Shown: positions 1-64,000 of the stretch, piece by piece
Layout: each line of letters starts with the position of its first letter
Numbering within the stretch: position 1 is the first letter of the stretch
Source of the DNA: Thioclava sediminum
Lineage (GTDB): Bacteria > Pseudomonadota > Alphaproteobacteria > Rhodobacterales > Rhodobacteraceae
Assembly (NCBI RefSeq): GCF_002020355.1
Contig: NZ_MPZV01000004.1
Location: 62,001 to 126,000 of the forward strand
Direction: 5' to 3'
Length of the DNA stretch: 64,000 nucleotides
Translations under genes and position numbers: made by a program
The notes under the pieces: model-generated
Told to the model about the DNA's origin: nothing
Seen by the model: the letters and a program-made list of their open reading frames with translations, nothing else
Database searches by the model: none

Positions 1-1
1 C

Positions 2-121
2 TCTGCGATCAAGGGCGCGGGGCGCGGCGATATTTTCATTGGCACCGGCATGGACGCCGGACGTATCGCGGGCGCGATCAACGCCAAGGGCCGGATGATC
101 GGCTTGCGGAGGCGCGCATGA
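2..121 (+). CDS. mltA: Murein transglycosylase A, C-terminal end (partial)
   Basis: The reading frame is open from the left edge of the window and ends in TGA at 119-121, so only the last 39 codons are present. The residues AIKGAGRGDIFIGTGMDAG match the end of the 3D (double-psi barrel) domain of MltA, where the family has a GAIKG-R-D-F-G-G pattern containing the catalytic aspartate. MltA is a lytic transglycosylase that cleaves the glycan strand of peptidoglycan in the periplasm. The stop overlaps the ATG of the next gene (ATGA), so the two are translationally coupled. The call rests on a short fragment, but the motif is distinctive. Confidence 0.8.
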   Translation, partial: SAIKGAGRGDIFIGTGMDAGRIAGAINAKGRMIGLRRRA

Positions 122-711
122 GCCGCAAACGCAAACTCAGCCCCGAGGAACGCGCGCTGTGGGATCGCGTGGCGTCGACCACGGAGAATTACCGCCCGAA
201 AAAGGCCGATCCCGCCGAATTAGAGTCTTTTCTGGCGCCCAAACCCAAGCCGAAAACGAGAGCCGAGGGGCTGCGCAGTTTCGAGATGGGCCAGCACGCC
301 AAGCCCTCGCCCAGCCGTCACGATCTGACCCCGGAGCCGGGCGAGCATCTCGCACGTCAGCCCGTCACGATGGACCGCAAGGCGCATAAGGCGATGACGC
401 GCGGCAAGCTGAAGCCCGAAGGCGTGCTCGATCTGCACGGGCTGACATTGGCCGAAGCTCATCCCGAACTAATCCGCTTCATCCTGAATTCACAAAGCCA
501 CGGCAAACGGCTGGTGCTTGTGATCACAGGCAAGGGCAAGCGCGGCGACGATGACGGTCCGATCCCGCGCCGCGTCGGCGTGCTGCGTCATCAGGTGCCG
601 CAATGGCTGCGGATGATGCCGCTCGCGCCCGCCGTCATGCAGATCAACGAGGCGCATCTGAAACATGGCGGCGCGGGCGCCTATTACGTCTACTTGCGCC
701 GGATCCGCTAA
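118..711 (+). CDS. Smr-domain protein
   Basis: A 197-residue protein. The first ~95 residues are basic and low in complexity. A Smr domain follows, with the LDLHG motif at about residues 105-109, then the LVLVITGKGKR strand-turn, and ends in a GAYYVYLRR strand. Stand-alone Smr proteins resemble the C-terminal domain of MutS2 and can nick nucleic acids. In MutS2-type and YdaL-type Smr domains the LDLHG histidine region is functionally important. The start overlaps the mltA stop by 4 bp, and the stop overlaps the convergent lipoprotein hydrolase gene by 4 bp. The domain is clear, but the substrate is not known from sequence. Confidence 0.88.
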   Translation: MSRKRKLSPEERALWDRVASTTENYRPKKADPAELESFLAPKPKPKTRAEGLRSFEMGQHAKPSPSRHDLTPEPGEHLARQPVTMDRKAHKAMTRGKLKPEGVLDLHGLTLAEAHPELIRFILNSQSHGKRLVLVITGKGKRGDDDGPIPRRVGVLRHQVPQWLRMMPLAPAVMQINEAHLKHGGAGAYYVYLRRIR

Positions 712-1799
712 CCGCCCGAGATCGGCGCGAGGATGATCTGCGTCGTATTCTCGACCGTCAGCACCACAGCATCGCCCAGCCCCGTGCGCCCGAACTGTTC
801 TACCTCGAGCACCTCGGCCACTTTCTGCGCGCTGTCGAGCAGCCGGATCAGCGCAGGCGAGGTGACGACGTTGAAATGCCCGTCGCCTGTGTTGAAGGCC
901 GAGACGTTGATCAGCGTCACCTTGTAATGCGCGATGCTGGAGACGTCTTCCAGATTGCCCAGCCGGTCGCGCTTGCCCGACAGCCGCGCCGAGAGTTGCA
1001 GCGCGCGATCCTTCGCGGAGGTGAAGATGATGAACGGCTGCGGCAGCGCGCCGATCGCGTCGGCCTGCGTCTTGAACACATCCACCGCGATGTCCGGCGA
1101 GATCAGGACCACCCCGGAAATCGTCGAAAATCGACCCTGTTTCTGCGCAATCGCCTCCTGACGCAGCACCTCCATCACCAGTTCCGCGCCCAGCGAATGC
1201 CCCACGATCAGGATGCGTTTCGCCCCGGCCGCGTTTAGATCGTCGATCAATTTCTCCAGCCCGTCGCGCGCGAACAGCACCGAATCCCGGTCATAGGCAT
1301 AGCCCAGCACATTCGCCCGCGACGGCCAGGAATAATGCACGAGCACGCCAGGCAGATCGAAATCCGCGCCCATCTGCGCCATCCGGTACAGCCCCTCGGC
1401 GAAGGAGTTGTTGAAGCCGTGGACGAACAGCACCGCCTGCCCGTCATGTTTGCGCAGCGCCGTGCGCAGCTCCGACTGGAACGCAGGGCGCTTCATGTCG
1501 ATTTCGGATTGCGAGACGAGGAATTGCTTGTCCGGGTCGACCGGCGAGGTGTCGGTCATCGGATAGGCGATCTCGGCCACCTCGCGGTCCGGGGGCGTCG
1601 CGACGTCGAAACGTGCGAGCCGCAGCTGCTGGCTGCGCGCGGTGCCGAAGGGTTGCCCGGTCTGCGGATCGGGCGCCCGGGTCGAGCCCACGAAAATAGA
1701 CCGCGCATCGGCGACCGGGTGTTCAAGATAGGCAAGCCGCCCACGCGGTGCGCAGGCGGCCAAGCTCAGCATCAAGATCATGATCAGAAACCGCACCAT
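708..1799 (-). CDS. Alpha/beta-hydrolase lipoprotein (DUF900 type)
   Basis: A 363-residue protein. It begins with a hydrophobic segment ending in the lipobox LAAC (Cys near residue 16), so it should be an exported lipoprotein. The body is an alpha/beta-hydrolase: an LFVHGFNNSF oxyanion-hole strand, then the nucleophile elbow GHSLG, with a late SAFNTGDGHF segment that may supply the histidine. This matches the DUF900 family of unknown substrate. It lies 61 bp downstream of hslU on the same strand and may be the last gene of the hslV operon. The chosen ATG is preceded by AAGG about 8 bases upstream. Confidence 0.82.
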   Translation of the reverse strand: MVRFLIMILMLSLAACAPRGRLAYLEHPVADARSIFVGSTRAPDPQTGQPFGTARSQQLRLARFDVATPPDREVAEIAYPMTDTSPVDPDKQFLVSQSEIDMKRPAFQSELRTALRKHDGQAVLFVHGFNNSFAEGLYRMAQMGADFDLPGVLVHYSWPSRANVLGYAYDRDSVLFARDGLEKLIDDLNAAGAKRILIVGHSLGAELVMEVLRQEAIAQKQGRFSTISGVVLISPDIAVDVFKTQADAIGALPQPFIIFTSAKDRALQLSARLSGKRDRLGNLEDVSSIAHYKVTLINVSAFNTGDGHFNVVTSPALIRLLDSAQKVAEVLEVEQFGRTGLGDAVVLTVENTTQIILAPISGG

Positions 1800-1860
1800 C
1801 GCCCGTGCCTTGCATCCCTCCCGCAGGAGGATACCAGAGCGCGCGCGAGGTGCCAGTGCC

Positions 1861-3168
1861 CTAGAGGACGTAGCGGCTCAAATCGGTGTCGCGGGTCAGA
1901 TCGCCCAGCTCGTTCTCGACGAATTCCGCATCGACGGTGACGCTTTGTCCGCCACGGTCGGGCGCGGTGAAGGACAGCTCCTCGAACACGCGTTCCATGA
2001 CGGTATAGAGCCTTCTCGCACCGATATTCTCGACCGATTGGTTCACCTCCGCCGCGATCCTGGCGAGCGCCGCGATGCCGTCCTCGGTGAAGGCGACCTC
2101 GACCTCTTCGGTCTTCATCAGCGCCTGATATTGCCGGGTCAGCGCGTTGTCGGTCTCCGACAGGATGCGGGTGAAGTCCTGCTCGGTCAGCGCCTGCAGC
2201 TCCACGCGGATCGGCAGACGGCCCTGCAGTTCGGGCAGCAGGTCCGAGGGTTTCGCGATGTGGAACGCGCCCGAGGCGATGAAGAGGATATGATCGGTCT
2301 TCACCGGGCCGAGCTTGGTCGAAACGGTCGTTCCCTCGATCAGCGGCAGCAGGTCGCGCTGCACGCCCTCACGGCTGACATCGGCCCCGCGCGCGTCCGA
2401 GCGCGCCGTGACCTTGTCGATCTCGTCGATGAAGACCATGCCGGAATGCTGCACGGCCTCGAGGGCTGCGGTCTTCACCGTCTCGTCGTCGAGAAGCTTG
2501 TCGGCCTCTTCCGAGATCAGCGTCTCGTAGCTCTCCGAGACCGTCATCTTGCGCCGCGTGGTGCGGTTGCCGCCGAAGGCTTTGAACAGGTCCTGAAGAC
2601 CCTGCATCTGCTGCTCCATGCCCGGCTGGCCGCCCATCATCCCGAGCGGCATGCCGCCGGACTGATCGGCCACGTCCAGCTCGATGATCTTGTCGTCGAG
2701 CTCTCCATCACGCAGCTTCTTGCGGAACATCTCGCGGGTGCTTTCGCGCGCATCGGTGCCGGCGAGCGCGGCGATCACGCGATCCTCGGCGGCCTGATGC
2801 GCCTTCGCCTTCACCTCTTCGCGCATGTAGTCGCGGGTCTGAACCATCGCGACATCGGCCAGATCGCGGATGATCTGCTCCACGTCACGCCCGACATAGC
2901 CCACTTCGGTGAACTTCGTCGCCTCGACCTTCAGGAAGGGCGCGCGGGCCAGCTTCGCCAGACGGCGCGAGATCTCGGTCTTGCCGACGCCGGTCGGGCC
3001 GATCATCAGGATGTTCTTCGGATAAACCTCTTCGCGCAGATCGTCGGGCAGTTGCTGGCGGCGCCAACGGTTGCGCAGCGCAACGGCGACGGCGCGCTTG
3101 GCGTCCTTCTGGCCGATGATGAAACGGTCGAGTTCCGAGACGATTTCGCGGGGGGTCAGATCGGTCAT
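1861..3168 (-). CDS. hslU: ATP-dependent protease ATPase subunit HslU
   Basis: A 435-residue AAA+ unfoldase, the usual family length. Walker A is GPTGVGKT at residues 57-64. Walker B is in VFIDEIDK, followed by the sensor region. It carries the I domain (residues ~110-240) and ends in DLSRYVL, close to the conserved HslU C-terminus that inserts into HslV. HslU hexamers unfold substrates and feed them to the HslV peptidase chamber. The Shine-Dalgarno GGAG lies over the stop of the upstream membrane-protein gene (TAA at 3172-3174), so the two genes are coupled. hslV is two genes upstream, separated by that membrane-protein gene. Confidence 0.98.
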
Positions 3169-3171
3169 GGA

Positions 3172-4233
3172 TTACTCCGTGGCATAGGGCGGCAGGCGAT
3201 GCTTGCCGGGAAAATTGGGAAGCGCGCGCATCAGGCGCGTGCGCAGCTCGGTCCAGAAGGAGCCGAGCGCGGTGAGAAAGAGGCCGATCAGGATCAGCGT
3301 GATCCACCAGCTACGCGGATCGGCAGCGTCACCGAAAGCGTAGAAGCTGAGAAAGATCATGTAGCCGATCCCGGCCGTGAAGAAGGAGCGCCGGTCGATG
3401 ATCAGCGCCAGCGCGGCGAAGACGGCCAAGGTTGCGAGCAGCAGCACATAGCCCGTCCCCGGCCCCATCTTGTAGAAGGTCAGCGCGAGCGTGTTGACCA
3501 GCGCGGGGGCTGCCAGAACGTGCAGCCAGAAGCCCGAGGCCGATTGGCGACCCAGACGATGCGGGTCGCGCATGTCGAACCAGATGCCGCCTGCGAGCGC
3601 CAGAAGCCCGAAGACCAGCATCGCGAGCGACAGCGCCGAGCCGTTCGACAGATCGAACAGATCGACCGTCTGAGAAATCGGCGCTTCGGGGTCGAAGCCT
3701 TTCGCGAAAGACAGAAGCAGGCCCAGCCCGCAAAGCCCCACGAGGAACATCGAGAACGGCACCCGGTAGCGCAGGAACCATGCGATCAGCGCGACGGCGG
3801 TCGCGACCAGCGCGAGATCGAAGTTGGGCGCCTCGGCGATGAAGCGCATCCCGAGGATCGGAATGCCGAGGAAGCTCGCCAGCACCGCCCCGCCCAGCGT
3901 GAGCGTCAGCAGGATCGAAGGCAGCACCATGCGGCGCTTGCGGGTGAAATATTCCCCCAGCAGCGCAATCAGCGGGATCAGCATCGCGTAACCCAGCTTG
4001 CCGCCCGCGAAGAGGAGGAAGCCGAACGACCCCGTGATCAGGATGCCAAGACCCACCGTCACGAAGATTTCGGCGAAGCCTTTAAACAGTTCGAACGGTT
4101 CGTCCTCGGCCGGAAGGGCCGCGCGACCGGCGAGGCGGTTGCTCGCCAGCGCCATCACGGACGCGGCCTGCGCCTCGTTGATATGGCCAGCCGCGACCGC
4201 CGCGCGCAGATCGTCGCGCGTCAGCTCAGCCAC
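3172..4233 (-). CDS. Polytopic membrane protein between hslV and hslU (DUF2157-like)
   Basis: A 353-residue protein translated from a GTG start. After a short soluble N-terminus (the segment around [12 protein letters not shown] resembles the start of DUF2157 proteins) there are about ten hydrophobic segments, beginning at [19 protein letters not shown] and ending at [19 protein letters not shown]. No catalytic or transporter motif stands out. The start overlaps the hslV stop by 8 bp and the stop lies 3 bp from the hslU ATG. It is therefore embedded in the hslV-hslU transcript. The function is unknown. An involvement in membrane-linked proteolysis would be a guess from position only. Confidence 0.75.
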
Positions 4234-4783
4234 CGATGCTCTCCACCGTCAGGTTGCCATTGGTGTAGACGCAGATGTCCGAAGCGATCGCCATCGCCTT
4301 TCGCGCGACCGCCTCGGCGTCGAGATCGGTTTCCATCAGCCCACGGGCCGCAGCGAGGGCGAAGTTGCCGCCCGAGCCGATCGCGGCGATGCCATGTTCC
4401 GGCTCCAACACGTCACCCGCGCCGGTCAGGACATAGAGATCCTTGCCATCGGTCACGATCAGCATCGCTTCGAGATTGCGCAGGTATTTGTCCATGCGCC
4501 AATCCTTCGCCAGCTCCACGCAGCCGCGCATCAGCTGACCGGGCGAGGCTTCGAGCTTCTTCTCGAGCCGCTCCAGCAGGGTGAACGCATCCGCGGTCGA
4601 GCCTGCGAAGCCCGCCACAATGTCGTGACCGCCGGGGCTCAAGCGGCGCACCTTGCGCGCCGAGCCCTTGATGACGGTCTGGCCAAGGCTGACCTGCCCG
4701 TCGCCCGCGACCACCACTTTACCACCCTTGCGGATGCCGATGATCGTTGTGCCGTGCCAGCCCGGGAATTTCTCTTCGGCCAT
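4226..4783 (-). CDS. hslV: ATP-dependent protease peptidase subunit HslV
   Basis: A 185-residue Ntn hydrolase related to proteasome beta subunits. The start at 4783 ([14 protein letters not shown]) was chosen over a longer frame because it gives the family length and has AGGAG-type bases just upstream. The catalytic N-terminal threonine should be Thr12, exposed by removing the 11-residue propeptide ending in WHG. That extension is typical of alphaproteobacterial HslV, whereas E. coli HslV loses only Met. GDGQVS and [13 protein letters not shown] are conserved HslV blocks. It is the first gene of an operon with the membrane-protein gene and hslU. Confidence 0.97.
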
Positions 4784-4876
4784 GTTAGTCCTCCGTTTGC
4801 GCCAAAGATATGTAACCCGCAGGCCGGGGCTGCAACCCCGCTTGCCGGTGCGTGAGCCTGCGGCTAGCGTCACCGC

Positions 4877-5782
4877 ATGAGCGCGCAGCACCTTTCGATC
4901 TATCTCGATGACTGGATTCTGGAGCAGGTCCGGGCCGGTGAACACAATTTCTTCAAGCGGCTGATCGGAGCGGTGGAGACGGCGGATTGGACCGTCAGCC
5001 TGCATCGGACAGGCCCCGAGGCGCGCGCAGCGGCCCCTGCCCGCGAAGGCTATGCGCTTTACCGGATGGAGCCGCCGACCCATGCGCGGGCGCTGACCTG
5101 CCGACGGACCTATGTGGGGGCGTTCTGGCATGTCGAGACGGAGGCGGAGCGGTGGGATTGGCCGGTCGCTCAGGCGGCCTTCGATGCCGATGAAGTGGAC
5201 GGGGAGGCCGCCGCGCAATTCTTCTTTTCCACGCGAAATAGGCTCTATCCCGGCGTAAAACCGTCCGATGAGGAGGATCTGGCCTTCATTCCGCTGCAAG
5301 GGCGACTGCTGGATCACCGCTCGTTCCAGTCGGTGAGCCCGGTGCAGATGATCGAGGAAGTGCTGGCCCGACATTCCGGCCCGGTCGTGGCCACGCTGCA
5401 CCCCAACGAGGACTACACAGCACGCGAAATCGAGGCGTTGGAGGCGATCGCGGCCCGCTACTCGCGCTTTCGCTTCCAGTCAGGTGGCTCGCCCGAGCTG
5501 CTGCGCCGCTGTCGCTTCGTCGCCACGCAAAATAGTGCGCTCGCCCTCGAAGGGTTCTTCCTGCGCAAACCGGCGATCCTGTTCGGCCTGTCGGATTTCC
5601 ACCACATCGCGGGATCGGTGCCGCGCGAAGGGATCGAGGCCGCTTTCGCCAAATTGCGCGAGACGCCGCCGGTCGCTCGCTACCTCTATTGGTTCCTGCA
5701 GCTGCAATCGCTGAACGCCGGCCGCCCCGAATTCGAAGACCGCCTGCGTGCCCGGCTGCGCCATTTCGGCTGGCCGATATGA
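4877..5782 (+). CDS. Capsule-polysaccharide-synthase-like protein (KpsC/KpsS-type fold, unassigned)
   Basis: A 301-residue soluble protein transcribed on its own between two minus-strand operons. No family signature is certain. The C-terminal third ([20 protein letters not shown] followed by LFGLSDFH) resembles the block in KpsC/KpsS capsule synthases where a T-x-N-S segment and a KP-x-x-FG strand form the nucleotide-sugar site of a GT-B-like domain. [12 protein letters not shown] earlier could be the matching HP segment. There are no membrane segments or signal peptide. No other capsule genes are nearby, so a glycan role is inference only. It ends directly in front of a bidirectional terminator shared with trxA. 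Confidence 0.6.
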
Positions 5783-5808
5783 AAAAAGGCGCCCGAGGGC
5801 GCCCTTTT
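5783..5808. terminator. Bidirectional intrinsic terminator between the capsule-like gene and trxA
   Basis: A run of A (5782-5787) is followed by the stem GGCGCC (5788-5793), the loop CGAG, the stem GGCGCC (5798-5803), then CTTTT. The A-run and T-run make it usable from both strands, which suits the two convergent genes flanking it. Confidence 0.85.
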
Positions 5809-5829
5809 CCGTCAAACCTGATCCGCGGA

Positions 5830-6150
5830 TCAGATCGATTCGTTGATCCAGCTTTGCAGCGCCGCTTTCGGGGCTGCGCCGATTTTGTTCGAGACGACCT
5901 CGCCATCCTTGAACAGGAACAGGGCGGGGATGCCACGAACGCCCAGCGTCGCCGGGCTGTCGGGGTTCTCGTCGACGTTCACTTTCACGACCTTGATCTT
6001 GCCCGACATTTCCTGGGCAATCTCTTCGAGCGACGGGCCGATCATGCGGCAGGGGCCGCACCATTCAGCCCAGAAATCCACCACGACGGGAACGTCGGAC
6101 TTGCGCACTTCTTCGTCGAAAGTGGCGTCGGTAACAGCAACGGTAGCCAT
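5830..6150 (-). CDS. trxA: Thioredoxin 1
   Basis: A 106-residue thioredoxin with the WCGPC redox site (Cys31 and Cys34) in [13 protein letters not shown]. The cis-proline block is [10 protein letters not shown]. It donates electrons to ribonucleotide reductase, PAPS reductase and methionine sulfoxide reductases in the cytoplasm. It is the last gene of the addBA run, 55 bp after addA, but probably also has its own promoter given its abundance in most cells. A GGAGG-type ribosome binding site precedes the ATG, and the shared terminator lies just downstream. Confidence 0.98.
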
Positions 6151-6205
6151 GTCAGCCTCCTGAATATTGGGTCGGCAAGGAAGGTAAGTTCCGCCCCCGT
6201 CGGCG

Positions 6206-9200
6206 TCAAGATACAGTGGGCGTGCGCAAGCTCCCGTCTAGCTGTGCATCTGCGAGCGGCATGATCGTTCCGTCCTGCGTCCACAGGATCGCGCAGGTGA
6301 TGCAGCGTCCGGGGTGAATTTGCCGCAATGCCGCGCGATAGGCGGCCATCTGTCGCACGATCCCTTCGGGCACCTGATCGGGCGACGCTGGGACGATGCG
6401 GTTGGATTTGTAGTCGAGCACGTGAACACCCTCGGCATCGATCCGCAGACGGTCGATGAAGCCGTGAATTCGCTGGCCGCCGAATTCCTCCAGCGCGGCG
6501 GTGATCTCTACCTCGGCCAGACAGTCCGGCCCCAGCCAAGCCGCCATGCCCGGCGCTTCGAGAACGCGGATCGCTTCGGCCAAAACAGGCTCTATTTCAC
6601 CCGGAAGCAGCGCATCTTCGCCCTCGGACAGCAAGAGTTCGGCAAGGTCTTCCCACTGGTCGCGCGGCCGTTCCGGCAGATGTTCGAGAAGCCGGTGCAG
6701 GTTGCGCCCGTGACGCAGCGCCTCGTCTTCGTCGATCACCTCGCCATCGCCGAACAGAGCCTTCGCCCCGCCCAGATCGGAGGGCGAAAGCGGACGCAGC
6801 GGAGGCTCGACGGCAGCGGCGGGGGTGAGGCTCCATGCGGGCAGTTCCGTCCGCGTGACTTCCAGCGCAGCCGCTGGCGCAAGTGCGTTCACCGGCCAAG
6901 CCCCGGTTGCGTGGCGGGGATATTCGCCAAGCTCCTGTAACGGCTTCGAAAGCCCCGTGACGTCCTCGGTCCCGGCAGCTTCGAGGCCTGATTTCATCCG
7001 GCTATACCAGGTCTCGTCGCCCTCGCCGACCTCGCCCGCTGCGGCCACGATCAGCCATTTCTCCGCCCGCGTCATCGCAACGTAGAGAAGCCGCTGCGCC
7101 TCTTCCGCCCGGGCGGTCGTCTCCTTCCCTGCGGCGGAAAGCTGGGCCTCCGGCGCGTCCGGCGCTGGCTGGCGCAGCCCAGCGACGCCATTGTCCAAAC
7201 GCAGGATTTTAGGCGGGTTAGGCTCTTTTTTCTTCGCCGTATCGGGCAATATCACGATCGGCGCTTCCAACCCTTTCGAGCCGTGAACCGTCATCACCCG
7301 GATCGCGCGCCCTGCCCCGTCCAGCTGCCGCTTCACCTGCACATCATCCGCATCGAGCCAGCCGAGGAACCCGGTCAGGCTCGGCACTTCATTGCGCTCG
7401 AACGCCAGCGCCTGCGAAATCAGTTCGTCGATCCCGTCCTCCGCCTCGGGGCCAAGCCGCGCCAGAAGCCGCTCGCGCCCGCCATGCCGGGTCAGCAGGC
7501 GTTCGATCAGCTCGAAGGGCCGCAGGAAATCGGAATTGTCGCGCAGATCCTTCAGCATCTCCTGCGTGTCGGGCCGCATCTCACCGCGCCGGAGCGCCTC
7601 CCAGAGATAGCCCTTCCGGGGCTGCGCCAGCTGATAGAGCTCCTGCTCGGACCAGTTCAAAAGCGGCGAGCGCAACGCCTCCGCCAGCGACAGATCGTCC
7701 TCGGGCGTCGCGAGGAAGCTCAGCAGCGAGCGGATGTCGCGCACCGCAAGCTCCGCCCCGAGCTTCAGGCGATCCGCCCCCGCGACGGCAAGGCCGATCG
7801 ACTTGCAGGCGCGAATGATCTCGGAAAACAGCTCCGAGCGCCGCCGCACGAGGATCAGGAAATCGCCCTCATGCACCGGGCGCGCGCCGCCGGGCGCCTC
7901 GTGATCGGGGATTTGCACCCCCTGCGCGATCATCGTGGAAATCTCGGCGGCGATCATGCGCGACAGCTGAGAAATCGCCGATTCCGCGCTCGTCAGATCG
8001 ACCGGGCTTTCCCAATCGTCCTCGTCATCCACCTTCACCGACTCGATCGCGGGCCACAGATCGACGCGGCCCGGAAGCGCCTCGTGGAAGGCGATATGCG
8101 AGGGCGCGCCGCCCAGGCCCTGCTCGGCCCCGCGCGCAAAAGCGAGGTCCACGGAACGCAGCACGGCGGCGGACGATCGGAAGGAATGCTCCAGCTCCAG
8201 CGGAGAGAGCGCGCGACCGATATCCGCGAATTTTCGGGCGAAATGGGCGCGCATTTCCTCGAATTGCTGAAGATCGGCCCCTTGGAAGGAATAGATCGAC
8301 TGCTTGCGGTCGCCGACCACAAACAGCGTGCGCTCGCCCTTATGCGCGCCTTCGCCGGAGGTGAATTCCTCGGCGATCCGCTCGATCACCCGCCATTGCC
8401 GGGGGCTCGTGTCCTGCGCCTCGTCGACGAGGATGTGGTCGATCCCGCCATCGAGACGGAACAGCACCCATTGCGCCACCGACGGCTCATCGAGCAGCGC
8501 CGCCGCGCGGTCGATCAGATCGTCGAAATCGAGCCAGCCGCGCGCGGCTTTATAGGCGTCGAGCCGCGGCAGGAAGACCTGCGCAAAGCGGTGCAACGCA
8601 TGGGCGCGCTTGGCCGCGACGAAGGCGAGACGGCGGGGGCGGTTCTCGGAGACGCGCTCGGACAGATCGGACAGCGCCGCCATCGTGCCGTCGCCCAGCG
8701 ATTTGGCGAGCGCCTTGGTGGCGACCTTGTCGAGCTTGGGCTGATAGGGCGGGCCGTCTTTCGGTTTCTTGACGCAAAGCACGTCTTCCAGAGCCTGCAC
8801 CGAGGCGAGATCGCGGTCACGCGCCGCCGCCAACCCTGCGCCGACGCGCTGGTCGTTCTTGGAACTCGCGAGGAACGCAGGCGCGACCTCGCGGATCATC
8901 TTCAGATCGCCGTCGTCGAAGACCTCAGACAGCAGCGTCTCTTCGGTCATGTCCCGTGGCAGATCGTAGGCTTCCAGCAGATCGGGCAAGCCCAGGTCGC
9001 CTGAAAAACCGACCCTATTCCGGCTTATATCGGCTGCGAGGGCCGTCAGGTCCTCACCGGAATAGACGCCGAGCAACGCATCGAGCCGGTCGCAATCCGA
9101 GCCGGTCGCGATCTCCTCGAGGATATCCTCGCGCATCAATTCCCCAGCGCGGTCGTCCATCTCGGAAAAGCCCGGCGAGACTTTCGCCTCGAGCGGGAAG

Positions 9201-9595
9201 CGGCGCAGCAACCCCGCACAGAAGGCGTGGATCGTCTGGATCTTCAGCCCGCCCGGCGTCTCGATCGCCTTGGCGAACAGCCGCCGCGCTTTCGCCAGAT
9301 CCTCGGCAGAGAGCGCCTCATCGGCACCCAGCGCCCTTAGCTTCTCGCGCAGCTTTGCCTCGTCCATCATCGCCCAGCCGCCCAGCAGCCCGAGCAGACG
9401 GTTCTGCATCTCCGCCGCGGCGGCCTTGGTGTAGGTCAGGCACAGGATGCGTTGAGGCTCTGTTCCCGCCAAAAGCATGCGCGCGACGCGGTCGGTCAGC
9501 ACCTTGGTCTTGCCCGACCCCGCATTCGCGGCGAGCCAGACCGAGCTGTCCGGTTGCGAGGCCTGATGCTGTCTTAGGCTGGCCGGATGGGTCAT
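6206..9595 (-). CDS. addA: Double-strand-break repair helicase AddA
   Basis: A 1129-residue UvrD-type helicase-nuclease subunit. Walker A is AGSGKT at residues 25-30. Walker B/DEAQD is in [14 protein letters not shown]. Later helicase motifs include [15 protein letters not shown] and [16 protein letters not shown]. The C-terminus has the RecB-type nuclease motif (HVLDYKSNR). With AddB it processes double-strand ends to the Chi-like recombination signal before RecA loading, the role RecBCD has in E. coli. Its ATG overlaps the addB stop (ATGA). Two copies of the dispersed AAYAG-N3-CTRTT motif lie inside it (9007-9019 and a weaker one at 7217-7229). Confidence 0.95.
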
Positions 9596-12543
9596 GACAC
9601 GTCCTCCCCCTCGGCCTCATCGGTGACATCCCATTCCCCGAAGCGCGAGACCTGATCGTAATCCGTCCGGGCGCGCGCTTTTTGCGGGGCGCGCCGCGCG
9701 GTGAAGCCCTGCGTCGGCTCGAAATAGCGCGCGATCAGTTTGCGGAATTTCTCCCAACTCTCCTCGGGCGTCTCGCTGCGATCACCGGATTTACCCTTGA
9801 TCTGCGTGGTGGCGCCGTCGCCGCCGAGCCGCACATAGGACATGCCCGCGACCTCGCGTGGCCCGATCGCCTCGAAGGCCCCGCGCCCGACCATCGCGGC
9901 CTCCAGAAGCATCTGCTTGTTGAAGGCCATCACCTCCCGCTCGGAAGGCGGCGTGCCAGTTTTGTAATCGTAGATCCACGCGCGCCCGTCTTCGAGAATG
10001 TCGATCCGGTCGGGTTTCGCGGTCAGCGCAAAAAGCGGGTTTTGCAGTGAAACAGAGCCTTTTTTCTCCACCACCATGGGCGCACCCTGCGCGCGACGCT
10101 CGGCCTCGGCCCGGCAGAAAGTCTCGGCGATCCCCCGGACCCTTGCGAGCCAGATGCGCTGCGCACTGGGCCAAGGAATTTCCCGGAGCATCACCTCCTC
10201 GGCGATCTCCATCAGACGTGCCTGCGCCGCCTCGATGGTCGCGGTCTCGTCATAGGTCTTCACGAAGGTTTCGACGATTTGGTGCAGCACCTGACCGCGC
10301 AGCAAAGCGTCGGGTTCGGGGCGCAGCGGATCGAGGGCGCGCAGCTTCAGGATGCGCTTCGCGTAGATGTCGTAGGGGTCGCGGATCAGCGTCTCGATCG
10401 CGGTGACCGGCAATTCGCGCGGGCGCACATCGACCGGCGGGCGCGGCGACGGGCGTTTGGCGGGCTCAAGCGTGATCCGCGGCGTCTCGAGCGCGTCCGC
10501 CAGATCGAGCCAGCGTTTGCCGCGCCCGCGCATTTCTTCCAGCGCCTCGGTGCCGCCTTGATCGGGCAGGCCGTCCACTAGATTCAAGAGACGATTGAGC
10601 CAGCGCGACGGGATCGTCTGCGCCTCCGCGTCGCGTGCGCAACGCGACAGGATCACTTGCGGCCCGGCAACCGCCTGCTGGAAGTCATGCGCCGAGAGGC
10701 CGACCTGCCGTTCGGGCAGTAACAGACCCGATTCCAGCCGCATTTGACGGCTGAACCACGGATCGGGCGCGGGCGCTTCGGGCCAGCTTCCCTCGTTCAA
10801 CCCGCCACAGATCACCAGCTCGGCCCCCTGCGCGCGCGCTTCCAGCGTCCCCCAGATCGCGATCAATGGATGCGCCGCGAGTGTCTGCCGCACGAGCCCG
10901 CTCTGAAGGTGTCGATTGACCAGATCGGCGTAATCGAGCGCGCCAAGATGCCCGCCGAAGCCGGACTGGCTGCGCAGATCCTCCATCAAGCGGCGCGCCT
11001 CGCGCCCCGCCGCCTCGCGCCAGAGCTCGCTGGTCTCGGTCGCGGCACTGGGTCCGGCGGCGATCCGTTCGGCGAGCCGGAAATGCTGTTCCACGTAATC
11101 TGTCAGCGCGGCCGCGGGGGGTGCCGCGAAATCCTCGAGAATATCGCAGAGCCACTGCGCCCAGGGTTCCCGTGAATCAGGGTCTTTTTCAGCCCATTTC
11201 GTGAGACTCTCGCGATCCGGGAACGCGGGCCCATAGCGGCGCAGGCGCAGCTCCAGCTCGCGCGTATTGCGCAGATGCGGCCCGCGCTCCTCCTCGCCGG
11301 TCGCGGTCAGCGGATGTTTCAGCAGCGCGATCAGGTCGGCGATCGCGACCGGACGCGCCCGCATCGCCGCGATCTGCCGCAGGAACCGGCCCGGCGCGGT
11401 CTGCTGCAGTGGCTGCCCCGCACTGTCGTCCGGCACGATCCCCCACCGGTCGAGCGCCGCCGACACGCGGCGCGCCAGAAGACGATCGGGCGTGATCAGA
11501 GCCGAACTGACGCCCCGCTCGACCGCGTCGCGCAGCGCGAGCGCGATTGACAGCGCCTCATGGCGCGGATCGCGCGCTTCGATCAGCGACAGCCCCTGAC
11601 AGGCAGGAACGAGCGGCCCCAGCCCAGCGCCTTCACGCCGCCATTGATCGGTGACCGGCGCCGGCCGCAGCGCCAGCGAAAGGAGGCGGTTGCGGCCCGG
11701 GTCCGGCGCGGTGATTTGGTCCCAATCTACGACGTCCTCCGCCGAAAGCCCGAGCTTGTCGAGCAAGCTGCGATAGCGGAACTGCGGGTGGTCTTCGAGC
11801 GGAAACGGGCCGGAATAGAGACAATCCCACGCCGCTTGGGTCATGTCGCGATCGAACCCGGGAAGAACGATCGACCCGTTTTCCAACCGCGCGACCGCCT
11901 GCATGAAGAGCGAGGTCGCCCCATGCGAACCGGTCGAGCCTGCGACGATCACCGGATCAGCGGGCGGGGTCTCGCGCCAACGCTCGATCACAGCCTCCAC
12001 GACCATCCGCTGGCGGCTCTCGCGGTCCAGCTCGGCGTCGTTGTCGAAATAGCGGGCGATAATGCGGATGAAGCGTAGGCTCTCCTGCCAGTGCCGGGCG
12101 TGGGTTTCGGTCAGTTCCAGCTGGTCGAGATCGTCGATATGGACGCCCTCGCTCTGCATCTCGGCAAGAAGAGAATACAGGCTCTCGGCCAGCGCGAATT
12201 GGCTCGCACCCGCCTCGAATTCGGGCATGGCGCGGGTGAGTTGCTCGACGAACTGGGCCAGTTCGAGCTTGCGGCGCAGCGGGGGCACGGGCAGCGGCAG
12301 ACCCGCGAGCGGGTCGGCCCCGAGATCGCTCACCAGCAGGAGCCGCGGCAGATAGAGCGCGCCGCTTTCGAGAAAGACTTCCCGCACGCGGCGGCGCATC
12401 CGCCCGGAGTTCAGATAGAGCGTGACCCGGGCCAGCGCCTCGGGCGGCTGATCGGCAAAGCGCGCGCGCAGGCCAGCAACCAAGGCGCGGGGAAAATCGA
12501 CGCCGGGCGGGAGGGCGTAGACGGAGGCGATGTCCTCACTCAT
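9592..12543 (-). CDS. addB: Double-strand-break repair nuclease AddB
   Basis: 983 residues from the ATG at 12543 (MSEDIASVYALPPG), chosen because GAGG lies about 10 bases upstream and the stop of murU overlaps it by 8 bp. A longer frame runs back into murU and is unlikely. The protein has the degenerate helicase fold and a C-terminal nuclease block with AWIYDYKTGTPP (D-x-K). I did not see the four-cysteine iron-sulfur pattern of Bacillus AddB, which fits the alphaproteobacterial subfamily. It partners AddA, whose gene follows with a 4-bp overlap. Confidence 0.93.
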   Translation of the reverse strand: MSEDIASVYALPPGVDFPRALVAGLRARFADQPPEALARVTLYLNSGRMRRRVREVFLESGALYLPRLLLVSDLGADPLAGLPLPVPPLRRKLELAQFVEQLTRAMPEFEAGASQFALAESLYSLLAEMQSEGVHIDDLDQLELTETHARHWQESLRFIRIIARYFDNDAELDRESRQRMVVEAVIERWRETPPADPVIVAGSTGSHGATSLFMQAVARLENGSIVLPGFDRDMTQAAWDCLYSGPFPLEDHPQFRYRSLLDKLGLSAEDVVDWDQITAPDPGRNRLLSLALRPAPVTDQWRREGAGLGPLVPACQGLSLIEARDPRHEALSIALALRDAVERGVSSALITPDRLLARRVSAALDRWGIVPDDSAGQPLQQTAPGRFLRQIAAMRARPVAIADLIALLKHPLTATGEEERGPHLRNTRELELRLRRYGPAFPDRESLTKWAEKDPDSREPWAQWLCDILEDFAAPPAAALTDYVEQHFRLAERIAAGPSAATETSELWREAAGREARRLMEDLRSQSGFGGHLGALDYADLVNRHLQSGLVRQTLAAHPLIAIWGTLEARAQGAELVICGGLNEGSWPEAPAPDPWFSRQMRLESGLLLPERQVGLSAHDFQQAVAGPQVILSRCARDAEAQTIPSRWLNRLLNLVDGLPDQGGTEALEEMRGRGKRWLDLADALETPRITLEPAKRPSPRPPVDVRPRELPVTAIETLIRDPYDIYAKRILKLRALDPLRPEPDALLRGQVLHQIVETFVKTYDETATIEAAQARLMEIAEEVMLREIPWPSAQRIWLARVRGIAETFCRAEAERRAQGAPMVVEKKGSVSLQNPLFALTAKPDRIDILEDGRAWIYDYKTGTPPSEREVMAFNKQMLLEAAMVGRGAFEAIGPREVAGMSYVRLGGDGATTQIKGKSGDRSETPEESWEKFRKLIARYFEPTQGFTARRAPQKARARTDYDQVSRFGEWDVTDEAEGEDVS

Positions 12544-13219
12544 CGAGCATCGCCTCGGCCAAAGGAATGGATTCGGGACGCCCGACATCGCACCACCCCC
12601 CGTCATGCACGAGACCGAAGACGCGCCCCGCCGCGATCATCTCATCCCACAGGATGTTCAGCGAGAAGCTCCGCTCGGAAATAGACCCTATTCCAGCGGG
12701 ATTCAGCATTTGCGCACCGGTATAGACATAGCCCGGCCCGCGCGTCAGGCGGCCGGTCTCGTCCATCGTGAAATCGCCCGCGCCCGCATGTCCGCGTGCA
12801 TTTTCGGGCCGCACCAGCATCAGAAGCGCCGACATCTCATTGGGCCGCCACGCCTCGCGCAGCCGGGCCACGGGGTTCTCGCCGCGCCAGACGGCATCGG
12901 TGTTGAGCGTCATCACGGGCCCCTCACCCAGCAGCGGCAGCGCCTTACGCAGCCCGCCGCCGGTTTCCAGAATTTCGTCGCGCTCGTCCGAGATCGCGAC
13001 GTCCTGCCCGGCCAGATGCGCGACCACCTGATCGGCGAGGTAATGCACATTGGCCACCAGCCGCCGCGCCCCGCCCGCCCGGGCAAGATCAAGCGCGTGA
13101 TCGATCAGGGGACGCCCGGCGACCTCGATCATTGGTTTGGGCCGGGTTTGCGTCAGCGCGCCCATGCGCGTGCCGAAACCGGCGGCGAAGAGCATCAAGG
13201 CGTCGGGCTGGTCGGGCAT
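12536..13219 (-). CDS. murU: N-acetylmuramate-1-phosphate uridylyltransferase
   Basis: A 227-residue nucleotidyltransferase. The N-terminal signature AAGFGTRMGALTQTRPKPM (residues 12-30) holds the pyrophosphorylase glycine loop, Arg and Lys. Asn-Thr-Asp in TLNTDAVW supplies the metal-binding aspartate. Its place next to the sugar-kinase gene amgK identifies it as the MurU type: it turns MurNAc-1-P into UDP-MurNAc in a cell-wall recycling route that bypasses MurA and can confer intrinsic fosfomycin resistance in other bacteria. The start overlaps amgK by 25 bp and the stop overlaps addB by 8 bp. A perfect copy of the dispersed palindrome lies at 12680-12692 and uses a rare ATA codon. Confidence 0.85.
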   Translation of the reverse strand: MPDQPDALMLFAAGFGTRMGALTQTRPKPMIEVAGRPLIDHALDLARAGGARRLVANVHYLADQVVAHLAGQDVAISDERDEILETGGGLRKALPLLGEGPVMTLNTDAVWRGENPVARLREAWRPNEMSALLMLVRPENARGHAGAGDFTMDETGRLTRGPGYVYTGAQMLNPAGIGSISERSFSLNILWDEMIAAGRVFGLVHDGGWCDVGRPESIPLAEAMLDE

Positions 13220-14190
13220 TTTCGTCTCAAATCAGAAATCAAATTCGGGTCGGGCGCAGGATAGGCAGCGTGGAACAGCTCCGCCAGATCGGCAAGCGCG
13301 GGATCGGCGAGGTTACGCGAGATATAGGCGTAAACGCGGGGCATATACTCAAGATATTGCGGTTTTCCGTCTCGAATGGTCAGCCGTGCGAAGATACCGA
13401 GGATCCGCAGCGCGCGTTGCAGGCCGAGCAGCCGGTAGGCGAGCTGGAACGCGCCCGGATCGGTCGTGGTCAGCGCGCAGTAATGGGCGATCTCGGCTGT
13501 CTCGACCCGCGGGCTCACATCTCGGCGCGCGTCCTGCAGCGCGGAGACCAGATCATATGCGGGATGGGCGCGCAGCGCGTCCTGATAGTCGAGAAGCCCC
13601 AGGCGGCGCAGGCTCGGGCGATCCAGCAGAATGATGTTCTCCGCGTGGAAATCGCGCAGGCATAGAACCGGCTTCCACGCCGGAAGAGTGTCGAATTTAT
13701 CGGCAATCGCCTGTTTGAGCGCATCCGCGGCAGCCCGGTCCGTGCAGGGGTAGAACTCGAGCACCAAATCCAGCAGGTCGGCGAGCGCGGGGCCATCCAG
13801 CAGCGGCAGATCCTCGGGTGGCGGGTGGCGGGGCATATCGGCGAGGAATTCGGTGATCAGAGCGTAGAGCGCAGGCTCGTCCTCGGGCGTCGCGTCGAGG
13901 TGGCGAGCCGCGAGCGCATCGCCGAAATCTTCGAGCAGCAACAGGCCCGCCGCATCGTCGCGCGCGAGCACATTCGGCGTGGAAAAACCGGCCTCGGCGA
14001 GCCAATAGCCAATGCGGGTGAAGCGGGCGATCTCGGCCCCGTCGGGCGCTTTCATCAAGACGGCGCGATCTGCGCCGCGGGTCAGGCGTTCGTAGCTGCG
14101 GGCGGAGGCATCTCCGGCGAGCGGGCGGCGGCTGGCGTCGTGCCACCCGGCAGCGGTGAGGAAGCTTTGAACCTCGGCTTCGTCAGCCAT
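13195..14190 (-). CDS. amgK: N-acetylmuramate/N-acetylglucosamine kinase
   Basis: 331 residues from ATG 14190 (MADEAEVQSF). This start overlaps the tsaE stop by 8 bp and gives the usual family length; a longer frame exists but has no reason to be used. It is an aminoglycoside-phosphotransferase-fold kinase. The catalytic loop is LCLRDFHAENIILL and the metal-binding motif is LLDYQDA. AmgK phosphorylates the anomeric hydroxyl of MurNAc or GlcNAc released during wall turnover, and MurU then uses the product. The tsaE-amgK-murU order is common in alphaproteobacteria. Confidence 0.87.
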   Translation of the reverse strand: MADEAEVQSFLTAAGWHDASRRPLAGDASARSYERLTRGADRAVLMKAPDGAEIARFTRIGYWLAEAGFSTPNVLARDDAAGLLLLEDFGDALAARHLDATPEDEPALYALITEFLADMPRHPPPEDLPLLDGPALADLLDLVLEFYPCTDRAAADALKQAIADKFDTLPAWKPVLCLRDFHAENIILLDRPSLRRLGLLDYQDALRAHPAYDLVSALQDARRDVSPRVETAEIAHYCALTTTDPGAFQLAYRLLGLQRALRILGIFARLTIRDGKPQYLEYMPRVYAYISRNLADPALADLAELFHAAYPAPDPNLISDLRRKCPTSPTP

Positions 14191-14677
14191 TCCACGCCTC
14201 CAGAACCTGCCGCGAAAGAGGCGTATTCGTCTCGAAACAGACCCTTCGCGCCGCGCCGTCTTCGGTTTGCTCAAACCGCAACCGAAGCGCCCCTTTCGGC
14301 GCGGCCGAGCCGAGCCGGTCGGGCCATTCGATCAGGCAAATCGCTGAGTCGAAGGCTGCATCCAGCCCGAGCTCGAGAACCTCGTTAGGATCGGTGAGCC
14401 GATAGAGGTCGGCATGCCAGATTTCGCAATCGGCCTCGTAGGTCTGGACCAGCGTGAAGGTCGGCGAGGGCACATGTTCTGCCACGCCGAGCCGCGTCTG
14501 GATCAGGGCGCGCGCAAAATGGGTCTTCCCGGCGCCGATCTGACCGTCGAGCAGGAGCACATCGCCCGGCCCGGCGAATTCGGCAAAGAGCGCGCCAAGC
14601 CGCTCCGTCGCCTCGGGATCGGGGAGATCGAGGCAGGGCATTTCGCTGGAAACGGGGGCGTGCGTCGGCGCGGGCAT
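14183..14677 (-). CDS. tsaE: tRNA t6A biosynthesis ATPase TsaE
   Basis: A 164-residue P-loop protein with Walker A GQIGAGKT at residues 45-52. The block VPSPTFTLVQTYE is followed by the HADLYRL motif. TsaE hydrolyses ATP in the TsaB-TsaD-TsaE complex that completes threonylcarbamoyl-adenosine on ANN-decoding tRNAs. tsaD lies in the same window at 46950-48044. A weak copy of the dispersed motif at 14236-14248 uses AGG for arginine. The gene lies 40 bp downstream of divL and overlaps amgK. Confidence 0.95.
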   Translation of the reverse strand: MPAPTHAPVSSEMPCLDLPDPEATERLGALFAEFAGPGDVLLLDGQIGAGKTHFARALIQTRLGVAEHVPSPTFTLVQTYEADCEIWHADLYRLTDPNEVLELGLDAAFDSAICLIEWPDRLGSAAPKGALRLRFEQTEDGAARRVCFETNTPLSRQVLEAWNG

Positions 14678-14717
14678 GGCTCGGTTCTAGCGCGCCGATC
14701 GCCCCTTTGCCAAGCGG

Positions 14718-16322
14718 CTAGCCTTGCTGCGCGACGGCGGTGCCCGTCTGACGTGGCGGCGGCTTGCTGGAAGCTGCGTCGACACGGAAACGCAGGAGAA
14801 ACGCCCCGCCCGAAAGCGTCTCGAGCTGGCAGGTCACATGCCGCCCGTCGAGCAGGGTGATCTCTTCGGTCAGGTTCTCGCGCGCGCCGATTTCCCGGGC
14901 GAGATTTTGCAGCCACGACCAGAAGGCGCTGGGTTCGGCGCGCGCCTGCCATTGCTTCACCGCGTCGAGCAGGGTCACCCGGCCCAGCGTCGCCTCCGGC
15001 TCGACACCCCAGAGCGCGCCATAGGCGGCATTCGCCATCGCCAATTCGCCCGAGGGGCGGAACACCGCGATCGCGTCGCCGACCCGGTCGAACACCTCCT
15101 GAGACATCTCGATTTCACCACGAAACTGACGGGTTAGAGACGTTTCGGACGAAATATCCTCGAACAGGAACGCCACCGCACCGTCGGGATGCGGGCGTCC
15201 GGTGACGCGATAGGTCTGCCCGCCCGGCAGGTTCCAGGTTTCGGCGTGAAAGCCGGAGGCGGCGGCCTGCTCCAGCTCTGTCATTTCCTGCCGCCAGCTT
15301 CGGTAATCCTTCGGCTCGGGCATCATCTTGGTTTCGCGCAGCCTGTCGAGAAAGGCGTAGAGCGTCGGGCGCGTGGCGAGGAATTCCGGCCCGAGCTGCA
15401 GAAGGTCGCTCAGCGCGGGATTGAACAGCCGCAGCTGCCGGTCCCGGTCGAAAATCGCAAGCCCGATCGGCAGGTCGGCGAAGGTCTTGGTCAGGGTCTG
15501 GACGAAATCGCGCAACGCTTTCTCGGCCCGCACGGCAGCGTCGGCGGGGAGGGCGAAATGCAGCGTGCCGCGTTCGAGAACGACGGAGTGACAGTCGAAC
15601 CATGTCGCGGCCTCGGTGTCGCTCCGCGCGGCGGGGCCAATCTCCAGACGATGCGGCCCGCCCCCGTCGAATGCGTCGGGCGGCAGCGTGAACAGGCTCG
15701 GCAGCGGCCATCCAAACCCCTCTTCGCCCACATCGAAAGCCCCTGCGCGCACGAGATAGGCTCTGTTTGCCCAGCTCAGTTCACCCCCCTTCTCGGTTCG
15801 CCAGATCAGAACCGGCGACCGGTCGAGCGTCGTGCGCATCATCTCCAATTCGTCTTCCATCGCGCGGAAAGAGAGACTGTCGATGCGCTGGCCCTGCCCC
15901 TCCCCTTCGGGATCGACGAGGGTGATCCGCGCCAGACCGTTGAAGTTCTCGACGGTGAGGCGAAGCCGGGGCTTGTCGGTGGCACTCGCAACCTCGGTCA
16001 TCTCAAGCCGCCCGAGATCGGCGAGCTGGCCGATGCGGGACTGAAATTCGGGAAAGCGCGGCGCGGCGAACGCGGTGAACCGTGTCCAATCGCTCGCCCC
16101 GATGGGCATCGATTCCAGCAAGCGCCGCGCGGGGGGCGTTGCATCCACAAGCGCCTCGTCGTCGAACAGGAAGGCCACCTCTTCGAGGTCTTCCTGCGCG
16201 GCGGGGGTCAGCCTGCGCCCGGGCGCGCGGCCCACGGCGAGCCATGTCAGCAGCAACGCGACCAAGGCCGCGCCCACCGAAGTAAGCGCAATCATCGCCG
16301 CCTCGAGCCATGCAGTCCCCAT
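14718..16322 (-). CDS. divL: DivL-type PAS-domain cell-cycle regulator without kinase domain
   Basis: A 534-residue protein. An N-terminal membrane segment (residues ~8-28) is followed by several PAS-like regions. One is around DRSPVLIWRTEKGGELSWAN, one around FADLPIGLAIFDRDRQLRLF, and one around VFDRVGDAIAVFRPSGELAM. There is no H-box and no HATPase domain; the chain ends shortly after the last PAS. In Caulobacter and relatives divL sits beside tsaE, and Rhodobacteraceae DivL proteins are known as PAS proteins that act in the CckA-ChpT-CtrA pathway (in R. capsulatus also in gene transfer agent production). Position plus architecture support this name. A perfect CtrA box lies 51 bp upstream. 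Confidence 0.75.
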   Translation of the reverse strand: MGTAWLEAAMIALTSVGAALVALLLTWLAVGRAPGRRLTPAAQEDLEEVAFLFDDEALVDATPPARRLLESMPIGASDWTRFTAFAAPRFPEFQSRIGQLADLGRLEMTEVASATDKPRLRLTVENFNGLARITLVDPEGEGQGQRIDSLSFRAMEDELEMMRTTLDRSPVLIWRTEKGGELSWANRAYLVRAGAFDVGEEGFGWPLPSLFTLPPDAFDGGGPHRLEIGPAARSDTEAATWFDCHSVVLERGTLHFALPADAAVRAEKALRDFVQTLTKTFADLPIGLAIFDRDRQLRLFNPALSDLLQLGPEFLATRPTLYAFLDRLRETKMMPEPKDYRSWRQEMTELEQAAASGFHAETWNLPGGQTYRVTGRPHPDGAVAFLFEDISSETSLTRQFRGEIEMSQEVFDRVGDAIAVFRPSGELAMANAAYGALWGVEPEATLGRVTLLDAVKQWQARAEPSAFWSWLQNLAREIGARENLTEEITLLDGRHVTCQLETLSGGAFLLRFRVDAASSKPPPRQTGTAVAQQG

Positions 16323-16372
16323 GTCTTTCGGCCTCTCAAACCTGTCCCCAGGCCGAGGGTGCGAAAGATTCG

Positions 16373-16387
16373 TTAACTCAGCGTTAA
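16373..16387 (-). promoter_or_regulatory. CtrA box upstream of divL
   Basis: The sequence TTAA-N7-TTAA (TTAA at 16373-16376 and 16384-16387, each followed by C on the plus strand) is a full match to the CtrA binding consensus. It lies in the 100-bp gap between the end of regB and the start of divL, so divL is the only gene it could sensibly control. No clear -10 was identified. Confidence 0.7.
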
Positions 16388-16422
16388 CTTCGCTCGGGGA
16401 GCGGCAAGAGAGGTGAAGGCGA

Positions 16423-17805
16423 TCAGACCGCGATCGGCTGGTTCAGCCCAAGACCCGCATCGTCCCGCGCAAGAAGGCGAGACGCAGGCCAGACGACCTC
16501 CACAACCGCACCGGAGCGCGCGGGCACCGCGGCACCGGGCGCGAAGGGCGCGTCCCCGTTCGAGAAGGTGAGCCGTCCGCCCGTGCGCTCGATCAGGGTC
16601 TTCGCGATGAAGACGCCTAGCCCCATCCCCTCATAGCCCTTGCGCTCCGCCGCATTCGCACGCGGTTGCAGGAAGGGATCGCCGATCCGGTTGAGCACGC
16701 TCGTCGGATAGCCTTTGCCGTCATCGCTGATCCGCACGGTGATCTCTTCATCGTCCCATTCCGCTTCGACCCAAACCGTGGAGTGCGCGAAATCGACGGC
16801 GTTCTGGATGAAATTGCGAAGCGCGTGGATCAGTTCGGGATAGCGGTAGATCGTCGGCTGACGCTCCAGCCCCTCGACGATCGGATGGGCATCGAAGTGA
16901 ATTTCGATCCCACGCTCCATATGCGGGTCCGCCGCTTCGCGCAGAACGGCGACGATGGGCGCGGTCCGCATATGCAGGTCGTCTTTCCCGACCCGGCCCA
17001 TCGAATGGAGAATGTCGCGGCACCGATTGGCCTGCTCGCGGATCAAGAGCGCATCGTCGCGCAGGTCGGGGCTGTCTTCGAGCTCGTCGGCCAGCTCCGA
17101 ACTCACCAGCTTGATCGTTGCGAGCGGCGTGCCCAGCTCATGCGCCGCCGCCGCGACGACCCCGCCCAGATCGGTCAGCTTCTGCTCGCGCGTCAGGGCC
17201 AGCTGGGTCGCGCGCAACGCATCGCCCATGGAGCGCACTTCGCTCGCGACCTTATGCGCATAGGCGCCGAGGAAGGCGACGCCGATGATGATCGACAGCC
17301 AGTAGCCGAATTCGAACACGTCAGGCACGGCGATCACCTCGCCGGTCTTGCTGACCAGCGGCAGATAGACCACGGCGACTATGGAAATCATCACCATCGT
17401 CGAAAGCCCCAGCAAGATCGTCGCAGACCGCTCCAGTGCGGTGGCCGCTATCGTGACCGGCACAAGAATGAGCAGCGCGAAGGGATTGTTCATCCCGCCC
17501 GTAATCGACAGCAAGAGCGCGAGCTGCGCCATGTCGAACATCAGCGTCGCCGCCGCCTCGGGCTGGGTCAGACGCTTGGTGTCGGGAAACAGGAAAATCG
17601 CCACGAGATTGGCCGCGATTGCCGCCGCGACCGTGGCAAGGCACAGCGCCAGATCCAGCGCAATATCATAGACGAAATAGGCGACGAATATTGCGCCAAG
17701 CTGACCCACAATCGCGGTCCAGCGCAGGAAGATCAGCGTCCGGAGGCGCACCCAGTCGTGGTGAATCTCGGCCGGGCCGGGTTGGGCCTCGAGGCGTTGA
17801 GCCAT
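16423..17805 (-). CDS. regB: Redox-sensing histidine kinase RegB (PrrB)
   Basis: 460 residues from ATG 17805 (MAQRLEAQ), the length of Rhodobacter capsulatus RegB; the frame is open further upstream but overlaps the promoter region of senC. Six membrane segments span residues ~25-185. The quinone-binding motif GGMNNPF is at 103-109. The phosphoacceptor His222 lies in AAHELGTPLA, and the redox-active cysteine in EQANRCRDIL is Cys262. Both are offset by three from the known His225/Cys265. The HATPase domain has NFIQNAVDFA and DDGKGYP. RegB phosphorylates RegA when the quinone pool is reduced, controlling respiration, carbon and nitrogen fixation and, where present, photosynthesis. Confidence 0.97.
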   Translation of the reverse strand: MAQRLEAQPGPAEIHHDWVRLRTLIFLRWTAIVGQLGAIFVAYFVYDIALDLALCLATVAAAIAANLVAIFLFPDTKRLTQPEAAATLMFDMAQLALLLSITGGMNNPFALLILVPVTIAATALERSATILLGLSTMVMISIVAVVYLPLVSKTGEVIAVPDVFEFGYWLSIIIGVAFLGAYAHKVASEVRSMGDALRATQLALTREQKLTDLGGVVAAAAHELGTPLATIKLVSSELADELEDSPDLRDDALLIREQANRCRDILHSMGRVGKDDLHMRTAPIVAVLREAADPHMERGIEIHFDAHPIVEGLERQPTIYRYPELIHALRNFIQNAVDFAHSTVWVEAEWDDEEITVRISDDGKGYPTSVLNRIGDPFLQPRANAAERKGYEGMGLGVFIAKTLIERTGGRLTFSNGDAPFAPGAAVPARSGAVVEVVWPASRLLARDDAGLGLNQPIAV

Positions 17806-17910
17806 GTCGTCTCCCGCGTCCAAAGCGCACATCGCCGGAATTGGCGGCATGAAAGCATTGATAATCGGCGCCCGCCGCGCGATCAATGCAGCCGTGAGAG
17901 GAGTGACAAT

Positions 17911-18573
17911 ATGAACCGTATTGCGAAAATTTCCGCTGCCGCCGCGACCGCGATCGTGGTCATCGGCCTGGGCGTCACCTGGTTCGCCGCGACCCGCAGC
18001 AATGACGACGATATTTTCGCGCAGTGCCGGCAAAGCGTCGTCGCAGGCGGCGCGGGCGAAATCGGCGGTCCATTCACTCTGACCGATGAGAACGGCAAGG
18101 AAGTGACGAATACGGATGTGATCACCGAGCCGAGCATTCTCTATTTCGGCTATACCTATTGCCCCGATGTCTGCCCACTCGACAGTGCGCGCAATGCCGA
18201 AGCCGTAAGCCTTCTCGAAAAGCGCGGCTATTCGGTGACGCCGGTCTTCATTTCGGTCGATTCCGCACGCGATACGCCTGAGCTGCTGAAGGAATTCACC
18301 GATCTCATGCATCCGAAAATGATCGGGCTGACCGGCACGCCGGAGCAGATCAAGAAGGTCTCGCAGGAATACCGCACCTATTTCAAAGTGCAGGATCCGG
18401 GCGACCCCTACACGCTGATCGATCACTCGACCCAAAGCTATCTGGTCTTCCCGGACACCGGCTTCGCGGAATACTACAACCGCGACACCACGCCCGAGCA
18501 GATGGCCGACAGCGTCTCCTGTTTCGTCAATGCGTGGAAAAAGGCCAATCCCGACGGCGCAGCCGGAAATTGA
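17911..18573 (+). CDS. senC: SenC/PrrC copper chaperone (SCO1 family)
   Basis: A 220-residue thioredoxin-fold protein anchored by one N-terminal membrane segment (residues ~8-26). The copper ligands are Cys84 and Cys88 in YTYCPDVCP and His172 in LIDHSTQ. SCO proteins deliver copper to the CuA site of cytochrome oxidase and modulate RegB signalling in Rhodobacter. It diverges from regB across a 105-bp intergenic region that must hold both promoters. GAGAGGAG lies upstream of the ATG. regA follows after 64 bp. Confidence 0.96.
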   Translation: MNRIAKISAAAATAIVVIGLGVTWFAATRSNDDDIFAQCRQSVVAGGAGEIGGPFTLTDENGKEVTNTDVITEPSILYFGYTYCPDVCPLDSARNAEAVSLLEKRGYSVTPVFISVDSARDTPELLKEFTDLMHPKMIGLTGTPEQIKKVSQEYRTYFKVQDPGDPYTLIDHSTQSYLVFPDTGFAEYYNRDTTPEQMADSVSCFVNAWKKANPDGAAGN

Positions 18574-18637
18574 CCGAACAAGCGCAACAGCTTAAAACAA
18601 ATCCAAGCGTCAAACTCGGCGAGAGGGAGTTACGATA

Positions 18638-19192
18638 ATGGCTGAAGACATCAGCGCCGATATCGGGTCGGACAAATCGCTTCTGATCGTCGATGATGAT
18701 CTGCCGTTTCTCACGCGGCTGGCCCGCGCGATGGAGAAACGCGGCTTCGAGACCCAGACCGCCGAAACCGTCGCCGCAGGCCGCGCCATCGTGCAATCGA
18801 ACCCGCCCGCCTATGCGGTGATTGATCTGCGGCTCGAGGATGGCAACGGGCTCGACGTGGTCGAGGCGCTGCGCGAAAAGCGTGCCGATGCGCGGATCGT
18901 GGTGCTGACCGGATATGGGGCCATCGCGACCGCCGTGGCCGCCGTGAAAATGGGCGCGACCGATTATATCGCGAAACCCGCCGATGCCACCGACGTCACA
19001 AATGCGCTATTGGCGAAAGGCGAGGTCGCCCCGCCGCCGCCGGAAAATCCGATGAGCGCGGATCGCGTGCGCTGGGAACATATTCAACGGGTGTACGAAC
19101 TTTGCGACCGGAATGTTTCGGAAACCGCGCGCCGCCTGAATATGCACCGCCGGACCCTTCAGCGGATTTTGGCTAAGAGAAGCCCTCGCTGA
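18638..19192 (+). CDS. regA: Redox response regulator RegA (PrrA)
   Basis: 184 residues, identical in length to R. capsulatus RegA. The receiver domain has the acidic pocket IVDDD, phosphorylated Asp63 in AVIDLRLEDGNG, Thr/Lys in VVLTGYG and IAKPAD. A proline-rich hinge (VAPPPPENP) leads to a Fis-type helix-turn-helix, VSETARRLNMHRRTLQRI, which is almost invariant in this family. GAGGGAG precedes the ATG. It activates or represses a large redox regulon with RegB. Confidence 0.98.
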   Translation: MAEDISADIGSDKSLLIVDDDLPFLTRLARAMEKRGFETQTAETVAAGRAIVQSNPPAYAVIDLRLEDGNGLDVVEALREKRADARIVVLTGYGAIATAVAAVKMGATDYIAKPADATDVTNALLAKGEVAPPPPENPMSADRVRWEHIQRVYELCDRNVSETARRLNMHRRTLQRILAKRSPR

Positions 19193-19208
19193 CGTTTTGG
19201 TTAGGTTG

Positions 19209-19258
19209 TTAAATATTTAAGGTTTCTATTTAATGCTCCGGATATCCAATTCGGAGCT
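19209..19258 (+). promoter_or_regulatory. AT-rich palindrome and SD-sequestering hairpin in front of hvrA
   Basis: The 71-bp gap between regA and hvrA is unusually AT-rich. It holds the 12-bp palindrome TTAAATATTTAA (19209-19220). A six-bp hairpin follows, GCTCCG (19234-19239) with CGGAGC (19251-19256), separated by an 11-base loop. The right arm contains GGAG, the only Shine-Dalgarno for hvrA. I read this as a possible translational control element plus a binding or promoter region; no -35/-10 pair is convincing. Arm coordinates are hand-counted and may be off by one or two bases. Confidence 0.4.
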
Positions 19259-19263
19259 TTAAA

Positions 19264-19572
19264 ATGAATCTAGATGATATGTCCCTCGACGAGCTGAAAG
19301 CTCTTCGTAAGCAAGTCGACAAGGCGATCTCCGGCTACGAGGATCGCAAGAAGAAAGAAGCGATCGATCAGCTTGAGCGCGCGGCCCGCGATATGGGTTA
19401 TTCGCTGGCGGAACTGACCGGATCGGGTTCGGCCAAGCCGCGCCGCACCGTGCCGCCGAAATATGCCAATCCGGACGATGCCAGCGAAACCTGGACCGGT
19501 CGTGGCCGTAAGCCGCGTTGGGTGCAAGCCGCGCTTGATAATGGTAAATCGCTCGACGATCTGAAGATCTGA
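19264..19572 (+). CDS. hvrA: H-NS-like regulator HvrA
   Basis: A 102-residue protein with an N-terminal oligomerisation helix (residues ~5-55, rich in Lys/Glu). The C-terminus has the H-NS-type DNA-binding loop TWTGRGRKPRWVQAALDNG. HvrA/Spb in Rhodobacter modulates light- and redox-responsive genes and sits in the reg cluster, as here after regA. The ATG is preceded by GGAG inside a short hairpin. In R. capsulatus, hvrB lies between hvrA and ahcY; no hvrB is present here. Confidence 0.93.
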   Translation: MNLDDMSLDELKALRKQVDKAISGYEDRKKKEAIDQLERAARDMGYSLAELTGSGSAKPRRTVPPKYANPDDASETWTGRGRKPRWVQAALDNGKSLDDLKI

Positions 19573-19592
19573 GAAACAAATAAGTATTTTTG

Positions 19593-19629
19593 AATACGAG
19601 TGCCTGCCGGAATTGCAGACACTCGTATT
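19593..19629. terminator. Stem-loop between convergent hvrA and HD-hydrolase genes
   Basis: AATACGAGTG (19593-19602) pairs perfectly with CACTCGTATT (19620-19629). CTGC/GCAG extends the stem after one mismatch, leaving a seven-base loop. There is no U-run on either side, so it is not a classic intrinsic terminator. The right arm contains the stop codon of the HD gene. It may act as a bidirectional transcript end or mRNA-stabilising structure. Confidence 0.5.
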
Positions 19630-20212
19630 ACAGCTCTGACAAAAGCGCTTCGTGGCGTGCGGTATAATCCGTGCGCACCTCCGACGGCGGTCGCAGATGG
19701 ATTTTAAAGGTTTCGGCATATTCGGGCGCGAGCTTTCCGAAAACCTTGTCGGCCTCAACCTTGGAAAACCCGGCAATCTGTTCGGCTTCCAACCGCGCCG
19801 AGACGATATCCGCCTTTTTGATCGCACGTTTGATTCGCACCGGAAGCGCTGCGGGTAGACCAAAGCGTATGTGAACCGCCGCAATCAGCCGATCATCGAG
19901 CGTGCCATAGCCTTCGCCAATCGCCGCCTTCACCGGGCTGATCATATCGCCCAGCACATACTCCGGCGCGTCATGCAAAAGCGCCGCCAATTTCCATTTC
20001 GCAGCGATTTTCGGATTCTGATGGCAGAAAATCTGCTCCACCAGCAGCGAATGCTCCGCCACGGAATAGGGCCAGTCGCCGAAAGTCTGACCGTTCCAGC
20101 GCGCCACGAAAGCCAGACCATGCGCGATATCCTCGATCTCGATATCGACGGGCGTCGGGTCCAGCAGGTCGAGCCTGCGCCCCGAAAGCATCCTTTGCCA
20201 AGCGCGTTTCAT
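19628..20212 (-). CDS. HD-domain phosphohydrolase (YfbR-like)
   Basis: 194 residues from ATG 20212 (MKRAWQRMLSG), which overlaps the stop of the upstream glycosyltransferase gene (ATGA). An HD domain is visible: His54 in VAEHSLLVEQ, the HD pair His80-Asp81 in ALLHDAPEYVLGDM, and a later Asp in KKADIVSA. The layout resembles YfbR-type 5'-nucleotidases, which dephosphorylate deoxyribonucleoside monophosphates. The substrate is not proven by sequence. It is coupled to a GT8 gene with no obvious biochemical link. Confidence 0.8.
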   Translation of the reverse strand: MKRAWQRMLSGRRLDLLDPTPVDIEIEDIAHGLAFVARWNGQTFGDWPYSVAEHSLLVEQIFCHQNPKIAAKWKLAALLHDAPEYVLGDMISPVKAAIGEGYGTLDDRLIAAVHIRFGLPAALPVRIKRAIKKADIVSARLEAEQIAGFSKVEADKVFGKLAPEYAETFKIHLRPPSEVRTDYTARHEALLSEL

Positions 20213-21165
20213 GTGATCACCGTATAGTCGTCGGGAAAGCGTGCGAGATAGCGCGCCATTTTGTTTCTGTTGATGAGGTGCCGGACGAGCATTTTCGTCA
20301 TCAGTTTGCTGCCCGGTCCGGGACCGTCGGGAATATCGAAGCGCCGTTCCGGGAAATGCGCGGCGCAGAAATGGCGCAAACCCCGCCCGAACCGGGGCGG
20401 CAGCGTTTCCGGCCGCGCTTTCCAAGGTTTCGAAGGACCGATGAAATGCACGATATGCGCGCTGACCATCGCCTCATGCAGCCGCGAGGCCGGGGTATAT
20501 TGCCAGTTCCACATCGGGCTCAGCTCGGCCCAGTTGCGGTACAGAACGCAATTGAGAAGCGTCTGATCGTTGCGGCGCAGGCGGGCGCCGTTCTTTTCCC
20601 CGAAGCTCAGCGCCGCGTCGAGAATGCCTTGAGCGTTCCAGTTCGCCACATCGATCAGCAGCACGCCGGAATTGAAATAGGCGGCATTCTCAAGATCGAA
20701 ATCCTTGAAATCCTCCGGCATCCGCGAGGGCGTCCGCCATTGCGGATTATCCCGCACTGCCGCGACCGGCTTCTCCCCGAGGTCGACCGTCAGCAGCCGC
20801 GAGAGATCGCCGCTTTCCACGTGAATATCGGCATCCAAGTAGAGAATGTGGTCATAATCATCCGCGAAAATCTTGGGCAGCATGAGGCGCATATACATGG
20901 CCGAACTGCGTCCCCGATCGGTCGAGAACCCCAAAAATATCAGGTCGGGATCGAAACTGCACAGCCGCAGATTCAACCCGTCGAGCGACGCCGGAAGCGT
21001 CACCGGCTCGGCGCTGACGATGCAGATATCGAAATCCCGATCCGGGTGGAGCTGCGCGATCTGTCCCGCCGCATGCGCGGCATAAGGCAGGTAAGCGTCA
21101 TCGCAGCAAAACGCGATCGCAGAGCGGTGCTGCGCAGGTTTCGAACAGGCCAGATTGATCTCCAT
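20209..21165 (-). CDS. Glycosyltransferase family 8 protein
   Basis: A 318-residue cytoplasmic glycosyltransferase. The GT-A metal-binding motif is in HILYLDADIHV (D-A-D), the acceptor-side block is NSGVLLIDVANW, and the C-terminal HFIGPSKPW contains the His that completes metal binding. GT8 enzymes use UDP-glucose or UDP-galactose with retention of configuration, often for lipopolysaccharide core. No other LPS genes are next to it, so the acceptor is unknown. It is the first gene of a two-gene unit with the HD hydrolase. Confidence 0.88.
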   Translation of the reverse strand: MEINLACSKPAQHRSAIAFCCDDAYLPYAAHAAGQIAQLHPDRDFDICIVSAEPVTLPASLDGLNLRLCSFDPDLIFLGFSTDRGRSSAMYMRLMLPKIFADDYDHILYLDADIHVESGDLSRLLTVDLGEKPVAAVRDNPQWRTPSRMPEDFKDFDLENAAYFNSGVLLIDVANWNAQGILDAALSFGEKNGARLRRNDQTLLNCVLYRNWAELSPMWNWQYTPASRLHEAMVSAHIVHFIGPSKPWKARPETLPPRFGRGLRHFCAAHFPERRFDIPDGPGPGSKLMTKMLVRHLINRNKMARYLARFPDDYTVIT

Positions 21166-21295
21166 TCGCCCCTCTCATGCAGCGCGTATCTGTGACTAGC
21201 CAAAGCCATTGCAGCTGTAAACGCCACAGATTGAGGAACATTTTCGCGCGGAGTGTGTTCTTGGGTTGACACGGAGAGAAAAAGGGGACGCCAAA

Positions 21296-21805
21296 ATGCA
21301 GACCTCGAAAACTACGTTCTTTGCCGCCGGGATCGCGATTATCTCGATTCCCGCTACCATTGCCCTCGCCGCCGTACGCAGCGACGAGGCTGTGACGCCC
21401 GCCCCGCAAGCTGAATCGGCGCGGCAGGTCATGCTGGATGGCTACGAGGGCGACGGTCGCCCGATGGAAGATATTCCGTCCGAAATTCCTTATGGCGATC
21501 TGTCGGCCTTCGACAACGTCACGGCGATCGGCGAGGCGCAAAGCCCCGATCAGCCCTATTGCGACAACCGCGCGAAGCTCGTGGACTCGCTCAATCACGA
21601 CTTCGCGGAGAAGCCCGCGATGACGAAACAACTTGGCGATCACCGTAAGGTCGAGCTTTACGCTTCGAGCATCATGGGCACCTGGACTGCGGTCTATACC
21701 CGTGCCGACAACGTCTCCTGCATCGTGTCCTCGGGCACCGATTGGAAGCGTGGCAACAACCCGGTGGCGCTCCTGCATCGCGAAGGGATTCTTCCCGCAA
21801 CCTGA
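21296..21805 (+). CDS. Secreted protein of unknown function
   Basis: 169 residues from ATG 21296, chosen because AAAAGGGGAC lies just upstream; a start 30 bases earlier is possible but lacks a ribosome site. A signal peptide (MQTSKTTFFAAGIAIISIPA to about residue 26, ending in LALAA) precedes a mature domain with two cysteines (YCDNRAKL and DNVSCIVSSG) that could form a disulfide. The second half has regular short strands (KVELYASSIMGTWTAVYT). I do not recognise the family. It lies 73 bp before ahcY on the same strand, but the spacing leaves room for a separate promoter. Confidence 0.65.
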   Translation: MQTSKTTFFAAGIAIISIPATIALAAVRSDEAVTPAPQAESARQVMLDGYEGDGRPMEDIPSEIPYGDLSAFDNVTAIGEAQSPDQPYCDNRAKLVDSLNHDFAEKPAMTKQLGDHRKVELYASSIMGTWTAVYTRADNVSCIVSSGTDWKRGNNPVALLHREGILPAT

Positions 21806-21878
21806 TCGTGATCGGCCTTCATTGCCGCTTTACGGTCCCAGTGCTACATAGCTTCCAAATTCAGATTGGGAGCCACGC

Positions 21879-23270
21879 ATGGCCGATTACGTCATCAAGG
21901 ATATCGCTCTGGCCGACTACGGCCGGAAAGAGCTCGACATCGCCGAAACCGAAATGCCGGGCCTGATGGCTTGCCGCGCGGAATTCGGGGAAAGCAAACC
22001 GCTTAAAGGCGCACGCATCGCGGGGTCGCTGCACATGACCGTGCAGACCGCGGTGCTGATCGAAACGCTCAAGGCGCTTGGCGCCGATGTGCGTTGGGCC
22101 TCGTGCAACATCTTCTCGACGCAGGATCACGCGGCCGCGGCGATCGCCGCTGGCGGCACGCCCGTTTTCGCGATCAAGGGCGAGACGCTCGCGGAATACT
22201 GGTCCTATACCGACCAGATCTTCCAGTTCGAGGAAGGCACCTGCAACATGATCCTCGACGACGGCGGGGATGCGACGCTCTATATCCTGCTCGGCGCGCG
22301 CGTCGAAATCGGTGAGACTGACCTGATCGAAGTGCCCACCTCGGAAGAGGAAGAGGCGTTGTTCGCCCAGATCAAGAAGCGCCTCGCGGCCAGCCCCGGT
22401 TGGTTCACCAAGCAGCGCGACGCGATCAAGGGCGTCTCGGAAGAAACCACGACCGGCGTGCACCGCCTGTATGATTTGCACAAGAAGGGCTTGCTGCCCT
22501 TCCCCGCGATCAACGTGAACGACTCCGTCACCAAGTCGAAATTCGACAACAAATACGGCTGTAAAGAGAGCCTCGTGGACGGCATCCGCCGTGCCACCGA
22601 CACGATGATGGCCGGCAAGGTGGCCGTCGTCTGCGGCTATGGCGATGTGGGCAAAGGCTCCGCCGCTTCGCTTCGCGGCGCGGGCGCCCGCGTGAAAGTC
22701 ACCGAGGTCGATCCGATCTGCGCGCTGCAGGCCGCGATGGACGGGTTCGAGGTTGTCGTTCTGGAAGACGTCGTCGACAGCGCCGACATCTTCATCACCA
22801 CCACCGGCAACAAGGACGTCATCCGGATCGAGCATATGCGCGAGATGAAGGATATGGCGATCGTCGGGAACATCGGCCATTTCGACAATGAAATTCAGGT
22901 CGCGAACCTGAAGAACCACAAATGGACCAACATCAAGGATCAGGTGGACATGATCGAGATGCCCTCGGGCTCGCGCATCATCCTGCTGTCGGAAGGCCGC
23001 CTGCTGAACCTCGGCAACGCCACCGGCCACCCGAGCTTCGTGATGTCGGCCTCCTTCACCAATCAGGTGCTGGCGCAGATCGAGCTGTGGACCAAGGGCG
23101 AAGACTATGCGCCGGGCGTCTACATCCTGCCCAAGCATCTCGACGAGAAGGTCGCCCGTCTGCATCTGGAGCGGATCGGCGTGAAGCTGACCCAGCTCAA
23201 GCCCGATCAGGCGGAGTATATCGGCGTCACGGTGGAAGGGCCCTTCAAGCCCGAGCATTACCGCTACTGA
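21879..23270 (+). CDS. ahcY: Adenosylhomocysteinase (SAH hydrolase)
   Basis: A 463-residue enzyme, the usual bacterial length. NAD-binding is shown by [13 protein letters not shown] near residue 251. Substrate-binding blocks are [31 protein letters not shown] and [11 protein letters not shown], and the C-terminus is the conserved PEHYRY. It splits S-adenosylhomocysteine to adenosine and homocysteine, removing the inhibitor of methyltransferases. In Rhodobacter ahcY closes the reg-hvr cluster; here four genes lie between hvrA and ahcY. No SAH riboswitch could be recognised in the 73-bp leader. Confidence 0.98.
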
Positions 23271-23290
23271 CCCGATCGCATCGCGATTTC

Positions 23291-23320
23291 AAAGGCCGCG
23301 CCTTCGGGTGCGGCCTTTTT
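23291..23320 (+). terminator. Intrinsic terminator after ahcY
   Basis: A 12-bp stem, AAAGGCCGCGCC with GGTGCGGCCTTT (one G-T pair), is closed by a TTCG tetraloop and followed by a T-run (23316-23320). Confidence 0.92.
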
Positions 23321-23369
23321 ACGTGCAACGCAGGCCATGATCGGTTTTCCTCGGGACAGGAGGAGAGCG

Positions 23370-23714
23370 ATGACACCCGAGGACCTTGCCGCGCGGTTCA
23401 AACCGCAATTGGAGGCGGAGCTGGCCGAGCTGCGCAGCGCGTCGCAGGATACCGCGCAGACCCGCAAACCCGTCGAGCTGGACCAGCAAAGCGTCGGGCG
23501 GCTGTCGCGCATGGATGCGCTGCAGAACCAGGCGATGGCCAATGCGGTCGACAGCCGCCGTCAGCACCGGATCACCGCGATCGAGGCCGCGCTCCAGCGT
23601 ATCGCGGAAGACGAATTCGGCTATTGCGAGAGCTGCGGCGAGCCGATCCCGGAGAAGCGTCTCGAACTCGACCCGACCTTCACGCAATGCGTCTCCTGTC
23701 GCGGCGGAGGCTGA
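23370..23714 (+). CDS. DksA/TraR-type C4 zinc-finger protein
   Basis: 114 residues from ATG 23370 with AGGAGAG just upstream. A coiled-coil N-terminus (residues ~1-75) is followed by a four-cysteine zinc finger: YCESCGEPIPEKRL and CVSC. This is the layout of short DksA/TraR relatives that reach into the RNA polymerase secondary channel. The acidic tip residues of true DksA are not obvious, so an effect on polymerase is probable but not certain. It stands between terminators as an independent gene. Confidence 0.83.
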   Translation: MTPEDLAARFKPQLEAELAELRSASQDTAQTRKPVELDQQSVGRLSRMDALQNQAMANAVDSRRQHRITAIEAALQRIAEDEFGYCESCGEPIPEKRLELDPTFTQCVSCRGGG

Positions 23715-23814
23715 GCGACTCGCTTCCCGGGATTTACGCTTTGTAATTTCACTATCTCGGCTTACCCTGCGCCTGCCTTCATTTCTGGGCAGAGCAACCT
23801 GATAGGTGGGACAC

Positions 23815-24156
23815 ATGGGTAAAAGAGACGAGCTGATTGAGAAATACGCCGAGGATCTGAAATCCAAATGCGGCATGACCCCGGACATGGATCTTCTGAC
23901 CAAGGTAACGATCGGCTGCGGGCCCTCGATCTACAATGCGGATTCTTCGACCGTGGCGGCGACGGACAAGGCAGAGCTTGAGACCGTGAAGGACAACTTC
24001 CTCGTCAAAAAGCTTGGCCTCTCGGACAGCCCCGCGCTGATGGATGCGATCGACAGCGTGATCGAGACCTATGGCCGGTCCGAGCGCAACAAGTATCGCG
24101 CCGTGATTTATTACATGCTCACCAAGCATTTCGGCAAAGAAAGCGTCTACGCCTGA
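23815..24156 (+). CDS. DUF2853 family small protein
   Basis: 113 residues from ATG 23815 (MGKRDELIEKYAED), with AGGTGGG upstream. All-helical, charged and soluble; the block KYRAVIYYMLTKHFGKE at the end is the most conserved part of DUF2853. The family is common in alphaproteobacteria and has no known function. The gene has its own 100-bp upstream region and a terminator immediately after it, so it is probably monocistronic. Confidence 0.75.
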   Translation: MGKRDELIEKYAEDLKSKCGMTPDMDLLTKVTIGCGPSIYNADSSTVAATDKAELETVKDNFLVKKLGLSDSPALMDAIDSVIETYGRSERNKYRAVIYYMLTKHFGKESVYA

Positions 24157-24188
24157 TCGCGAGCACATCGCGCAGCTTATGACGACCC

Positions 24189-24218
24189 ACGGCCCGGCCT
24201 GTCCGGGCCGTTCGCTTT
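24189..24218. terminator. Terminator between DUF2853 gene and enoyl-CoA hydratase gene
   Basis: A nine-bp stem, ACGGCCCGG with CCGGGCCGT, has a five-base loop and is followed by TTCGCTTT. It sits between convergent genes and reaches the stop codon of the hydratase gene. Confidence 0.75.
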
Positions 24219-24834
24219 AGCGGATCAGCGCCTTGATCCCGGCGACATGCGAGGCCAGCGCGCCCAGCGCGTCGGCGGCCAGCGTCTCGACCGTCTCGTC
24301 CAGCGCCTCGCGCGGCACGATCCGGTCGATCAGCCCCCAGCTCAGCGCCTCTTCGGCCTCGATCTTCTGCCCCGCCATCAGGATCATCTTCGCCCGCGCA
24401 GGTCCCACCAGCGCGACCATGCGCGCCGGGTCCGAGGGCTGTGGCAGGAAACCGAGCTTCATGACTGGATAGAAGAACTTCGCGCCTGGCACGGCGATCC
24501 GCAGATCGCAGGCCAACGCCATTCCCATCGCGCCTCCGGCCAGCGTGCCATTGAGCGCCGCGATGGTCAGGCAGGGCAGCGATGCGATTGCGCCCGAAAG
24601 CCGCTCCCAGACCGGATCGGTCGCCAGTGTACCGGATTTCGCCTCGTCCAGATCGGCGCCGGCGGAGAAGACCTTGCCATTCCCGCTCAGAACGAAAGCC
24701 CGCGCCTCTTCACGCCCTGCACGTTCGGCCAGATCGGCGATCTCTCCCAGCATCGCGCCGGTCAGCGAATTGGCTTTTTCAGGCCGGTCTATGGTCACGC
24801 GCCACAGCCCGTTCTCGATCTCGTGGCGGATCAT
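24217..24834 (-). CDS. Enoyl-CoA hydratase/isomerase family protein
   Basis: 205 residues from ATG 24834 (MIRHEIENGLW), preceded by AGGAGG at ideal spacing. Crotonase-fold features are DRPEKANSLT, the oxyanion-hole segment SGNGKVFSAGADLDEA, and LNGTLAGGAMGMALACDLRIA. The position usually holding the second catalytic glutamate (after PVMKLGFLPQP) has no obvious Glu, so this may be an isomerase or a relaxed-function member rather than a classic hydratase. The protein is shorter than the ~260 residues of FadB-type hydratases. It is divergent from the DUF2125 gene. Confidence 0.82.
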   Translation of the reverse strand: MIRHEIENGLWRVTIDRPEKANSLTGAMLGEIADLAERAGREEARAFVLSGNGKVFSAGADLDEAKSGTLATDPVWERLSGAIASLPCLTIAALNGTLAGGAMGMALACDLRIAVPGAKFFYPVMKLGFLPQPSDPARMVALVGPARAKMILMAGQKIEAEEALSWGLIDRIVPREALDETVETLAADALGALASHVAGIKALIR

Positions 24835-24952
24835 TCCCAGCCTCCTCACAACTCCCGTGAAACCCGTCTAGCAGCCCCAGGAAGGCTTGACCATCGGCCT
24901 GACCCAAAGGAGGATGGCGCGACTTGGTTCTCAGTGGAAAGGTACCCCTCTC

Positions 24953-26443
24953 ATGGCATGGCTCAAAACCGTCGGTTCCGGCGCCGTTGTGGTTTCGCTG
25001 CTGTCCACCACGGCCTCTTTTGCGGATGTGACCGCGGAGCAGGTCTGGCAGGCGTGGCAATCCGAATACCAGACCTACGGCTATGAGGTGATGGTCGGGA
25101 GCCAGAACCGAGAGGGCGACACGCTCACCGTCTCCGACGTGAAGATGGTCCGCAATGTCGACAATATGAGCCTCACGCTCGACGTGCCGGAACTGAAGCT
25201 GCGCGATCTTGGCGACGGCACGGTGGAAACCGTCTTCCCCGAGACCATGACGGGCGACATGACCGGCAAGCCGGGCACCGACACGTCTGACATCGCCATG
25301 AAGATGACGATGACCCAGACGGACAGCAAGGTCATCGTCTCCGGGTCGCCGGGCGACCTGACCTACGATATCGACGCGCCGAAGATGACGATGGATCTCG
25401 ACCAGACCGTCACCGCCGAAGGGCAGGACGTGCCGGTCAAAATGTACTTCTCGCTGGAGAACACCAAGGGCAATTACCACGTCGTCGATGGCGACATGCA
25501 TTCGGTCGATTCCAAGATGTCCATCGGAACGCTGGACCTGACTGCATCGGGTGCCGATCCCGAGGGCAGCGGCACGTTCAACATGAACGGCCAGATGAAC
25601 GATCTCGCCTATGAAGGAACGTTCGCGATGCCCAAGGGCATCGATTCCGAGAAGCTCGACGAGGCGCTCAACGCCGGTGCGAATCTCGATCTGGGCATGA
25701 CCTATGCCAGCTCGAACTGGACGGTGAGTGCCGACGGTCCCGACGGCAAGGTCGATCAGAAGTCTACCGATCAGGGCGGCAAGCTCGATATCGCGATGTC
25801 GAAGGACGGCCTGTCCTTCGGTGGCCAGAGCAATTCCAGCCATATCGAGATGACGACGCCCGAACTGCCCTTCCCGATCACCACGGATATCCAGTCGGCG
25901 GACATAAATTTCGCGATGCCGGTCGCGAAAGCCGACGAGGCGCAGGATTACAAGGCGATGATCGGCCTCAACGGCGTCACGGTCTCCGACAATATCTGGG
26001 CCATGTTCGACCCGAACGGCGATCTGCCGCATGACCCGGCAACGCTGCAGGTCGATCTCTCGGGCAAGATGAAGCTTTCCGAAGACCTGTTCAGCCCGGC
26101 CGCCGCCGCGATGGACGCGCCGCCGATGCAGGTCGACACCGTCGACATCAACAACATCAAGCTGTCGATGGTCGGCGCCGATCTGAACGGCAAGGGCGCG
26201 CTCGAGCTGAAGAATGGCGGGCCGATGCCGATGCCCACGGGCAAGATCGACCTGACGCTGACCGGGGCGAATGCGCTGATGGACAAGCTGGTCGCAATGG
26301 GGCTCGTGCCGCAGGATCAGATCATGTTCGGGCGGATGATGCTCGGCCTCTACGCCAAGCCCACGGGCGACGATGCCTACGAGTCGCAGGTCGAGTTCCA
26401 AGATGGCGGGGAAATCCTCGTCAACGGCCAACGCGTCCAGTAA
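24953..26443 (+). CDS. DUF2125 domain protein, exported
   Basis: 496 residues from ATG 24953 (MAWLKTVGSG), giving a typical signal peptide ending at ASFA. An in-frame ATG at 24914 has AAAGGAGG directly abutting it, which is too close for efficient initiation but cannot be excluded. The mature protein is acidic and rich in Met, Asp and Thr, with repeating amphipathic beta strands throughout (many K-x-x-M-S-x-D stretches). That fits DUF2125, an alphaproteobacterial family of unknown function with a predicted beta-rich envelope fold. A terminator follows. Confidence 0.8.
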   Translation: MAWLKTVGSGAVVVSLLSTTASFADVTAEQVWQAWQSEYQTYGYEVMVGSQNREGDTLTVSDVKMVRNVDNMSLTLDVPELKLRDLGDGTVETVFPETMTGDMTGKPGTDTSDIAMKMTMTQTDSKVIVSGSPGDLTYDIDAPKMTMDLDQTVTAEGQDVPVKMYFSLENTKGNYHVVDGDMHSVDSKMSIGTLDLTASGADPEGSGTFNMNGQMNDLAYEGTFAMPKGIDSEKLDEALNAGANLDLGMTYASSNWTVSADGPDGKVDQKSTDQGGKLDIAMSKDGLSFGGQSNSSHIEMTTPELPFPITTDIQSADINFAMPVAKADEAQDYKAMIGLNGVTVSDNIWAMFDPNGDLPHDPATLQVDLSGKMKLSEDLFSPAAAAMDAPPMQVDTVDINNIKLSMVGADLNGKGALELKNGGPMPMPTGKIDLTLTGANALMDKLVAMGLVPQDQIMFGRMMLGLYAKPTGDDAYESQVEFQDGGEILVNGQRVQ

Positions 26444-26464
26444 AGACTGAAACCCACGGCGAGA

Positions 26465-26492
26465 AGCCGTCCGGGTCTCCGGGCGGCTTTCG
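26465..26492 (+). terminator. Terminator after the DUF2125 gene
   Basis: A ten-bp stem, AGCCGTCCGG with CCGGGCGGCT (one T-G pair), has the loop GTCT and is followed by a weak T-rich tail (TTCGTTATT). Confidence 0.7.
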
Positions 26493-26512
26493 TTATTCTC
26501 ACGAGGTGTAAA

Positions 26513-27862
26513 TTGACCAAGCCCTCCCTCTCCGATCTGACCCAGTCGCTGCTCGAGGCTGCGAAGCGCGCAGGCGCGCCTGCCGCCGATGCCATTGCGG
26601 TCGATGGGCGCTCGGTTGCGATCGATGTCCGCGAAGGCCGTCTCGAACAGGCCGAGCGGTCGGAGGGCGTCGAGATCGGGCTGCGTGTCCTTCTCGGCGG
26701 CAAACAGGCCTGCGTGTCCGCCTCCGATATTTCTACCCGCACCTTCGAGGAAATGGCGCAGCGCGCGATCGCGATGGCCCGCGAAGCGCCGGAGGATCCG
26801 TTCATCGGGCTCGCCGATCCGTCGCAGCTGACCGACCGCCGAGATGCGGAGGGCATGGAACTGGCCGATCCGAGCGCCGAGCCCTCCGCCGAGGCGCTGC
26901 AGAATGACGCGCTCGAGGCCGAGGCCGCGGCGCTTGGCGTCGACGGCGTCGCCCAGGTGCAATCCGCCTCCGCCGCCTATTCCTATCGGCGTGTCCATGT
27001 CGCGGCCTCCAACGGTTTCGCGGGCGGTTACGATCGCAGCTCGCGCGTCGTCTCGGCCGTCGCGATTTCCGGTGAGGGGCTGGGGATGGAGCGCGATTGG
27101 GCCGCCGAGAGCCGCATCTTCCAGTCCGATCTGCCGAGCGCGCAAGAAATCGGGCGTCTGGCCGGCGAACGCGCCGCCGCCCGCGCCAATCCGCGCCGCC
27201 CGAAAACCGGTGCCTATCCGGTGCTGATCGACGAGCGCGTCTCGGGTAGCCTGATCGGGCATCTTCTGTCGGCGGTGAACGGGCAGGCGATCTGTCGCGG
27301 CGCCTCGTGGCTGCGCGACGCATTGGACGAACAAGTTCTGCCCGAAGGCCTCTCGCTGATCGAGGAGCCGCATCGCAAGCGCGTCTCCGGCTCGCGCCCC
27401 TTCGACGCCGAGGGCCTGGCCACCGCGCGCCGCGCCATCGTCGAGAATGGTGTGCTCAAAAGCTGGACGCTGGACCTCGCCTGCGCGCGCAAGCTGGGGC
27501 TGCAATCGACCGCGAATGCCAGCCGCGGCACCTCTTCGCCGCCCTCGCCCGGCATCGGCAACGTCACCCTGACGCAGGGCGACAAGACGCGCGAGGAACT
27601 GATGGCCGAGATGGGCACCGGCCTTCTCGTAACCTCTTTCATAGGGGCGACGATCAACCCCAATACGGGCGACTATTCGCGCGGGGCCTCGGGTTATTGG
27701 GTGGAAAACGGCGAGCCGGTCTATCCGGTCAATGAATGCACAATCGCGGGCAACCTGCGCGATATGCTCCGCAGCATCCGGCCCGCGAATGACGCGCGGA
27801 TGCATCTGAGCCATATCGTGCCCTCGCTTCTCCTCGAAGGAATGACGCTTGCCGGAGACTGA
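26513..27862 (+). CDS. pmbA: TldE/PmbA metalloprotease-complex subunit
   Basis: 449 residues starting at a TTG codon, supported by ACGAGGTG just upstream and by the absence of an alternative ATG. It has the PmbA/TldE pattern: SVAIDVREGRLEQAERSEG near the N-terminus and a C-terminal block NPNTGDYSRGASGYWVENG leading to VNECTIAGNL. TldD and TldE form a heterodimeric metalloprotease in which TldD carries the HExxxH metal site; that motif is absent here, as expected for TldE. The complex trims leader peptides and unfolded peptides, including some RiPP precursors. tldD is not in the window. Confidence 0.93.
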   Translation: MTKPSLSDLTQSLLEAAKRAGAPAADAIAVDGRSVAIDVREGRLEQAERSEGVEIGLRVLLGGKQACVSASDISTRTFEEMAQRAIAMAREAPEDPFIGLADPSQLTDRRDAEGMELADPSAEPSAEALQNDALEAEAAALGVDGVAQVQSASAAYSYRRVHVAASNGFAGGYDRSSRVVSAVAISGEGLGMERDWAAESRIFQSDLPSAQEIGRLAGERAAARANPRRPKTGAYPVLIDERVSGSLIGHLLSAVNGQAICRGASWLRDALDEQVLPEGLSLIEEPHRKRVSGSRPFDAEGLATARRAIVENGVLKSWTLDLACARKLGLQSTANASRGTSSPPSPGIGNVTLTQGDKTREELMAEMGTGLLVTSFIGATINPNTGDYSRGASGYWVENGEPVYPVNECTIAGNLRDMLRSIRPANDARMHLSHIVPSLLLEGMTLAGD

Positions 27863-28634
27863 TCTTCCCCTTCTCATCGAGACCGCGAAAGAGGCCGGTG
27901 CGCTCGCCCTGACTTACTGGAAGAAGGCGCCCGAAGCCTGGGACAAAGGCGACGGGGCCGGTCCGGTCTCGGAGGCTGATCTGGCAGTGAACGCACTGCT
28001 GGAAGAGCGCCTGCGCGGCGCCCGGCCCGATTACGGCTGGCTGTCGGAGGAAAGCACCGACGATCCGGCGCGTCTCGAGGCGCGCTCGACCTTCATCGTC
28101 GATCCGATCGACGGCACGCGCGCCTTCCTCGCCCATGACGGCGGTTTCGCCCATGCCCTGGCCGTGGTGCGCGATGGCGCGGTCGTTGCGGGCGTGGTGC
28201 ATCTGCCGGTTCACGATCTCACCTATTCCGCGACAATCGACGGTCCGGCCTGCCTGAACGGGGAGCAGCTCCGGCCCGGAACCCAAGAAGCGCTCACGGG
28301 CGCGACGGTCCTGACATCGAAACTCTCCGACAATCCGAGCTTCTGGCGGCACGCCCAGCCGGATTACCACCGCCATTTCCGCTCGTCGCTGGCGTGGCGG
28401 CTGTGTCTCGTGGCGGAAGGGCGGTTCGATGCGACGATCTCGCTGCGTCCGGCATGGGAATGGGACATCGCGGCGGCGAGCCTGATCGCGCAACGCGCGG
28501 GGCTTCTGGCAACGGATCGCAACGGCCGCGCGCTGCGGTTCAACCGTTCCCCGCCGCAATCGAGCGGGCTGGTCGTCGCCAACCCGACCCTGCATGAGAA
28601 ATTCATCGAAAATCTGGCGTTTTGGCCGGATTAG
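27849..28634 (+). CDS. Inositol-monophosphatase-family phosphatase (CysQ-like)
   Basis: 261 residues from a TTG start that overlaps the pmbA stop by 14 bp. The metal sites of the lithium-sensitive phosphatase family are present: Glu in WLSEEST, the IVDPIDGTRAFL motif, and the third Asp in WEWDIAAASLI. The family includes CysQ (3'(2'),5'-bisphosphate nucleotidase of sulfate assimilation) and inositol or histidinol phosphatases. This length and the pairing with pmbA fit the alphaproteobacterial CysQ-like group. Exact substrate is not settled. Confidence 0.85.
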   Translation: MPETDLPLLIETAKEAGALALTYWKKAPEAWDKGDGAGPVSEADLAVNALLEERLRGARPDYGWLSEESTDDPARLEARSTFIVDPIDGTRAFLAHDGGFAHALAVVRDGAVVAGVVHLPVHDLTYSATIDGPACLNGEQLRPGTQEALTGATVLTSKLSDNPSFWRHAQPDYHRHFRSSLAWRLCLVAEGRFDATISLRPAWEWDIAAASLIAQRAGLLATDRNGRALRFNRSPPQSSGLVVANPTLHEKFIENLAFWPD

Positions 28635-28637
28635 GGT

Positions 28638-29267
28638 CTACCAGCGCAGCACGCGCTTCCCGAGCAGAGCCCCCACGAGCATCACGACGACGATCCCGAT
28701 ACCGTACCAAGTGACGTAGAACAGCGGGCTGTCCTCGGTGCAGTGCAGGGCGTAGATCGCGGTGCCCATGCCCCCGGCGGCAAGCCCCGCCAGCGCCCCG
28801 GCCTGAGCCGGACGCGTCACAGCCCCTTTGCGCAGGCTGATAAGGAGCGCGCCCAGCGCCGGGAGGGACAGCATCGGCACGGAGATCAGGCAGGGCAGGA
28901 TCGTCTCGCCCTCGAAATCCGCCATGCGCTGACCGTCAGGCGTGGTCAGGAAGGCATAGGCCAAAAGCGCTGCCCCGATCGCGGGGAAAATCCAGAGCCA
29001 CCCGGTCGAAACCTTCGCCGTGGGCCGCCCGAGGCGCACCGCCATCGGCGTCACAAGCACGGCCAAGACCAGTGGCAGGTAGAATTTCGGGGCGATTTCC
29101 GGCGTCAAAAGTGTCTGTTGCAGCGGAAATCGTAGGCCATAGACCGAAATCACGAACAGTGCCGACAGCAGAAGCGCCGGCACAAGCCAGCGGCCAAGCA
29201 CCTGCTTCGGGCGCGGATCGGGCAACGTGTCTTGTTGCAATACGGATATCAGGTCTTCGGTTTTCAT
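28638..29267 (-). CDS. nrsF: NrsF-type membrane anti-sigma factor (DUF1109)
   Basis: 209 residues with a short cytoplasmic N-terminus (~25 residues, where the sigma factor would bind) and six membrane segments from residue ~28 to ~203. Two cysteines stand out, Cys126 (ILPCLIS) and Cys176 (ALHCTED), 50 residues apart. I recall two conserved cysteines with the same spacing in Caulobacter NrsF that are needed for metal sensing. NrsF holds SigF at the membrane until heavy-metal stress releases it. The ATG overlaps the sigma-factor stop (ATGA), so the pair is co-translated. Confidence 0.88.
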   Translation of the reverse strand: MKTEDLISVLQQDTLPDPRPKQVLGRWLVPALLLSALFVISVYGLRFPLQQTLLTPEIAPKFYLPLVLAVLVTPMAVRLGRPTAKVSTGWLWIFPAIGAALLAYAFLTTPDGQRMADFEGETILPCLISVPMLSLPALGALLISLRKGAVTRPAQAGALAGLAAGGMGTAIYALHCTEDSPLFYVTWYGIGIVVVMLVGALLGKRVLRW

Positions 29268-29815
29268 ATCTCGATCAGCCTCTCGCGAAGCGCGGCCAGT
29301 TTTTTCAACGAACGATGCAGCATCACGCGCACCGCTCCCTCACTCATATCTAACGCATCGCCGGTTTCCGCGATGCTTTTCCCTTCGAGCCCGATAGCGC
29401 GCACCAGCTGCGCGGCGCGAGGCTCGAGATGGGTCAAAAACGTCTCTATATCGGCCTTTTCCGTGGGATCGGCCTCTGGAGCGGCAGGCAGCATCTCGGC
29501 GAAATCCTCCACCGGAAGATGGATACGTCGCCCGCGCTTGCGAAAGGCGTCGACCACCTTGTGCCGGGCGATCGCGTAGCACCATGGCGCCGCCGGCTCA
29601 TCCTCGCGCCACGTGTGACGCTTCAGATGGATGGCGAGCAACACCTCCTGCACGACATCCTCGCAATCGGCCTCGGACAGCCCGGTACCGCGTGCCCGCA
29701 CGACAGACCGCAACACCGGGGTCACGGCCTGCAGGAACAGACCGTAGGCGCGCTTGTCGCCCGCATTCGCAGCCCGCAGGAGCTGCGACCAATCTGCCCG
29801 CCGATCATGCATCAT
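29264..29815 (-). CDS. sigF: ECF sigma factor, SigF type
   Basis: 183 residues from ATG 29815. Region 2 is at DCEDVVQEVLLAIHLKRHTW through ARHKVVDAFRKRGRR, and region 4 at TGDALDMSEGAVRVMLHRSL. The frame is open to an ATG at 29839, but that codon lies upstream of the -10 element of the gene's own promoter, so translation must begin at 29821, 29815 or 29812. GAAGGG before 29815 makes it the best choice. Pairing with a DUF1109 anti-sigma and with the DUF2282/DUF692 operon copies the Caulobacter SigF locus, which responds to heavy metals. Confidence 0.9.
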   Translation of the reverse strand: MMHDRRADWSQLLRAANAGDKRAYGLFLQAVTPVLRSVVRARGTGLSEADCEDVVQEVLLAIHLKRHTWREDEPAAPWCYAIARHKVVDAFRKRGRRIHLPVEDFAEMLPAAPEADPTEKADIETFLTHLEPRAAQLVRAIGLEGKSIAETGDALDMSEGAVRVMLHRSLKKLAALRERLIEI

Positions 29816-29824
29816 CGCCATCCC

Positions 29825-29850
29825 TTCGTTCGCGATCATGCCTTCGTTAC
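29825..29850 (-). promoter_or_regulatory. Autoregulated ECF promoter of sigF-nrsF
   Basis: On the minus strand GTAACG (29850-29845) is followed by exactly 16 bases and CGAA (29828-29825). The same two boxes with the same spacing drive the divergent peptide operon. It resembles the GTAAC-N16-CGAA signature I recall for Caulobacter SigF. Transcription should start near 29818, leaving almost no leader. Confidence 0.75.
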
Positions 29851-29875
29851 AGCCCGATAGAAAAACTTTTTTCGT

Positions 29876-29909
29876 TCACGCTGGCGTGATCTGCGTAACG
29901 CCAGCGTGA
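29876..29909. promoter_or_regulatory. Perfect 12-bp inverted repeat between sigF and the peptide operon
   Basis: TCACGCTGGCGT (29876-29887) and ACGCCAGCGTGA (29898-29909) are exact reverse complements separated by ten bases, giving half-sites two helical turns apart. The right arm overlaps the -35 element of the peptide operon promoter (29895-29900). No T-run follows on either strand, so it is an operator candidate and not a terminator. Confidence 0.6.
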
Positions 29910-29920
29910 CCTCTCGCGAA
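29895..29920 (+). promoter_or_regulatory. ECF promoter of the bufferin-type operon
   Basis: GTAACG at 29895-29900, a 16-base spacer, and CGAA at 29917-29920. It is identical in both boxes and spacing to the sigF promoter on the other strand. The predicted start is about 29927, giving a ~39-base leader to the precursor ATG. Confidence 0.78.
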
Positions 29921-29929
29921 AGGTGATCA

Positions 29930-29944
29930 GGACCGCAACGGTCC
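29930..29944 (+). other. Small hairpin at the 5' end of the precursor mRNA
   Basis: GGACCG, loop CAA, CGGTCC: a perfect six-bp stem beginning within about three bases of the predicted transcription start. Terminal stems of this sort often protect mRNA from 5'-dependent decay. The Shine-Dalgarno GGGAGA lies downstream and stays free. Confidence 0.45.
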
Positions 29945-29965
29945 CAACCAATCAGGGAGACTACC

Positions 29966-30238
29966 ATGAAGACCGAAACCACCCTTGGCTTTGCAACTGC
30001 TCTGACCTGCGCGATGGGGCTGGCCAGCGCCGCCCATGCCGAAGATCAGGCGATGGAGAAATGCTACGGCGTCGCGATGGCCGGGCAGAACGATTGCGCC
30101 GCCGGGCCCGGCACCACCTGCGCCGGCACCGCGACGATGGACTATCAGGGCAACGCCTGGAAACTCGTCCCGGCGGGCACCTGCACCGAGATCGAGACGC
30201 CGCACGGCATGGGCTCGCTCGAACCCAAGGAGATGTGA
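29966..30238 (+). CDS. bufA1: Bufferin-type RiPP precursor (DUF2282), secreted
   Basis: A 90-residue precursor. The signal peptide runs to Ala25 (cleavage after SAAHA), leaving a ~65-residue mature part with four cysteines: Cys33 ([10 protein letters not shown]), Cys44 (QNDCAAG), Cys52 (TTCAGT) and Cys73 (GTCTEIE). The K-C-Y-G-V-A-x-A-G-x-N-D-C pattern is characteristic of DUF2282 proteins. In the bufferin system MNIO enzymes convert cysteines of such precursors to thiooxazoles and the exported product binds copper. Which cysteines are modified here cannot be read from sequence. The gene has its own ECF promoter and ends before a strong terminator, so it is probably expressed above its maturase. 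Confidence 0.9.
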
Positions 30239-30245
30239 TCCCAAG

Positions 30246-30279
30246 CGGGGCGTGCGGACGGCGCGCGCCCCGTTTTCTT
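30246..30279 (+). terminator. Intrinsic terminator between precursor and maturase genes
   Basis: CGGGGCGTGCG (30246-30256) pairs with CGCGCGCCCCG (30262-30272), an 11-bp stem with one T-G pair and a five-base loop, followed by TTTTCTT. It lies entirely in the 57-bp gap between the DUF2282 and DUF692 genes, so it should attenuate read-through into the downstream genes. Confidence 0.85.
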
Positions 30280-30295
30280 ACCGATGGAGGCTGCC

Positions 30296-31138
30296 ATGAC
30301 ACTGCCACGCAAAGCGGGCCTCGGCTTCAAGCCAGAGCATTTTCCCGCCATAACAGAGACTAAACCGGATCTCGGTTTCTTCGAAATCCACGCGGAAAAC
30401 TATATGGGCGCAGGCGGGATGCCGCATGCGATGCTAGAACGGTTGCGCGCGGATTATGCACTTTCGGTGCATGGCGTGGGCCTCTCGATCGGCGGCCCGG
30501 ATCCGCTGGATCGCGACCACCTCGCGCGGCTCAAGCTCCTGTGCGACCGATACGACCCCGAGAGCTTCTCGGAACACCTCGCCTGGGCAAGCCATGGCGG
30601 TGTCTGGATGCACGATCTGCTGCCCCTGCCCTACACGGCGGAAACACTGTCGCTGATCTGCGATCACGTCGATGAGGTGCAGGAGCATCTCGGCCGCCGG
30701 ATGCTGTTGGAGAATCCGGCGACCTATGTGCTCTTCGACGATTCCGACATTCCCGAGACTGAGTTTCTGACCGAGATCAGCCAGCGGACCGGCTGCGGAT
30801 TGCTGCTCGATGTGAACAATGTCTTCGTGTCCTGCGTGAACCACCGGCAGGATCCGCGCGCCTATCTGGAGGCGTTCCCGCTGAACCGTGTCGGCGAGAT
30901 TCATCTGGCTGGCCATGAAGAGGAAGAGTTGCCCTCCGGGCCCCTCCTGATCGACAGCCACGGGCGCGAAGTCGCGGAGCCAGTTTGGGCGCTTTATGCT
31001 GAAATAGTCTCCAAAACCGGGCCGCTTCCGAGCCTTATCGAGTGGGACAACGACGTGCCGGACTTCGCCACTTTGATGGCCGAGGCCAAGCGCGCGTCGA
31101 TGATCCTGTCGGGTGACCACCATGCGCTCACATCGTGA
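30296..31138 (+). CDS. bufB1: MNIO-family maturase (DUF692), BufB-type
   Basis: 280 residues from ATG 30296, with GGAGG six bases upstream; an ATG at 30284 overlaps that site and is less likely. A TIM-barrel multinuclear non-heme iron enzyme: candidate iron ligands are in [68 protein letters not shown] and LIEWDNDVP. This is the pattern of MbnB and BufB enzymes, which oxidise peptide cysteines with oxygen. It should act on the upstream DUF2282 precursor in the cytoplasm before export. Its 3' end overlaps the DUF2063 gene by 17 bp. Confidence 0.92.
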
Positions 31139-31895
31139 TTTCGCCCGCGGGTTCCGCGAGAGTCTCGCCGGTGGGCCCGCGCCGCAAAACGCCACCGCCC
31201 AAGATCCGGCCGAAATCGAGCGCCGCTTCGACGTTTACCGCAACAACGTGGCCCACGGGCTGACACAGGCCCTCGCGCGGCATTTCCCGGCGATCGAACG
31301 GCTTCTTGGCGCGGATTGCTTCCGGGGGCTCGCCCGGGCCTATATCGCCGAGCACCCGCCGCGCACGCCCGTCCTGACCGAATGGGGCGGCGCATTTCCG
31401 GCCTATCTCGCGGATGAACCTTCGCTGCAATCGCTGAGCTATCTGCCCGACGTCGCCCGCATCGAATGGGCGCGCAGCCGGGCTTATCACGCAGCCGATT
31501 CAGAGCCTATTGCGCCGGAACGCCTGCAAGAGACAGCCACACGCGCGGGCACTGACCTGTGCCTAGATCTGCATCCGTCGGTGCAGGTGCTTCAGCTCCT
31601 GACGCCCGCCGGTTCGATCTGGGCCTCGCAACAACCGGGCGGCCCCGCTCCACCGCGGGCGAAAGAGTGGAGACCGGAGACGCTGCTGATTGCGCGGCGC
31701 GGGATTTCTCATGTGATCACGTCCGTCGTTCGCAGCTCGACCGGCCGCTTCGTCTCGGCCCTCCGTGCAGGCGATACCGTCGCCCGCGCACGAGACCGGG
31801 CGGGAGCGGATTTTGACCTCAATGCAGCGCTTCTGCTGCTGGTGGAAAATGCGCTGATCGTCGGCGCGGGCATCGAAACAGGAGACGAGTCATGA
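31122..31895 (+). CDS. bufC1: DUF2063 partner protein of the MNIO maturase, BufC-type
   Basis: 257 residues from ATG 31122 ([11 protein letters not shown]). The N-terminal DUF2063 (putative DNA-binding) domain has the usual [16 protein letters not shown] and [10 protein letters not shown] blocks; the C-terminal half resembles the substrate-binding wing of MbnC-like partners. In characterised MNIO systems this protein binds the precursor and presents it to the enzyme. A copy of the dispersed palindrome lies at 31499-31511. The stop overlaps the DoxX gene (ATGA). Confidence 0.88.
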
Positions 31896-32359
31896 CCGAT
31901 ACGATCGAGATGAAAACGCCAAAACAGGGTCTGTTCCGGCTGTATCATCGGTTTTCCGATGTAGCCCAGCGCTTCCCGGAGGAGATTGTTCTGATCGGCG
32001 CGCGGCTCTTTCCGGCGATGGTGTTCTGGATGTCCGGGCGGACCAAGGTGGAGGGGTTCATGATCAAGGATTCCACCTTCACCCTCTTTCAATACGAATA
32101 CGACCTGCCCGTCATTCCGCATGAATGGGCGGCGGTGCTCGCGACCTTCGCGGAGCATTTCTTCCCATTGCTGCTGATCTTCGGCCTTTGCAGCCGCCTC
32201 GCGGCGCTCGCGCTTCTGGCGATGACGCTGGTGATCCAGATCTTTGTCTATCCCGGCGCGTGGGTGACGCATGGGATTTGGGCAATCGCGCTTCTGACGG
32301 TTCTAATGAAGGGCCCCGGGCGGCTTTCTCTCGATAAGCTCATCGGATTGGAACGCTGA
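31892..32359 (+). CDS. bufD: DoxX family membrane protein, BufD-type
   Basis: 155 residues with four membrane segments (around residues 32-48, 75-95, 100-120 and 125-145) and the DoxX-type region [23 protein letters not shown]. DoxX proteins close most DUF2282/DUF692/DUF2063 operons; the role is unproven but may be redox coupling or export at the inner membrane. A perfect copy of the dispersed palindrome lies at 31923-31935, near the start. It is the last gene of the operon: the flavin reductase gene follows after 50 bp with its own ribosome site. Confidence 0.88.
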
Positions 32360-32409
32360 GCCTTGCTCTCCCCGCCTGCACGATTATGTGTGAGCGCAAA
32401 GGAGAGCCG

Positions 32410-32973
32410 ATGCGCGAAAGCGACGATATCGAAGCCGCAATGGGCCGCGCCGAGAGCGAGGGCCACGGCCACCAGCCCGACCCGGCGAATACGCGGCTTT
32501 TGCGCGATGCGCTCGCGCAATTCGCGACCGGCGTGACCGTGGTGACCGCCTGCGCGCATGAAGACGCGGCAGAGCCTGTCGGGATGACGGTGAACAGCTT
32601 CGCCTCGGTCTCGCTCGATCCGGCGCTGATCCTGTGGTCGGCGGCGCGGTCCTCGTTCCGACATGCGCACTTCACCGCGACACCCAATTTTGCCGTGCAT
32701 GTGCTGCGCTACGATCAGGAGGCGCTGGCCAAGCGGTTCACCAAGCGCGGCGAAGGGTTCGATGGTCTGTCCTACCGGCTGAACGCGTCGGGCGTCCCGC
32801 TGATCGACGACACGCTCGCCCGGTTCGAATGCGTGACCGAGGCGCGCCATGACGGCGGAGATCACACGATCATCATCGGTCGCGTCACCCGCTTCGTGAA
32901 AGGCGCCGGGACTGACCCCCTGCTCTTTGCCGGTGGCCAGTTCGGGCGTTTCCTTCCCGATCAGCGCAGCTGA
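32410..32973 (+). CDS. Flavin reductase domain protein
   Basis: 187 residues from ATG 32410 with AAGGAGAG upstream. The FMN-binding split-barrel of the flavin reductase family is seen in LRDALAQFATGVTVVTA, VGMTVNSFASVSLDPALILW, FAVHVLRYDQEALA, and the final GGQFGRF. Such proteins supply reduced flavin to a two-component monooxygenase, or act alone. No monooxygenase is nearby. It lies downstream of the peptide operon on the same strand, and whether it is co-transcribed cannot be decided from the sequence. Confidence 0.87.
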   Translation: MRESDDIEAAMGRAESEGHGHQPDPANTRLLRDALAQFATGVTVVTACAHEDAAEPVGMTVNSFASVSLDPALILWSAARSSFRHAHFTATPNFAVHVLRYDQEALAKRFTKRGEGFDGLSYRLNASGVPLIDDTLARFECVTEARHDGGDHTIIIGRVTRFVKGAGTDPLLFAGGQFGRFLPDQRS

Positions 32974-32989
32974 TCAAAGTTTCAACCTA

Positions 32990-33553
32990 TCAGCGCAGCT
33001 GAGCGATCTGCCGCGCGAGCTGCGTCACCGCCGCGCTGTTCGCTTTTGCGATGGCCTGCGGCTCCTGAGAGCCGATCGGCACCGTGAAGTCGAACCGCCG
33101 CACCGTGTCTCCGCTGCGCTCATAGCCATTCGCCGAGACGAAATAGACACCTGCGACATGCAGCAGCCCGTCGGCGCCCGGCAGCATCTGCTCGATCCGG
33201 ACCTCGATCTTGCGCGAGGGCGGATCGGCGAGCGGCCACGGCTCGGAAATCACGGTGGCCCCAGAGAGGGACGAAATCTGCCGCGCCAGTGCCAGCGTCA
33301 CCGACCGCGCCGGATCATCCGCCCAGAGGTTGTCCGGGTTCGACCGCAGCGCCCCGTCCGCAGTCTGGAACGCGATCTCCTGCCCGCCCGCATAATCCGG
33401 CAGCGACACCTCCCGCAGCTCGGCCCGGCCCAGCCGGTTCGGCAGCGCCTTCTCGGCGGTGGGCGGGTCAATTGGATAGCGCGCGATCTTCTCGGGATCG
33501 GAACACGCCGCGAGGCCCAGGAGGCATAGCGGGATCAGGCTTAGAGCTTTCAT
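32990..33553 (-). CDS. pqiC: PqiC-type lipoprotein
   Basis: 187 residues from ATG 33553, chosen over an ATG two codons upstream because AGGAG is then at six-base spacing. The lipobox LAAC ends the signal peptide at about residue 17. The body is the ABC-type transport auxiliary (DUF330) fold, and its C-terminus FDFTVPIGSQEPQAIAKAN is typical. PqiC sits in the outer membrane and docks the periplasmic end of the PqiB tube. It is the last gene of the pqi operon, 12 bp after pqiB. Confidence 0.87.
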   Translation of the reverse strand: MKALSLIPLCLLGLAACSDPEKIARYPIDPPTAEKALPNRLGRAELREVSLPDYAGGQEIAFQTADGALRSNPDNLWADDPARSVTLALARQISSLSGATVISEPWPLADPPSRKIEVRIEQMLPGADGLLHVAGVYFVSANGYERSGDTVRRFDFTVPIGSQEPQAIAKANSAAVTQLARQIAQLR

Positions 33554-33565
33554 CGTCATCTCCTG

Positions 33566-35590
33566 TCAGCGGCCCAGAATGAAGGACTGCGGATTGCGTT
33601 CGATCATACGCGCGAGCGAGCCGATATTCGAGATCGCCCGACGCAACTCGCGCAAGGTGCTAAGGGTTTCGTTCGAGAAGTTGGAGCCACGGCCATAGGT
33701 CGCGACCAGTGCCCCCGCCTGATCGACAAGCGATTGCAGCTTCTGTGTCAGTTCCGGCAGCTGGTCCGAGGCTTTCGACACCGAATCCGCCGCGTTCTGC
33801 GCCGCATCGAGCGTCTGGTTCAGCTTGTCGGCCGCATTCGCTTCCTTCAGCTGGGTCAGGATCGCGGCGGTTTGCTCGAGCGTGTCGTTGAGCGATTGCG
33901 GTAGGTCCTGCGTGCCGGGCTTGTTCAGAAGCTGGTCGATACTGGCGAGGATCGTGTCGAGTTTATCGCCCACATCCTTGAGCGGCATATCTGCGATCGC
34001 CGTCGCGGCGCGATCTGCGGAAGAGAGCGTCTCGTCGAGACCCGAGATTTCCTCGAGCACGGAGGACGCAGCTTCCGTCACACGGTCGAGTGCAGCCACG
34101 GTCTTATCCGCGGCATCCTTCTTGTTCAGCTCGGTCGTGAAGGTCTTGAGCTGCTCCAGCAGGCCGGACAACTCGCCCGGAACTTTCCGGGTTTCTTCAC
34201 TCTCGGCCACGGCCGAAATCGAATCCAATGTGCGGATCGCGGAGCTCATCACCTCCTCGATCGGCAGCCCTTCGATCCGCTTGAAGACGCCCTGCGCCGA
34301 TTTCGAGAGATCGTTCTCGGCCGCAGGCGCGGTCGGGAGCGTCGGATAGGGTTTGGCGTCGAGATTCATCTCGGCGTCTGGCAGATCGGGCACATCGGTC
34401 AGTTCAATGACCGTCGTTCCGCCGAGAAGCCCGATATTCGCGATCCGCGCTCGCAGGCCGCTTTGAATCTCGCCCTGCAGGAACTGGGTCACGGCCTCTT
34501 CCCCGGCGTCGCGGGACAGACCGAGCCGGTCCGGCGACAGGGCGATCGTCAGCTGTTGCTGCGCATAGCTCTGGCCGGTGCTGTCCTTGCGGATCTTGAT
34601 CGCAAGCCCGGTAACTTCACCCGCCTCGACGCCCCGGAACTGCACTTTCGAGCCGACTTCGAGCCCCTGCACGGGATCATCGAACAGCAGCGTGTATTTC
34701 GGCGGATCGACCACATCCGACTGGAAAACCGAGTTTTCCGCGGTGTCCTTGCCGTCGTAGAGGCGGAAGGCGTGTTCGTTCTCGACGATCCCGCCACCGC
34801 TGGTGAACGTGTCGAACTCCACCCCGCCCTGCACAAGCGTCGCGAGCGAGCGCACGTCGAGGCTGAGACCGGAGGTGTCGAATTTCACGGAGAAGCCCGA
34901 AGTGTCCCAGAACCGGGTCTGGGTCGTCAGCAATTTGTTATGCGGCGCTTCGATGAAGGCGTCCACGATCACGCCGGACCCATCATCGTCGAGCCGCAGG
35001 TTCTGCAGATGGCCCACAGTCAGCCCGTGATAGAGAACCGGCGCCCCATCGACGATCCCGCCCGCATCCTTCGCGCGCAACTCGATGATGGTGCCCTTGG
35101 TCGGATCGGGGGAAATCGGAGGCTTGTCGAGACCCTGGAACATGCTCTGCTGGCCGTTGGGCTTATTGTTCCAGAAGCCCTCGATATAGGTGCCCGACAG
35201 CACCGTCCCGAGGTTCTGGATGCCCCGCGCCGACACTTCGGGGCGCACCAGCCAGAATTTCGCCTCGGTATCGACGAAAGGCGCCACCTCGTTATCGATG
35301 CGCACGCCGAGCTGCACCTGCTCCAGATCGGGGGTGAACGAGACGCTCTCCACCTTGCCGACATCGACATCGCGGAACTTGAGCGGCGTGCCGATCTCGA
35401 CCCCGGTCGCATCCTTGAAGTTGATATGGATGAGCATCCCGCGATCCGAGACCGTCTTCCATGCGACGCCGAGCGTGATCAGCAAGGCGATCAACGGCAC
35501 GATCCAGACGACGGATAGCCGCGTCCAAATCGGGCGCGGAGCGTTGGAGGTTTCCAGCTCGGCCGGGCCGGTCTCGGGGGTGTCGTTCAT
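33566..35590 (-). CDS. pqiB: PqiB-type MCE protein (intermembrane lipid transport)
   Basis: A 674-residue protein with an N-terminal membrane anchor (residues ~24-43) and three MCE/MlaD domains, the first beginning at LIHINFKDATGVEIGTPLKF. A long coiled-coil region occupies the last ~200 residues. E. coli PqiB forms a hexameric syringe that spans the periplasm and carries lipids between membranes. The present protein is longer at the C-terminus than E. coli PqiB (~546 residues), because of the helical extension. The ATG overlaps the second pqiA gene (ATGA). Confidence 0.92.
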   Translation of the reverse strand: MNDTPETGPAELETSNAPRPIWTRLSVVWIVPLIALLITLGVAWKTVSDRGMLIHINFKDATGVEIGTPLKFRDVDVGKVESVSFTPDLEQVQLGVRIDNEVAPFVDTEAKFWLVRPEVSARGIQNLGTVLSGTYIEGFWNNKPNGQQSMFQGLDKPPISPDPTKGTIIELRAKDAGGIVDGAPVLYHGLTVGHLQNLRLDDDGSGVIVDAFIEAPHNKLLTTQTRFWDTSGFSVKFDTSGLSLDVRSLATLVQGGVEFDTFTSGGGIVENEHAFRLYDGKDTAENSVFQSDVVDPPKYTLLFDDPVQGLEVGSKVQFRGVEAGEVTGLAIKIRKDSTGQSYAQQQLTIALSPDRLGLSRDAGEEAVTQFLQGEIQSGLRARIANIGLLGGTTVIELTDVPDLPDAEMNLDAKPYPTLPTAPAAENDLSKSAQGVFKRIEGLPIEEVMSSAIRTLDSISAVAESEETRKVPGELSGLLEQLKTFTTELNKKDAADKTVAALDRVTEAASSVLEEISGLDETLSSADRAATAIADMPLKDVGDKLDTILASIDQLLNKPGTQDLPQSLNDTLEQTAAILTQLKEANAADKLNQTLDAAQNAADSVSKASDQLPELTQKLQSLVDQAGALVATYGRGSNFSNETLSTLRELRRAISNIGSLARMIERNPQSFILGR

Positions 35591-36201
35591 GAACTCACTC
35601 TGTCAGGGCCGCGCCAGATGAGGCGCGGGTCGAAGCTTTGGGCGGATAGCATGGTGAATGCAACCGAGAGGGCGAAAGACGCGGCGGCAGGGCCGGGATG
35701 AATCGAGGCCACGAAACCAAGCTGCACCAGTGCGGAGAGGATCGCCACGACGAAGACGTCGATCATCGACCAGCGCCCGATGAATTCCACGACCTCGTAG
35801 AGGTGCAGATGCGGAGGGCCGCCTTTGCGGCGCTCGTTTCCGACCGCGAGGGCGAGATAGGCAATGGCGATGAATTTCCCGATCGGGATCATCACCGAGG
35901 CGCCGAAGATGATCAGCGCCACGCCGTAATTGTGATGCCGCCACAACTCCATCGCGCCGCCGACGATGGTGTTTTTCTGCTCATGACCAAGCGTCGCCGT
36001 GACCAGCATCGGGTAAAGATTGGCGGGAATGTAAAAGATCAGCCCCGCGATCCACCACGCCCAGACGCGCTGCAACCCGCTCTTGTCGACCTTGTGCAGC
36101 GTCGCGCCGCACCGTTCGCAATGCGCATGATCCGGGGTCCAGACCCGACCGCAGCGGGTGCAGCCGATCAATCCGGCATCGGTGGCGGTCAGCACGTTCA
36201 T
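35587..36201 (-). CDS. PqiA-like membrane protein, second half
   Basis: 204 residues from ATG 36201, which overlaps the stop of the preceding gene in an ATGA; a frame from 36231 is possible but has less support. A zinc ribbon at the N-terminus (CTRCGRVW and CERCGATL) is followed by four membrane segments. E. coli PqiA is one chain with two such ribbon-plus-four-helix modules; here the modules are separate genes. It should pair with the 36198-36833 product in the inner membrane, feeding PqiB. Confidence 0.87.
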   Translation of the reverse strand: MNVLTATDAGLIGCTRCGRVWTPDHAHCERCGATLHKVDKSGLQRVWAWWIAGLIFYIPANLYPMLVTATLGHEQKNTIVGGAMELWRHHNYGVALIIFGASVMIPIGKFIAIAYLALAVGNERRKGGPPHLHLYEVVEFIGRWSMIDVFVVAILSALVQLGFVASIHPGPAAASFALSVAFTMLSAQSFDPRLIWRGPDRVSS

Positions 36202-36833
36202 TTTCGTTCGATTGCGTCCCATATCGTCCATTTGCTGACAAAGGAGTTCTTGAGCGCGATCACGATGATGAGAACGCAGAAAGCCCAGAAGGCGGGGCCG
36301 AGCGACACCTTGGCGAGACCCCCAAGTTTCACCAGCGCCACCGCCGTGCCGATGATGAAGATCTCCGCCATCGCCCAGGGCTGGCTTTCCTCGGCGAGGC
36401 GGAACATCGTCGCGGCATGTTTCCAGGCGGGTTTGCCATTGGCGAGCGGCCAGAGCGTGTAGATCAGCGCGGCAAACCGGAAGATCGGCAGCGCCACGAT
36501 CATCGACAGCACGAAGAAGGCCAGAGGCGCAATCCAGCCGTCGGAAAACGCCATTGCCACGCCGAAGATGGAGCTCTCATGGCTCAGCCCACGCGTCGAA
36601 ATCTCGAGGAAGGGGAAGAAGATCGCCCCGATCATCAGGATCATCCCGGTGAAGGAGAAGGCGATGACATGCAGAAACGATCTCTCGCGCGGCGAGATCA
36701 GCACCGTTCCACAGCGAACACAGGTCGCCCGCTTGCCATCGGGCAGATGCGTCGCGCGATAGAGCGCGTCGCATTGCGGACAGGCAATCAGATCGGCCGG
36801 GTCAACTGTCATTGTGTTCGGGTGCCCATTCAT
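36198..36833 (-). CDS. PqiA-like membrane protein, first half
   Basis: 211 residues with a zinc ribbon (ACPQCDALYR and CVRCGTVL) and four membrane segments from FLHVIAFSFTGMILMIGAIFF onward. It is the first gene of the four-gene pqi operon and diverges from motB across a 123-bp gap. The start at 36833 keeps the longest plausible N-terminus; ATG 36812 (MTVDPADL) is equally possible since neither has a strong ribosome site. Confidence 0.85.
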   Translation of the reverse strand: MNGHPNTMTVDPADLIACPQCDALYRATHLPDGKRATCVRCGTVLISPRERSFLHVIAFSFTGMILMIGAIFFPFLEISTRGLSHESSIFGVAMAFSDGWIAPLAFFVLSMIVALPIFRFAALIYTLWPLANGKPAWKHAATMFRLAEESQPWAMAEIFIIGTAVALVKLGGLAKVSLGPAFWAFCVLIIVIALKNSFVSKWTIWDAIERK

Positions 36834-36956
36834 CTGCCAAATCTAGCGATTGCCCGCGCCACGACAAGGGAAGAGGCCAATGGCTCGCATTTTATCCGTC
36901 AATCGCCTGTTAACACGCACCTACTATACCGGACGCGGGTGAAAAGAGGTGGTGGA

Positions 36957-37805
36957 ATGAGCAACCGCGACAACGCGGCGCCAATCATCATCAAGCGTAA
37001 GAAGGTTGTCGCGGGCGACGGGCACCACGGTGGGGCGTGGAAAGTCGCCTATGCCGATTTCGTCACTGCGATGATGGCCTTCTTCATGCTGATGTGGTTG
37101 CTGAACGCGACGACCGAGAAACAACGCAAGGGCATCGCGGATTACTTCAATCCGACGATCCCGATCAACCGCATCTCCGGTGGCGGCGAAGGCGCTTTCG
37201 GCGGGGATTCCGTCTTCTCCGAAGACCAGATCGCACAGAGCGGCACCGGTGCCGTCTCGCAACGCCCGACCGAAGAGCGTCAGGCCCGCGGCGAAAACTC
37301 CGCCGACGACACGCAGGACAGCGACACGGCCAGTTTTAAAGAGATGGCGCGCGCAATCGAGCAAGCTCTGATGGGCGTCGGCGGCGAGTCGATGATCAGC
37401 GAGCAGCTCGCACGCCACATCGTGACCCGCGTGACCGACGAGGGTCTCATCATCGAAATCTCCGACCTGCCCGAAGCGCCGCTTTTCGTCGACGACACGG
37501 CCAAGCCGCAACCGGTTCTCTCCGATCTGGCGAAAATCCTGACGCGGGTCTTCTCGATCGTCTCGAACAATGTCGCGATCAACGGCTACACGAGATCCTA
37601 CCCGAAAATGCTGGCCCGTGACCCCGTCTGGGAGCTTTCCGCCGCACGCGCGCAAGCGATGCGGACATTGCTGGACGAGTCGGGCTTCCCCCCCGATCGG
37701 ATGCAGCGCGTCAGCGGCTTCGCCGATCGCAAACCGAAGGTCGAGCGGGCGATGGACCTGCGCAACAACCGTCTCGAAGTGATCGTGCTGCGCAATGGCC
37801 GGTGA
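36957..37805 (+). CDS. motB: Flagellar stator protein MotB
   Basis: 282 residues from ATG 36957, preceded by AGAGGTGG. The single membrane segment FVTAMMAFFMLMWLLNA carries the proton-binding aspartate just before it (AYADFVT), as in all MotB. A variable linker of ~110 residues leads to an OmpA-like peptidoglycan-binding domain (NNVAINGYTRSYP through LSAARAQAMRTLLD). It assembles with MotA, whose gene is not in the window. The upstream region holds GTTAAC at 36909-36914, a possible CtrA half-site, upstream of TATACC. Confidence 0.92.
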   Translation: MSNRDNAAPIIIKRKKVVAGDGHHGGAWKVAYADFVTAMMAFFMLMWLLNATTEKQRKGIADYFNPTIPINRISGGGEGAFGGDSVFSEDQIAQSGTGAVSQRPTEERQARGENSADDTQDSDTASFKEMARAIEQALMGVGGESMISEQLARHIVTRVTDEGLIIEISDLPEAPLFVDDTAKPQPVLSDLAKILTRVFSIVSNNVAINGYTRSYPKMLARDPVWELSAARAQAMRTLLDESGFPPDRMQRVSGFADRKPKVERAMDLRNNRLEVIVLRNGR

Positions 37806-37924
37806 GGCGCGTTTTAGCGAAGCGGTAACCACGGATCGAAAAAAGCAGACCTGTTAGGCCGATCTTAAACACCCGGGCGCAAAGGTAGGAAGAACTTCGG
37901 ACGCAGCAGCAGAAAGGCGCATCC

Positions 37925-39259
37925 ATGTCCATTTCTTCCTCGCTCAATGCGGGCGTGGCCGGCTTGGCCGCGAATGCCACACGTCTTGCCACGATCTCGG
38001 ACAATATCGCGAATTCGAGTACATACGGCTACAAGCGCGCCGTCACCGAATTCGAAAGCATGGTGATCAATCAGGCCGCGAAGACTGGCTCCTATTCGGC
38101 TGGCGGTGTCCGTGCCTCCACGAGTCGCCTCATCGAAGAGAGAGGCTCGCTGGTCTCCACCTCGAACGCGCTCGACATCGCGGTTTCCGGACGCGGTATG
38201 CTGCCCGTCATGACGGCCGTGGCGCTCGATAACTCGACGGGGGACGAACCTTTGAAGATGACCACGACCGGCGCGTTTCGCACCGATGTCGACGGGACAC
38301 TGATGACGGAATCCGGGCTTGTTCTGCTCGGTTGGCCCGCCAGTGCCGATGGCACCATCCCGACCTTCGCGCGCGACACCATGTCCGGAATGGAACCGGT
38401 GGTGATCAACGCCAACCAGACCGCCGGCGACCCCACGACGACGCTTAATCTCGGGGTCAACCTGCCCGCGACGGACACCGAAGCCGGGTCAGCCGGTGAC
38501 ACGCTGCCGCTTTCTGTCGAGTATTTCGGAAATCTCGGAACATCCGAAACTCTGGATATTACATTCTATCCGACCGTTCCGGCCAGCGGTGCCTCTAACG
38601 AATGGGCCATGGTTATTCGCGATAGCGCCACGGTGGATGACCCGGGCACCCCCGCGACCGATGAAAGCGTCATCGGCCGCTATGTCCTTACCTTCGACGA
38701 CAGCCGTAGCAGCGGCGGCACGCTCGCCTCTGTCAACGTCATCGCGGGTGGCGCCTATGATGCCTCGACCGGCACGCTCGATCTCTCCGTCGCCGGCGGT
38801 CCGCTGAGCGTCACCATCGGCAAGATCGGCGATACCAACGGTTTGACGCAGCTCTCCGACAGTTTCTCGCCGACATCAATCACGAAGGACGGCTCGCCCG
38901 TCGGCAATCTCACGGCTGTCGAAATCGATGAGGATGGCTACATCAAAGCCACCTACGACACCGGCTTCATCCGCACGGTCTATCAAATCCCCCTTGTGGA
39001 TGTTCCCAATCAGAACGGTCTGATCGCGCTCGACAATCAAATCTTCGAAGTCTCCTCGAACTCCGGCTCTTTCTTCTTGTGGAATGCCGGTGACGGTCCG
39101 ACCGGGTCGATCGAAGGCTACGCTCGCGAAGGTTCGACGGTCGATGTTGCAGAGGAACTGACCAACCTAATCCAGACGCAGCGCGCCTACTCGTCCAACG
39201 CCAAGGTAATCCAGACGGTCGACGAGATGCTGCAGGAAACCACCAATATCAAACGCTGA
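37925..39259 (+). CDS. flgE: Flagellar hook protein FlgE
   Basis: A 444-residue axial protein. It has the N-terminal flagellar rod/hook signature SLNAGVAGLAANATRLATISDNIANSSTYGYKR, quoted here only as the span of residues 6-38, and the matching C-terminal heptads (ELTNLIQTQRAYSSNAKVIQ). The middle is beta-rich and variable. It is exported by the flagellar type III system to build the hook. The 119-bp gap upstream contains GCCGAT at about 37858, weakly like a flagellar sigma-28 -10 element, but no -35 is clear. Confidence 0.92.
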   Translation: MSISSSLNAGVAGLAANATRLATISDNIANSSTYGYKRAVTEFESMVINQAAKTGSYSAGGVRASTSRLIEERGSLVSTSNALDIAVSGRGMLPVMTAVALDNSTGDEPLKMTTTGAFRTDVDGTLMTESGLVLLGWPASADGTIPTFARDTMSGMEPVVINANQTAGDPTTTLNLGVNLPATDTEAGSAGDTLPLSVEYFGNLGTSETLDITFYPTVPASGASNEWAMVIRDSATVDDPGTPATDESVIGRYVLTFDDSRSSGGTLASVNVIAGGAYDASTGTLDLSVAGGPLSVTIGKIGDTNGLTQLSDSFSPTSITKDGSPVGNLTAVEIDEDGYIKATYDTGFIRTVYQIPLVDVPNQNGLIALDNQIFEVSSNSGSFFLWNAGDGPTGSIEGYAREGSTVDVAEELTNLIQTQRAYSSNAKVIQTVDEMLQETTNIKR

Positions 39260-39289
39260 TCCTGATCGGATCGGCGACGGGAGGTCGCA

Positions 39290-40744
39290 ATGGGAATCTC
39301 GCAAACGCTATCCAATGCCTTGTCGGGCCTCACTGCGGCCTCTCGCATGGCCGAGGTCGTCGCATCCAATACCGCCAACGCGCTCACCGACGGCTACGCC
39401 CGGCGCGAGATTTCACTCGGCGCGCAGGTCGTCGGCCAGCAAGGTGCCGGTGTTCGCGTGCTGAGCGTCGACCGCATCGTCAACGAAACCCTCCGCAGCG
39501 ATCTCCGCCTCTCCGATGCTGCGGCCCAAAACGCATCGCTGCGCGGCGACTTTCTTTCAACCTTCGAAGCTCGCATCGGCACGCCGGAGGATGCGAACTC
39601 CTTATCCTCCAAATTCGTAGAGTTCGAAGCCTCGCTCGTCGAAGCTGGTAGCCGCCCAGAAAGCGAAGCCCGCCTTTCCACAGTGCTGAGCGCCGCCCGC
39701 GACGTCACCGGGCACTTGAATACGCTCTCCGCAGAATTGCAGGACAGCCGGATGGACGCAGACCGGAAAATCGCGACGCAGGTCGACGCCCTAAACAGCG
39801 CACTCGCGCAGGTCGATGAACTCAACGCATCGATCCTGGCCGGAAAGGCCGCAGGCCATGACACCAATGCGCTCAAGGACCAACGTCAAACGCTGGTCGA
39901 CCGGATTTCCAGCATCGTCCCAACCCGCCAAGTCCCGCGCGAAAACGATCAAATTGCACTCTTCACCACAGGCGGTGCCGTCCTTCTCGAAGGCAACCGA
40001 GTGGAAATCGGGTTCACGGCGCGCGGAATCATTACGCCGGACATGACCCACGACGGAGGGGTTCTCTCAGGCCTGACGCTCAACGGAAACGCTGTCTCAA
40101 GTGACGATAACGGGTTCTTCGGCGGCGGCACACTTGGCGCCCTTTTCGCCGTTCGTGATACGCTCGCTCCAAACCTGCAGGTTCAGGTCGACGCGCTCTC
40201 CCGCAACCTGATCGAGAGGGTCAGCGACCCGGCGGTCGACCCAACACTCAGCGGCGGCGCAGCCGGTCTCTTTACAGATGGCGGGGGCCCGCTCGACCCG
40301 CTCAACGAAACAGGCCTCGCCGGTCGGATCGTCATCAACCCGCTCGCGGACCCTGCACAAGGAGGCTCGCTCTCGCTGCTGCGTGACGGGTTCGGCGCAT
40401 CTACCCCTGGCCCCGTGAGCAACGCAGAAAATCTTTTCTCACTCGCCTCAGCGTTAACGATCGCGTCCGCACCCGCGTCCGGAGATTTCGGCCCGTCGCT
40501 TCATTCAAGCGCAGAGCTTTTCGCAAGCTTCTTGTCCCAAGTTACGAGCGATCGTCAAAGCAACGAGGCGACTCAAACCTATGCAACGGCCCGTTACGAC
40601 ACATTGAAAGAGCAGGCCCTCGCCGAGGGTGTCGATACTGATCATGAAATGCAGAAACTTCTGCAAATTGAAGAACTTTACAGCGCCAATGCACGCGTCA
40701 TCCAAACCGTCGATGCACTGATCAAACAGCTTCTGGAGATCTAA
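39290..40744 (+). CDS. flgK: Flagellar hook-associated protein FlgK
   Basis: A 484-residue hook-filament junction protein. The N-terminus ISQTLSNALSGLTAASRMAEVV and VASNTANALTDGYARREI and the C-terminal EEIYS-like IEELYSANARVIQTVDALI are diagnostic of FlgK. GGGAGGTCGCA precedes the ATG. It follows flgE by 30 bp and precedes flgL by 1 bp, the standard order in alphaproteobacterial flagellar clusters. Confidence 0.92.
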   Translation: MGISQTLSNALSGLTAASRMAEVVASNTANALTDGYARREISLGAQVVGQQGAGVRVLSVDRIVNETLRSDLRLSDAAAQNASLRGDFLSTFEARIGTPEDANSLSSKFVEFEASLVEAGSRPESEARLSTVLSAARDVTGHLNTLSAELQDSRMDADRKIATQVDALNSALAQVDELNASILAGKAAGHDTNALKDQRQTLVDRISSIVPTRQVPRENDQIALFTTGGAVLLEGNRVEIGFTARGIITPDMTHDGGVLSGLTLNGNAVSSDDNGFFGGGTLGALFAVRDTLAPNLQVQVDALSRNLIERVSDPAVDPTLSGGAAGLFTDGGGPLDPLNETGLAGRIVINPLADPAQGGSLSLLRDGFGASTPGPVSNAENLFSLASALTIASAPASGDFGPSLHSSAELFASFLSQVTSDRQSNEATQTYATARYDTLKEQALAEGVDTDHEMQKLLQIEELYSANARVIQTVDALIKQLLEI

Positions 40745-40745
40745 G

Positions 40746-41747
40746 ATGAACTATCTCTCTGTTGGGGACATGGCGCTGAATTTCCAGATGCGACGCCACA
40801 ATGCAGCGCTGGATACGAAATTGGCGACCCTTACCCAAGAAGTGACGTCTGGTATCAAGTCCGATCTCGGCGCCGCCGTATCCGGAGACTTCGGCGCGCT
40901 CTCCGCGATCGATCGGAGCCTGAGATTGTTCGACGCATTCGACCTCGCCACTACCGAGGCGAGCCAATATGCAGACGCGATGCAACGCAGCCTCGAGCGG
41001 ATCGGCAACCTCGACGACGGCATCAGCACGGCCCTCATGTCCGCCGCCACCACCTCCAGCAAGATCATGATCGACGCGACCGTCGCGTCGGCAGCCGAAA
41101 AGTTCGACGCGCTGATCGCAACGCTCAACACGAATTCTGTCGGACGCTACATATTTGCGGGCGATCAAGGAGATACGACCCCGCTATCCGATGCCGAAAC
41201 GATTATCACGTCTCTGTCTGCGGAGATTTCAGGGGCGACGAATGCGACGGATGTACTCGCGACCCTCGATACGTGGTTCGCCGACCCAAGCGGTTTCAGC
41301 GCAACCTCCTATCAAGGTGGCGAAGCCAGGGGCAAATTCCACATCACAGAGGGCGAAACCGCGGCGATCGATGTCACCGCAAATGACCTGCGCGTCAAAG
41401 ACGCGATCAAGGGCTACGCCATAGGCACGCTTTTGGACCGAGGTTTGTTTGACGGTGACCTGGCCCAGCGAAGTGCGCTTGCGAAGGAAGCGGGCGAGAG
41501 AATTCACTCGGGATCTCTCGCAACCGTCGAACTCGCCGCGGAAGTCGGTTCGTTCGAAGGCAAAGTCGCCTCAGCAGCCACGCGAAACGATACTGAACGC
41601 GCCAGCCTTGAAATTGCACGGACGAAACTCATCGGCGCCGACCCGTACGCCTCGGCAACCGCGCTCGAAGCGGTACGCTCCCAGATCGAGACGCTCTATC
41701 TTCTGACAAGCCGGCTCGCCAACCTCTCGATGACGGATTACATGTGA
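40746..41747 (+). CDS. flgL: Flagellar hook-associated protein FlgL (flagellin family)
   Basis: A 333-residue protein with N- and C-terminal flagellin-like helices: ALDTKLATLTQEVTSGIKSD at the start and LEAVRSQIETLYLLTSRLANLSM at the end. Its place directly after flgK and its hook-associated pattern support FlgL over a filament flagellin. The stop overlaps the flgI start (TGATG). No ribosome site stands out in the one-base gap after flgK, so translation is probably coupled. Confidence 0.88.
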   Translation: MNYLSVGDMALNFQMRRHNAALDTKLATLTQEVTSGIKSDLGAAVSGDFGALSAIDRSLRLFDAFDLATTEASQYADAMQRSLERIGNLDDGISTALMSAATTSSKIMIDATVASAAEKFDALIATLNTNSVGRYIFAGDQGDTTPLSDAETIITSLSAEISGATNATDVLATLDTWFADPSGFSATSYQGGEARGKFHITEGETAAIDVTANDLRVKDAIKGYAIGTLLDRGLFDGDLAQRSALAKEAGERIHSGSLATVELAAEVGSFEGKVASAATRNDTERASLEIARTKLIGADPYASATALEAVRSQIETLYLLTSRLANLSMTDYM

Positions 41748-42844
41748 TGTGGCGCTGGTTGCTAGTTGCCCTCGTTTTCCTTCCGCAGATCGCTCTTTGC
41801 GCCCCGATCCGCATTAAGGATCTGGTCGAATTCGACGGAGTGCGCGGGAACGATCTCGTCGGCTATGGTCTGGTGGTTGGATTGAACGGCACGGGCGACG
41901 GATTACGTAACGCTCCCTTTACCGAAGAGATCATGTCGAACATGCTCGAACGGCTCGGCGTTAACGTTACCGGGGAACAGTTTCGACCGAAGAACGTCGC
42001 CGCCGTGATGATCACGGCGAGCCTGCCACCCTTCGCGCGCGCCGGAAGCCAAATCGACATCACCGTCTCCGCAATTGGTGACGCCAAGAGCCTTCTTGGC
42101 GGCACCCTCGTGATGACCCCTTTGAAAGCGGCAGATGGCGAAATCTATGCGGTCGCGCAGGGAGCGATCATTGCCGGCGGCGCTGTGGCACAAGGTAACG
42201 CCGCTTCGGTGACTCAAGGCGTTCCGACCTCGGGAAATATTCCGTCGGGCGCGCGCGTCGAGCGCGAAATCGCCTTCGAGATTAACGACCTCAATACGGT
42301 GCGCCTCGCGCTGCGCACGCCCGACTTCACCACTGCAAGCCGAATTGAAACCGCCATTAACCGCGAATACGGCCGGCGCGTCGCAGAAATGCTCGACGGC
42401 GGCACTGTCGCTTTGGACATTCGCGAGACCCGCGCGCGCTCGGTCGCGCATGCGATCGGCCGGGTAGAGAATCTCAGTGTCGAACCAGAACAGCGCGCCC
42501 GGGTCGTGGTCGACCAGCGTTCGGGTACGATCGTCATGGGGGAAGACGTGCGGATTTCGCGCGTTGCCGTCAGTCAGGGAAATCTGACCCTCAAAGTGGA
42601 GGAAAGCCCCCTTGTGGTGCAGCCCAACCCGTTTTCGCAAGGAGATACGGTTGTCGTCCCCAGATCGCAGGCGACTCTCACAGAAGAGCCAGGCATTCGC
42701 ATGGCCGAAGTCCCACAGGGCAGCTCGCTATCGGAATTGGTCGCGGGGCTCAACGCGCTCGGCGTTAGCCCGCGCGACATGATCGACATCCTCAAGAGCA
42801 TCAATGCCGCGGGCGCGTTGCATGCAGAGTTTGTCGTGAATTGA
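41747..42844 (+). CDS. flgI: Flagellar P-ring protein FlgI
   Basis: 365 residues from ATG 41747, overlapping the flgL stop. A signal peptide ends at ALCA, followed by the mature start IRIKDLVEFDGVRGNDLVG and the highly conserved YGLVVGLNGTGDG. The C-terminus SLSELVAGLNALGVSPRDMI is also invariant in FlgI. The protein forms the periplasmic bushing of the rod in the peptidoglycan. It is the last gene of this flagellar block; a GCGGAACC/GGTTCCGC stem (42883-42902) without a T-run follows. Confidence 0.96.
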   Translation: MWRWLLVALVFLPQIALCAPIRIKDLVEFDGVRGNDLVGYGLVVGLNGTGDGLRNAPFTEEIMSNMLERLGVNVTGEQFRPKNVAAVMITASLPPFARAGSQIDITVSAIGDAKSLLGGTLVMTPLKAADGEIYAVAQGAIIAGGAVAQGNAASVTQGVPTSGNIPSGARVEREIAFEINDLNTVRLALRTPDFTTASRIETAINREYGRRVAEMLDGGTVALDIRETRARSVAHAIGRVENLSVEPEQRARVVVDQRSGTIVMGEDVRISRVAVSQGNLTLKVEESPLVVQPNPFSQGDTVVVPRSQATLTEEPGIRMAEVPQGSSLSELVAGLNALGVSPRDMIDILKSINAAGALHAEFVVN

Positions 42845-42926
42845 CCTGAAGCCTCGAGAACGACTGCCCTGAAACAAGCGAAGCGGAACCTTGCGGTTCC
42901 GCCTCTGCGCCTGAACTTTCAGGAAG

Positions 42927-43002
42927 TGGTGCCGGTGATAGGACTCGAACCTACGACCCCATCATTACGAATGACGTGCTCTACCAGCTGAGCTACACCG
43001 GC
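42927..43002 (-). tRNA. tRNA-Thr (anticodon CGT)
   Basis: A full 76-nt cloverleaf with encoded CCA. The acceptor stem is GCCGGTG/CACCGGC, the D-arm contains GCTC...GAGC, and the anticodon stem CGTCA/TGATG holds the loop TTCGTAA, so the anticodon is CGT, reading ACG. The T-loop is TTCGAGT. It lies between convergent flgI and hemY, 52 bp beyond the hemY stop, and presumably has its own promoter in that gap. Confidence 0.97.
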
Positions 43003-43054
43003 ACTGTGGCGGGCGATTACCATGCTCTTTCGGGGATGTGTAGCCCCAAAATGA

Positions 43055-44572
43055 TCAAGCTGTCGCAGTTCCGCTTTGCGTCTCCTTCGATGCACTTGCA
43101 GCCTCGCCTTCCTCCTTCGGCGGATCGACGATTTCCGCGTCCTGAATGGGGGCGTCTTCGGCTTCATCTTCTTTCTTGGGCGAGGGTTCGGCACTCGGCT
43201 TGCCCACGATCAAGGGCAGCATCTCCGCCCCATGCGGCAGCGGCGACTGCGCCTGTTGCGGCTCGCGCCAGCTGAGCGTGTCGAAGCCACCGCAATTGTC
43301 ACAGATCGGCGTCCATTCGGACTGAATGTTCTGACATTTGTCGCAGCACCATTGCGGACCGCGCGGTGCAGTCAGGGCCCGGGCCAACCACCCGCGCACG
43401 ACGACATCCTCCGCCCCTTCACCGCGCTCGACCGCCGCCATGATCGTCAGCGATCGGGCCGTCGGATGTGTCTCGACGAGATCGCCCAGCGCCCGGCGCG
43501 CCGCAGGGAAATCTTCGGCCGCGATGTTCAGTTCCGCTTTCAGAAGGCGGGTTTCCTCATGATCGGGACGGCTCGAAAGCAGCTTCGAGAATCGCTTCAG
43601 CCGTGCTTCCGGCGTCTCATCCGGGGTAATCTCCGCGAAAGCGGTCGCAAGATCCGGATGCGGCCGCACTTCCCAAGCCTTCCGCAAGATACGCTCCGCC
43701 GCGCCTTTCTTGCCCTTGTCGATATAGGCGCGCGCCGCCATCACGACGGCAGGCACCAGATCGGGCGACGCTTTGGCGGCCGAAATAGCAGCTTCGCGCG
43801 CCTCGACGCTCGCACCTTCCTGCCAGACGCCCTTTGCCTCTTGCAGCGCGAGGACAGCATCGCGGCGCTTATGCACGTCACGCGGCAATTCGCCCTGGCG
43901 CATCTTCGCCTGCAAAATCTCCCGCGCGCCTTTCCAGTCGCCCGTCTCAGTCTGCAGCCCCAGAAGCGTATCCTGAACTTCACGGTGACGCGGTTTGATC
44001 GCGTAGGCTTTCTGCGCGAGCTTCAGCGCCGTTTCGGTATCGCCCTCTTCAAGCTTCTGGCGCAGCAGCCCGCGAATCCCCACGAACCGCGTGCGGTCAT
44101 CGGCGAGGAGCCGTTTGTAAACTTCGGTCGCTTTCTTCGAGTCGCCCGAGGCTTCCGCCGCCTGCGCAGTGAGAAGGTTGGTCAGCTCCGGCCGTTGTAG
44201 ATAGCGCTCGGCCTTCGCCGCTTTCGACATGGCGAGCTTGCCCTCGCCGGATGCGGCCGCGAGCAGCCCTTCGGACAAAGCCTGATAGCCTTTGCGCTCG
44301 CGATGCCGGTCGAAATAGCGGGTGATCGCGGTTTCGTCGCCCGCAAGGAAGCGCAGGAAGGCGACCACCAGACCGACGACCCGGATCACAATCCAGATCG
44401 CGATGAAAAGGATGATCGCCGCGATCACCGCCTGCAGCGGGCCCAAGGTGAATTCCATGCCGAGCGTCGTGATCCGCAGACCGCCCGTCATCTCGGCGAG
44501 ATGCGCGAGGCCCAGGGTCGCCGCGGCGACGATAATCAGAAACAGCGCGATTTTGATGAATGACCAGATCAT
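43055..44572 (-). CDS. hemY: HemY-like TPR membrane protein
   Basis: 505 residues from ATG 44572 (MIWSFIK), with AGGAGACGG upstream. Two membrane segments at residues ~5-25 and ~40-62 enclose a short periplasmic loop; TPR repeats fill residues ~120-410. A zinc-ribbon-like pair, CCDKCQNIQ and CDNCGG, lies near residue 415-435, then a Pro/Glu-rich tail. E. coli HemY lacks the ribbon, which is typical of alphaproteobacterial homologues. The precise role in tetrapyrrole synthesis is not established. It follows mic60 by 10 bp. Confidence 0.88.
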   Translation of the reverse strand: MIWSFIKIALFLIIVAAATLGLAHLAEMTGGLRITTLGMEFTLGPLQAVIAAIILFIAIWIVIRVVGLVVAFLRFLAGDETAITRYFDRHRERKGYQALSEGLLAAASGEGKLAMSKAAKAERYLQRPELTNLLTAQAAEASGDSKKATEVYKRLLADDRTRFVGIRGLLRQKLEEGDTETALKLAQKAYAIKPRHREVQDTLLGLQTETGDWKGAREILQAKMRQGELPRDVHKRRDAVLALQEAKGVWQEGASVEAREAAISAAKASPDLVPAVVMAARAYIDKGKKGAAERILRKAWEVRPHPDLATAFAEITPDETPEARLKRFSKLLSSRPDHEETRLLKAELNIAAEDFPAARRALGDLVETHPTARSLTIMAAVERGEGAEDVVVRGWLARALTAPRGPQWCCDKCQNIQSEWTPICDNCGGFDTLSWREPQQAQSPLPHGAEMLPLIVGKPSAEPSPKKEDEAEDAPIQDAEIVDPPKEEGEAASASKETQSGTATA

Positions 44573-44582
44573 GTCCGTCTCC

Positions 44583-46082
44583 TTATTGCGTCGCGCCAAG
44601 CTGGTTGGCCGCGTCGAGCGCAGCCACCCGTGCTTTCGCCTGGTTCACCCAGTCGGACATCGCCTCCTGCGCGGGGTCGGGCAGTTTCGCGATCTCGTCG
44701 AGCGCCTCGGACAAGGCCCCCCGGTCGACATCGGCCTGCGCCCGCGACAGCACCGCATCCGCGCTATTGCCCTCTTTCGGCGCGACCGAGCGTGCCCCGG
44801 TCTGAGCCAGAAGGAACGCGCCGACGCGATCGCTGATCGAGCCGCCCGTCTCGGTGCGGCGCGCCGCCTGAAGCGCTGCCCGCGCGGAATCGGGGAAGCT
44901 CGATTGCAGCGACTGAAGGCTCGGAATGTCGCCATTGAGCGCCGCCGGGATTTCGACACCTGCGTCGCGCAGATCGGCAAGCGGCGCGTCAAGCGACGTG
45001 CCCGCATCCAGCGCCGCTTTCACGCGCGCCGCCGCAGCCTGCGTCATCGCCGCCTTGGCGGCCGCTTCGCTTTGCGATTTCAGGTTCTGCGCCTGCGCTT
45101 CGGCTTCCTTGATCCGGGCTTCGGCGGCTTTCGCGGCTGCTTCGATCTCGGCTTGCGCCGCACTGCCGCCAGTGTCGGTCTGCAGCGACGCGATCTGAGA
45201 TTTCAGATCCTCCAGCGCGGATTTGTTCGCCCGGATATCCGCATTGACCTGATCGAGCGCGCCTTGAACGCCCGACAGATCCGGCGCGGGCGGCTGCGAC
45301 GATTTCAGGGTCGCAATCTCTTCGGAGAGTTGGCCGATTTGCTTCGATTGGTCATCGAGCTTGGCTTGAATGGCCGCCTCGTCCACCGGGGCCGGCGCGG
45401 TCGGCAGCCATCCGGAAAGTTGCGGCGGCAGGTTGGGGATCGCCCAGATCGCGACGCCCGCCCCGATTACAGCCGCAATCACACCGCCCAAGAAAGCAGA
45501 TCCGAACCCGCCGCGCTTTTCGATCACCGGCTGGGGCGAGGTGTTCGCCTTTGCCGTATCGCTTTTCGGCGGGGTCTTATCGGTGGTTGTGGCGCTGCTA
45601 GTCGTCGCGGCGCTCGCAGGCTTCTCGGCCTGCGCTTTATCTTCCGATGCGCCGCTTGCGGTCGACTTCTTCGGCTCGGCCTCCGGTTTTGCACTGGTCG
45701 TGGCCGGGGTCGAGGTCGTCTCAGCCTTCGCAGTCGCAGAATCGGACTTCAGCGCCGCATCGGATTTCGCAGGCGTCTCCGCCTTGATTGCCGGCGTGGA
45801 GGTCGGCTTGGCGGTCCCGGTCGTGCTCTTGGACGTATCCGCTTTGGTCGCAGGCGTAGACGTGGGGGACGACTTCGCGGGCGTGCTCGATTTCGATGCC
45901 GTAGCAGGCTTGCTGGACGCGGCCGCGCTCGACTTGTCCGTCGCCTCGGGAGTCGTGGCGGCCTTGCTATCCTTCGGGGTTTGCGAAGAGGTTGCGTCGG
46001 ATTTGGTCTCGGACTCGGTCGTCGATTTCGCGTCTTCCGGCTTGCTCGTATCGGAAGATTTCCCGGTTGTCCGTTTCGCCAT
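44583..46082 (-). CDS. Alphaproteobacterial Mic60 (mitofilin) homologue
   Basis: A 499-residue protein. The first ~185 residues are Lys/Ser/Thr/Ala/Pro-rich and disordered; a single membrane segment follows (FLGGVIAAVIGAGVAIWAIP, near residues 193-212); then a coiled coil to about residue 350 (many A-K-A-A-E repeats). The C-terminal mitofilin signature region ends at NQAKARVAALDAANQL. Mic60 bends membranes at crista junctions in mitochondria; alphaproteobacterial versions do so at intracytoplasmic membranes. The hemD-mic60-hemY order is the known synteny that identifies this family. Confidence 0.85.
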   Translation of the reverse strand: MAKRTTGKSSDTSKPEDAKSTTESETKSDATSSQTPKDSKAATTPEATDKSSAAASSKPATASKSSTPAKSSPTSTPATKADTSKSTTGTAKPTSTPAIKAETPAKSDAALKSDSATAKAETTSTPATTSAKPEAEPKKSTASGASEDKAQAEKPASAATTSSATTTDKTPPKSDTAKANTSPQPVIEKRGGFGSAFLGGVIAAVIGAGVAIWAIPNLPPQLSGWLPTAPAPVDEAAIQAKLDDQSKQIGQLSEEIATLKSSQPPAPDLSGVQGALDQVNADIRANKSALEDLKSQIASLQTDTGGSAAQAEIEAAAKAAEARIKEAEAQAQNLKSQSEAAAKAAMTQAAAARVKAALDAGTSLDAPLADLRDAGVEIPAALNGDIPSLQSLQSSFPDSARAALQAARRTETGGSISDRVGAFLLAQTGARSVAPKEGNSADAVLSRAQADVDRGALSEALDEIAKLPDPAQEAMSDWVNQAKARVAALDAANQLGATQ

Positions 46083-46150
46083 CGTCTAAGCCCTCCACTG
46101 CCGCACCAAATTGCGCGTTCACATCAACTTAGAAGTCAGTCCGCGACTGC

Positions 46151-46876
46151 TCAACCCGCCTTTTGCCTTTGCAGCAAGACGGCTAGCGCATCGAGCATCC
46201 CTTGCGCATCGGGATGCGGGGCAACTTCCAGATGGCACAAGCTAGCGCTTTTGAGGCGAGACGCCACTGCCTCGCTCATGGCTGCGACAAAGAGCGGCGG
46301 CTTAGGCGCATCGGGCATAGAATTTAGGAAGCGATCCGCCGCGTTTGGCGAGAAAATCGGCACCAAAACGGGGCGCGATGCGCGCAGTACCGCCTGCGCT
46401 TCCTCGCTCAACGGACGTGAGACCTGGCGGTAAATGATCGCGGATTCAGTCTCTATTCCGGCGGAATTCAGCCGGTTTTCGAGATCGAATGCGACCTGCT
46501 CTCCCCGAAGAAAGAGCAGTTTTCCGCCGAGCTCCCGCTGCGCGATCATTTCGCTCAACGCCTCCGCATCGCCCGGTCCAGAGATCGCATCGAACCCGGC
46601 CTCCCGCGCCGCCTGCGCCGTGCGCTGTCCCACGCAATAGGCGCGGCGGCCCTGTCCCTGAGCCAGTCGCTGGAAAGCAGCCACGGCATTTTGCGAGGTG
46701 AAGATCGCAGTCTGAAACTCGGGGATCTGTACGTCCAGCGCCTCAATCTCCGTGAGTGGAGACATAACGACGGGCCAATCCTGCCCAAACCTGTTGCGGA
46801 ATGCCTCGACGAATCCCTCTGACGCGACGGCGGGTCGCGTGACGAGGAGAATCGGTCTCTCAGGCTGGCTGTCCAT
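46151..46876 (-). CDS. hemD: Uroporphyrinogen-III synthase
   Basis: 241 residues of the HemD fold. Sequence identity in this family is low, but the N-terminus [33 protein letters not shown] and the C-terminal [13 protein letters not shown] follow its pattern. It closes hydroxymethylbilane to uroporphyrinogen III, the branch point of haem, sirohaem and cobalamin synthesis. It is divergent from tsaD across 73 bp and is the first gene of the hemD-mic60-hemY unit. A weak copy of the dispersed palindrome lies at 46445-46457, using an ATA codon. Confidence 0.9.
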
Positions 46877-46949
46877 CCACCGCCCCGGGATTGTGCGAAC
46901 GCTTCCCCGGTGTTACCTGCGTTGGATAACCCACGCAACAGGCGCCCCG

Positions 46950-48044
46950 ATGACCGATACGCTGACCTTTCTCGGGCTGGAATCGAGCTGCGACGATACG
47001 GCAGCGGCGATCGTGCGCCTGACGGATGGCCAGCCGGAGATCCTCTCGAGCGTCGTCGCCGGGCAGACCGATCTGCATGCGGCCTTTGGCGGCGTGGTCC
47101 CCGAAATCGCCGCGCGCGCCCATGCCGAGAAGCTCGATCTCTGCGTCGAAGAGGCGCTGGAAGAGGCCGGGCTTGGGCTCGACGCGCTTGACGGCATCGC
47201 GGTGACGGCGGGTCCGGGGCTGATCGGCGGGGTGATGTCGGGCGTGATGTGCGCCAAGGGCCTCGCCGCCGGGGCGGGTCTGCCGCTGGTTGGCGTGAAC
47301 CACTTGGCGGGCCATGCGCTGACCCCGCGCCTGACCGATGGGCTGGCCTTTCCCTATCTGATGCTGCTGGTCTCCGGTGGGCATTGTCAGTTCCTGATCG
47401 CGAAAGGGCCGGAGGATTTCTCGCGGCTCGGTGGCACGATCGACGACGCGCCGGGCGAGGCCTTCGACAAGGCGGCGAAGCTGATGGCCCTGCCCCAACC
47501 CGGCGGACCCTCCGTCGAGGCCGAGGCGCGCAAGGGCGATCCCAAGGCTTTTGCCTTTCCGCGGCCTCTTTTGGATCGGCCGGGTTGCGATATGTCCTTC
47601 TCCGGGTTGAAGACCGCGCTGCTGCGCGCCCGCGATCAGGTGGTGGCAGAGCATGGCGGGCTGCCGCGCCAGATCCGCGCCGATCTTTGCGCGGGTTTCC
47701 AGCAGGCGATTGCGGATGTTCTTGTCGAGAAATCGCGGCGCGCCTTGGCGGAATACCTGAAACTCGCGCCCGCCAACCCCGGCTTCGCGGTCGCAGGCGG
47801 TGTCGCGGCAAATCAGGCCATTCGGGCTGGATTAGAGACTGTTTCACGTGAAATGGGCGCGGATTTCGTGGCCCCGCCCTTGAAGCTTTGCACCGATAAC
47901 GCGGCGATGATCGCATGGGCCGGGATCGAGAGATTCCGCAGTGGCGCGCAAGACGGGATGGACCTGACCGCCCGCCCCCGCTGGCCGCTGGATCGCAGCG
48001 CCGCCCCGCTTCTTGGATCGGGAAAGAAGGGGGCCAAGGCATGA
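46950..48044 (+). CDS. tsaD: tRNA N6-adenosine threonylcarbamoyltransferase TsaD
   Basis: A 364-residue ASKHA-fold enzyme. The start is [15 protein letters not shown]. The metal-binding HxxxH lies in [12 protein letters not shown], followed by [11 protein letters not shown] and a C-terminal [17 protein letters not shown]. It transfers the threonylcarbamoyl group made by TsaC to A37 of tRNAs, working with TsaB and TsaE (tsaE at 14183-14677). A parS-like palindrome lies inside the coding sequence at 47840-47855, overlapping a rare TTA leucine codon region. The stop overlaps gpsA. Confidence 0.97.
47840..47855. promoter_or_regulatory. parS-like ParB binding site inside tsaD
   Basis: TGTTTCACGTGAAATG matches the bacterial parS consensus TGTTTCACGTGAAACA at 14 of 16 positions, and the inner 13 of 14. 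It encodes Val-Ser-Arg-Glu in TsaD with the codons GTT-TCA-CGT-GAA, uncommon in this GC-rich genome. That suggests the bases are kept for a reason other than protein. Confidence 0.65.
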
Positions 48045-48997
48045 GTATTTCGGTTCTGGGCGCGGGCGCTTTCGGCACGGCGATGGCGGTGACGCTGTCG
48101 CAAAACGGGCCGGTGACCCTTTGGGCGCGCGATGCCGAGCAAGTGCAGGCCATGCGCGAGAGCCGTGAAAACTCGCGCCGCCTTCCGGGTGTAAAACTGC
48201 CCGAAAACGTCACTGTTTCGGCGGAAATCGCAGATGCACTGCAGGCCGAGACGCTACTTCTCGCGATGCCGATGCAGAAGATGGCCGGGTTTCTCGACAC
48301 CCATTCCGACACGCTTACGGGTAAGACCCTCGTCTCCTGCTCCAAGGGGATCGATCTTTCTACCGGCCAAGGGCCGACGGCCCTGATCCGCGCGAAAGTC
48401 CCGGGGGTGCGGGCTGCCGTGCTGACCGGGCCGAGCTTTGCCGGAGATATTGCGCGCGGCCTGCCGACTGCGCTTACGCTGGCCTGCGCCGATCATTCCG
48501 AGGAGCTGCAGGCCGAGCTGTCGACGCCGACGCTGCGGCTGTATCGCACGACCGACACGACCGGGGCGGAACTCGGCGGCGCGCTGAAGAACGTCTATGC
48601 GATCGCCGCGGGCACCGTGATCGGCGCAGGGCTCGGGGATTCCGCACGCGCCGCGCTTATGACCCGCGGTTTCGCCGAGATGCTGCGGATCGCGACGGAA
48701 CTGGGCGCCCGGCCCGAGACGCTGTCGGGCCTGTCCGGCTTCGGCGATCTGGTGCTGACCTGCACCTCGACGCAATCGCGCAATTTCCGGTTCGGCTGCG
48801 CGATCGGCTCGGGCGAAGTCTTCGATCCCTCGATTACCGTCGAGGGGGCCGCGACCGCGAAGGCCCTGAACAAGCTGGCCCATGCGCGCGAGCTGGAGAT
48901 TCCGGTCGCCGCGATGGTTCTTGCGCTTACCGAACAGTCAATCAGCGTGGATGAGGCGATGCAGGCTCTGCTCGCCCGCCCCTTGAAGGAGGAATGA
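48041..48997 (+). CDS. gpsA: Glycerol-3-phosphate dehydrogenase [NAD(P)+]
   Basis: A 318-residue enzyme whose ATG overlaps the tsaD stop. The Rossmann loop is [12 protein letters not shown]; the catalytic lysine lies in [13 protein letters not shown], and [15 protein letters not shown] is a family block. It reduces dihydroxyacetone phosphate to sn-glycerol-3-phosphate for phospholipid synthesis. The tsaD-gpsA-yciI-EVE order is common in Rhodobacteraceae. Confidence 0.97.
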
Positions 48998-48998
48998 G

Positions 48999-49268
48999 AT
49001 GTATTTTGCCGTGATCTGCCGTGACAAGCCCGGCGCCCTGCAAACCCGGATGGACAACCGCGAGAAGCACCTCGCCTATATCGAAGAGACCGGCGTTGTC
49101 TTCATGGCGGGCCCGTTTCTCGAGAATGACCAGATGGTCGGCTCGCTCGTGATCGTGGAGGCCGAGAGCCTCGAGGCCGCACAGGACTGGGCCGCGAACG
49201 ATCCCTATGCCAAGGCGGGGCTGTTCGAGGATGTGCAGGTCAAGGCGTGGAAAAAGGTGATCGGCTGA
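48999..49268 (+). CDS. YciI family protein
   Basis: An 89-residue ferredoxin-like-fold protein. The start is MYFAVICRDKPGALQTRM, with the conserved His-Asp region of YciI represented by AHIEE-like KHLAYIEETG and the phrase AQDWAANDPYAKAGLFE near the C-terminus. Function is unknown, although some relatives have dehydrochlorinase-like activity. It begins 1 bp after gpsA and its stop overlaps the EVE gene. Confidence 0.87.
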   Translation: MYFAVICRDKPGALQTRMDNREKHLAYIEETGVVFMAGPFLENDQMVGSLVIVEAESLEAAQDWAANDPYAKAGLFEDVQVKAWKKVIG

Positions 49269-49690
49269 TGCGGTACTGGCTGTTCAAATCGGAACCCAAC
49301 AAGTTTTCCTGGGACGATCTGGTCGCCAAGGGCGATGCGGGCGAGGAATGGGACGGCATCCGCAACTATCTCGCGCGTAACAACATGCGCGAGATGAAGG
49401 TCGGCGATCGCGGCCTGTTCTACCATTCGAATATCGGCAAGGAGGTCGTCGGCATCTGCGAGGTCGTGGCCGAGACCCATCCGGATTCCACCACCGACGA
49501 TCCGCGCTGGGATTGCGTGGACCTCAAGGCGGTGCGGCCCTTCACCAAGCCGGTCACGCTGGCCGATGTGAAAGGCGAGCCGCGCCTGTCGGAGATGTCG
49601 CTTGTGACCTCGATGCGGCTGTCGGTTCAGCCGGTCACCGAAGAGGAATGGAAGATCGTCTGCGAGATGGGCGAGACCGATCCGACCTGA
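49268..49690 (+). CDS. EVE domain protein
   Basis: A 140-residue EVE (PUA-like) domain from ATG 49268. The N-terminal YWLFKSEPNKFSWDDL and the block GDRGLFYHSNIGKEVVGICEV are diagnostic. EVE domains recognise modified bases in DNA or RNA. Genomes often carry it as a single-domain protein next to YciI, gpsA and tsaD, and the tRNA-modification neighbour tsaD hints at an RNA link, but this is inference. Confidence 0.9.
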   Translation: MRYWLFKSEPNKFSWDDLVAKGDAGEEWDGIRNYLARNNMREMKVGDRGLFYHSNIGKEVVGICEVVAETHPDSTTDDPRWDCVDLKAVRPFTKPVTLADVKGEPRLSEMSLVTSMRLSVQPVTEEEWKIVCEMGETDPT

Positions 49691-49939
49691 ACCGGATAAA
49701 ACAGGAGGGTTCCGGCACCCCAGCCAGAACCCTCCTTCACCCACGTGCACCCCTACGCACCACACGTGAAACTAAATCTCGGGTCTGGCCATCCTGGCCT
49801 CTGCCTTATGCGTATATGCAAAGATGCGGTCGCGCAAATGGCATCTACGGACAATATTCCTAAAATTCAGGGCGTTAACCGAAAACTCACGCCGCAAACG
49901 CGTGATTGCCATAGCGCGCTGCCGCGCTAATCTAGAGGC
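49691..49939 (+). other. Largest intergenic gap, with hairpin, CACGTG pair and dyad
   Basis: This 249-bp gap is the only one above 150 bp and is noticeably AT-richer in its second half. It holds a nine-bp stem, GGAGGGTTC (49704-49712) with GAACCCTCC (49727-49735), that probably ends the EVE transcript. Two CACGTG sequences follow near 49742 and 49764, and the palindrome TCACGC-N7-GCGTGA is at 49887-49905. No open frame with a ribosome site is convincing. A small RNA or the promoter of the CbiX-like gene is possible. Confidence 0.5.
49704..49737 (+). terminator. Possible terminator after the EVE gene
   Basis: A nine-bp perfect stem with a 14-base loop is followed by only two T residues before CACC, so termination would be weak. 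It is the only hairpin downstream of the tsaD-gpsA-yciI-EVE run. Confidence 0.5.
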
Positions 49940-50623
49940 ATGCAGCCGGTCATTCTCGTCGCCCATGGATCCCCGTCCGAGCCTGAAATTCAGGAGAAGG
50001 CTCTCTTTTCCTTGGCCAATAAGGTCTCGGAGGAGATGCCGGGCCGCAAGATAGACGCGGCGACCCTTGCAAAACCCGGGTCGTTGGAGGCTGCCTTGGC
50101 GCGGCACGATAATCCGGTGATCTATCCCTATTTCATGGCGCAGGGCTGGTTCACCAAGACCGAACTTCCGCGGCGGCTGGCGGCGGCTGGCTCACAAGCG
50201 CGCCAGTTGGAGCCGTTTGGCGTCGACCCTGCGCTGCCCGATCTGCTGACCAGAGTAATCCTTGAGGCCCGCGCTTCGAAGGGAATCCCAGCCGACTCGC
50301 CCCTGATTCTCGTAGCGCACGGGTCGAAAATATCGCGAAAATCGCGCAATTCGGTTTACGACATGGCCGAAACCTTGGGCCGCAATTCCGCGATGCCGGA
50401 GATTCATGTGGCCTTGATCGAAGAGCCCCCGTTCCTCGAAGATGTGGCCCGCGCGCACCCGGATGGCGTGTGTCTGCCCTTCTTCGCGCTGCGGGCGGGA
50501 CATGTGACAGGCGATATTCCCGAGGCCTTGCAAGCAGCTAGCTATCGGGGGCACCTTTTGCCCGAAATCGGGGCCCATCGTGAGGTTCCCGTCCTGATTG
50601 CACAGGCGGTTTCGCGTGTCTGA
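49940..50623 (+). CDS. CbiX-like sirohydrochlorin chelatase family protein
   Basis: 227 residues in two CbiX-type halves. The N-terminal half starts PVILVAHGSPSEPEIQ and the second half carries LILVAHGSKISRKSRN. The VAHGS strand of each half holds the His that binds the metal or porphyrin. Full-length CbiX has about this size, and the enzyme inserts cobalt or iron into sirohydrochlorin. There is no His-rich tail and no adjacent cobalamin gene, so the metal and substrate are uncertain. Confidence 0.75.
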   Translation: MQPVILVAHGSPSEPEIQEKALFSLANKVSEEMPGRKIDAATLAKPGSLEAALARHDNPVIYPYFMAQGWFTKTELPRRLAAAGSQARQLEPFGVDPALPDLLTRVILEARASKGIPADSPLILVAHGSKISRKSRNSVYDMAETLGRNSAMPEIHVALIEEPPFLEDVARAHPDGVCLPFFALRAGHVTGDIPEALQAASYRGHLLPEIGAHREVPVLIAQAVSRV

Positions 50624-50649
50624 TCACGAACCTTCACGGACTCGTAGAT

Positions 50650-50681
50650 TGTCACATAGCTGTTACATAATGTTTGCATAA
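50650..50681 (+). promoter_or_regulatory. PhoB box and promoter of the pst operon
   Basis: Direct repeats spaced by 11 bp, TGTCACATAGC (50650-50660) and TGTTACATAAT (50661-50671), match the Pho-box pattern CTGTCAT-N4 repeated. A third weak repeat follows at 50671. GCATAA at 50676-50681 could be the -10. The box lies about 85 bp before pstS. Confidence 0.82.
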
Positions 50682-50754
50682 GCGTCACCGAAGACCCCTA
50701 GGACCGCGCTGAGGCCACTCGACGGCCCAAATTTGAGAACACTGGGAGTGATCT

Positions 50755-51795
50755 ATGAAATCGTTCAACCTCGCCGCCTCCGCGATCGCGATCGTTGCCG
50801 CTTCGGGCACCGCCGCTTTCGCGCGTGACAACATCCAGGTCGCCGGTTCCTCGACCGTGCTGCCCTACGCCTCCATCGTCGCCGAAGCCTTCGGCGAAAA
50901 CTTCGATTACCCGACCCCGGTCGTGGAATCGGGCGGTTCCTCGGCTGGCCTGAAGCGCTTCTGCGAAGGCGTTGGCGAAAACACGATCGACGTCGCGAAC
51001 GCTTCGCGCAAGATCAAGGACAAAGAAGTCGCGACCTGCGCCGACAATGGCGTCACCGACATCATGGAAGTCCGCATCGGCTATGACGGCATCGTCTTCG
51101 CGTCGCAAAAAGACGGCCCGGCCTTCAACGCATTCACCCCCTCGGACATCTTCAACGCGCTCGGCGCGAAGGTCTTGAAGGACGGCGAAATCGTCGACAA
51201 CGGCTACGCCAAGTGGAACGAGTTCAACTCCGACCTGCCGGATGCCGACATCATCGCCTTCATCCCGGGCACCAAGCACGGCACCCGTGAAGTCTTCGAA
51301 GAGAAGGTTCTGGAAGCTGGCTGTGAAGCGACCGGCGCGAAAGAAGCCTTCATCGCTTCGGGCATGGACGAAAAAGCAGCCGGCAAGGCCTGCATGGAAG
51401 TCCGCACCGACGGCAAGGCTGTCGACATCGACGGCGACTACACCGAGACCCTCGCCCGCATCGGCTCGAACCCGAACGGCATCGGCGTCTTCGGTCTGGC
51501 GTTCTACGAGAACAACACCGACAAGCTGAAAGTCGCGACCATGTCGGGCGTCGAGCCCTCGACCGAGACCATCGCTTCGGGCGAGTACCCGGTGTCGCGT
51601 CCGCTCTACTTCTACGTCAAGAAAGCGCATATCGGCGTGATCCCCGGCCTGAAAGAATACGCTGAGTTCTTCGTCTCCGACGAGATCGCTGGCCCCGACG
51701 GCCCGCTCGCTCAGTACGGCCTCGTTGCTGACCCGGAACTGGCCAAGACCCAGGACGCCGTGTCGAACGAAGTGACCATGGGTTCGGGCTCGTAA
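50755..51795 (+). CDS. pstS: Phosphate ABC transporter substrate-binding protein PstS
   Basis: A 346-residue periplasmic protein. The signal peptide ends at AAFA (residue ~23). Phosphate-binding blocks are VAGSSTVLPYA, SGGSSAGLKRF and KHGTREVFEE. This longer PstS type is common in alphaproteobacteria. It is the first gene of the pst operon under a Pho box, and the terminator after it lets pstS be expressed above the transporter genes. Confidence 0.96.
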   Translation: MKSFNLAASAIAIVAASGTAAFARDNIQVAGSSTVLPYASIVAEAFGENFDYPTPVVESGGSSAGLKRFCEGVGENTIDVANASRKIKDKEVATCADNGVTDIMEVRIGYDGIVFASQKDGPAFNAFTPSDIFNALGAKVLKDGEIVDNGYAKWNEFNSDLPDADIIAFIPGTKHGTREVFEEKVLEAGCEATGAKEAFIASGMDEKAAGKACMEVRTDGKAVDIDGDYTETLARIGSNPNGIGVFGLAFYENNTDKLKVATMSGVEPSTETIASGEYPVSRPLYFYVKKAHIGVIPGLKEYAEFFVSDEIAGPDGPLAQYGLVADPELAKTQDAVSNEVTMGSGS

Positions 51796-51812
51796 TCGAG
51801 ACCGCTATCTTC

Positions 51813-51844
51813 AGGGGGCGGCATATTTCGCTGCCCCCTTTTTC
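51813..51844 (+). terminator. Attenuating terminator between pstS and pstC
   Basis: AGGGGGCGGC (51813-51822) pairs with GCTGCCCCCT (51830-51839; one G-T pair) across a seven-base loop, followed by a long T-rich tail. It separates the abundant binding protein from the permease genes. Confidence 0.88.
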
Positions 51845-51876
51845 CTTTTTGGTTATTTTCAACTGGTGGGGCTGAA

Positions 51877-53358
51877 ATGCCTGTTTTGTGGATCGTTGTG
51901 ATCGTGGTCGTGCTGGCAGTCGTCGGCTTCGTGATGGGCCGTATGCGTGCGCTGCATTCGGCAGGCGAAGACCGACGGTCTCTGCACAGCCTGCCGAATT
52001 ACTACGGCTTCAACGTCGCGATGTTCACCGCCGTGCCGGCTCTTCTCCTGCTGCTGGTCTGGATGGTGGCGCAGCCGCTGATCGTGAATACCCGCGTCTC
52101 CGCCGAGATCCCCGAGGCGCTGCTGGATGGCTCGAACATGAGCCTCGTGATGTCCGATGTCCGGCGCGTCGCGGATGGTCTCGACACCGCAATTGCCCAA
52201 GGCGCGCTGAGCGCACGGCAAGCCGCGAATATCGATCTGCAAACCACGGACCTGCGCGAGGTTCTCGGCTCGGTCGGGGTCGCGCTCGGCTCCAGTGTCG
52301 ATCCGGCGACGCTGAACGCGGCGCAGACCTATCGCGGCATGACCTCGACGGGCGATCTGGCGATGACGGTACTGGTCCTGCTGGCAGCCATCGCGGGCTT
52401 TGCCTTCGCCTACCTGCGCACGAACAAGGATTTCCGCGCCCGCAACACGGTGGAGAAAGGCGTGCGCGTTCTGCTGATCGCCGCGGCCTCCATCGCGATC
52501 CTGACGACGATCGGTATCGTTCTGTCGCTGGTCTTCAACACGATCGAGTTCTTCCGCCTCTATCCGATCACCGACTTCTTCTTCGGCACGACCTGGTCGC
52601 CGAGCTTCGGCGGCGGATCGGAGCTGGGCATCTTGCCGCTTCTCTGGGGGACGCTCTACATCTCGCTGGTGGCCCTTCTGGTCGCGGTGCCGATCGGGCT
52701 GTTCGCCGCCGTCTACCTGTCGGAATACGCGACCAAATCGGTGCGCGGCGTCGTGAAACCGCTGCTCGAAGTGCTCGCCGGTATCCCGACCATCGTTTAC
52801 GGCCTTTTCGCGCTGCTGACCGTGGGCCCGTTCCTGCTGTCGATCTTCGGCGCGAATGGTCCGACCGCGGCGATGGCCGATGGCGGCTGGATGCATGCGG
52901 GCACGGCCGTAATGACCGCGGGTCTGGTGATGGGCATCATGCTGATCCCCTTCGTCTCCTCGCTGTCCGACGACATCATCAACGCAGTGCCGCAAAGCTT
53001 GCGCGACGGCTCCTACGGCCTCGGCGCGACGAAATCCGAAACGATCAAGCAGGTTATCCTGCCCGCAGCCCTGCCCGGCATCGTCGGCGCGGTGCTTCTC
53101 GCGACCTCGCGCGCCATTGGCGAGACGATGATCGTGGTGCTGGGCGCAGGCGCCGCCGCGCGGCTCAGCATGAACCCGTTCGACGCCATGACCACCGTCA
53201 CCGCCAAGATCGTCTCGCAGCTGACCGGTGACGCCGATTTCGCCTCCCCTGAGGCGCTGGTCGCCTTCGCACTCGGCATGACGCTGTTCGTCCTGACGCT
53301 CGGGCTCAACATCTTCGCGCTCTACATCGTGCGCAAATACCGGGAGCAATACGAATGA
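51877..53358 (+). CDS. pstC: Phosphate ABC transporter permease PstC
   Basis: A 493-residue permease. The N-terminus is longer than E. coli PstC (~319 residues) and includes extra membrane segments plus a ~90-residue periplasmic stretch. The C-terminal half has the transmembrane-permease core with YLSEYATKSVRGVVKPLLE and the EAA-type loop GATKSETIKQVILPAALPG that contacts PstB. The stop overlaps pstA (ATGA). Confidence 0.95.
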   Translation: MPVLWIVVIVVVLAVVGFVMGRMRALHSAGEDRRSLHSLPNYYGFNVAMFTAVPALLLLLVWMVAQPLIVNTRVSAEIPEALLDGSNMSLVMSDVRRVADGLDTAIAQGALSARQAANIDLQTTDLREVLGSVGVALGSSVDPATLNAAQTYRGMTSTGDLAMTVLVLLAAIAGFAFAYLRTNKDFRARNTVEKGVRVLLIAAASIAILTTIGIVLSLVFNTIEFFRLYPITDFFFGTTWSPSFGGGSELGILPLLWGTLYISLVALLVAVPIGLFAAVYLSEYATKSVRGVVKPLLEVLAGIPTIVYGLFALLTVGPFLLSIFGANGPTAAMADGGWMHAGTAVMTAGLVMGIMLIPFVSSLSDDIINAVPQSLRDGSYGLGATKSETIKQVILPAALPGIVGAVLLATSRAIGETMIVVLGAGAAARLSMNPFDAMTTVTAKIVSQLTGDADFASPEALVAFALGMTLFVLTLGLNIFALYIVRKYREQYE

Positions 53359-54707
53359 GTGATGCGACCCAACACGGCGCAGGCCAACCCGCGACGCGTT
53401 CGCTGCATCATCTCGATGCGCGCACGAAACGCCGCAACGCCTCCGAGAAACGCTTCAAGGCACTCGGCATCGGCGCGATCGGGATCGGTCTCGCGTTCCT
53501 CGTGATCCTGCTGGTGACGATCGTCTCCAACGGCGCGACCGCGTTTCAGCAGACCTTTGTCGAGGTGCCGGTCTATCTGGACGCCGCGAAGCTTGACAAG
53601 AAGGGCAACCGCGATCCGGAGGATCTGAAGAAGGCGACAACCTTCACCTACAAGCCGCTGATCGAGAAAGCTCTGCTCGACGCGGTGGAGAAATCCGGCG
53701 CGACGACCGATCTCGCCAAGGCGAAGGACATGAAGAACCTGATCTCGGCCTCGGCTGCGAGCCAGGTGCGCGACGCGGTCCTCGCCGACCCGTCGCTGAT
53801 CGGCACGACGGTGGATTTCAAGATCCTCGCCTCGTCGCGGGTGGACAGCTACCTCAAGGGCCGCGTGCATCGCGACGAGATCGCCAAGGACAAGAACATC
53901 ACCGTGGCGCAGCTCGACCTCGTCGATCAGCTTCGCGATGCGGGCATCATCCATAAAGGTTTCAACTGGGCCTTCATCTTCGGCGCCGACGCCTCCGACA
54001 GCCGTGCCGAGCAGGCCGGGATCGGGATCTCGATGCTGGGCTCGTTCTACATGATGCTGGTGGTGCTGGTGCTTGCCCTGCCGATCGGGGTCGCGGCCTC
54101 GATCTATCTGGAAGAATTCGCACCGAAGAACCGCTTCACCGATCTGATCGAGGTGAACATCTCGAACCTCGCGGCGGTGCCCTCGATCGTCTTCGGTATC
54201 CTCGGCCTCGCGGTCTTCATCCAGTTCGCGCATCTGCCGCAATCGGCCCCGCTGGTCGGTGGCCTCGTGCTGACGCTGATGACCCTGCCGACGATCATCA
54301 TCTCGACCCGCGCCGCGCTAAAAGCCGTGCCGCCCTCGATCCGCGACGCAGCCCTCGGCGTTGGCGCATCGAAAATGCAATCCGTCTTCCACCACGTTCT
54401 GCCGCTGGCCATGCCCGGCATTCTGACCGGCACGATCATCGGCCTGGCGCAGGCTCTGGGCGAGACCGCACCGCTCCTGCTGATCGGGATGGTGGGCTAT
54501 ATCGCGACCAACTCGCCGGACGGGTTCCTCGACGGGTTCGTCTCGCCCAACTCGGCCATGCCCGCGCAGATCTACGAATGGGCCAAGCGCGCCGACCCGG
54601 CATTTTACGAACGCGCCTGGGGAGGTATCATCATTCTGCTGATCTTCCTTCTGGGCATGAACATCATCGCCATCATCCTGCGCCGCAAATTCGAGCGTCG
54701 TTGGTAA
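53355..54707 (+). CDS. pstA: Phosphate ABC transporter permease PstA (DUF3333 type)
   Basis: A 450-residue permease. After the first membrane segment (residues ~35-58) there is a ~150-residue periplasmic insert rich in Lys/Asp, the DUF3333 region typical of alphaproteobacteria. The core permease then runs from ISMLGSFYMMLVVLVLALP, with YLEEFAPKNRFTDLIEVN and the EAA loop GASKMQSVFHHVLPLAMPG. It pairs with PstC to form the channel. pstB follows after 15 bp. Confidence 0.95.
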   Translation: MSDATQHGAGQPATRSLHHLDARTKRRNASEKRFKALGIGAIGIGLAFLVILLVTIVSNGATAFQQTFVEVPVYLDAAKLDKKGNRDPEDLKKATTFTYKPLIEKALLDAVEKSGATTDLAKAKDMKNLISASAASQVRDAVLADPSLIGTTVDFKILASSRVDSYLKGRVHRDEIAKDKNITVAQLDLVDQLRDAGIIHKGFNWAFIFGADASDSRAEQAGIGISMLGSFYMMLVVLVLALPIGVAASIYLEEFAPKNRFTDLIEVNISNLAAVPSIVFGILGLAVFIQFAHLPQSAPLVGGLVLTLMTLPTIIISTRAALKAVPPSIRDAALGVGASKMQSVFHHVLPLAMPGILTGTIIGLAQALGETAPLLLIGMVGYIATNSPDGFLDGFVSPNSAMPAQIYEWAKRADPAFYERAWGGIIILLIFLLGMNIIAIILRRKFERRW

Positions 54708-54722
54708 GGGAGCGCGAGAAAT

Positions 54723-55520
54723 ATGGAAGACATGAGCCTGACGGAGAGAGCCGTGACCACTGACGACATCAAGATCACCGCACGCAACGTGCAGGTCCAT
54801 TACGGCGACACCCACGCGATCAAGGACGTCGATGTCGACATTCTCGACAAGACCGTAACTGCGTTCATCGGCCCGTCGGGCTGCGGGAAGTCGACCTTCC
54901 TGCGCTGCCTGAACCGGATGAACGACACGATCGATATCTGCCGCGTCGAGGGCGACATCAAACTCGACGGCGAAGACATCTACGACAAGCGCGTCGATCC
55001 GGTGCAGCTGCGCGCCAAGGTCGGCATGGTGTTCCAGAAACCGAACCCCTTCCCGAAGTCGATCTACGACAACGTGGCCTATGGGCCGAAAATCCACGGC
55101 CTCACGAAGAACAAGGCCGAGCTGGATCAGGTGGTAGAGGACTCGCTGCGCAAGGCCGCGCTGTGGAACGAGGTGAAAGATCGCCTGCACGCGCCCGGCA
55201 CCGGACTTTCGGGCGGTCAGCAACAGCGCCTGTGCATCGCACGCGCCGTGGCGACCTCGCCGGAAGTGCTGCTGATGGACGAGCCCTGCTCGGCGCTCGA
55301 CCCGATCGCGACCGCGCAGGTCGAGGAGCTGATCGACGAACTTCGGGCGAATTTCTCGGTGGTGATCGTGACGCACTCGATGCAGCAGGCCGCACGCGTC
55401 AGTCAGAAGACCGCGTTCTTCCACCTCGGAAACCTCGTCGAATACGACGACACGGACAAGATTTTCACCAACCCGTCCGACAGCCGGACGGAAAGCTACA
55501 TTACCGGCCGTATCGGCTGA
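54723..55520 (+). CDS. pstB: Phosphate ABC transporter ATPase PstB
   Basis: A 265-residue ATPase. Walker A is GPSGCGKST, the signature is [10 protein letters not shown], and Walker B is [13 protein letters not shown]. The switch histidine is in [11 protein letters not shown]. Length and motifs are those of PstB. The start at 54723 has AGGGAG about 12 bases upstream; ATG 54735 is an in-frame alternative. Confidence 0.97.
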
Positions 55521-55534
55521 GGAGGCTAATAATC

Positions 55535-56224
55535 ATGAGCGAGCACATTCTTTCCGCCTTCGACCGCGACCTTGAGGCGGTGCAGGCATTGGTCGTCAAA
55601 ATGGGCGGCCTCGTCGAGGAACAGATTCTCGAAAGCGCCCGCGCCCTCGAAGTGCGCGATCTCGAACTGGCCGAGCAGATCCGGGCCCGCGACCGTGCCG
55701 TCGACGAGCTGGAAGAGAAGATCAACGAAGAAGCCGCGCGCCTGATCGCCCTGCGTGCCCCCGCCGCGCGCGACCTGCGCATGGCGCTCTCGGTCATCAA
55801 GATCTCGGCGAGCCTCGAGCGGGTCGGCGATTACGCAAAAAACATCGCCAAGCGCACGCAGGTTCTGTCCGACGGGCCGCAGATCAGCGGCACCGCGACC
55901 GCGATCCGCCGCATGGCGGGGACGACGGAGGCGATGCTGAAAGACGCGCTCGACGCCTATATCCAGCGCGACCCGAAACTGGCCGCCGATGTGCGCGAGC
56001 GCGATCTTGAAGTGGACCAGATGTATAACGCGCTGTTCCGCGAATTCCTGACCTACATGATGGAAGACCCGCGCAACATCACGCCCTGCATGCACCTGCA
56101 TTTCATCGCGAAGAATATCGAACGGATGGGCGACCATGCGACGACGATCGCCGAGCAGGTGATCTACCTCGTGACCGGCGAAATGCCGGAAGACGCGCGC
56201 CCGAAAAGCTCGAGCGTAATGTGA
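55535..56224 (+). CDS. phoU: Phosphate signalling protein PhoU
   Basis: 229 residues in two three-helix bundle repeats with the metal-binding pattern E-x-x-x-D: SLERVGDYAKNIAKR in the first and NIERMGDHATTIAEQV in the second. PhoU tells the sensor PhoR that the Pst transporter is working and so turns the Pho regulon off. GAGGAGG precedes the ATG at 55535. It sits between pstB and phoB. Confidence 0.96.
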   Translation: MSEHILSAFDRDLEAVQALVVKMGGLVEEQILESARALEVRDLELAEQIRARDRAVDELEEKINEEAARLIALRAPAARDLRMALSVIKISASLERVGDYAKNIAKRTQVLSDGPQISGTATAIRRMAGTTEAMLKDALDAYIQRDPKLAADVRERDLEVDQMYNALFREFLTYMMEDPRNITPCMHLHFIAKNIERMGDHATTIAEQVIYLVTGEMPEDARPKSSSVM

Positions 56225-56238
56225 CGGAGACCTGAGAA

Positions 56239-56931
56239 ATGTCGCCAGCCCAACAACCCTGTGTCCTTGTGGTTGAAGACGAAAACGCCCAGCGCGAAGT
56301 TCTCAGCTACAACCTCGAAGCCGAAGGGTTTCGCGTAGTGATGGCGGAGAACGGAGACGAGGGCCTCTTGTTCCTGAAGGAAGAGAAGCCCGATCTGATC
56401 GTGCTGGACTGGATGCTGCCCAACGTCTCGGGCATCGAGATTTGCCGCCGCGTGAAGGCCAATTCCGAGACCCGCAACATTCCTGTCATCATGCTCTCGG
56501 CACGCTCCGAAGAGGTGGACCGGGTGCGGGGCCTCGAGACCGGCGCGGATGACTACGTCGTGAAACCCTATTCGGTCGTCGAGCTGATGGCGCGCGTCCG
56601 CACCCAGCTGCGCCGCACGCGGCCCGCGACGATGGGCGAGCGGCTGAGCTTCGAGGACATCATCCTCGATGCCGAGGAACATCGCGTCTTCCGCAACGGC
56701 CAACCGCTGAAACTCGGGCCGACCGAGTTCCGGCTGCTCTCGACGATGATGGAAAAACCGGGCCGCGTCTGGACCCGCGATCAACTGCTCGACCGGGTCT
56801 GGGGCCGCGACATCTATGTCGACACCCGCACTATCGACGTCCATGTCGGGCGGCTGCGCAAGGCACTGATGGCCAATGGCGGGGATGATCCGGTGCGCAC
56901 GGTGCGCGGCACGGGCTACGCGCTGGGATAA
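56239..56931 (+). CDS. phoB: Phosphate regulon response regulator PhoB
   Basis: A 230-residue OmpR-class regulator. The receiver domain has VVEDEN at the start, phosphorylated Asp57 in DLIVLDWMLPNVSG, and the Lys in YVVKPYS. The winged-helix effector domain has LGPTEFRLL and the recognition helix TRTIDVHVGRLRKAL. It should bind the Pho box in front of pstS, closing the loop. Its kinase phoR is not next to it; in many alphaproteobacteria phoR lies at the other end of this cluster. Confidence 0.96.
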   Translation: MSPAQQPCVLVVEDENAQREVLSYNLEAEGFRVVMAENGDEGLLFLKEEKPDLIVLDWMLPNVSGIEICRRVKANSETRNIPVIMLSARSEEVDRVRGLETGADDYVVKPYSVVELMARVRTQLRRTRPATMGERLSFEDIILDAEEHRVFRNGQPLKLGPTEFRLLSTMMEKPGRVWTRDQLLDRVWGRDIYVDTRTIDVHVGRLRKALMANGGDDPVRTVRGTGYALG

Positions 56932-56940
56932 AGCGAAACA

Positions 56941-56966
56941 GGCGCGCGGATCACCGCGCGCCTTTT
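56941..56966 (+). terminator. Intrinsic terminator after phoB
   Basis: GGCGCGCGG (56941-56949) pairs with CCGCGCGCC (56954-56962) over a four-base loop ATCA, followed by TTTT. It lies five bases from the stop of the convergent malic enzyme gene. Confidence 0.9.
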
Positions 56967-56970
56967 CAAT

Positions 56971-59238
56971 TCAGTCCTTCAGGCACAGCTTGCACGAGGC
57001 AAGCGCCGCCATGTTGAGGATGTCGTTCACCGTCGACGTGGTCGAGCACAGCTGCACCGCGTGGCTCGTCCCGGTCAGGATCGGGCCGATCACGGTGGCG
57101 CCCGCCATCTCCTGCATCAGTTTCACAGAGATCGAGGCCGAATGGCGTGCCGGCACGACGAGAATGTTGGCGGGGCCGGTCAGACGGCAGAACGGATAGT
57201 TCTTCATCTGATCCATGTTGAGTGCCACATCGACGGTCATCTCGCCATCATACTCGAAATCCGCCCCGCGCGCGTCGAGCACCTTCGGCGCGACATGCAT
57301 CTTCGTGGCCCGTTCCGACACCGGATAGCCGAAGGTCGAGAAGGAACAGAAGGCCACGCGCGGCTCGAGGCCCAGACCGCGGGCGACATGCGCGCCCGCC
57401 GTCGCGATATCGGCCAGATCGTTCTCGTCGGGCCATTCATGCACCAGCGTATCGCCGATCAGCACCACGCGACCCTTGTTCAGCAGGGCGGTGATCCCGA
57501 CAGCACCATCCGAGGGCTTCGCGTCGATCACCTTGTTGATCAGCTCCAACACATGCGCCGATTTCCGGGTCGCGCCCGTGACCATCGCGTCGCCATGCCC
57601 ATGCACCAGCATCAGCGCCGCGAAGACATGCCGGTCGCGCGTCGCCAGCTTATGCGCATCCTCGCGGTCCACACCCTGCCGCTGCAGGCGCTTATACAGG
57701 AAGTCCTTGTAGGTCTCGGTATGCTTGGAGTTGGCCGCATTGACCACGCGCAGCTCGCGATAGGCATCGCCCAGGCCAGCCGCTTCGAGCTTTTCCTTCA
57801 CGTCCTGCTCACGGCCCACGACCAGCGCCTCGCCCATGCCGGAGCGCTGATAGGCCACAGCGGCGCGCAGCACCCGCTCGTCATCACCCTCGGCAAAGAT
57901 CATCTTCGCCTGAGCCTGACGCGCACGGCTCTGGATGCCCTGCAGGATCGACGCGGTCGGGTCCATCCGGGCTTTCAGGCTTTGGGCGTAGCCTTCCATG
58001 TCGATGATCGGACGCCGCGCGACACCGGTATCCATCCCGGCTTTCGCCACCGCCGGCGGGATCACGTGGATCAGCCGCGGATCGAAGGGCGTCGGAATGA
58101 TGTAATCGCGCCCGAAGCTGAGCTTGCGCCCATAGGCCATCGCGACCTCGTCGGGCACATCCTCGCGCGCCAGTTCCGCCAAGGCGTTGGCGCAGGCGAT
58201 CTTCATCTCGTCATTGATCGCGCGGGCATGGATGTCGAGCGCGCCGCGGAACAGGTAGGGGAAGCCGAGGACGTTGTTCACCTGGTTCGGATAGTCCGAC
58301 CGCCCCGTCGCCACGATCGCATCGGGACGCACCGATTGCGCCTCTTCCGGCGTGATCTCCGGGTCCGGGTTCGCCATCGCGAAGATCACCGGATTGTCGG
58401 CCATCGACTGCACCATCTCGGGCGTCACCGCGCCCTTGGCCGACACGCCGAGGAACACATCCGCGCCCTCCATCGCCTCTTCGAGCGAGCGCGCATCGGT
58501 CACCGCCGCATGGGCCGATTTCCACTGGTTCATGCCCTCGGTGCGCCCCTGATAGATCACGCCCTTGGTGTCGCACATGATGCAATTGTCATGCTTCGCG
58601 CCCATCGCCTTCACAAGCTCCAGACAGGCGATGCCCGCAGCGCCCGCGCCGTTGAGCACGATCTTGCAGTCTTCGATCTTCTTGCCCGACAGCTCCAGCG
58701 CGTTGATCAGCCCCGCCGCACAGATCACCGCCGTGCCGTGCTGATCGTCGTGGAACACCGGAATGTCCATCAGCTCCTTGAGCCGCTGCTCGATGATGAA
58801 ACATTCCGGCGCCTTGATATCCTCGAGGTTGATCCCCCCGAAGGTCGGCCCCATCAGCTTCACCGCGTTGATGATCTCGTCGGCATCCTCGGTATCCAGC
58901 TCGATATCGATCGCGTTCACGTCGGCGAAACGCTTGAAGAGGACCGCCTTGCCCTCCATCACCGGTTTCGAGGCCAGCGCCCCGAGATTGCCAAGCCCCA
59001 GAATGGCCGAGCCGTTCGAGATCACGGCGACCATGTTCCCCTTCACAGTGTAATCGTAGGCCAGTTCGGGGTTCTCGGCGATTGCCTCCACCGGCACGGC
59101 AACGCCCGGGCTGTAGGCCAGCGACAGATCGCGCTGCGATGTCATGGGCTTCGACGCGGTGATGTCGTATTTCCCCGGATGCGGGTCGAGGTGATAGGCC
59201 AAGGCCTCCTCGGGCGTGATACGGTTCTTGCTGGGCAT
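56971..59238 (-). CDS. maeB: NADP-dependent malic enzyme with phosphotransacetylase-like domain
   Basis: 755 residues from ATG 59238 (MPSKNRITPEEAL), with AGGAGGA upstream; a GTG start at 59292 is possible. The N-terminal ~430 residues are malic enzyme: SPGVAVPVEAI, the NAD(P) loop VLNGAGAAGIACLEL and the metal site HDDQHGTA. The C-terminal ~320 residues are a phosphate acetyltransferase-like domain, thought to be regulatory, not catalytic. It converts malate to pyruvate with NADPH. It is convergent with phoB and divergent from mutS. Confidence 0.95.
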   Translation of the reverse strand: MPSKNRITPEEALAYHLDPHPGKYDITASKPMTSQRDLSLAYSPGVAVPVEAIAENPELAYDYTVKGNMVAVISNGSAILGLGNLGALASKPVMEGKAVLFKRFADVNAIDIELDTEDADEIINAVKLMGPTFGGINLEDIKAPECFIIEQRLKELMDIPVFHDDQHGTAVICAAGLINALELSGKKIEDCKIVLNGAGAAGIACLELVKAMGAKHDNCIMCDTKGVIYQGRTEGMNQWKSAHAAVTDARSLEEAMEGADVFLGVSAKGAVTPEMVQSMADNPVIFAMANPDPEITPEEAQSVRPDAIVATGRSDYPNQVNNVLGFPYLFRGALDIHARAINDEMKIACANALAELAREDVPDEVAMAYGRKLSFGRDYIIPTPFDPRLIHVIPPAVAKAGMDTGVARRPIIDMEGYAQSLKARMDPTASILQGIQSRARQAQAKMIFAEGDDERVLRAAVAYQRSGMGEALVVGREQDVKEKLEAAGLGDAYRELRVVNAANSKHTETYKDFLYKRLQRQGVDREDAHKLATRDRHVFAALMLVHGHGDAMVTGATRKSAHVLELINKVIDAKPSDGAVGITALLNKGRVVLIGDTLVHEWPDENDLADIATAGAHVARGLGLEPRVAFCSFSTFGYPVSERATKMHVAPKVLDARGADFEYDGEMTVDVALNMDQMKNYPFCRLTGPANILVVPARHSASISVKLMQEMAGATVIGPILTGTSHAVQLCSTTSTVNDILNMAALASCKLCLKD

Positions 59239-59355
59239 TGGGCCGGCTCCTCCTGCAGGTCCGAACCCGTTTAACGTCCCGTGATCCGTCACTCAACGGA
59301 ATTGCGCCCGAATCCGGGGTTTTGTAGGGTCGCGCGACCAGCAAATGGGGGGCAC

Positions 59356-62001
59356 ATGGCCAAGCCGACCGTCACACCGATGATGGAACAGTATCTGGGG
59401 ATCAAGGAGGCCAATCCGGGCGCGCTCCTGTTCTATCGGATGGGTGATTTCTACGAGATGTTCTTTCAGGACGCGGTCGATGCCGCATCCGCCCTCGATA
59501 TCGCGCTGACCAAGCGCGGGCAGCACATGGGCGAGGACATCGCGATGTGCGGCGTTCCCGTGCACGCGGCCGAGGGCTATTTGCTCACGCTGATCCGAAA
59601 AGGCTTCCGCGTGGCGATTGCCGAGCAGATGGAGGACCCGGCCGAAGCGAAGAAGCGCGGCTCGAAATCCGTCGTGAAACGCGATGTGGTGCGGTTGGTC
59701 ACGCCCGGTACGCTGACCGAGGAAAGCCTGCTGGAGGCGCGCCGCCACAACTTCCTCGCCGCCTGGGCGGAAGTGCGTGACGAGGCCGCGATCGCCTGGG
59801 TCGATATCTCCACCGGCGAGTTCCGCGTGACGCCCTGCCCGCTGTCGCGACTGGGCCCCGAGCTTGCCCGGCTCGCGCCGCGAGAAGTTCTGGTCAGCGA
59901 GGCGAAAGAGGCCGATTGCGCCGAAATAGTCTCTGATATGCGAGCTGCAATGACGCCCTTGTCGCGTGCGAGCTTCGACAGTCAGGCCGCCGAGACGCGG
60001 CTTCTGTCGCTATATTCCATCGGGTCGCTCGATGCGTTCGGCAGCTTCACCCGCGCCGAGATGGCCGCGATGGGGGCGATCGTCGATTACCTCGAGATCA
60101 CGCAGAAAGGGAAGCTGCCCCTGCTGCGCCGTCCCGTGCATGAAGACAGCGGCGCGGCGATGCAGATCGACGCCGCCACGCGGCGTAATCTGGAGCTGAC
60201 GCAGGCTCTGTCGGGCGGACGCGAGGGCTCGCTCCTCAACGCCATCGACCGCACCGTGACGGCTGGCGGGGCACGGCTTCTCGAACGCCGGATCTCCGCC
60301 CCGTCCCGGAACCTGAGCGAGATCCATGCACGGCACGATTCCGTGCGTTTTCTGCTGGAACAGGGTCGATTTGCCGAAGATATCCGCGCCGATCTGAAGC
60401 GCTGCCCCGATATGGATCGCGCACTGTCGCGCCTCGCCCTCGACCGCGGCGGGCCGCGCGACATGGCCGCGATCCGCAACGGGTTGGAGCAGGCCGAGCG
60501 GATCGCCGAAGCCGTTGCAGCCGTCGAGGCCCCACCACTTCTCGCCGAGGCAGCCAAGGCGCTCACGGGCCACGACGATCTAACCGCCCTTCTGGATGCG
60601 GCGCTCATCGCGGAGCCGCCGCTTCTTGCGCGCGATGGCGGCTTCATTGCGGCGGGCTACGACGAGGATCTCGACCAGACGCGCCAGCTGCGCGACGAGG
60701 GCCGCGGCGTGATCGCGAAAATGCAGGCGGAATACATCGAGGCCACGGGCATCAATTCGCTGAAGATCAAGCACAACAACGTGCTGGGCTACTTCATCGA
60801 AACCACGGCCACCCATGCCGAGAAGATGCTCGCCCCGCCGCTGTCGGAACGCTTCATCCACCGTCAGACCACCACAAACCAGGTGCGTTTCACGACCGTC
60901 GAACTGAGCGAGATCGAAACCCGGATTCTCAATGCCGGAAATCATGCGCTTGAGATCGAAAAAAGGCTCTATTCTAGCCTAAGACAGGGAATTCTCGACC
61001 GCGCGGGCCCGATCAATGAGGCCTCGCGCGCACTTGCCGAAATCGACCTCGCCAGCGCTTTCGCGACACTCGCCCGCAACGAAGACTGGACAGAACCCAC
61101 CGTCGATGACAGCCACGCGTTCGAGATCGAAGGCGGGCGACATCCGGTCGTCGAAGCCTCGCTAAAGAAATCCGGCGAGCCTTTCATCGCGAATGACTGC
61201 GAACTGACCGAGGGCGCGACCCCCGCGATCTGGCTGCTCACCGGTCCCAACATGGCCGGTAAATCGACCTTCCTGCGTCAAAACGCCCTGATCGCGCTTC
61301 TCGCCCAAGCGGGCAGCTTCGTTCCGGCGAAATCCGCCCATATCGGCCTTGTGTCCCAACTCTTCAGCCGTGTCGGTGCGGCGGACGATCTGGCACGGGG
61401 CCGGTCGACCTTCATGGTCGAGATGGTCGAAACCGCCGCGATCCTCAATCAGGCCGATGACCGCGCTCTGGTCATCCTCGACGAGATCGGCCGCGGCACC
61501 GCGACCTATGACGGGCTCTCGATCGCCTGGGCGGTCATGGAGCATCTGCACGCCTCCAACCGTTGCCGCGCGCTCTTCGCGACGCATTACCACGAGATGA
61601 CCGCGCTTTCGGCCAAGCTCGACGGCGTCGAAAATGCGACCGTCGCGGTGAAGGAGTGGGAAGGCGAGGTGATCTTCCTGCACGAGGTTCGCAAAGGCGC
61701 CGCCGACCGCTCCTACGGTGTTCAGGTCGCGCGCCTCGCCGGGCTTCCGCATTCCGTCGTGGAACGCGCCCGGATTGTGCTAGATGCGCTGGAGAAGGGC
61801 GAACGCGAAGGTGGCGGCAAGAAACAGGCGGTGATCGACGATCTGCCGCTGTTTTCAGTGTCTAACACACCGCAACCGGCCGCCGCGCCCGCCGGTCCGT
61901 CGGAGTTGGAAGAGCGGCTGAAAGCCCTCATTCCAGACGATATGACACCGAAAGACGCGCTCAACGCCCTCTACGAGCTTCGCGCGCTTCTCACGGAGTG
62001 A
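59356..62001 (+). CDS. mutS: DNA mismatch repair protein MutS
   Basis: 881 residues from ATG 59356 (MAKPTVTPMMEQYLG). The mismatch-reading Phe and Glu are in FYRMGDFYEMFFQDA. Walker A is TGPNMAGKSTFLRQNA near residue 630; Walker B is VILDEIGRGTATYDG; the signature LFATHYHEM is intact. It recognises base mismatches and recruits MutL. Two copies of the dispersed palindrome lie inside it, at 59925-59937 and 60961-60973, both over clusters of AGG/TCT/CTA/ATA-type rare codons. Confidence 0.98.
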   Translation: MAKPTVTPMMEQYLGIKEANPGALLFYRMGDFYEMFFQDAVDAASALDIALTKRGQHMGEDIAMCGVPVHAAEGYLLTLIRKGFRVAIAEQMEDPAEAKKRGSKSVVKRDVVRLVTPGTLTEESLLEARRHNFLAAWAEVRDEAAIAWVDISTGEFRVTPCPLSRLGPELARLAPREVLVSEAKEADCAEIVSDMRAAMTPLSRASFDSQAAETRLLSLYSIGSLDAFGSFTRAEMAAMGAIVDYLEITQKGKLPLLRRPVHEDSGAAMQIDAATRRNLELTQALSGGREGSLLNAIDRTVTAGGARLLERRISAPSRNLSEIHARHDSVRFLLEQGRFAEDIRADLKRCPDMDRALSRLALDRGGPRDMAAIRNGLEQAERIAEAVAAVEAPPLLAEAAKALTGHDDLTALLDAALIAEPPLLARDGGFIAAGYDEDLDQTRQLRDEGRGVIAKMQAEYIEATGINSLKIKHNNVLGYFIETTATHAEKMLAPPLSERFIHRQTTTNQVRFTTVELSEIETRILNAGNHALEIEKRLYSSLRQGILDRAGPINEASRALAEIDLASAFATLARNEDWTEPTVDDSHAFEIEGGRHPVVEASLKKSGEPFIANDCELTEGATPAIWLLTGPNMAGKSTFLRQNALIALLAQAGSFVPAKSAHIGLVSQLFSRVGAADDLARGRSTFMVEMVETAAILNQADDRALVILDEIGRGTATYDGLSIAWAVMEHLHASNRCRALFATHYHEMTALSAKLDGVENATVAVKEWEGEVIFLHEVRKGAADRSYGVQVARLAGLPHSVVERARIVLDALEKGEREGGGKKQAVIDDLPLFSVSNTPQPAAAPAGPSELEERLKALIPDDMTPKDALNALYELRALLTE

Positions 62002-62031
62002 TCTTCGTTTTGGGGAAAATATCCCGGGGGT

Positions 62032-62050
62032 CTGGGGGCAGCGCCCCCAG
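62032..62050. repeat. REP-like palindrome downstream of mutS
   Basis: CTGGGGGC-AGC-GCCCCCAG is an eight-bp perfect stem with three-base loop, preceded by ATATCCCGGGGGT. It lies between convergent mutS and grpE and has no T-run. G-rich palindromes of this form are common intergenic repeats in Rhodobacteraceae, though only one copy was seen in this window. Confidence 0.5.
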
Positions 62051-62059
62051 CCTTGCCGA

Positions 62060-62617
62060 TCAGGATTTCGGAGTGGAGCTGACGCCCACTTTCGCCGGCC
62101 GCAGCAGCCGGTCGTGGATCATGAAGCCGTTCTCCATGACCTGAATAATGTCGCCGGCCTTGGTGCCGGGCGCGGGCGCTTCGAACATCGCCTCATGCAT
62201 CTGCGGGTCGAATTTCTCACCGACCTCGGGCGCCACCGTGGTGATGCCGTGACGGGCGAACACGTTCAGCAATTCGCGCTGGGTCAGCTCGACGCCTTCG
62301 AGGAACGGCCCGGCCTGCGAACGAACATCCTCATTCGCGGCTTCGAGCGCACGCGAGAGCGCGTCGAACACGGGCAGCATGTCGCGCGCCAGACGCGTCC
62401 CACCGTAATTCGAGGCTTCCTGACGCTCTTTGTCGGCACGTTTGCGCGCATTCTCGGCATCCGCCAGCGCGCGCATGAATCGGTCGCGATAATCGTCGCG
62501 CTCCGCACGCAATGCCTCGAGCTCGTCTTCCTCATGGGACAGCACATCCTCGAAGCTCTCGTCGATATGCGCCTGATCCTCGGCAATCTCGTCTTTTTTC
62601 TCGCTCATGCCATTCAT
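62060..62617 (-). CDS. grpE: Nucleotide exchange factor GrpE
   Basis: A 185-residue GrpE. The long N-terminal helix (residues ~30-85, with EALRAERDDYRDRFMRALADAEN) makes the dimer stalk; the beta domain ends in MIHDRLLRPAKVGVS, the conserved DnaK-contact region. It releases ADP from DnaK. The ATG overlaps the hrcA stop, so both are made from one transcript. A start three codons later (ATG 62608) is also possible. Confidence 0.97.
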   Translation of the reverse strand: MNGMSEKKDEIAEDQAHIDESFEDVLSHEEDELEALRAERDDYRDRFMRALADAENARKRADKERQEASNYGGTRLARDMLPVFDALSRALEAANEDVRSQAGPFLEGVELTQRELLNVFARHGITTVAPEVGEKFDPQMHEAMFEAPAPGTKAGDIIQVMENGFMIHDRLLRPAKVGVSSTPKS

Positions 62618-63675
62618 CCTTTGCCCTGGCCGGAGATCATCCGCCCGACCAGTTGCGCTGTGTAGTCCACGATCGGCACGATGCGCCCGTAGTTGAGCCG
62701 GGTCGGCCCAATCACGCCCACCGCACCAATGATCTTTCGGTCAGCGTTCATATATGGAGAGACAACCAAAGAGGAACCCGAAAGAGAGAAAAGTTTGTTC
62801 TCCGAGCCAATAAAAATACGCACGCCCTCGCCATCCTCGGCCAGATCGAGGAATTCGGCGATGTCGCGCTTCCGCTCGAGATCGTCGAACAGCGAGCGAA
62901 TGCGGTCGAGGTCGTCTTCGGAGCCCAAAAGATTGGCACGACCGCGCACGATCAGCCGCTCGTAGCGCTCGCCTTTATTCTCCCAGGCTGCCAATCCGCT
63001 GTCGATCAGCTCGGTCGCGAGCGAATCGATTTCGGTGCGGTGATTTGCGATTTCGCGGGCGATGTGACCACGCAGCTCCGACAAGGTCTTCCCCTCCGCC
63101 ATCGCGTTGAGGAAATTCGCGGCCTCCCGCATCGAGGACGGCGTCTGACCCAGCGGCGGCGTGAAGACGCGGTTTTCCACCTGCCCGTCCGCGAAGACGA
63201 GCACCACCAGCGCCCGGTCCGGCGAGAGCGAGACGAATTCGATATGCCGGATCGGGGCCTCGTGTTTCGGCGTCAGAACGAGGCTCGCGCCCTGCGTCAT
63301 CCCCGAGAGCGCGCTGGAAACCCGGTCCAACAAAGACCCTACATCGCCTGAATTCGCGCCCATCGTGGCATCGAGCGCAGCGCGGTCCTCGTCGCCGAGA
63401 TGGTTCACCTCCATCACCCCATCGACGAACAGCCGCAGACCCGTCTGGGTCGGAACACGTCCGGCGGAGACATGGGGGCTGTCCAGAAGGCCGAGATATT
63501 CGAGGTCCTGCATCACGTTGCGGATCGTCGCCGCAGACAGCTTCTCGTTCATCTCTCGGGTCAGGCTCCGAGAGCCCACGGGACCGCCGGTCGTGAGATA
63601 GCCTTCGACCACCCGGCGAAACACTTCGCGGGAGCGGTCGTTCAGTTCGGAAAGAATATCGTTCTGGTCACTCAT
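62614..63675 (-). CDS. hrcA: Heat-inducible transcription repressor HrcA
   Basis: A 353-residue repressor with an N-terminal winged helix (LNDRSREVFRRVVEGYLTTGGPVGS) and the conserved block LSAATIRNVMQDLE; the C-terminal GAF-like regulatory domain ends in VDYTAQLVGRMI. HrcA represses heat-shock genes by binding CIRCE elements. No CIRCE was seen in front of this operon, so its target must be elsewhere, such as groESL. A candidate promoter with -35 TTGACC lies just upstream. Confidence 0.97.
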   Translation of the reverse strand: MSDQNDILSELNDRSREVFRRVVEGYLTTGGPVGSRSLTREMNEKLSAATIRNVMQDLEYLGLLDSPHVSAGRVPTQTGLRLFVDGVMEVNHLGDEDRAALDATMGANSGDVGSLLDRVSSALSGMTQGASLVLTPKHEAPIRHIEFVSLSPDRALVVLVFADGQVENRVFTPPLGQTPSSMREAANFLNAMAEGKTLSELRGHIAREIANHRTEIDSLATELIDSGLAAWENKGERYERLIVRGRANLLGSEDDLDRIRSLFDDLERKRDIAEFLDLAEDGEGVRIFIGSENKLFSLSGSSLVVSPYMNADRKIIGAVGVIGPTRLNYGRIVPIVDYTAQLVGRMISGQGKG

Positions 63676-63694
63676 CGCGCTTCATCCCTGCTGA

Positions 63695-63722
63695 CTTAAA
63701 GCCGCGCGAAGCCGAAGGTCAA
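63695..63722 (-). promoter_or_regulatory. Candidate sigma-70-type promoter of hrcA-grpE
   Basis: Minus strand: TTGACC (63722-63717), 16-base spacer, TTTAAG (63700-63695), then a 19-base leader to the hrcA ATG. The -35 is good and the -10 is weak. Confidence 0.45.
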
Positions 63723-63793
63723 TCACGGCACGGGGGTTGCATCGCTGCGCATGGGCGATCAAATGGGGTGAATTCATTAGAAAGGTCCCCACG

Positions 63794-64000
63794 ATGCGCC
63801 CATCCGGCAGAGAGTTAAGTGAACTTCGCCCGATTTCAATCGAGACCGGGGTTACGAAACACGCAGAAGGGTCTTGCCTGATCAAAATGGGCGACACCCA
63901 TGTGCTGTGCACCGCCACGATCGAAGACCGCGCGCCGTCTTTCCTCAAAGGCTCCGGCCTTGGCTGGGTGACGGCAGAATACGGCATGCTGCCGCGCGCA
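63794..64000 (+). CDS. rph: Ribonuclease PH, N-terminal part (partial)
   Basis: The first 69 codons are present and the frame runs off the right edge. The start [19 protein letters not shown], then [19 protein letters not shown] and [13 protein letters not shown], are diagnostic of RNase PH. The enzyme trims the 3' end of tRNA precursors by phosphorolysis. AAAGG lies upstream of the ATG. It is divergent from hrcA across a 118-bp gap. Confidence 0.97.

Follow-up and report, generated by a model that had tools for sequence, protein, structure and literature searches.

Is the divergent gene cluster in this stretch of Thioclava sediminum DNA a complete bufferin operon with its own sigma switch, and what would open that switch? 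The window, that is, the whole stretch analyzed (64,000 nt; NZ_MPZV01000004.1, positions 62,001-126,000), carries nrsF-sigF on the minus strand and bufA-bufB-bufC-doxX on the plus strand (Table 1; all coordinates are window positions). A sequence-only reading of this DNA had placed six adjacent genes here and interpreted them as a bufferin-type RiPP operon controlled by SigF and NrsF. All six genes were found at the places given, and a Pfam profile search showed that every gene product reached its family above the cut-off. The family matches, conserved residues, fold of the BufC model, divergent SigF boxes, and conserved synteny agree with that interpretation, and on these grounds we consider the locus to be a complete Buf1 bufferin operon under SigF/NrsF control, with a probability of about 90%, a figure that does not cover copper as the signal. 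The gene set is standard and previously described; the locus is well preserved but not novel. The probability that the genes lie together by chance or form a decayed operon is negligible, as six of six frames are open, bufB/bufC and bufC/doxX overlap, and the synteny is kept in 11 congeners (one of these cut by a contig end). An RNA-family scan of the window detected one tRNA only, and nothing near the buf operon.

Table 1. Genes and candidate regulatory sites of the sigF-buf locus (window positions).
Feature	Position	Strand	Description
nrsF	28638..29267	-	NrsF-family membrane anti-sigma factor, 209 aa; Pfam NrsF match
sigF	29264..29815	-	ECF sigma factor; ORF runs on to 29839
SigF-type promoter box of sigF-nrsF	29825..29850	-	GTAACG-N16-CGAA
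Palindrome TCACGC-TG-GCGTGA	29876..29889	none	Between both promoters; possible regulator site, lead only
SigF-type promoter box of buf operon	29895..29920	+	GTAACG-N16-CGAA
bufA	29966..30238	+	Buf1 precursor, DUF2282, 90 aa
bufB	30296..31138	+	MNIO (DUF692) bufferin maturase, 280 aa
bufC	31122..31895	+	DUF2063 partner protein, predicted PME type 1, 257 aa
doxX	31892..32359	+	DoxX family membrane protein; start overlaps bufC stop

The precursor BufA matched DUF2282 (PF10048) with 94.1 bits (cut-off 22.4) and contained cysteines at residues 15, 33, 44, 52, and 73. A putative signal peptide of approximately residues 1-25, ending in AHA, was recognized by eye, and a crude hydropathy scan placed a hydrophobic stretch at residues 9-23. 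Because C15 falls within this putative signal peptide, the mature peptide would retain four cysteines (C33, C44, C52, and C73), the number proposed from the sequence earlier. All four were conserved in 123/123 alignment rows. Because similarity to BufA or BufB was the basis for gathering the rows, and three duplicate loci are among them, this conservation is not fully independent. A search of the Thioclava genome itself returned one DUF2282 match and one MNIO match only.

BufB matched MbnB_TglH_ChrH (PF05114) with 359.5 bits (cut-off 25) and passed the NCBIfam equivalog MNIO_BufB (390.6 bits; cut-off 310), with PDB 3BWW, TglH, and MbnB as relatives. Its start is probably at 30296, judging by eye from a GGAGG directly 5' of it. 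Residues N175, D220, and H222 were present in 124/124 rows and N174 in 122/124 (three duplicate loci among the rows), and the conserved residues align with N175, D242, and H244 of HvfB, which are essential there. Unconserved DUF692 ligands had been named as a ground for abandoning the bufferin interpretation, and the equivalents of the HvfB-essential residues are in fact kept in 122 to 124 of the 124 rows.

BufC, whose start is probably at 31122 (sequence inspected by eye), matched DUF2063 (PF09836) with 85.6 bits (cut-off 27.2) and stayed below the NCBIfam HvfC equivalog cut-off (55 bits vs 142). Its predicted structure (pLDDT 95.4) matched chain A of 8hi7 (TglHI; E 4.3e-6, TM 0.62, rmsd 6.0) and 3DEE (E 8.2e-4; TM 0.53 by query and 0.67 by target), and on this model BufC is a DUF2063 partner with a PME type 1 fold. 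The DoxX protein reached PF07681 with 59.9 bits (cut-off 23.6) and was under the NCBIfam HvfX cut-off (50.4 bits vs 80). The maturase might install another modification, such as an oxazolone-thioamide, or the peptide might serve another metal such as gold or mercury, in line with the known MerC-Buf1 fusions and with a related Cupriavidus cluster that is raised by gold and silver besides copper. We consider this improbable in view of the BufB match to the MNIO_BufB equivalog and of Gadgil et al., who report 5-thiooxazole in all characterized MNIO-PME1 cases, with oxazolin revised to 5-thiooxazole.

On the regulatory side, SigF matched Sigma70_r2 (41.7 bits; cut-off 24), Sigma70_r4_2 (39.4 bits; cut-off 25.7), and NCBIfam PRK12512 (223.7 bits; cut-off 198). 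Its start is probably at 29815 rather than 29839, because the longer ORF would run into the promoter box at 29825-29850 and the start at 29815, ATGATGCA, is conserved: by eye it was kept in 11/12 aligned regions (L034 being unaligned at this point), and the longer start was not kept. NrsF matched PF06532 with 173.4 bits (cut-off 26.8). Since it scored 90 bits against the AntiSigF_NrsF equivalog cut-off of 300, it is by these profiles a family member whose exact equivalence to the Caulobacter protein is not certified. It contains exactly two cysteines, C126 and C176, both conserved in 62/62 aligned rows, which bears out the earlier description of an anti-sigma factor with two cysteines 50 residues apart. 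The six helices described along with them correspond to the published account of the family, whereas a crude hydropathy scan resolved five separate hydrophobic regions at its threshold.

Two divergent GTAACG-N16-CGAA boxes were found, lying between sigF and bufA and just inside the longer sigF ORF, where approximately 0.0002 would be expected by chance in 126 bases. They differ by one base from the published consensus GTAACC-N16-CGAA (sixth base G for C), and both were present in 12/12 congeneric genomes of this type, the window included. By their sequence, these are SigF-type boxes before sigF and before its presumed target operon. Across buf loci, a strict box occurred upstream of bufA in 29/50 loci that have sigF no more than 2.5 kb away and in 4/58 loci that do not, and the reversed pattern in 0/108; the strict box was absent from 21/50 sigF-linked loci (sigF within 2.5 kb). 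One of the four boxed loci without sigF within 2.5 kb (L087) has sigF-nrsF approximately 3.6 kb off in the same cluster, and for the remaining three sigF-nrsF was not found in the locus DNA examined. The gap also contains a perfect inverted repeat of 12 bp (29876-29887/29898-29909), which was set aside because it was limited to 3/12 aligned regions (the window, L027, and L028). The shorter palindrome TCAC-N6-GTGA was kept in 8/12 intergenic regions; with 17 occurrences in the Thioclava genome, its TCACG-N4-CGTGA form is not rare, and the palindrome serves as a lead only.

Genome-wide, the box pattern with N16 or N17 gave 22 matches (13 and 9, respectively), two of which belong to the window locus. 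The pattern was rarer than its reversed control (22 vs 47), as was the stricter GTAACG form (7 vs 12), so only the position and conservation of the boxes carry weight. Genomic context was considered for the other eleven N16 places, one of which precedes msrP. The box at C2:280802, before a frame resembling by eye a transporter binding protein, is not claimed as a SigF target because it is present in only four close genomes; that at C2:931257 sits only in a 79-codon frame, and the remaining eight fall within long, mechanically defined open frames on either strand, several of which are possibly not genes. The box of msrP is likewise situated opposite such a frame. With msrP and msrQ identified by NCBIfam, the box before msrPQ was present in each of the 11 congeneric genomes of this type that gave an msrP match. 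The strict form was not found in 8/8 other NrsF-bearing family genera with an msrP locus examined, one of which (G031) has a near-match before msrP (CGTA variant). A box running through the whole family was rejected, since the strict form occurred in 1/9 NrsF-bearing genera (Thioclava itself) vs 0/21 others (Fisher p 0.3; 30/133 msrP genomes covered, including L189, whose upstream stretch was shortened).

The genes, the boxes, the conserved residues, and the BufC model fold were established here; the chemistry, disulfide, copper binding, signal, and sigma release are proposed by analogy with characterized relatives. NrsF in the inner membrane would hold SigF in check and free it once the NrsF cysteine pair is hit by a thiol-active stress, of which copper excess is the likeliest. 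Freed SigF would then increase expression of sigF-nrsF and bufABC-doxX from the two divergent boxes, and would also read the distant box before msrPQ. BufB and BufC would oxidize the central BufA cysteines C44 and C52 to 5-thiooxazoles before export, and C33 and C73 may form a disulfide. The modified peptide, exported by Sec, would sequester copper in the periplasm, where MsrPQ would repair oxidized methionines.

The metal stress invoked by the sequence-only reading found support in one relative but not in others, and we infer it as the signal by borrowing from Caulobacter, whose SigF system is induced by copper, chromate, and cadmium but not by agents generating reactive oxygen, and whose sigF mutant is copper-sensitive. 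The Sinorhizobium orthologue, which has a like divergent arrangement, was induced neither by cadmium or chromate nor by peroxide, and a Brucella ECF16 system, whose cysteine pair is spaced alike, responds to HOCl and drives MsrPQ homologues. Together with the msrP box conserved among congeners, these observations allow a possible, if unlikely, alternative in which the operon is as read but a thiol-oxidizing agent (hypochlorite, or another reactive species of chlorine or sulfur), not a metal, serves as the main signal, and the peptide and MsrPQ limit periplasmic sulfur damage; the induction profile of Caulobacter SigF, which has like targets, and the copper sensitivity of its mutant argue against it. 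A doubtful extension is that Thioclava SigF unites the bufferin operon and msrPQ as a periplasmic sulfur-protection regulon, with NrsF thiol oxidation, not copper itself, as the signal. Under this extension, SigF may have acquired msrPQ as a target independently in Thioclava and in Caulobacter, because the msrP box is kept among congeners but was not found in its strict form in the other family genera examined.

DUF2282 was present in 106/149 family genera sampled and NrsF in 22/149 over the cut-off (23/149 at E 0.001). By this search, at least 83 of the 106 DUF2282 genera are without NrsF, and the bufferin peptide is presumably controlled in another way there. A single origin of SigF-linked operons was rejected: on the BufB tree they clustered (11 label changes vs 40.6 shuffled; 0/500 shuffles as low), yet did not form one clade. 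This was a quick tree of 121 rows, three duplicates being left out, with 25/118 inner branches starred and 49 open. A limited literature search gave no publication on point for Thioclava bufferin or for DUF2282 in Rhodobacter. The present analysis adds Thioclava to the known range of a characterized copper-response system, supports the regulator by sequence evidence, and makes possible a direct test of copper or an oxidant as the opener of the NrsF switch.

Among known systems, Caulobacter crescentus/vibrioides shares sigF-nrsF (CC3253-CC3252) and the DUF2282-DUF692-DUF2063-DoxX set (CC3254-CC3257, the bufferin 1 operon), the box type (GTAACC-N16-CGAA in Caulobacter), MsrP in the SigF regulon, and NrsF cysteines 50 residues apart (131/181 vs 126/176 in Thioclava). 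It differs in its boxes, since Thioclava has G as the sixth base before both buf and sigF, and in having a second SigF-controlled DUF2282 operon (CC2907-CC2905), whereas the Thioclava genome has a single DUF2282. RpoE7-EcfR7 of Sinorhizobium meliloti is likewise arranged divergently to DUF692 and DUF2063 genes (SMb20530-SMb20527), and that operon is preceded by GTAACA-N16-CGAA (spacer counted in this analysis); the box before rpoE7, in contrast, has a 15-base spacer by our count. Brucella BcrS is also an ECF16 sigma factor paired with a DUF1109 (NrsF-family) anti-sigma factor with two conserved cysteines (129 and 179) and with MsrPQ homologues as targets; in the passages considered, its targets are bcrXQP and its signal is HOCl, unlike those proposed here, and DUF2282 goes unmentioned in the text. 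Another correspondence is with the Buf1 clusters surveyed by Antoine et al. 2025 (PMC12452194), which share the DUF2282, MNIO, DUF2063, and DoxX core and the four conserved cysteines, include sigma and NrsF genes, and differ in nothing of substance.

The interval 28638-32359 was occupied by six genes arranged as two divergent units, and Pfam named all six above its curated cut-offs as the families first proposed from sequence: NrsF, ECF sigma factor (SigF), DUF2282 (BufA), MbnB/TglH/ChrH of the MNIO type (BufB), DUF2063 (BufC), and DoxX. NCBIfam placed BufB among the bufferin maturases (390.6 bits to the MNIO_BufB model, which requires 310); the equivalog models NrsF, HvfC, and HvfX also matched, but all below their cut-offs. 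The flanking genes, which encode inositol-monophosphatase and flavin-reductase family proteins (Pfam), lie outside the bufferin system. DUF2282, MNIO, and NrsF each gave one match across the genome, and the closest named relative of BufB was from Thioclava sp. JE_KL1 (97% identical).

BufA comprised 90 residues with cysteines at positions 15, 33, 44, 52, and 73, of which C15 fell within a putative signal peptide. The other four, corresponding to the four mature cysteines claimed previously, were kept in 123/123 complete aligned rows, a set that counts the window itself and three loci present in duplicate. For Buf1 peptides, modification is reported for the central pair of cysteines and a disulphide for the outer pair (PMC12452194); by position, C44 and C52 would be the modified pair and C33-C73 the disulphide.

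BufB aligned with PDB 3BWW (E 3.7e-42), TglH, and MbnB. Counted on the alignment, its N175, D220, and H222 corresponded to N175, D241, and H243 of 3BWW. In HvfB, which is 72.4% identical to 3BWW, N175, D242, and H244 are each described as required for activity (preprint PMC13419390); the last two residues are thus offset by one number from those of 3BWW, by our own reading. The three residues were kept in 124/124 aligned rows and the adjoining N174 in 122/124, so that the check on ligand conservation did not refute the proposed bufferin operon. For BufC, a sequence search against the PDB (E 0.001) gave no relative. Its AlphaFold2 model (pLDDT 95.4) matched chain A of the TglHI complex 8hi7 (E 4.3e-6, TM 0.62), presumably the partner TglI, since the length of the chain does not fit TglH, and also 3DEE (E 8.2e-4), a DUF2063 protein described as partnering an MNIO enzyme (PMC13097082).

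Two boxes of the SigF type, one per strand, were found in the 126-base gap between the sigF ORF and bufA and the first bases of that ORF (table below). The sequence published for Caulobacter SigF is GTAACC-N16-CGAA (PMC3511200). GTAACG-N16-CGAA occurred at seven places in the genome (reversed control, 12), and therefore about 0.0002 would be expected per such stretch. The window carried both boxes, as did each of the 11 congeners with a locus of this type; among the more distant of these, the spacers differed. Two congeners with a more distant sigF (G006 and G007) had GTAACA boxes, their sigF box ending in CGTA. Since the longest sigF ORF extends into the box directed towards sigF, translation probably starts further downstream. 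A palindrome, TCAC-N6-GTGA, lay between the divergent promoters and was kept in 8/12 aligned regions; it is possibly the site of a second sigF regulator, which was also suspected in the Caulobacter work (PMC3511200).

Coordinates of SigF-type boxes and associated features
Feature	Position	Strand	Sequence or basis
bufA-directed box	29895-29920	+	GTAACG-N16-CGAA
sigF-directed box, overlapping longest sigF ORF	29825-29850	-	GTAACG-N16-CGAA
Probable sigF translation start	29815	-	
Palindrome, candidate regulator site	29876-29889		TCAC-N6-GTGA
msrP box and msrPQ	L161:1425-3035 (own genome C4:456772 onward, outside window)		GTAACA-N16-CGAA

The boxes were also sought in another 108 buf loci, made up of the 29 other loci with the highest scores in the family sample and the 80 best named loci, less one that lacked bufA; three of the 108 came from congeners included in the counts above. 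Upstream of bufA, the strict box was located in 29/50 loci with sigF within 2.5 kb and in 4/58 without, one of these four having sigF about 3.6 kb away; the reversed pattern was found there in 0/108. sigF was divergent from bufA in 48/109 loci.

A further box in the same genome preceded msrP, followed by msrQ, by 50 bases. Counting this genome, 11 members of the genus had both this type of SigF and an msrP match, and in all 11 such a box stood 50 to 57 bases ahead of the start, with varying spacers; in the twelfth genome with this SigF (G009), a 70-residue msrP query gave no match. The box was absent from four other msrP-bearing congeners, namely G006 and G007 (distant SigF), G011 (distant NrsF, no DUF2282), and G013 (neither). 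Across the wider family, the strict box was found in 1/9 NrsF-bearing genera (the present genome) and 0/21 without NrsF, and hence in none of the other 29 genera examined. Caulobacter SigF likewise controls MsrPQ (PMC3511200, PMC8224329). In G011, the distant NrsF-sigma pair (L182:3728-4899) was located beside a gene that, by eye, likely encodes a multi-helix membrane protein. The assignment of SigF as regulator of the bufferin operon is now open to testing by promoter mutation.

The sequence-only reading had placed the operon under a metal-stress sigma switch; the SigF/NrsF switch is supported, whereas metal as its signal in this organism is only inferred, with copper the likeliest, because relatives differ. 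In Caulobacter, copper is reported to switch on the SigF regulon under every condition tried, and loss of sigF function by mutation to cause copper sensitivity (PMC8224329); chromium and cadmium are also inducers, and two NrsF cysteines are needed for restraint at the basal level (PMC3511200). For the Sinorhizobium orthologue, however, peroxide, cadmium, and chromate are all reported to have failed as inducers (PMC6180224). In Brucella, a relative whose cysteine pair is similarly spaced responds to hypochlorite and controls MsrPQ homologues (PMC8315932).

DUF2282 was detected in 106/149 sampled family genera and 14/16 genomes of the genus, and NrsF above cut-off in 22/149 and 15/16, respectively. 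At least 83 of the 106 DUF2282-bearing genera had no NrsF match, and their bufferin genes are therefore presumably controlled in some other way. A second, sigF-less buf locus was found in the congener G005 (L035, contig 23), with bufA and bufB on opposite strands and no box; its BufB was 59% identical, that of the SigF-linked locus L031 being 81%. Mapped onto a 121-row BufB tree, linkage to sigF was clustered (11 changes versus 40.6 when shuffled), and the window BufB fell inside a starred set of 13 rows, all sigF-linked. Given this distribution, the clustering on the BufB tree, and a survey that already reported sigma factor and NrsF genes in Buf1 clusters (PMC12452194), the bufferin operon originally recognized here is correctly identified but ordinary, such systems being already known.
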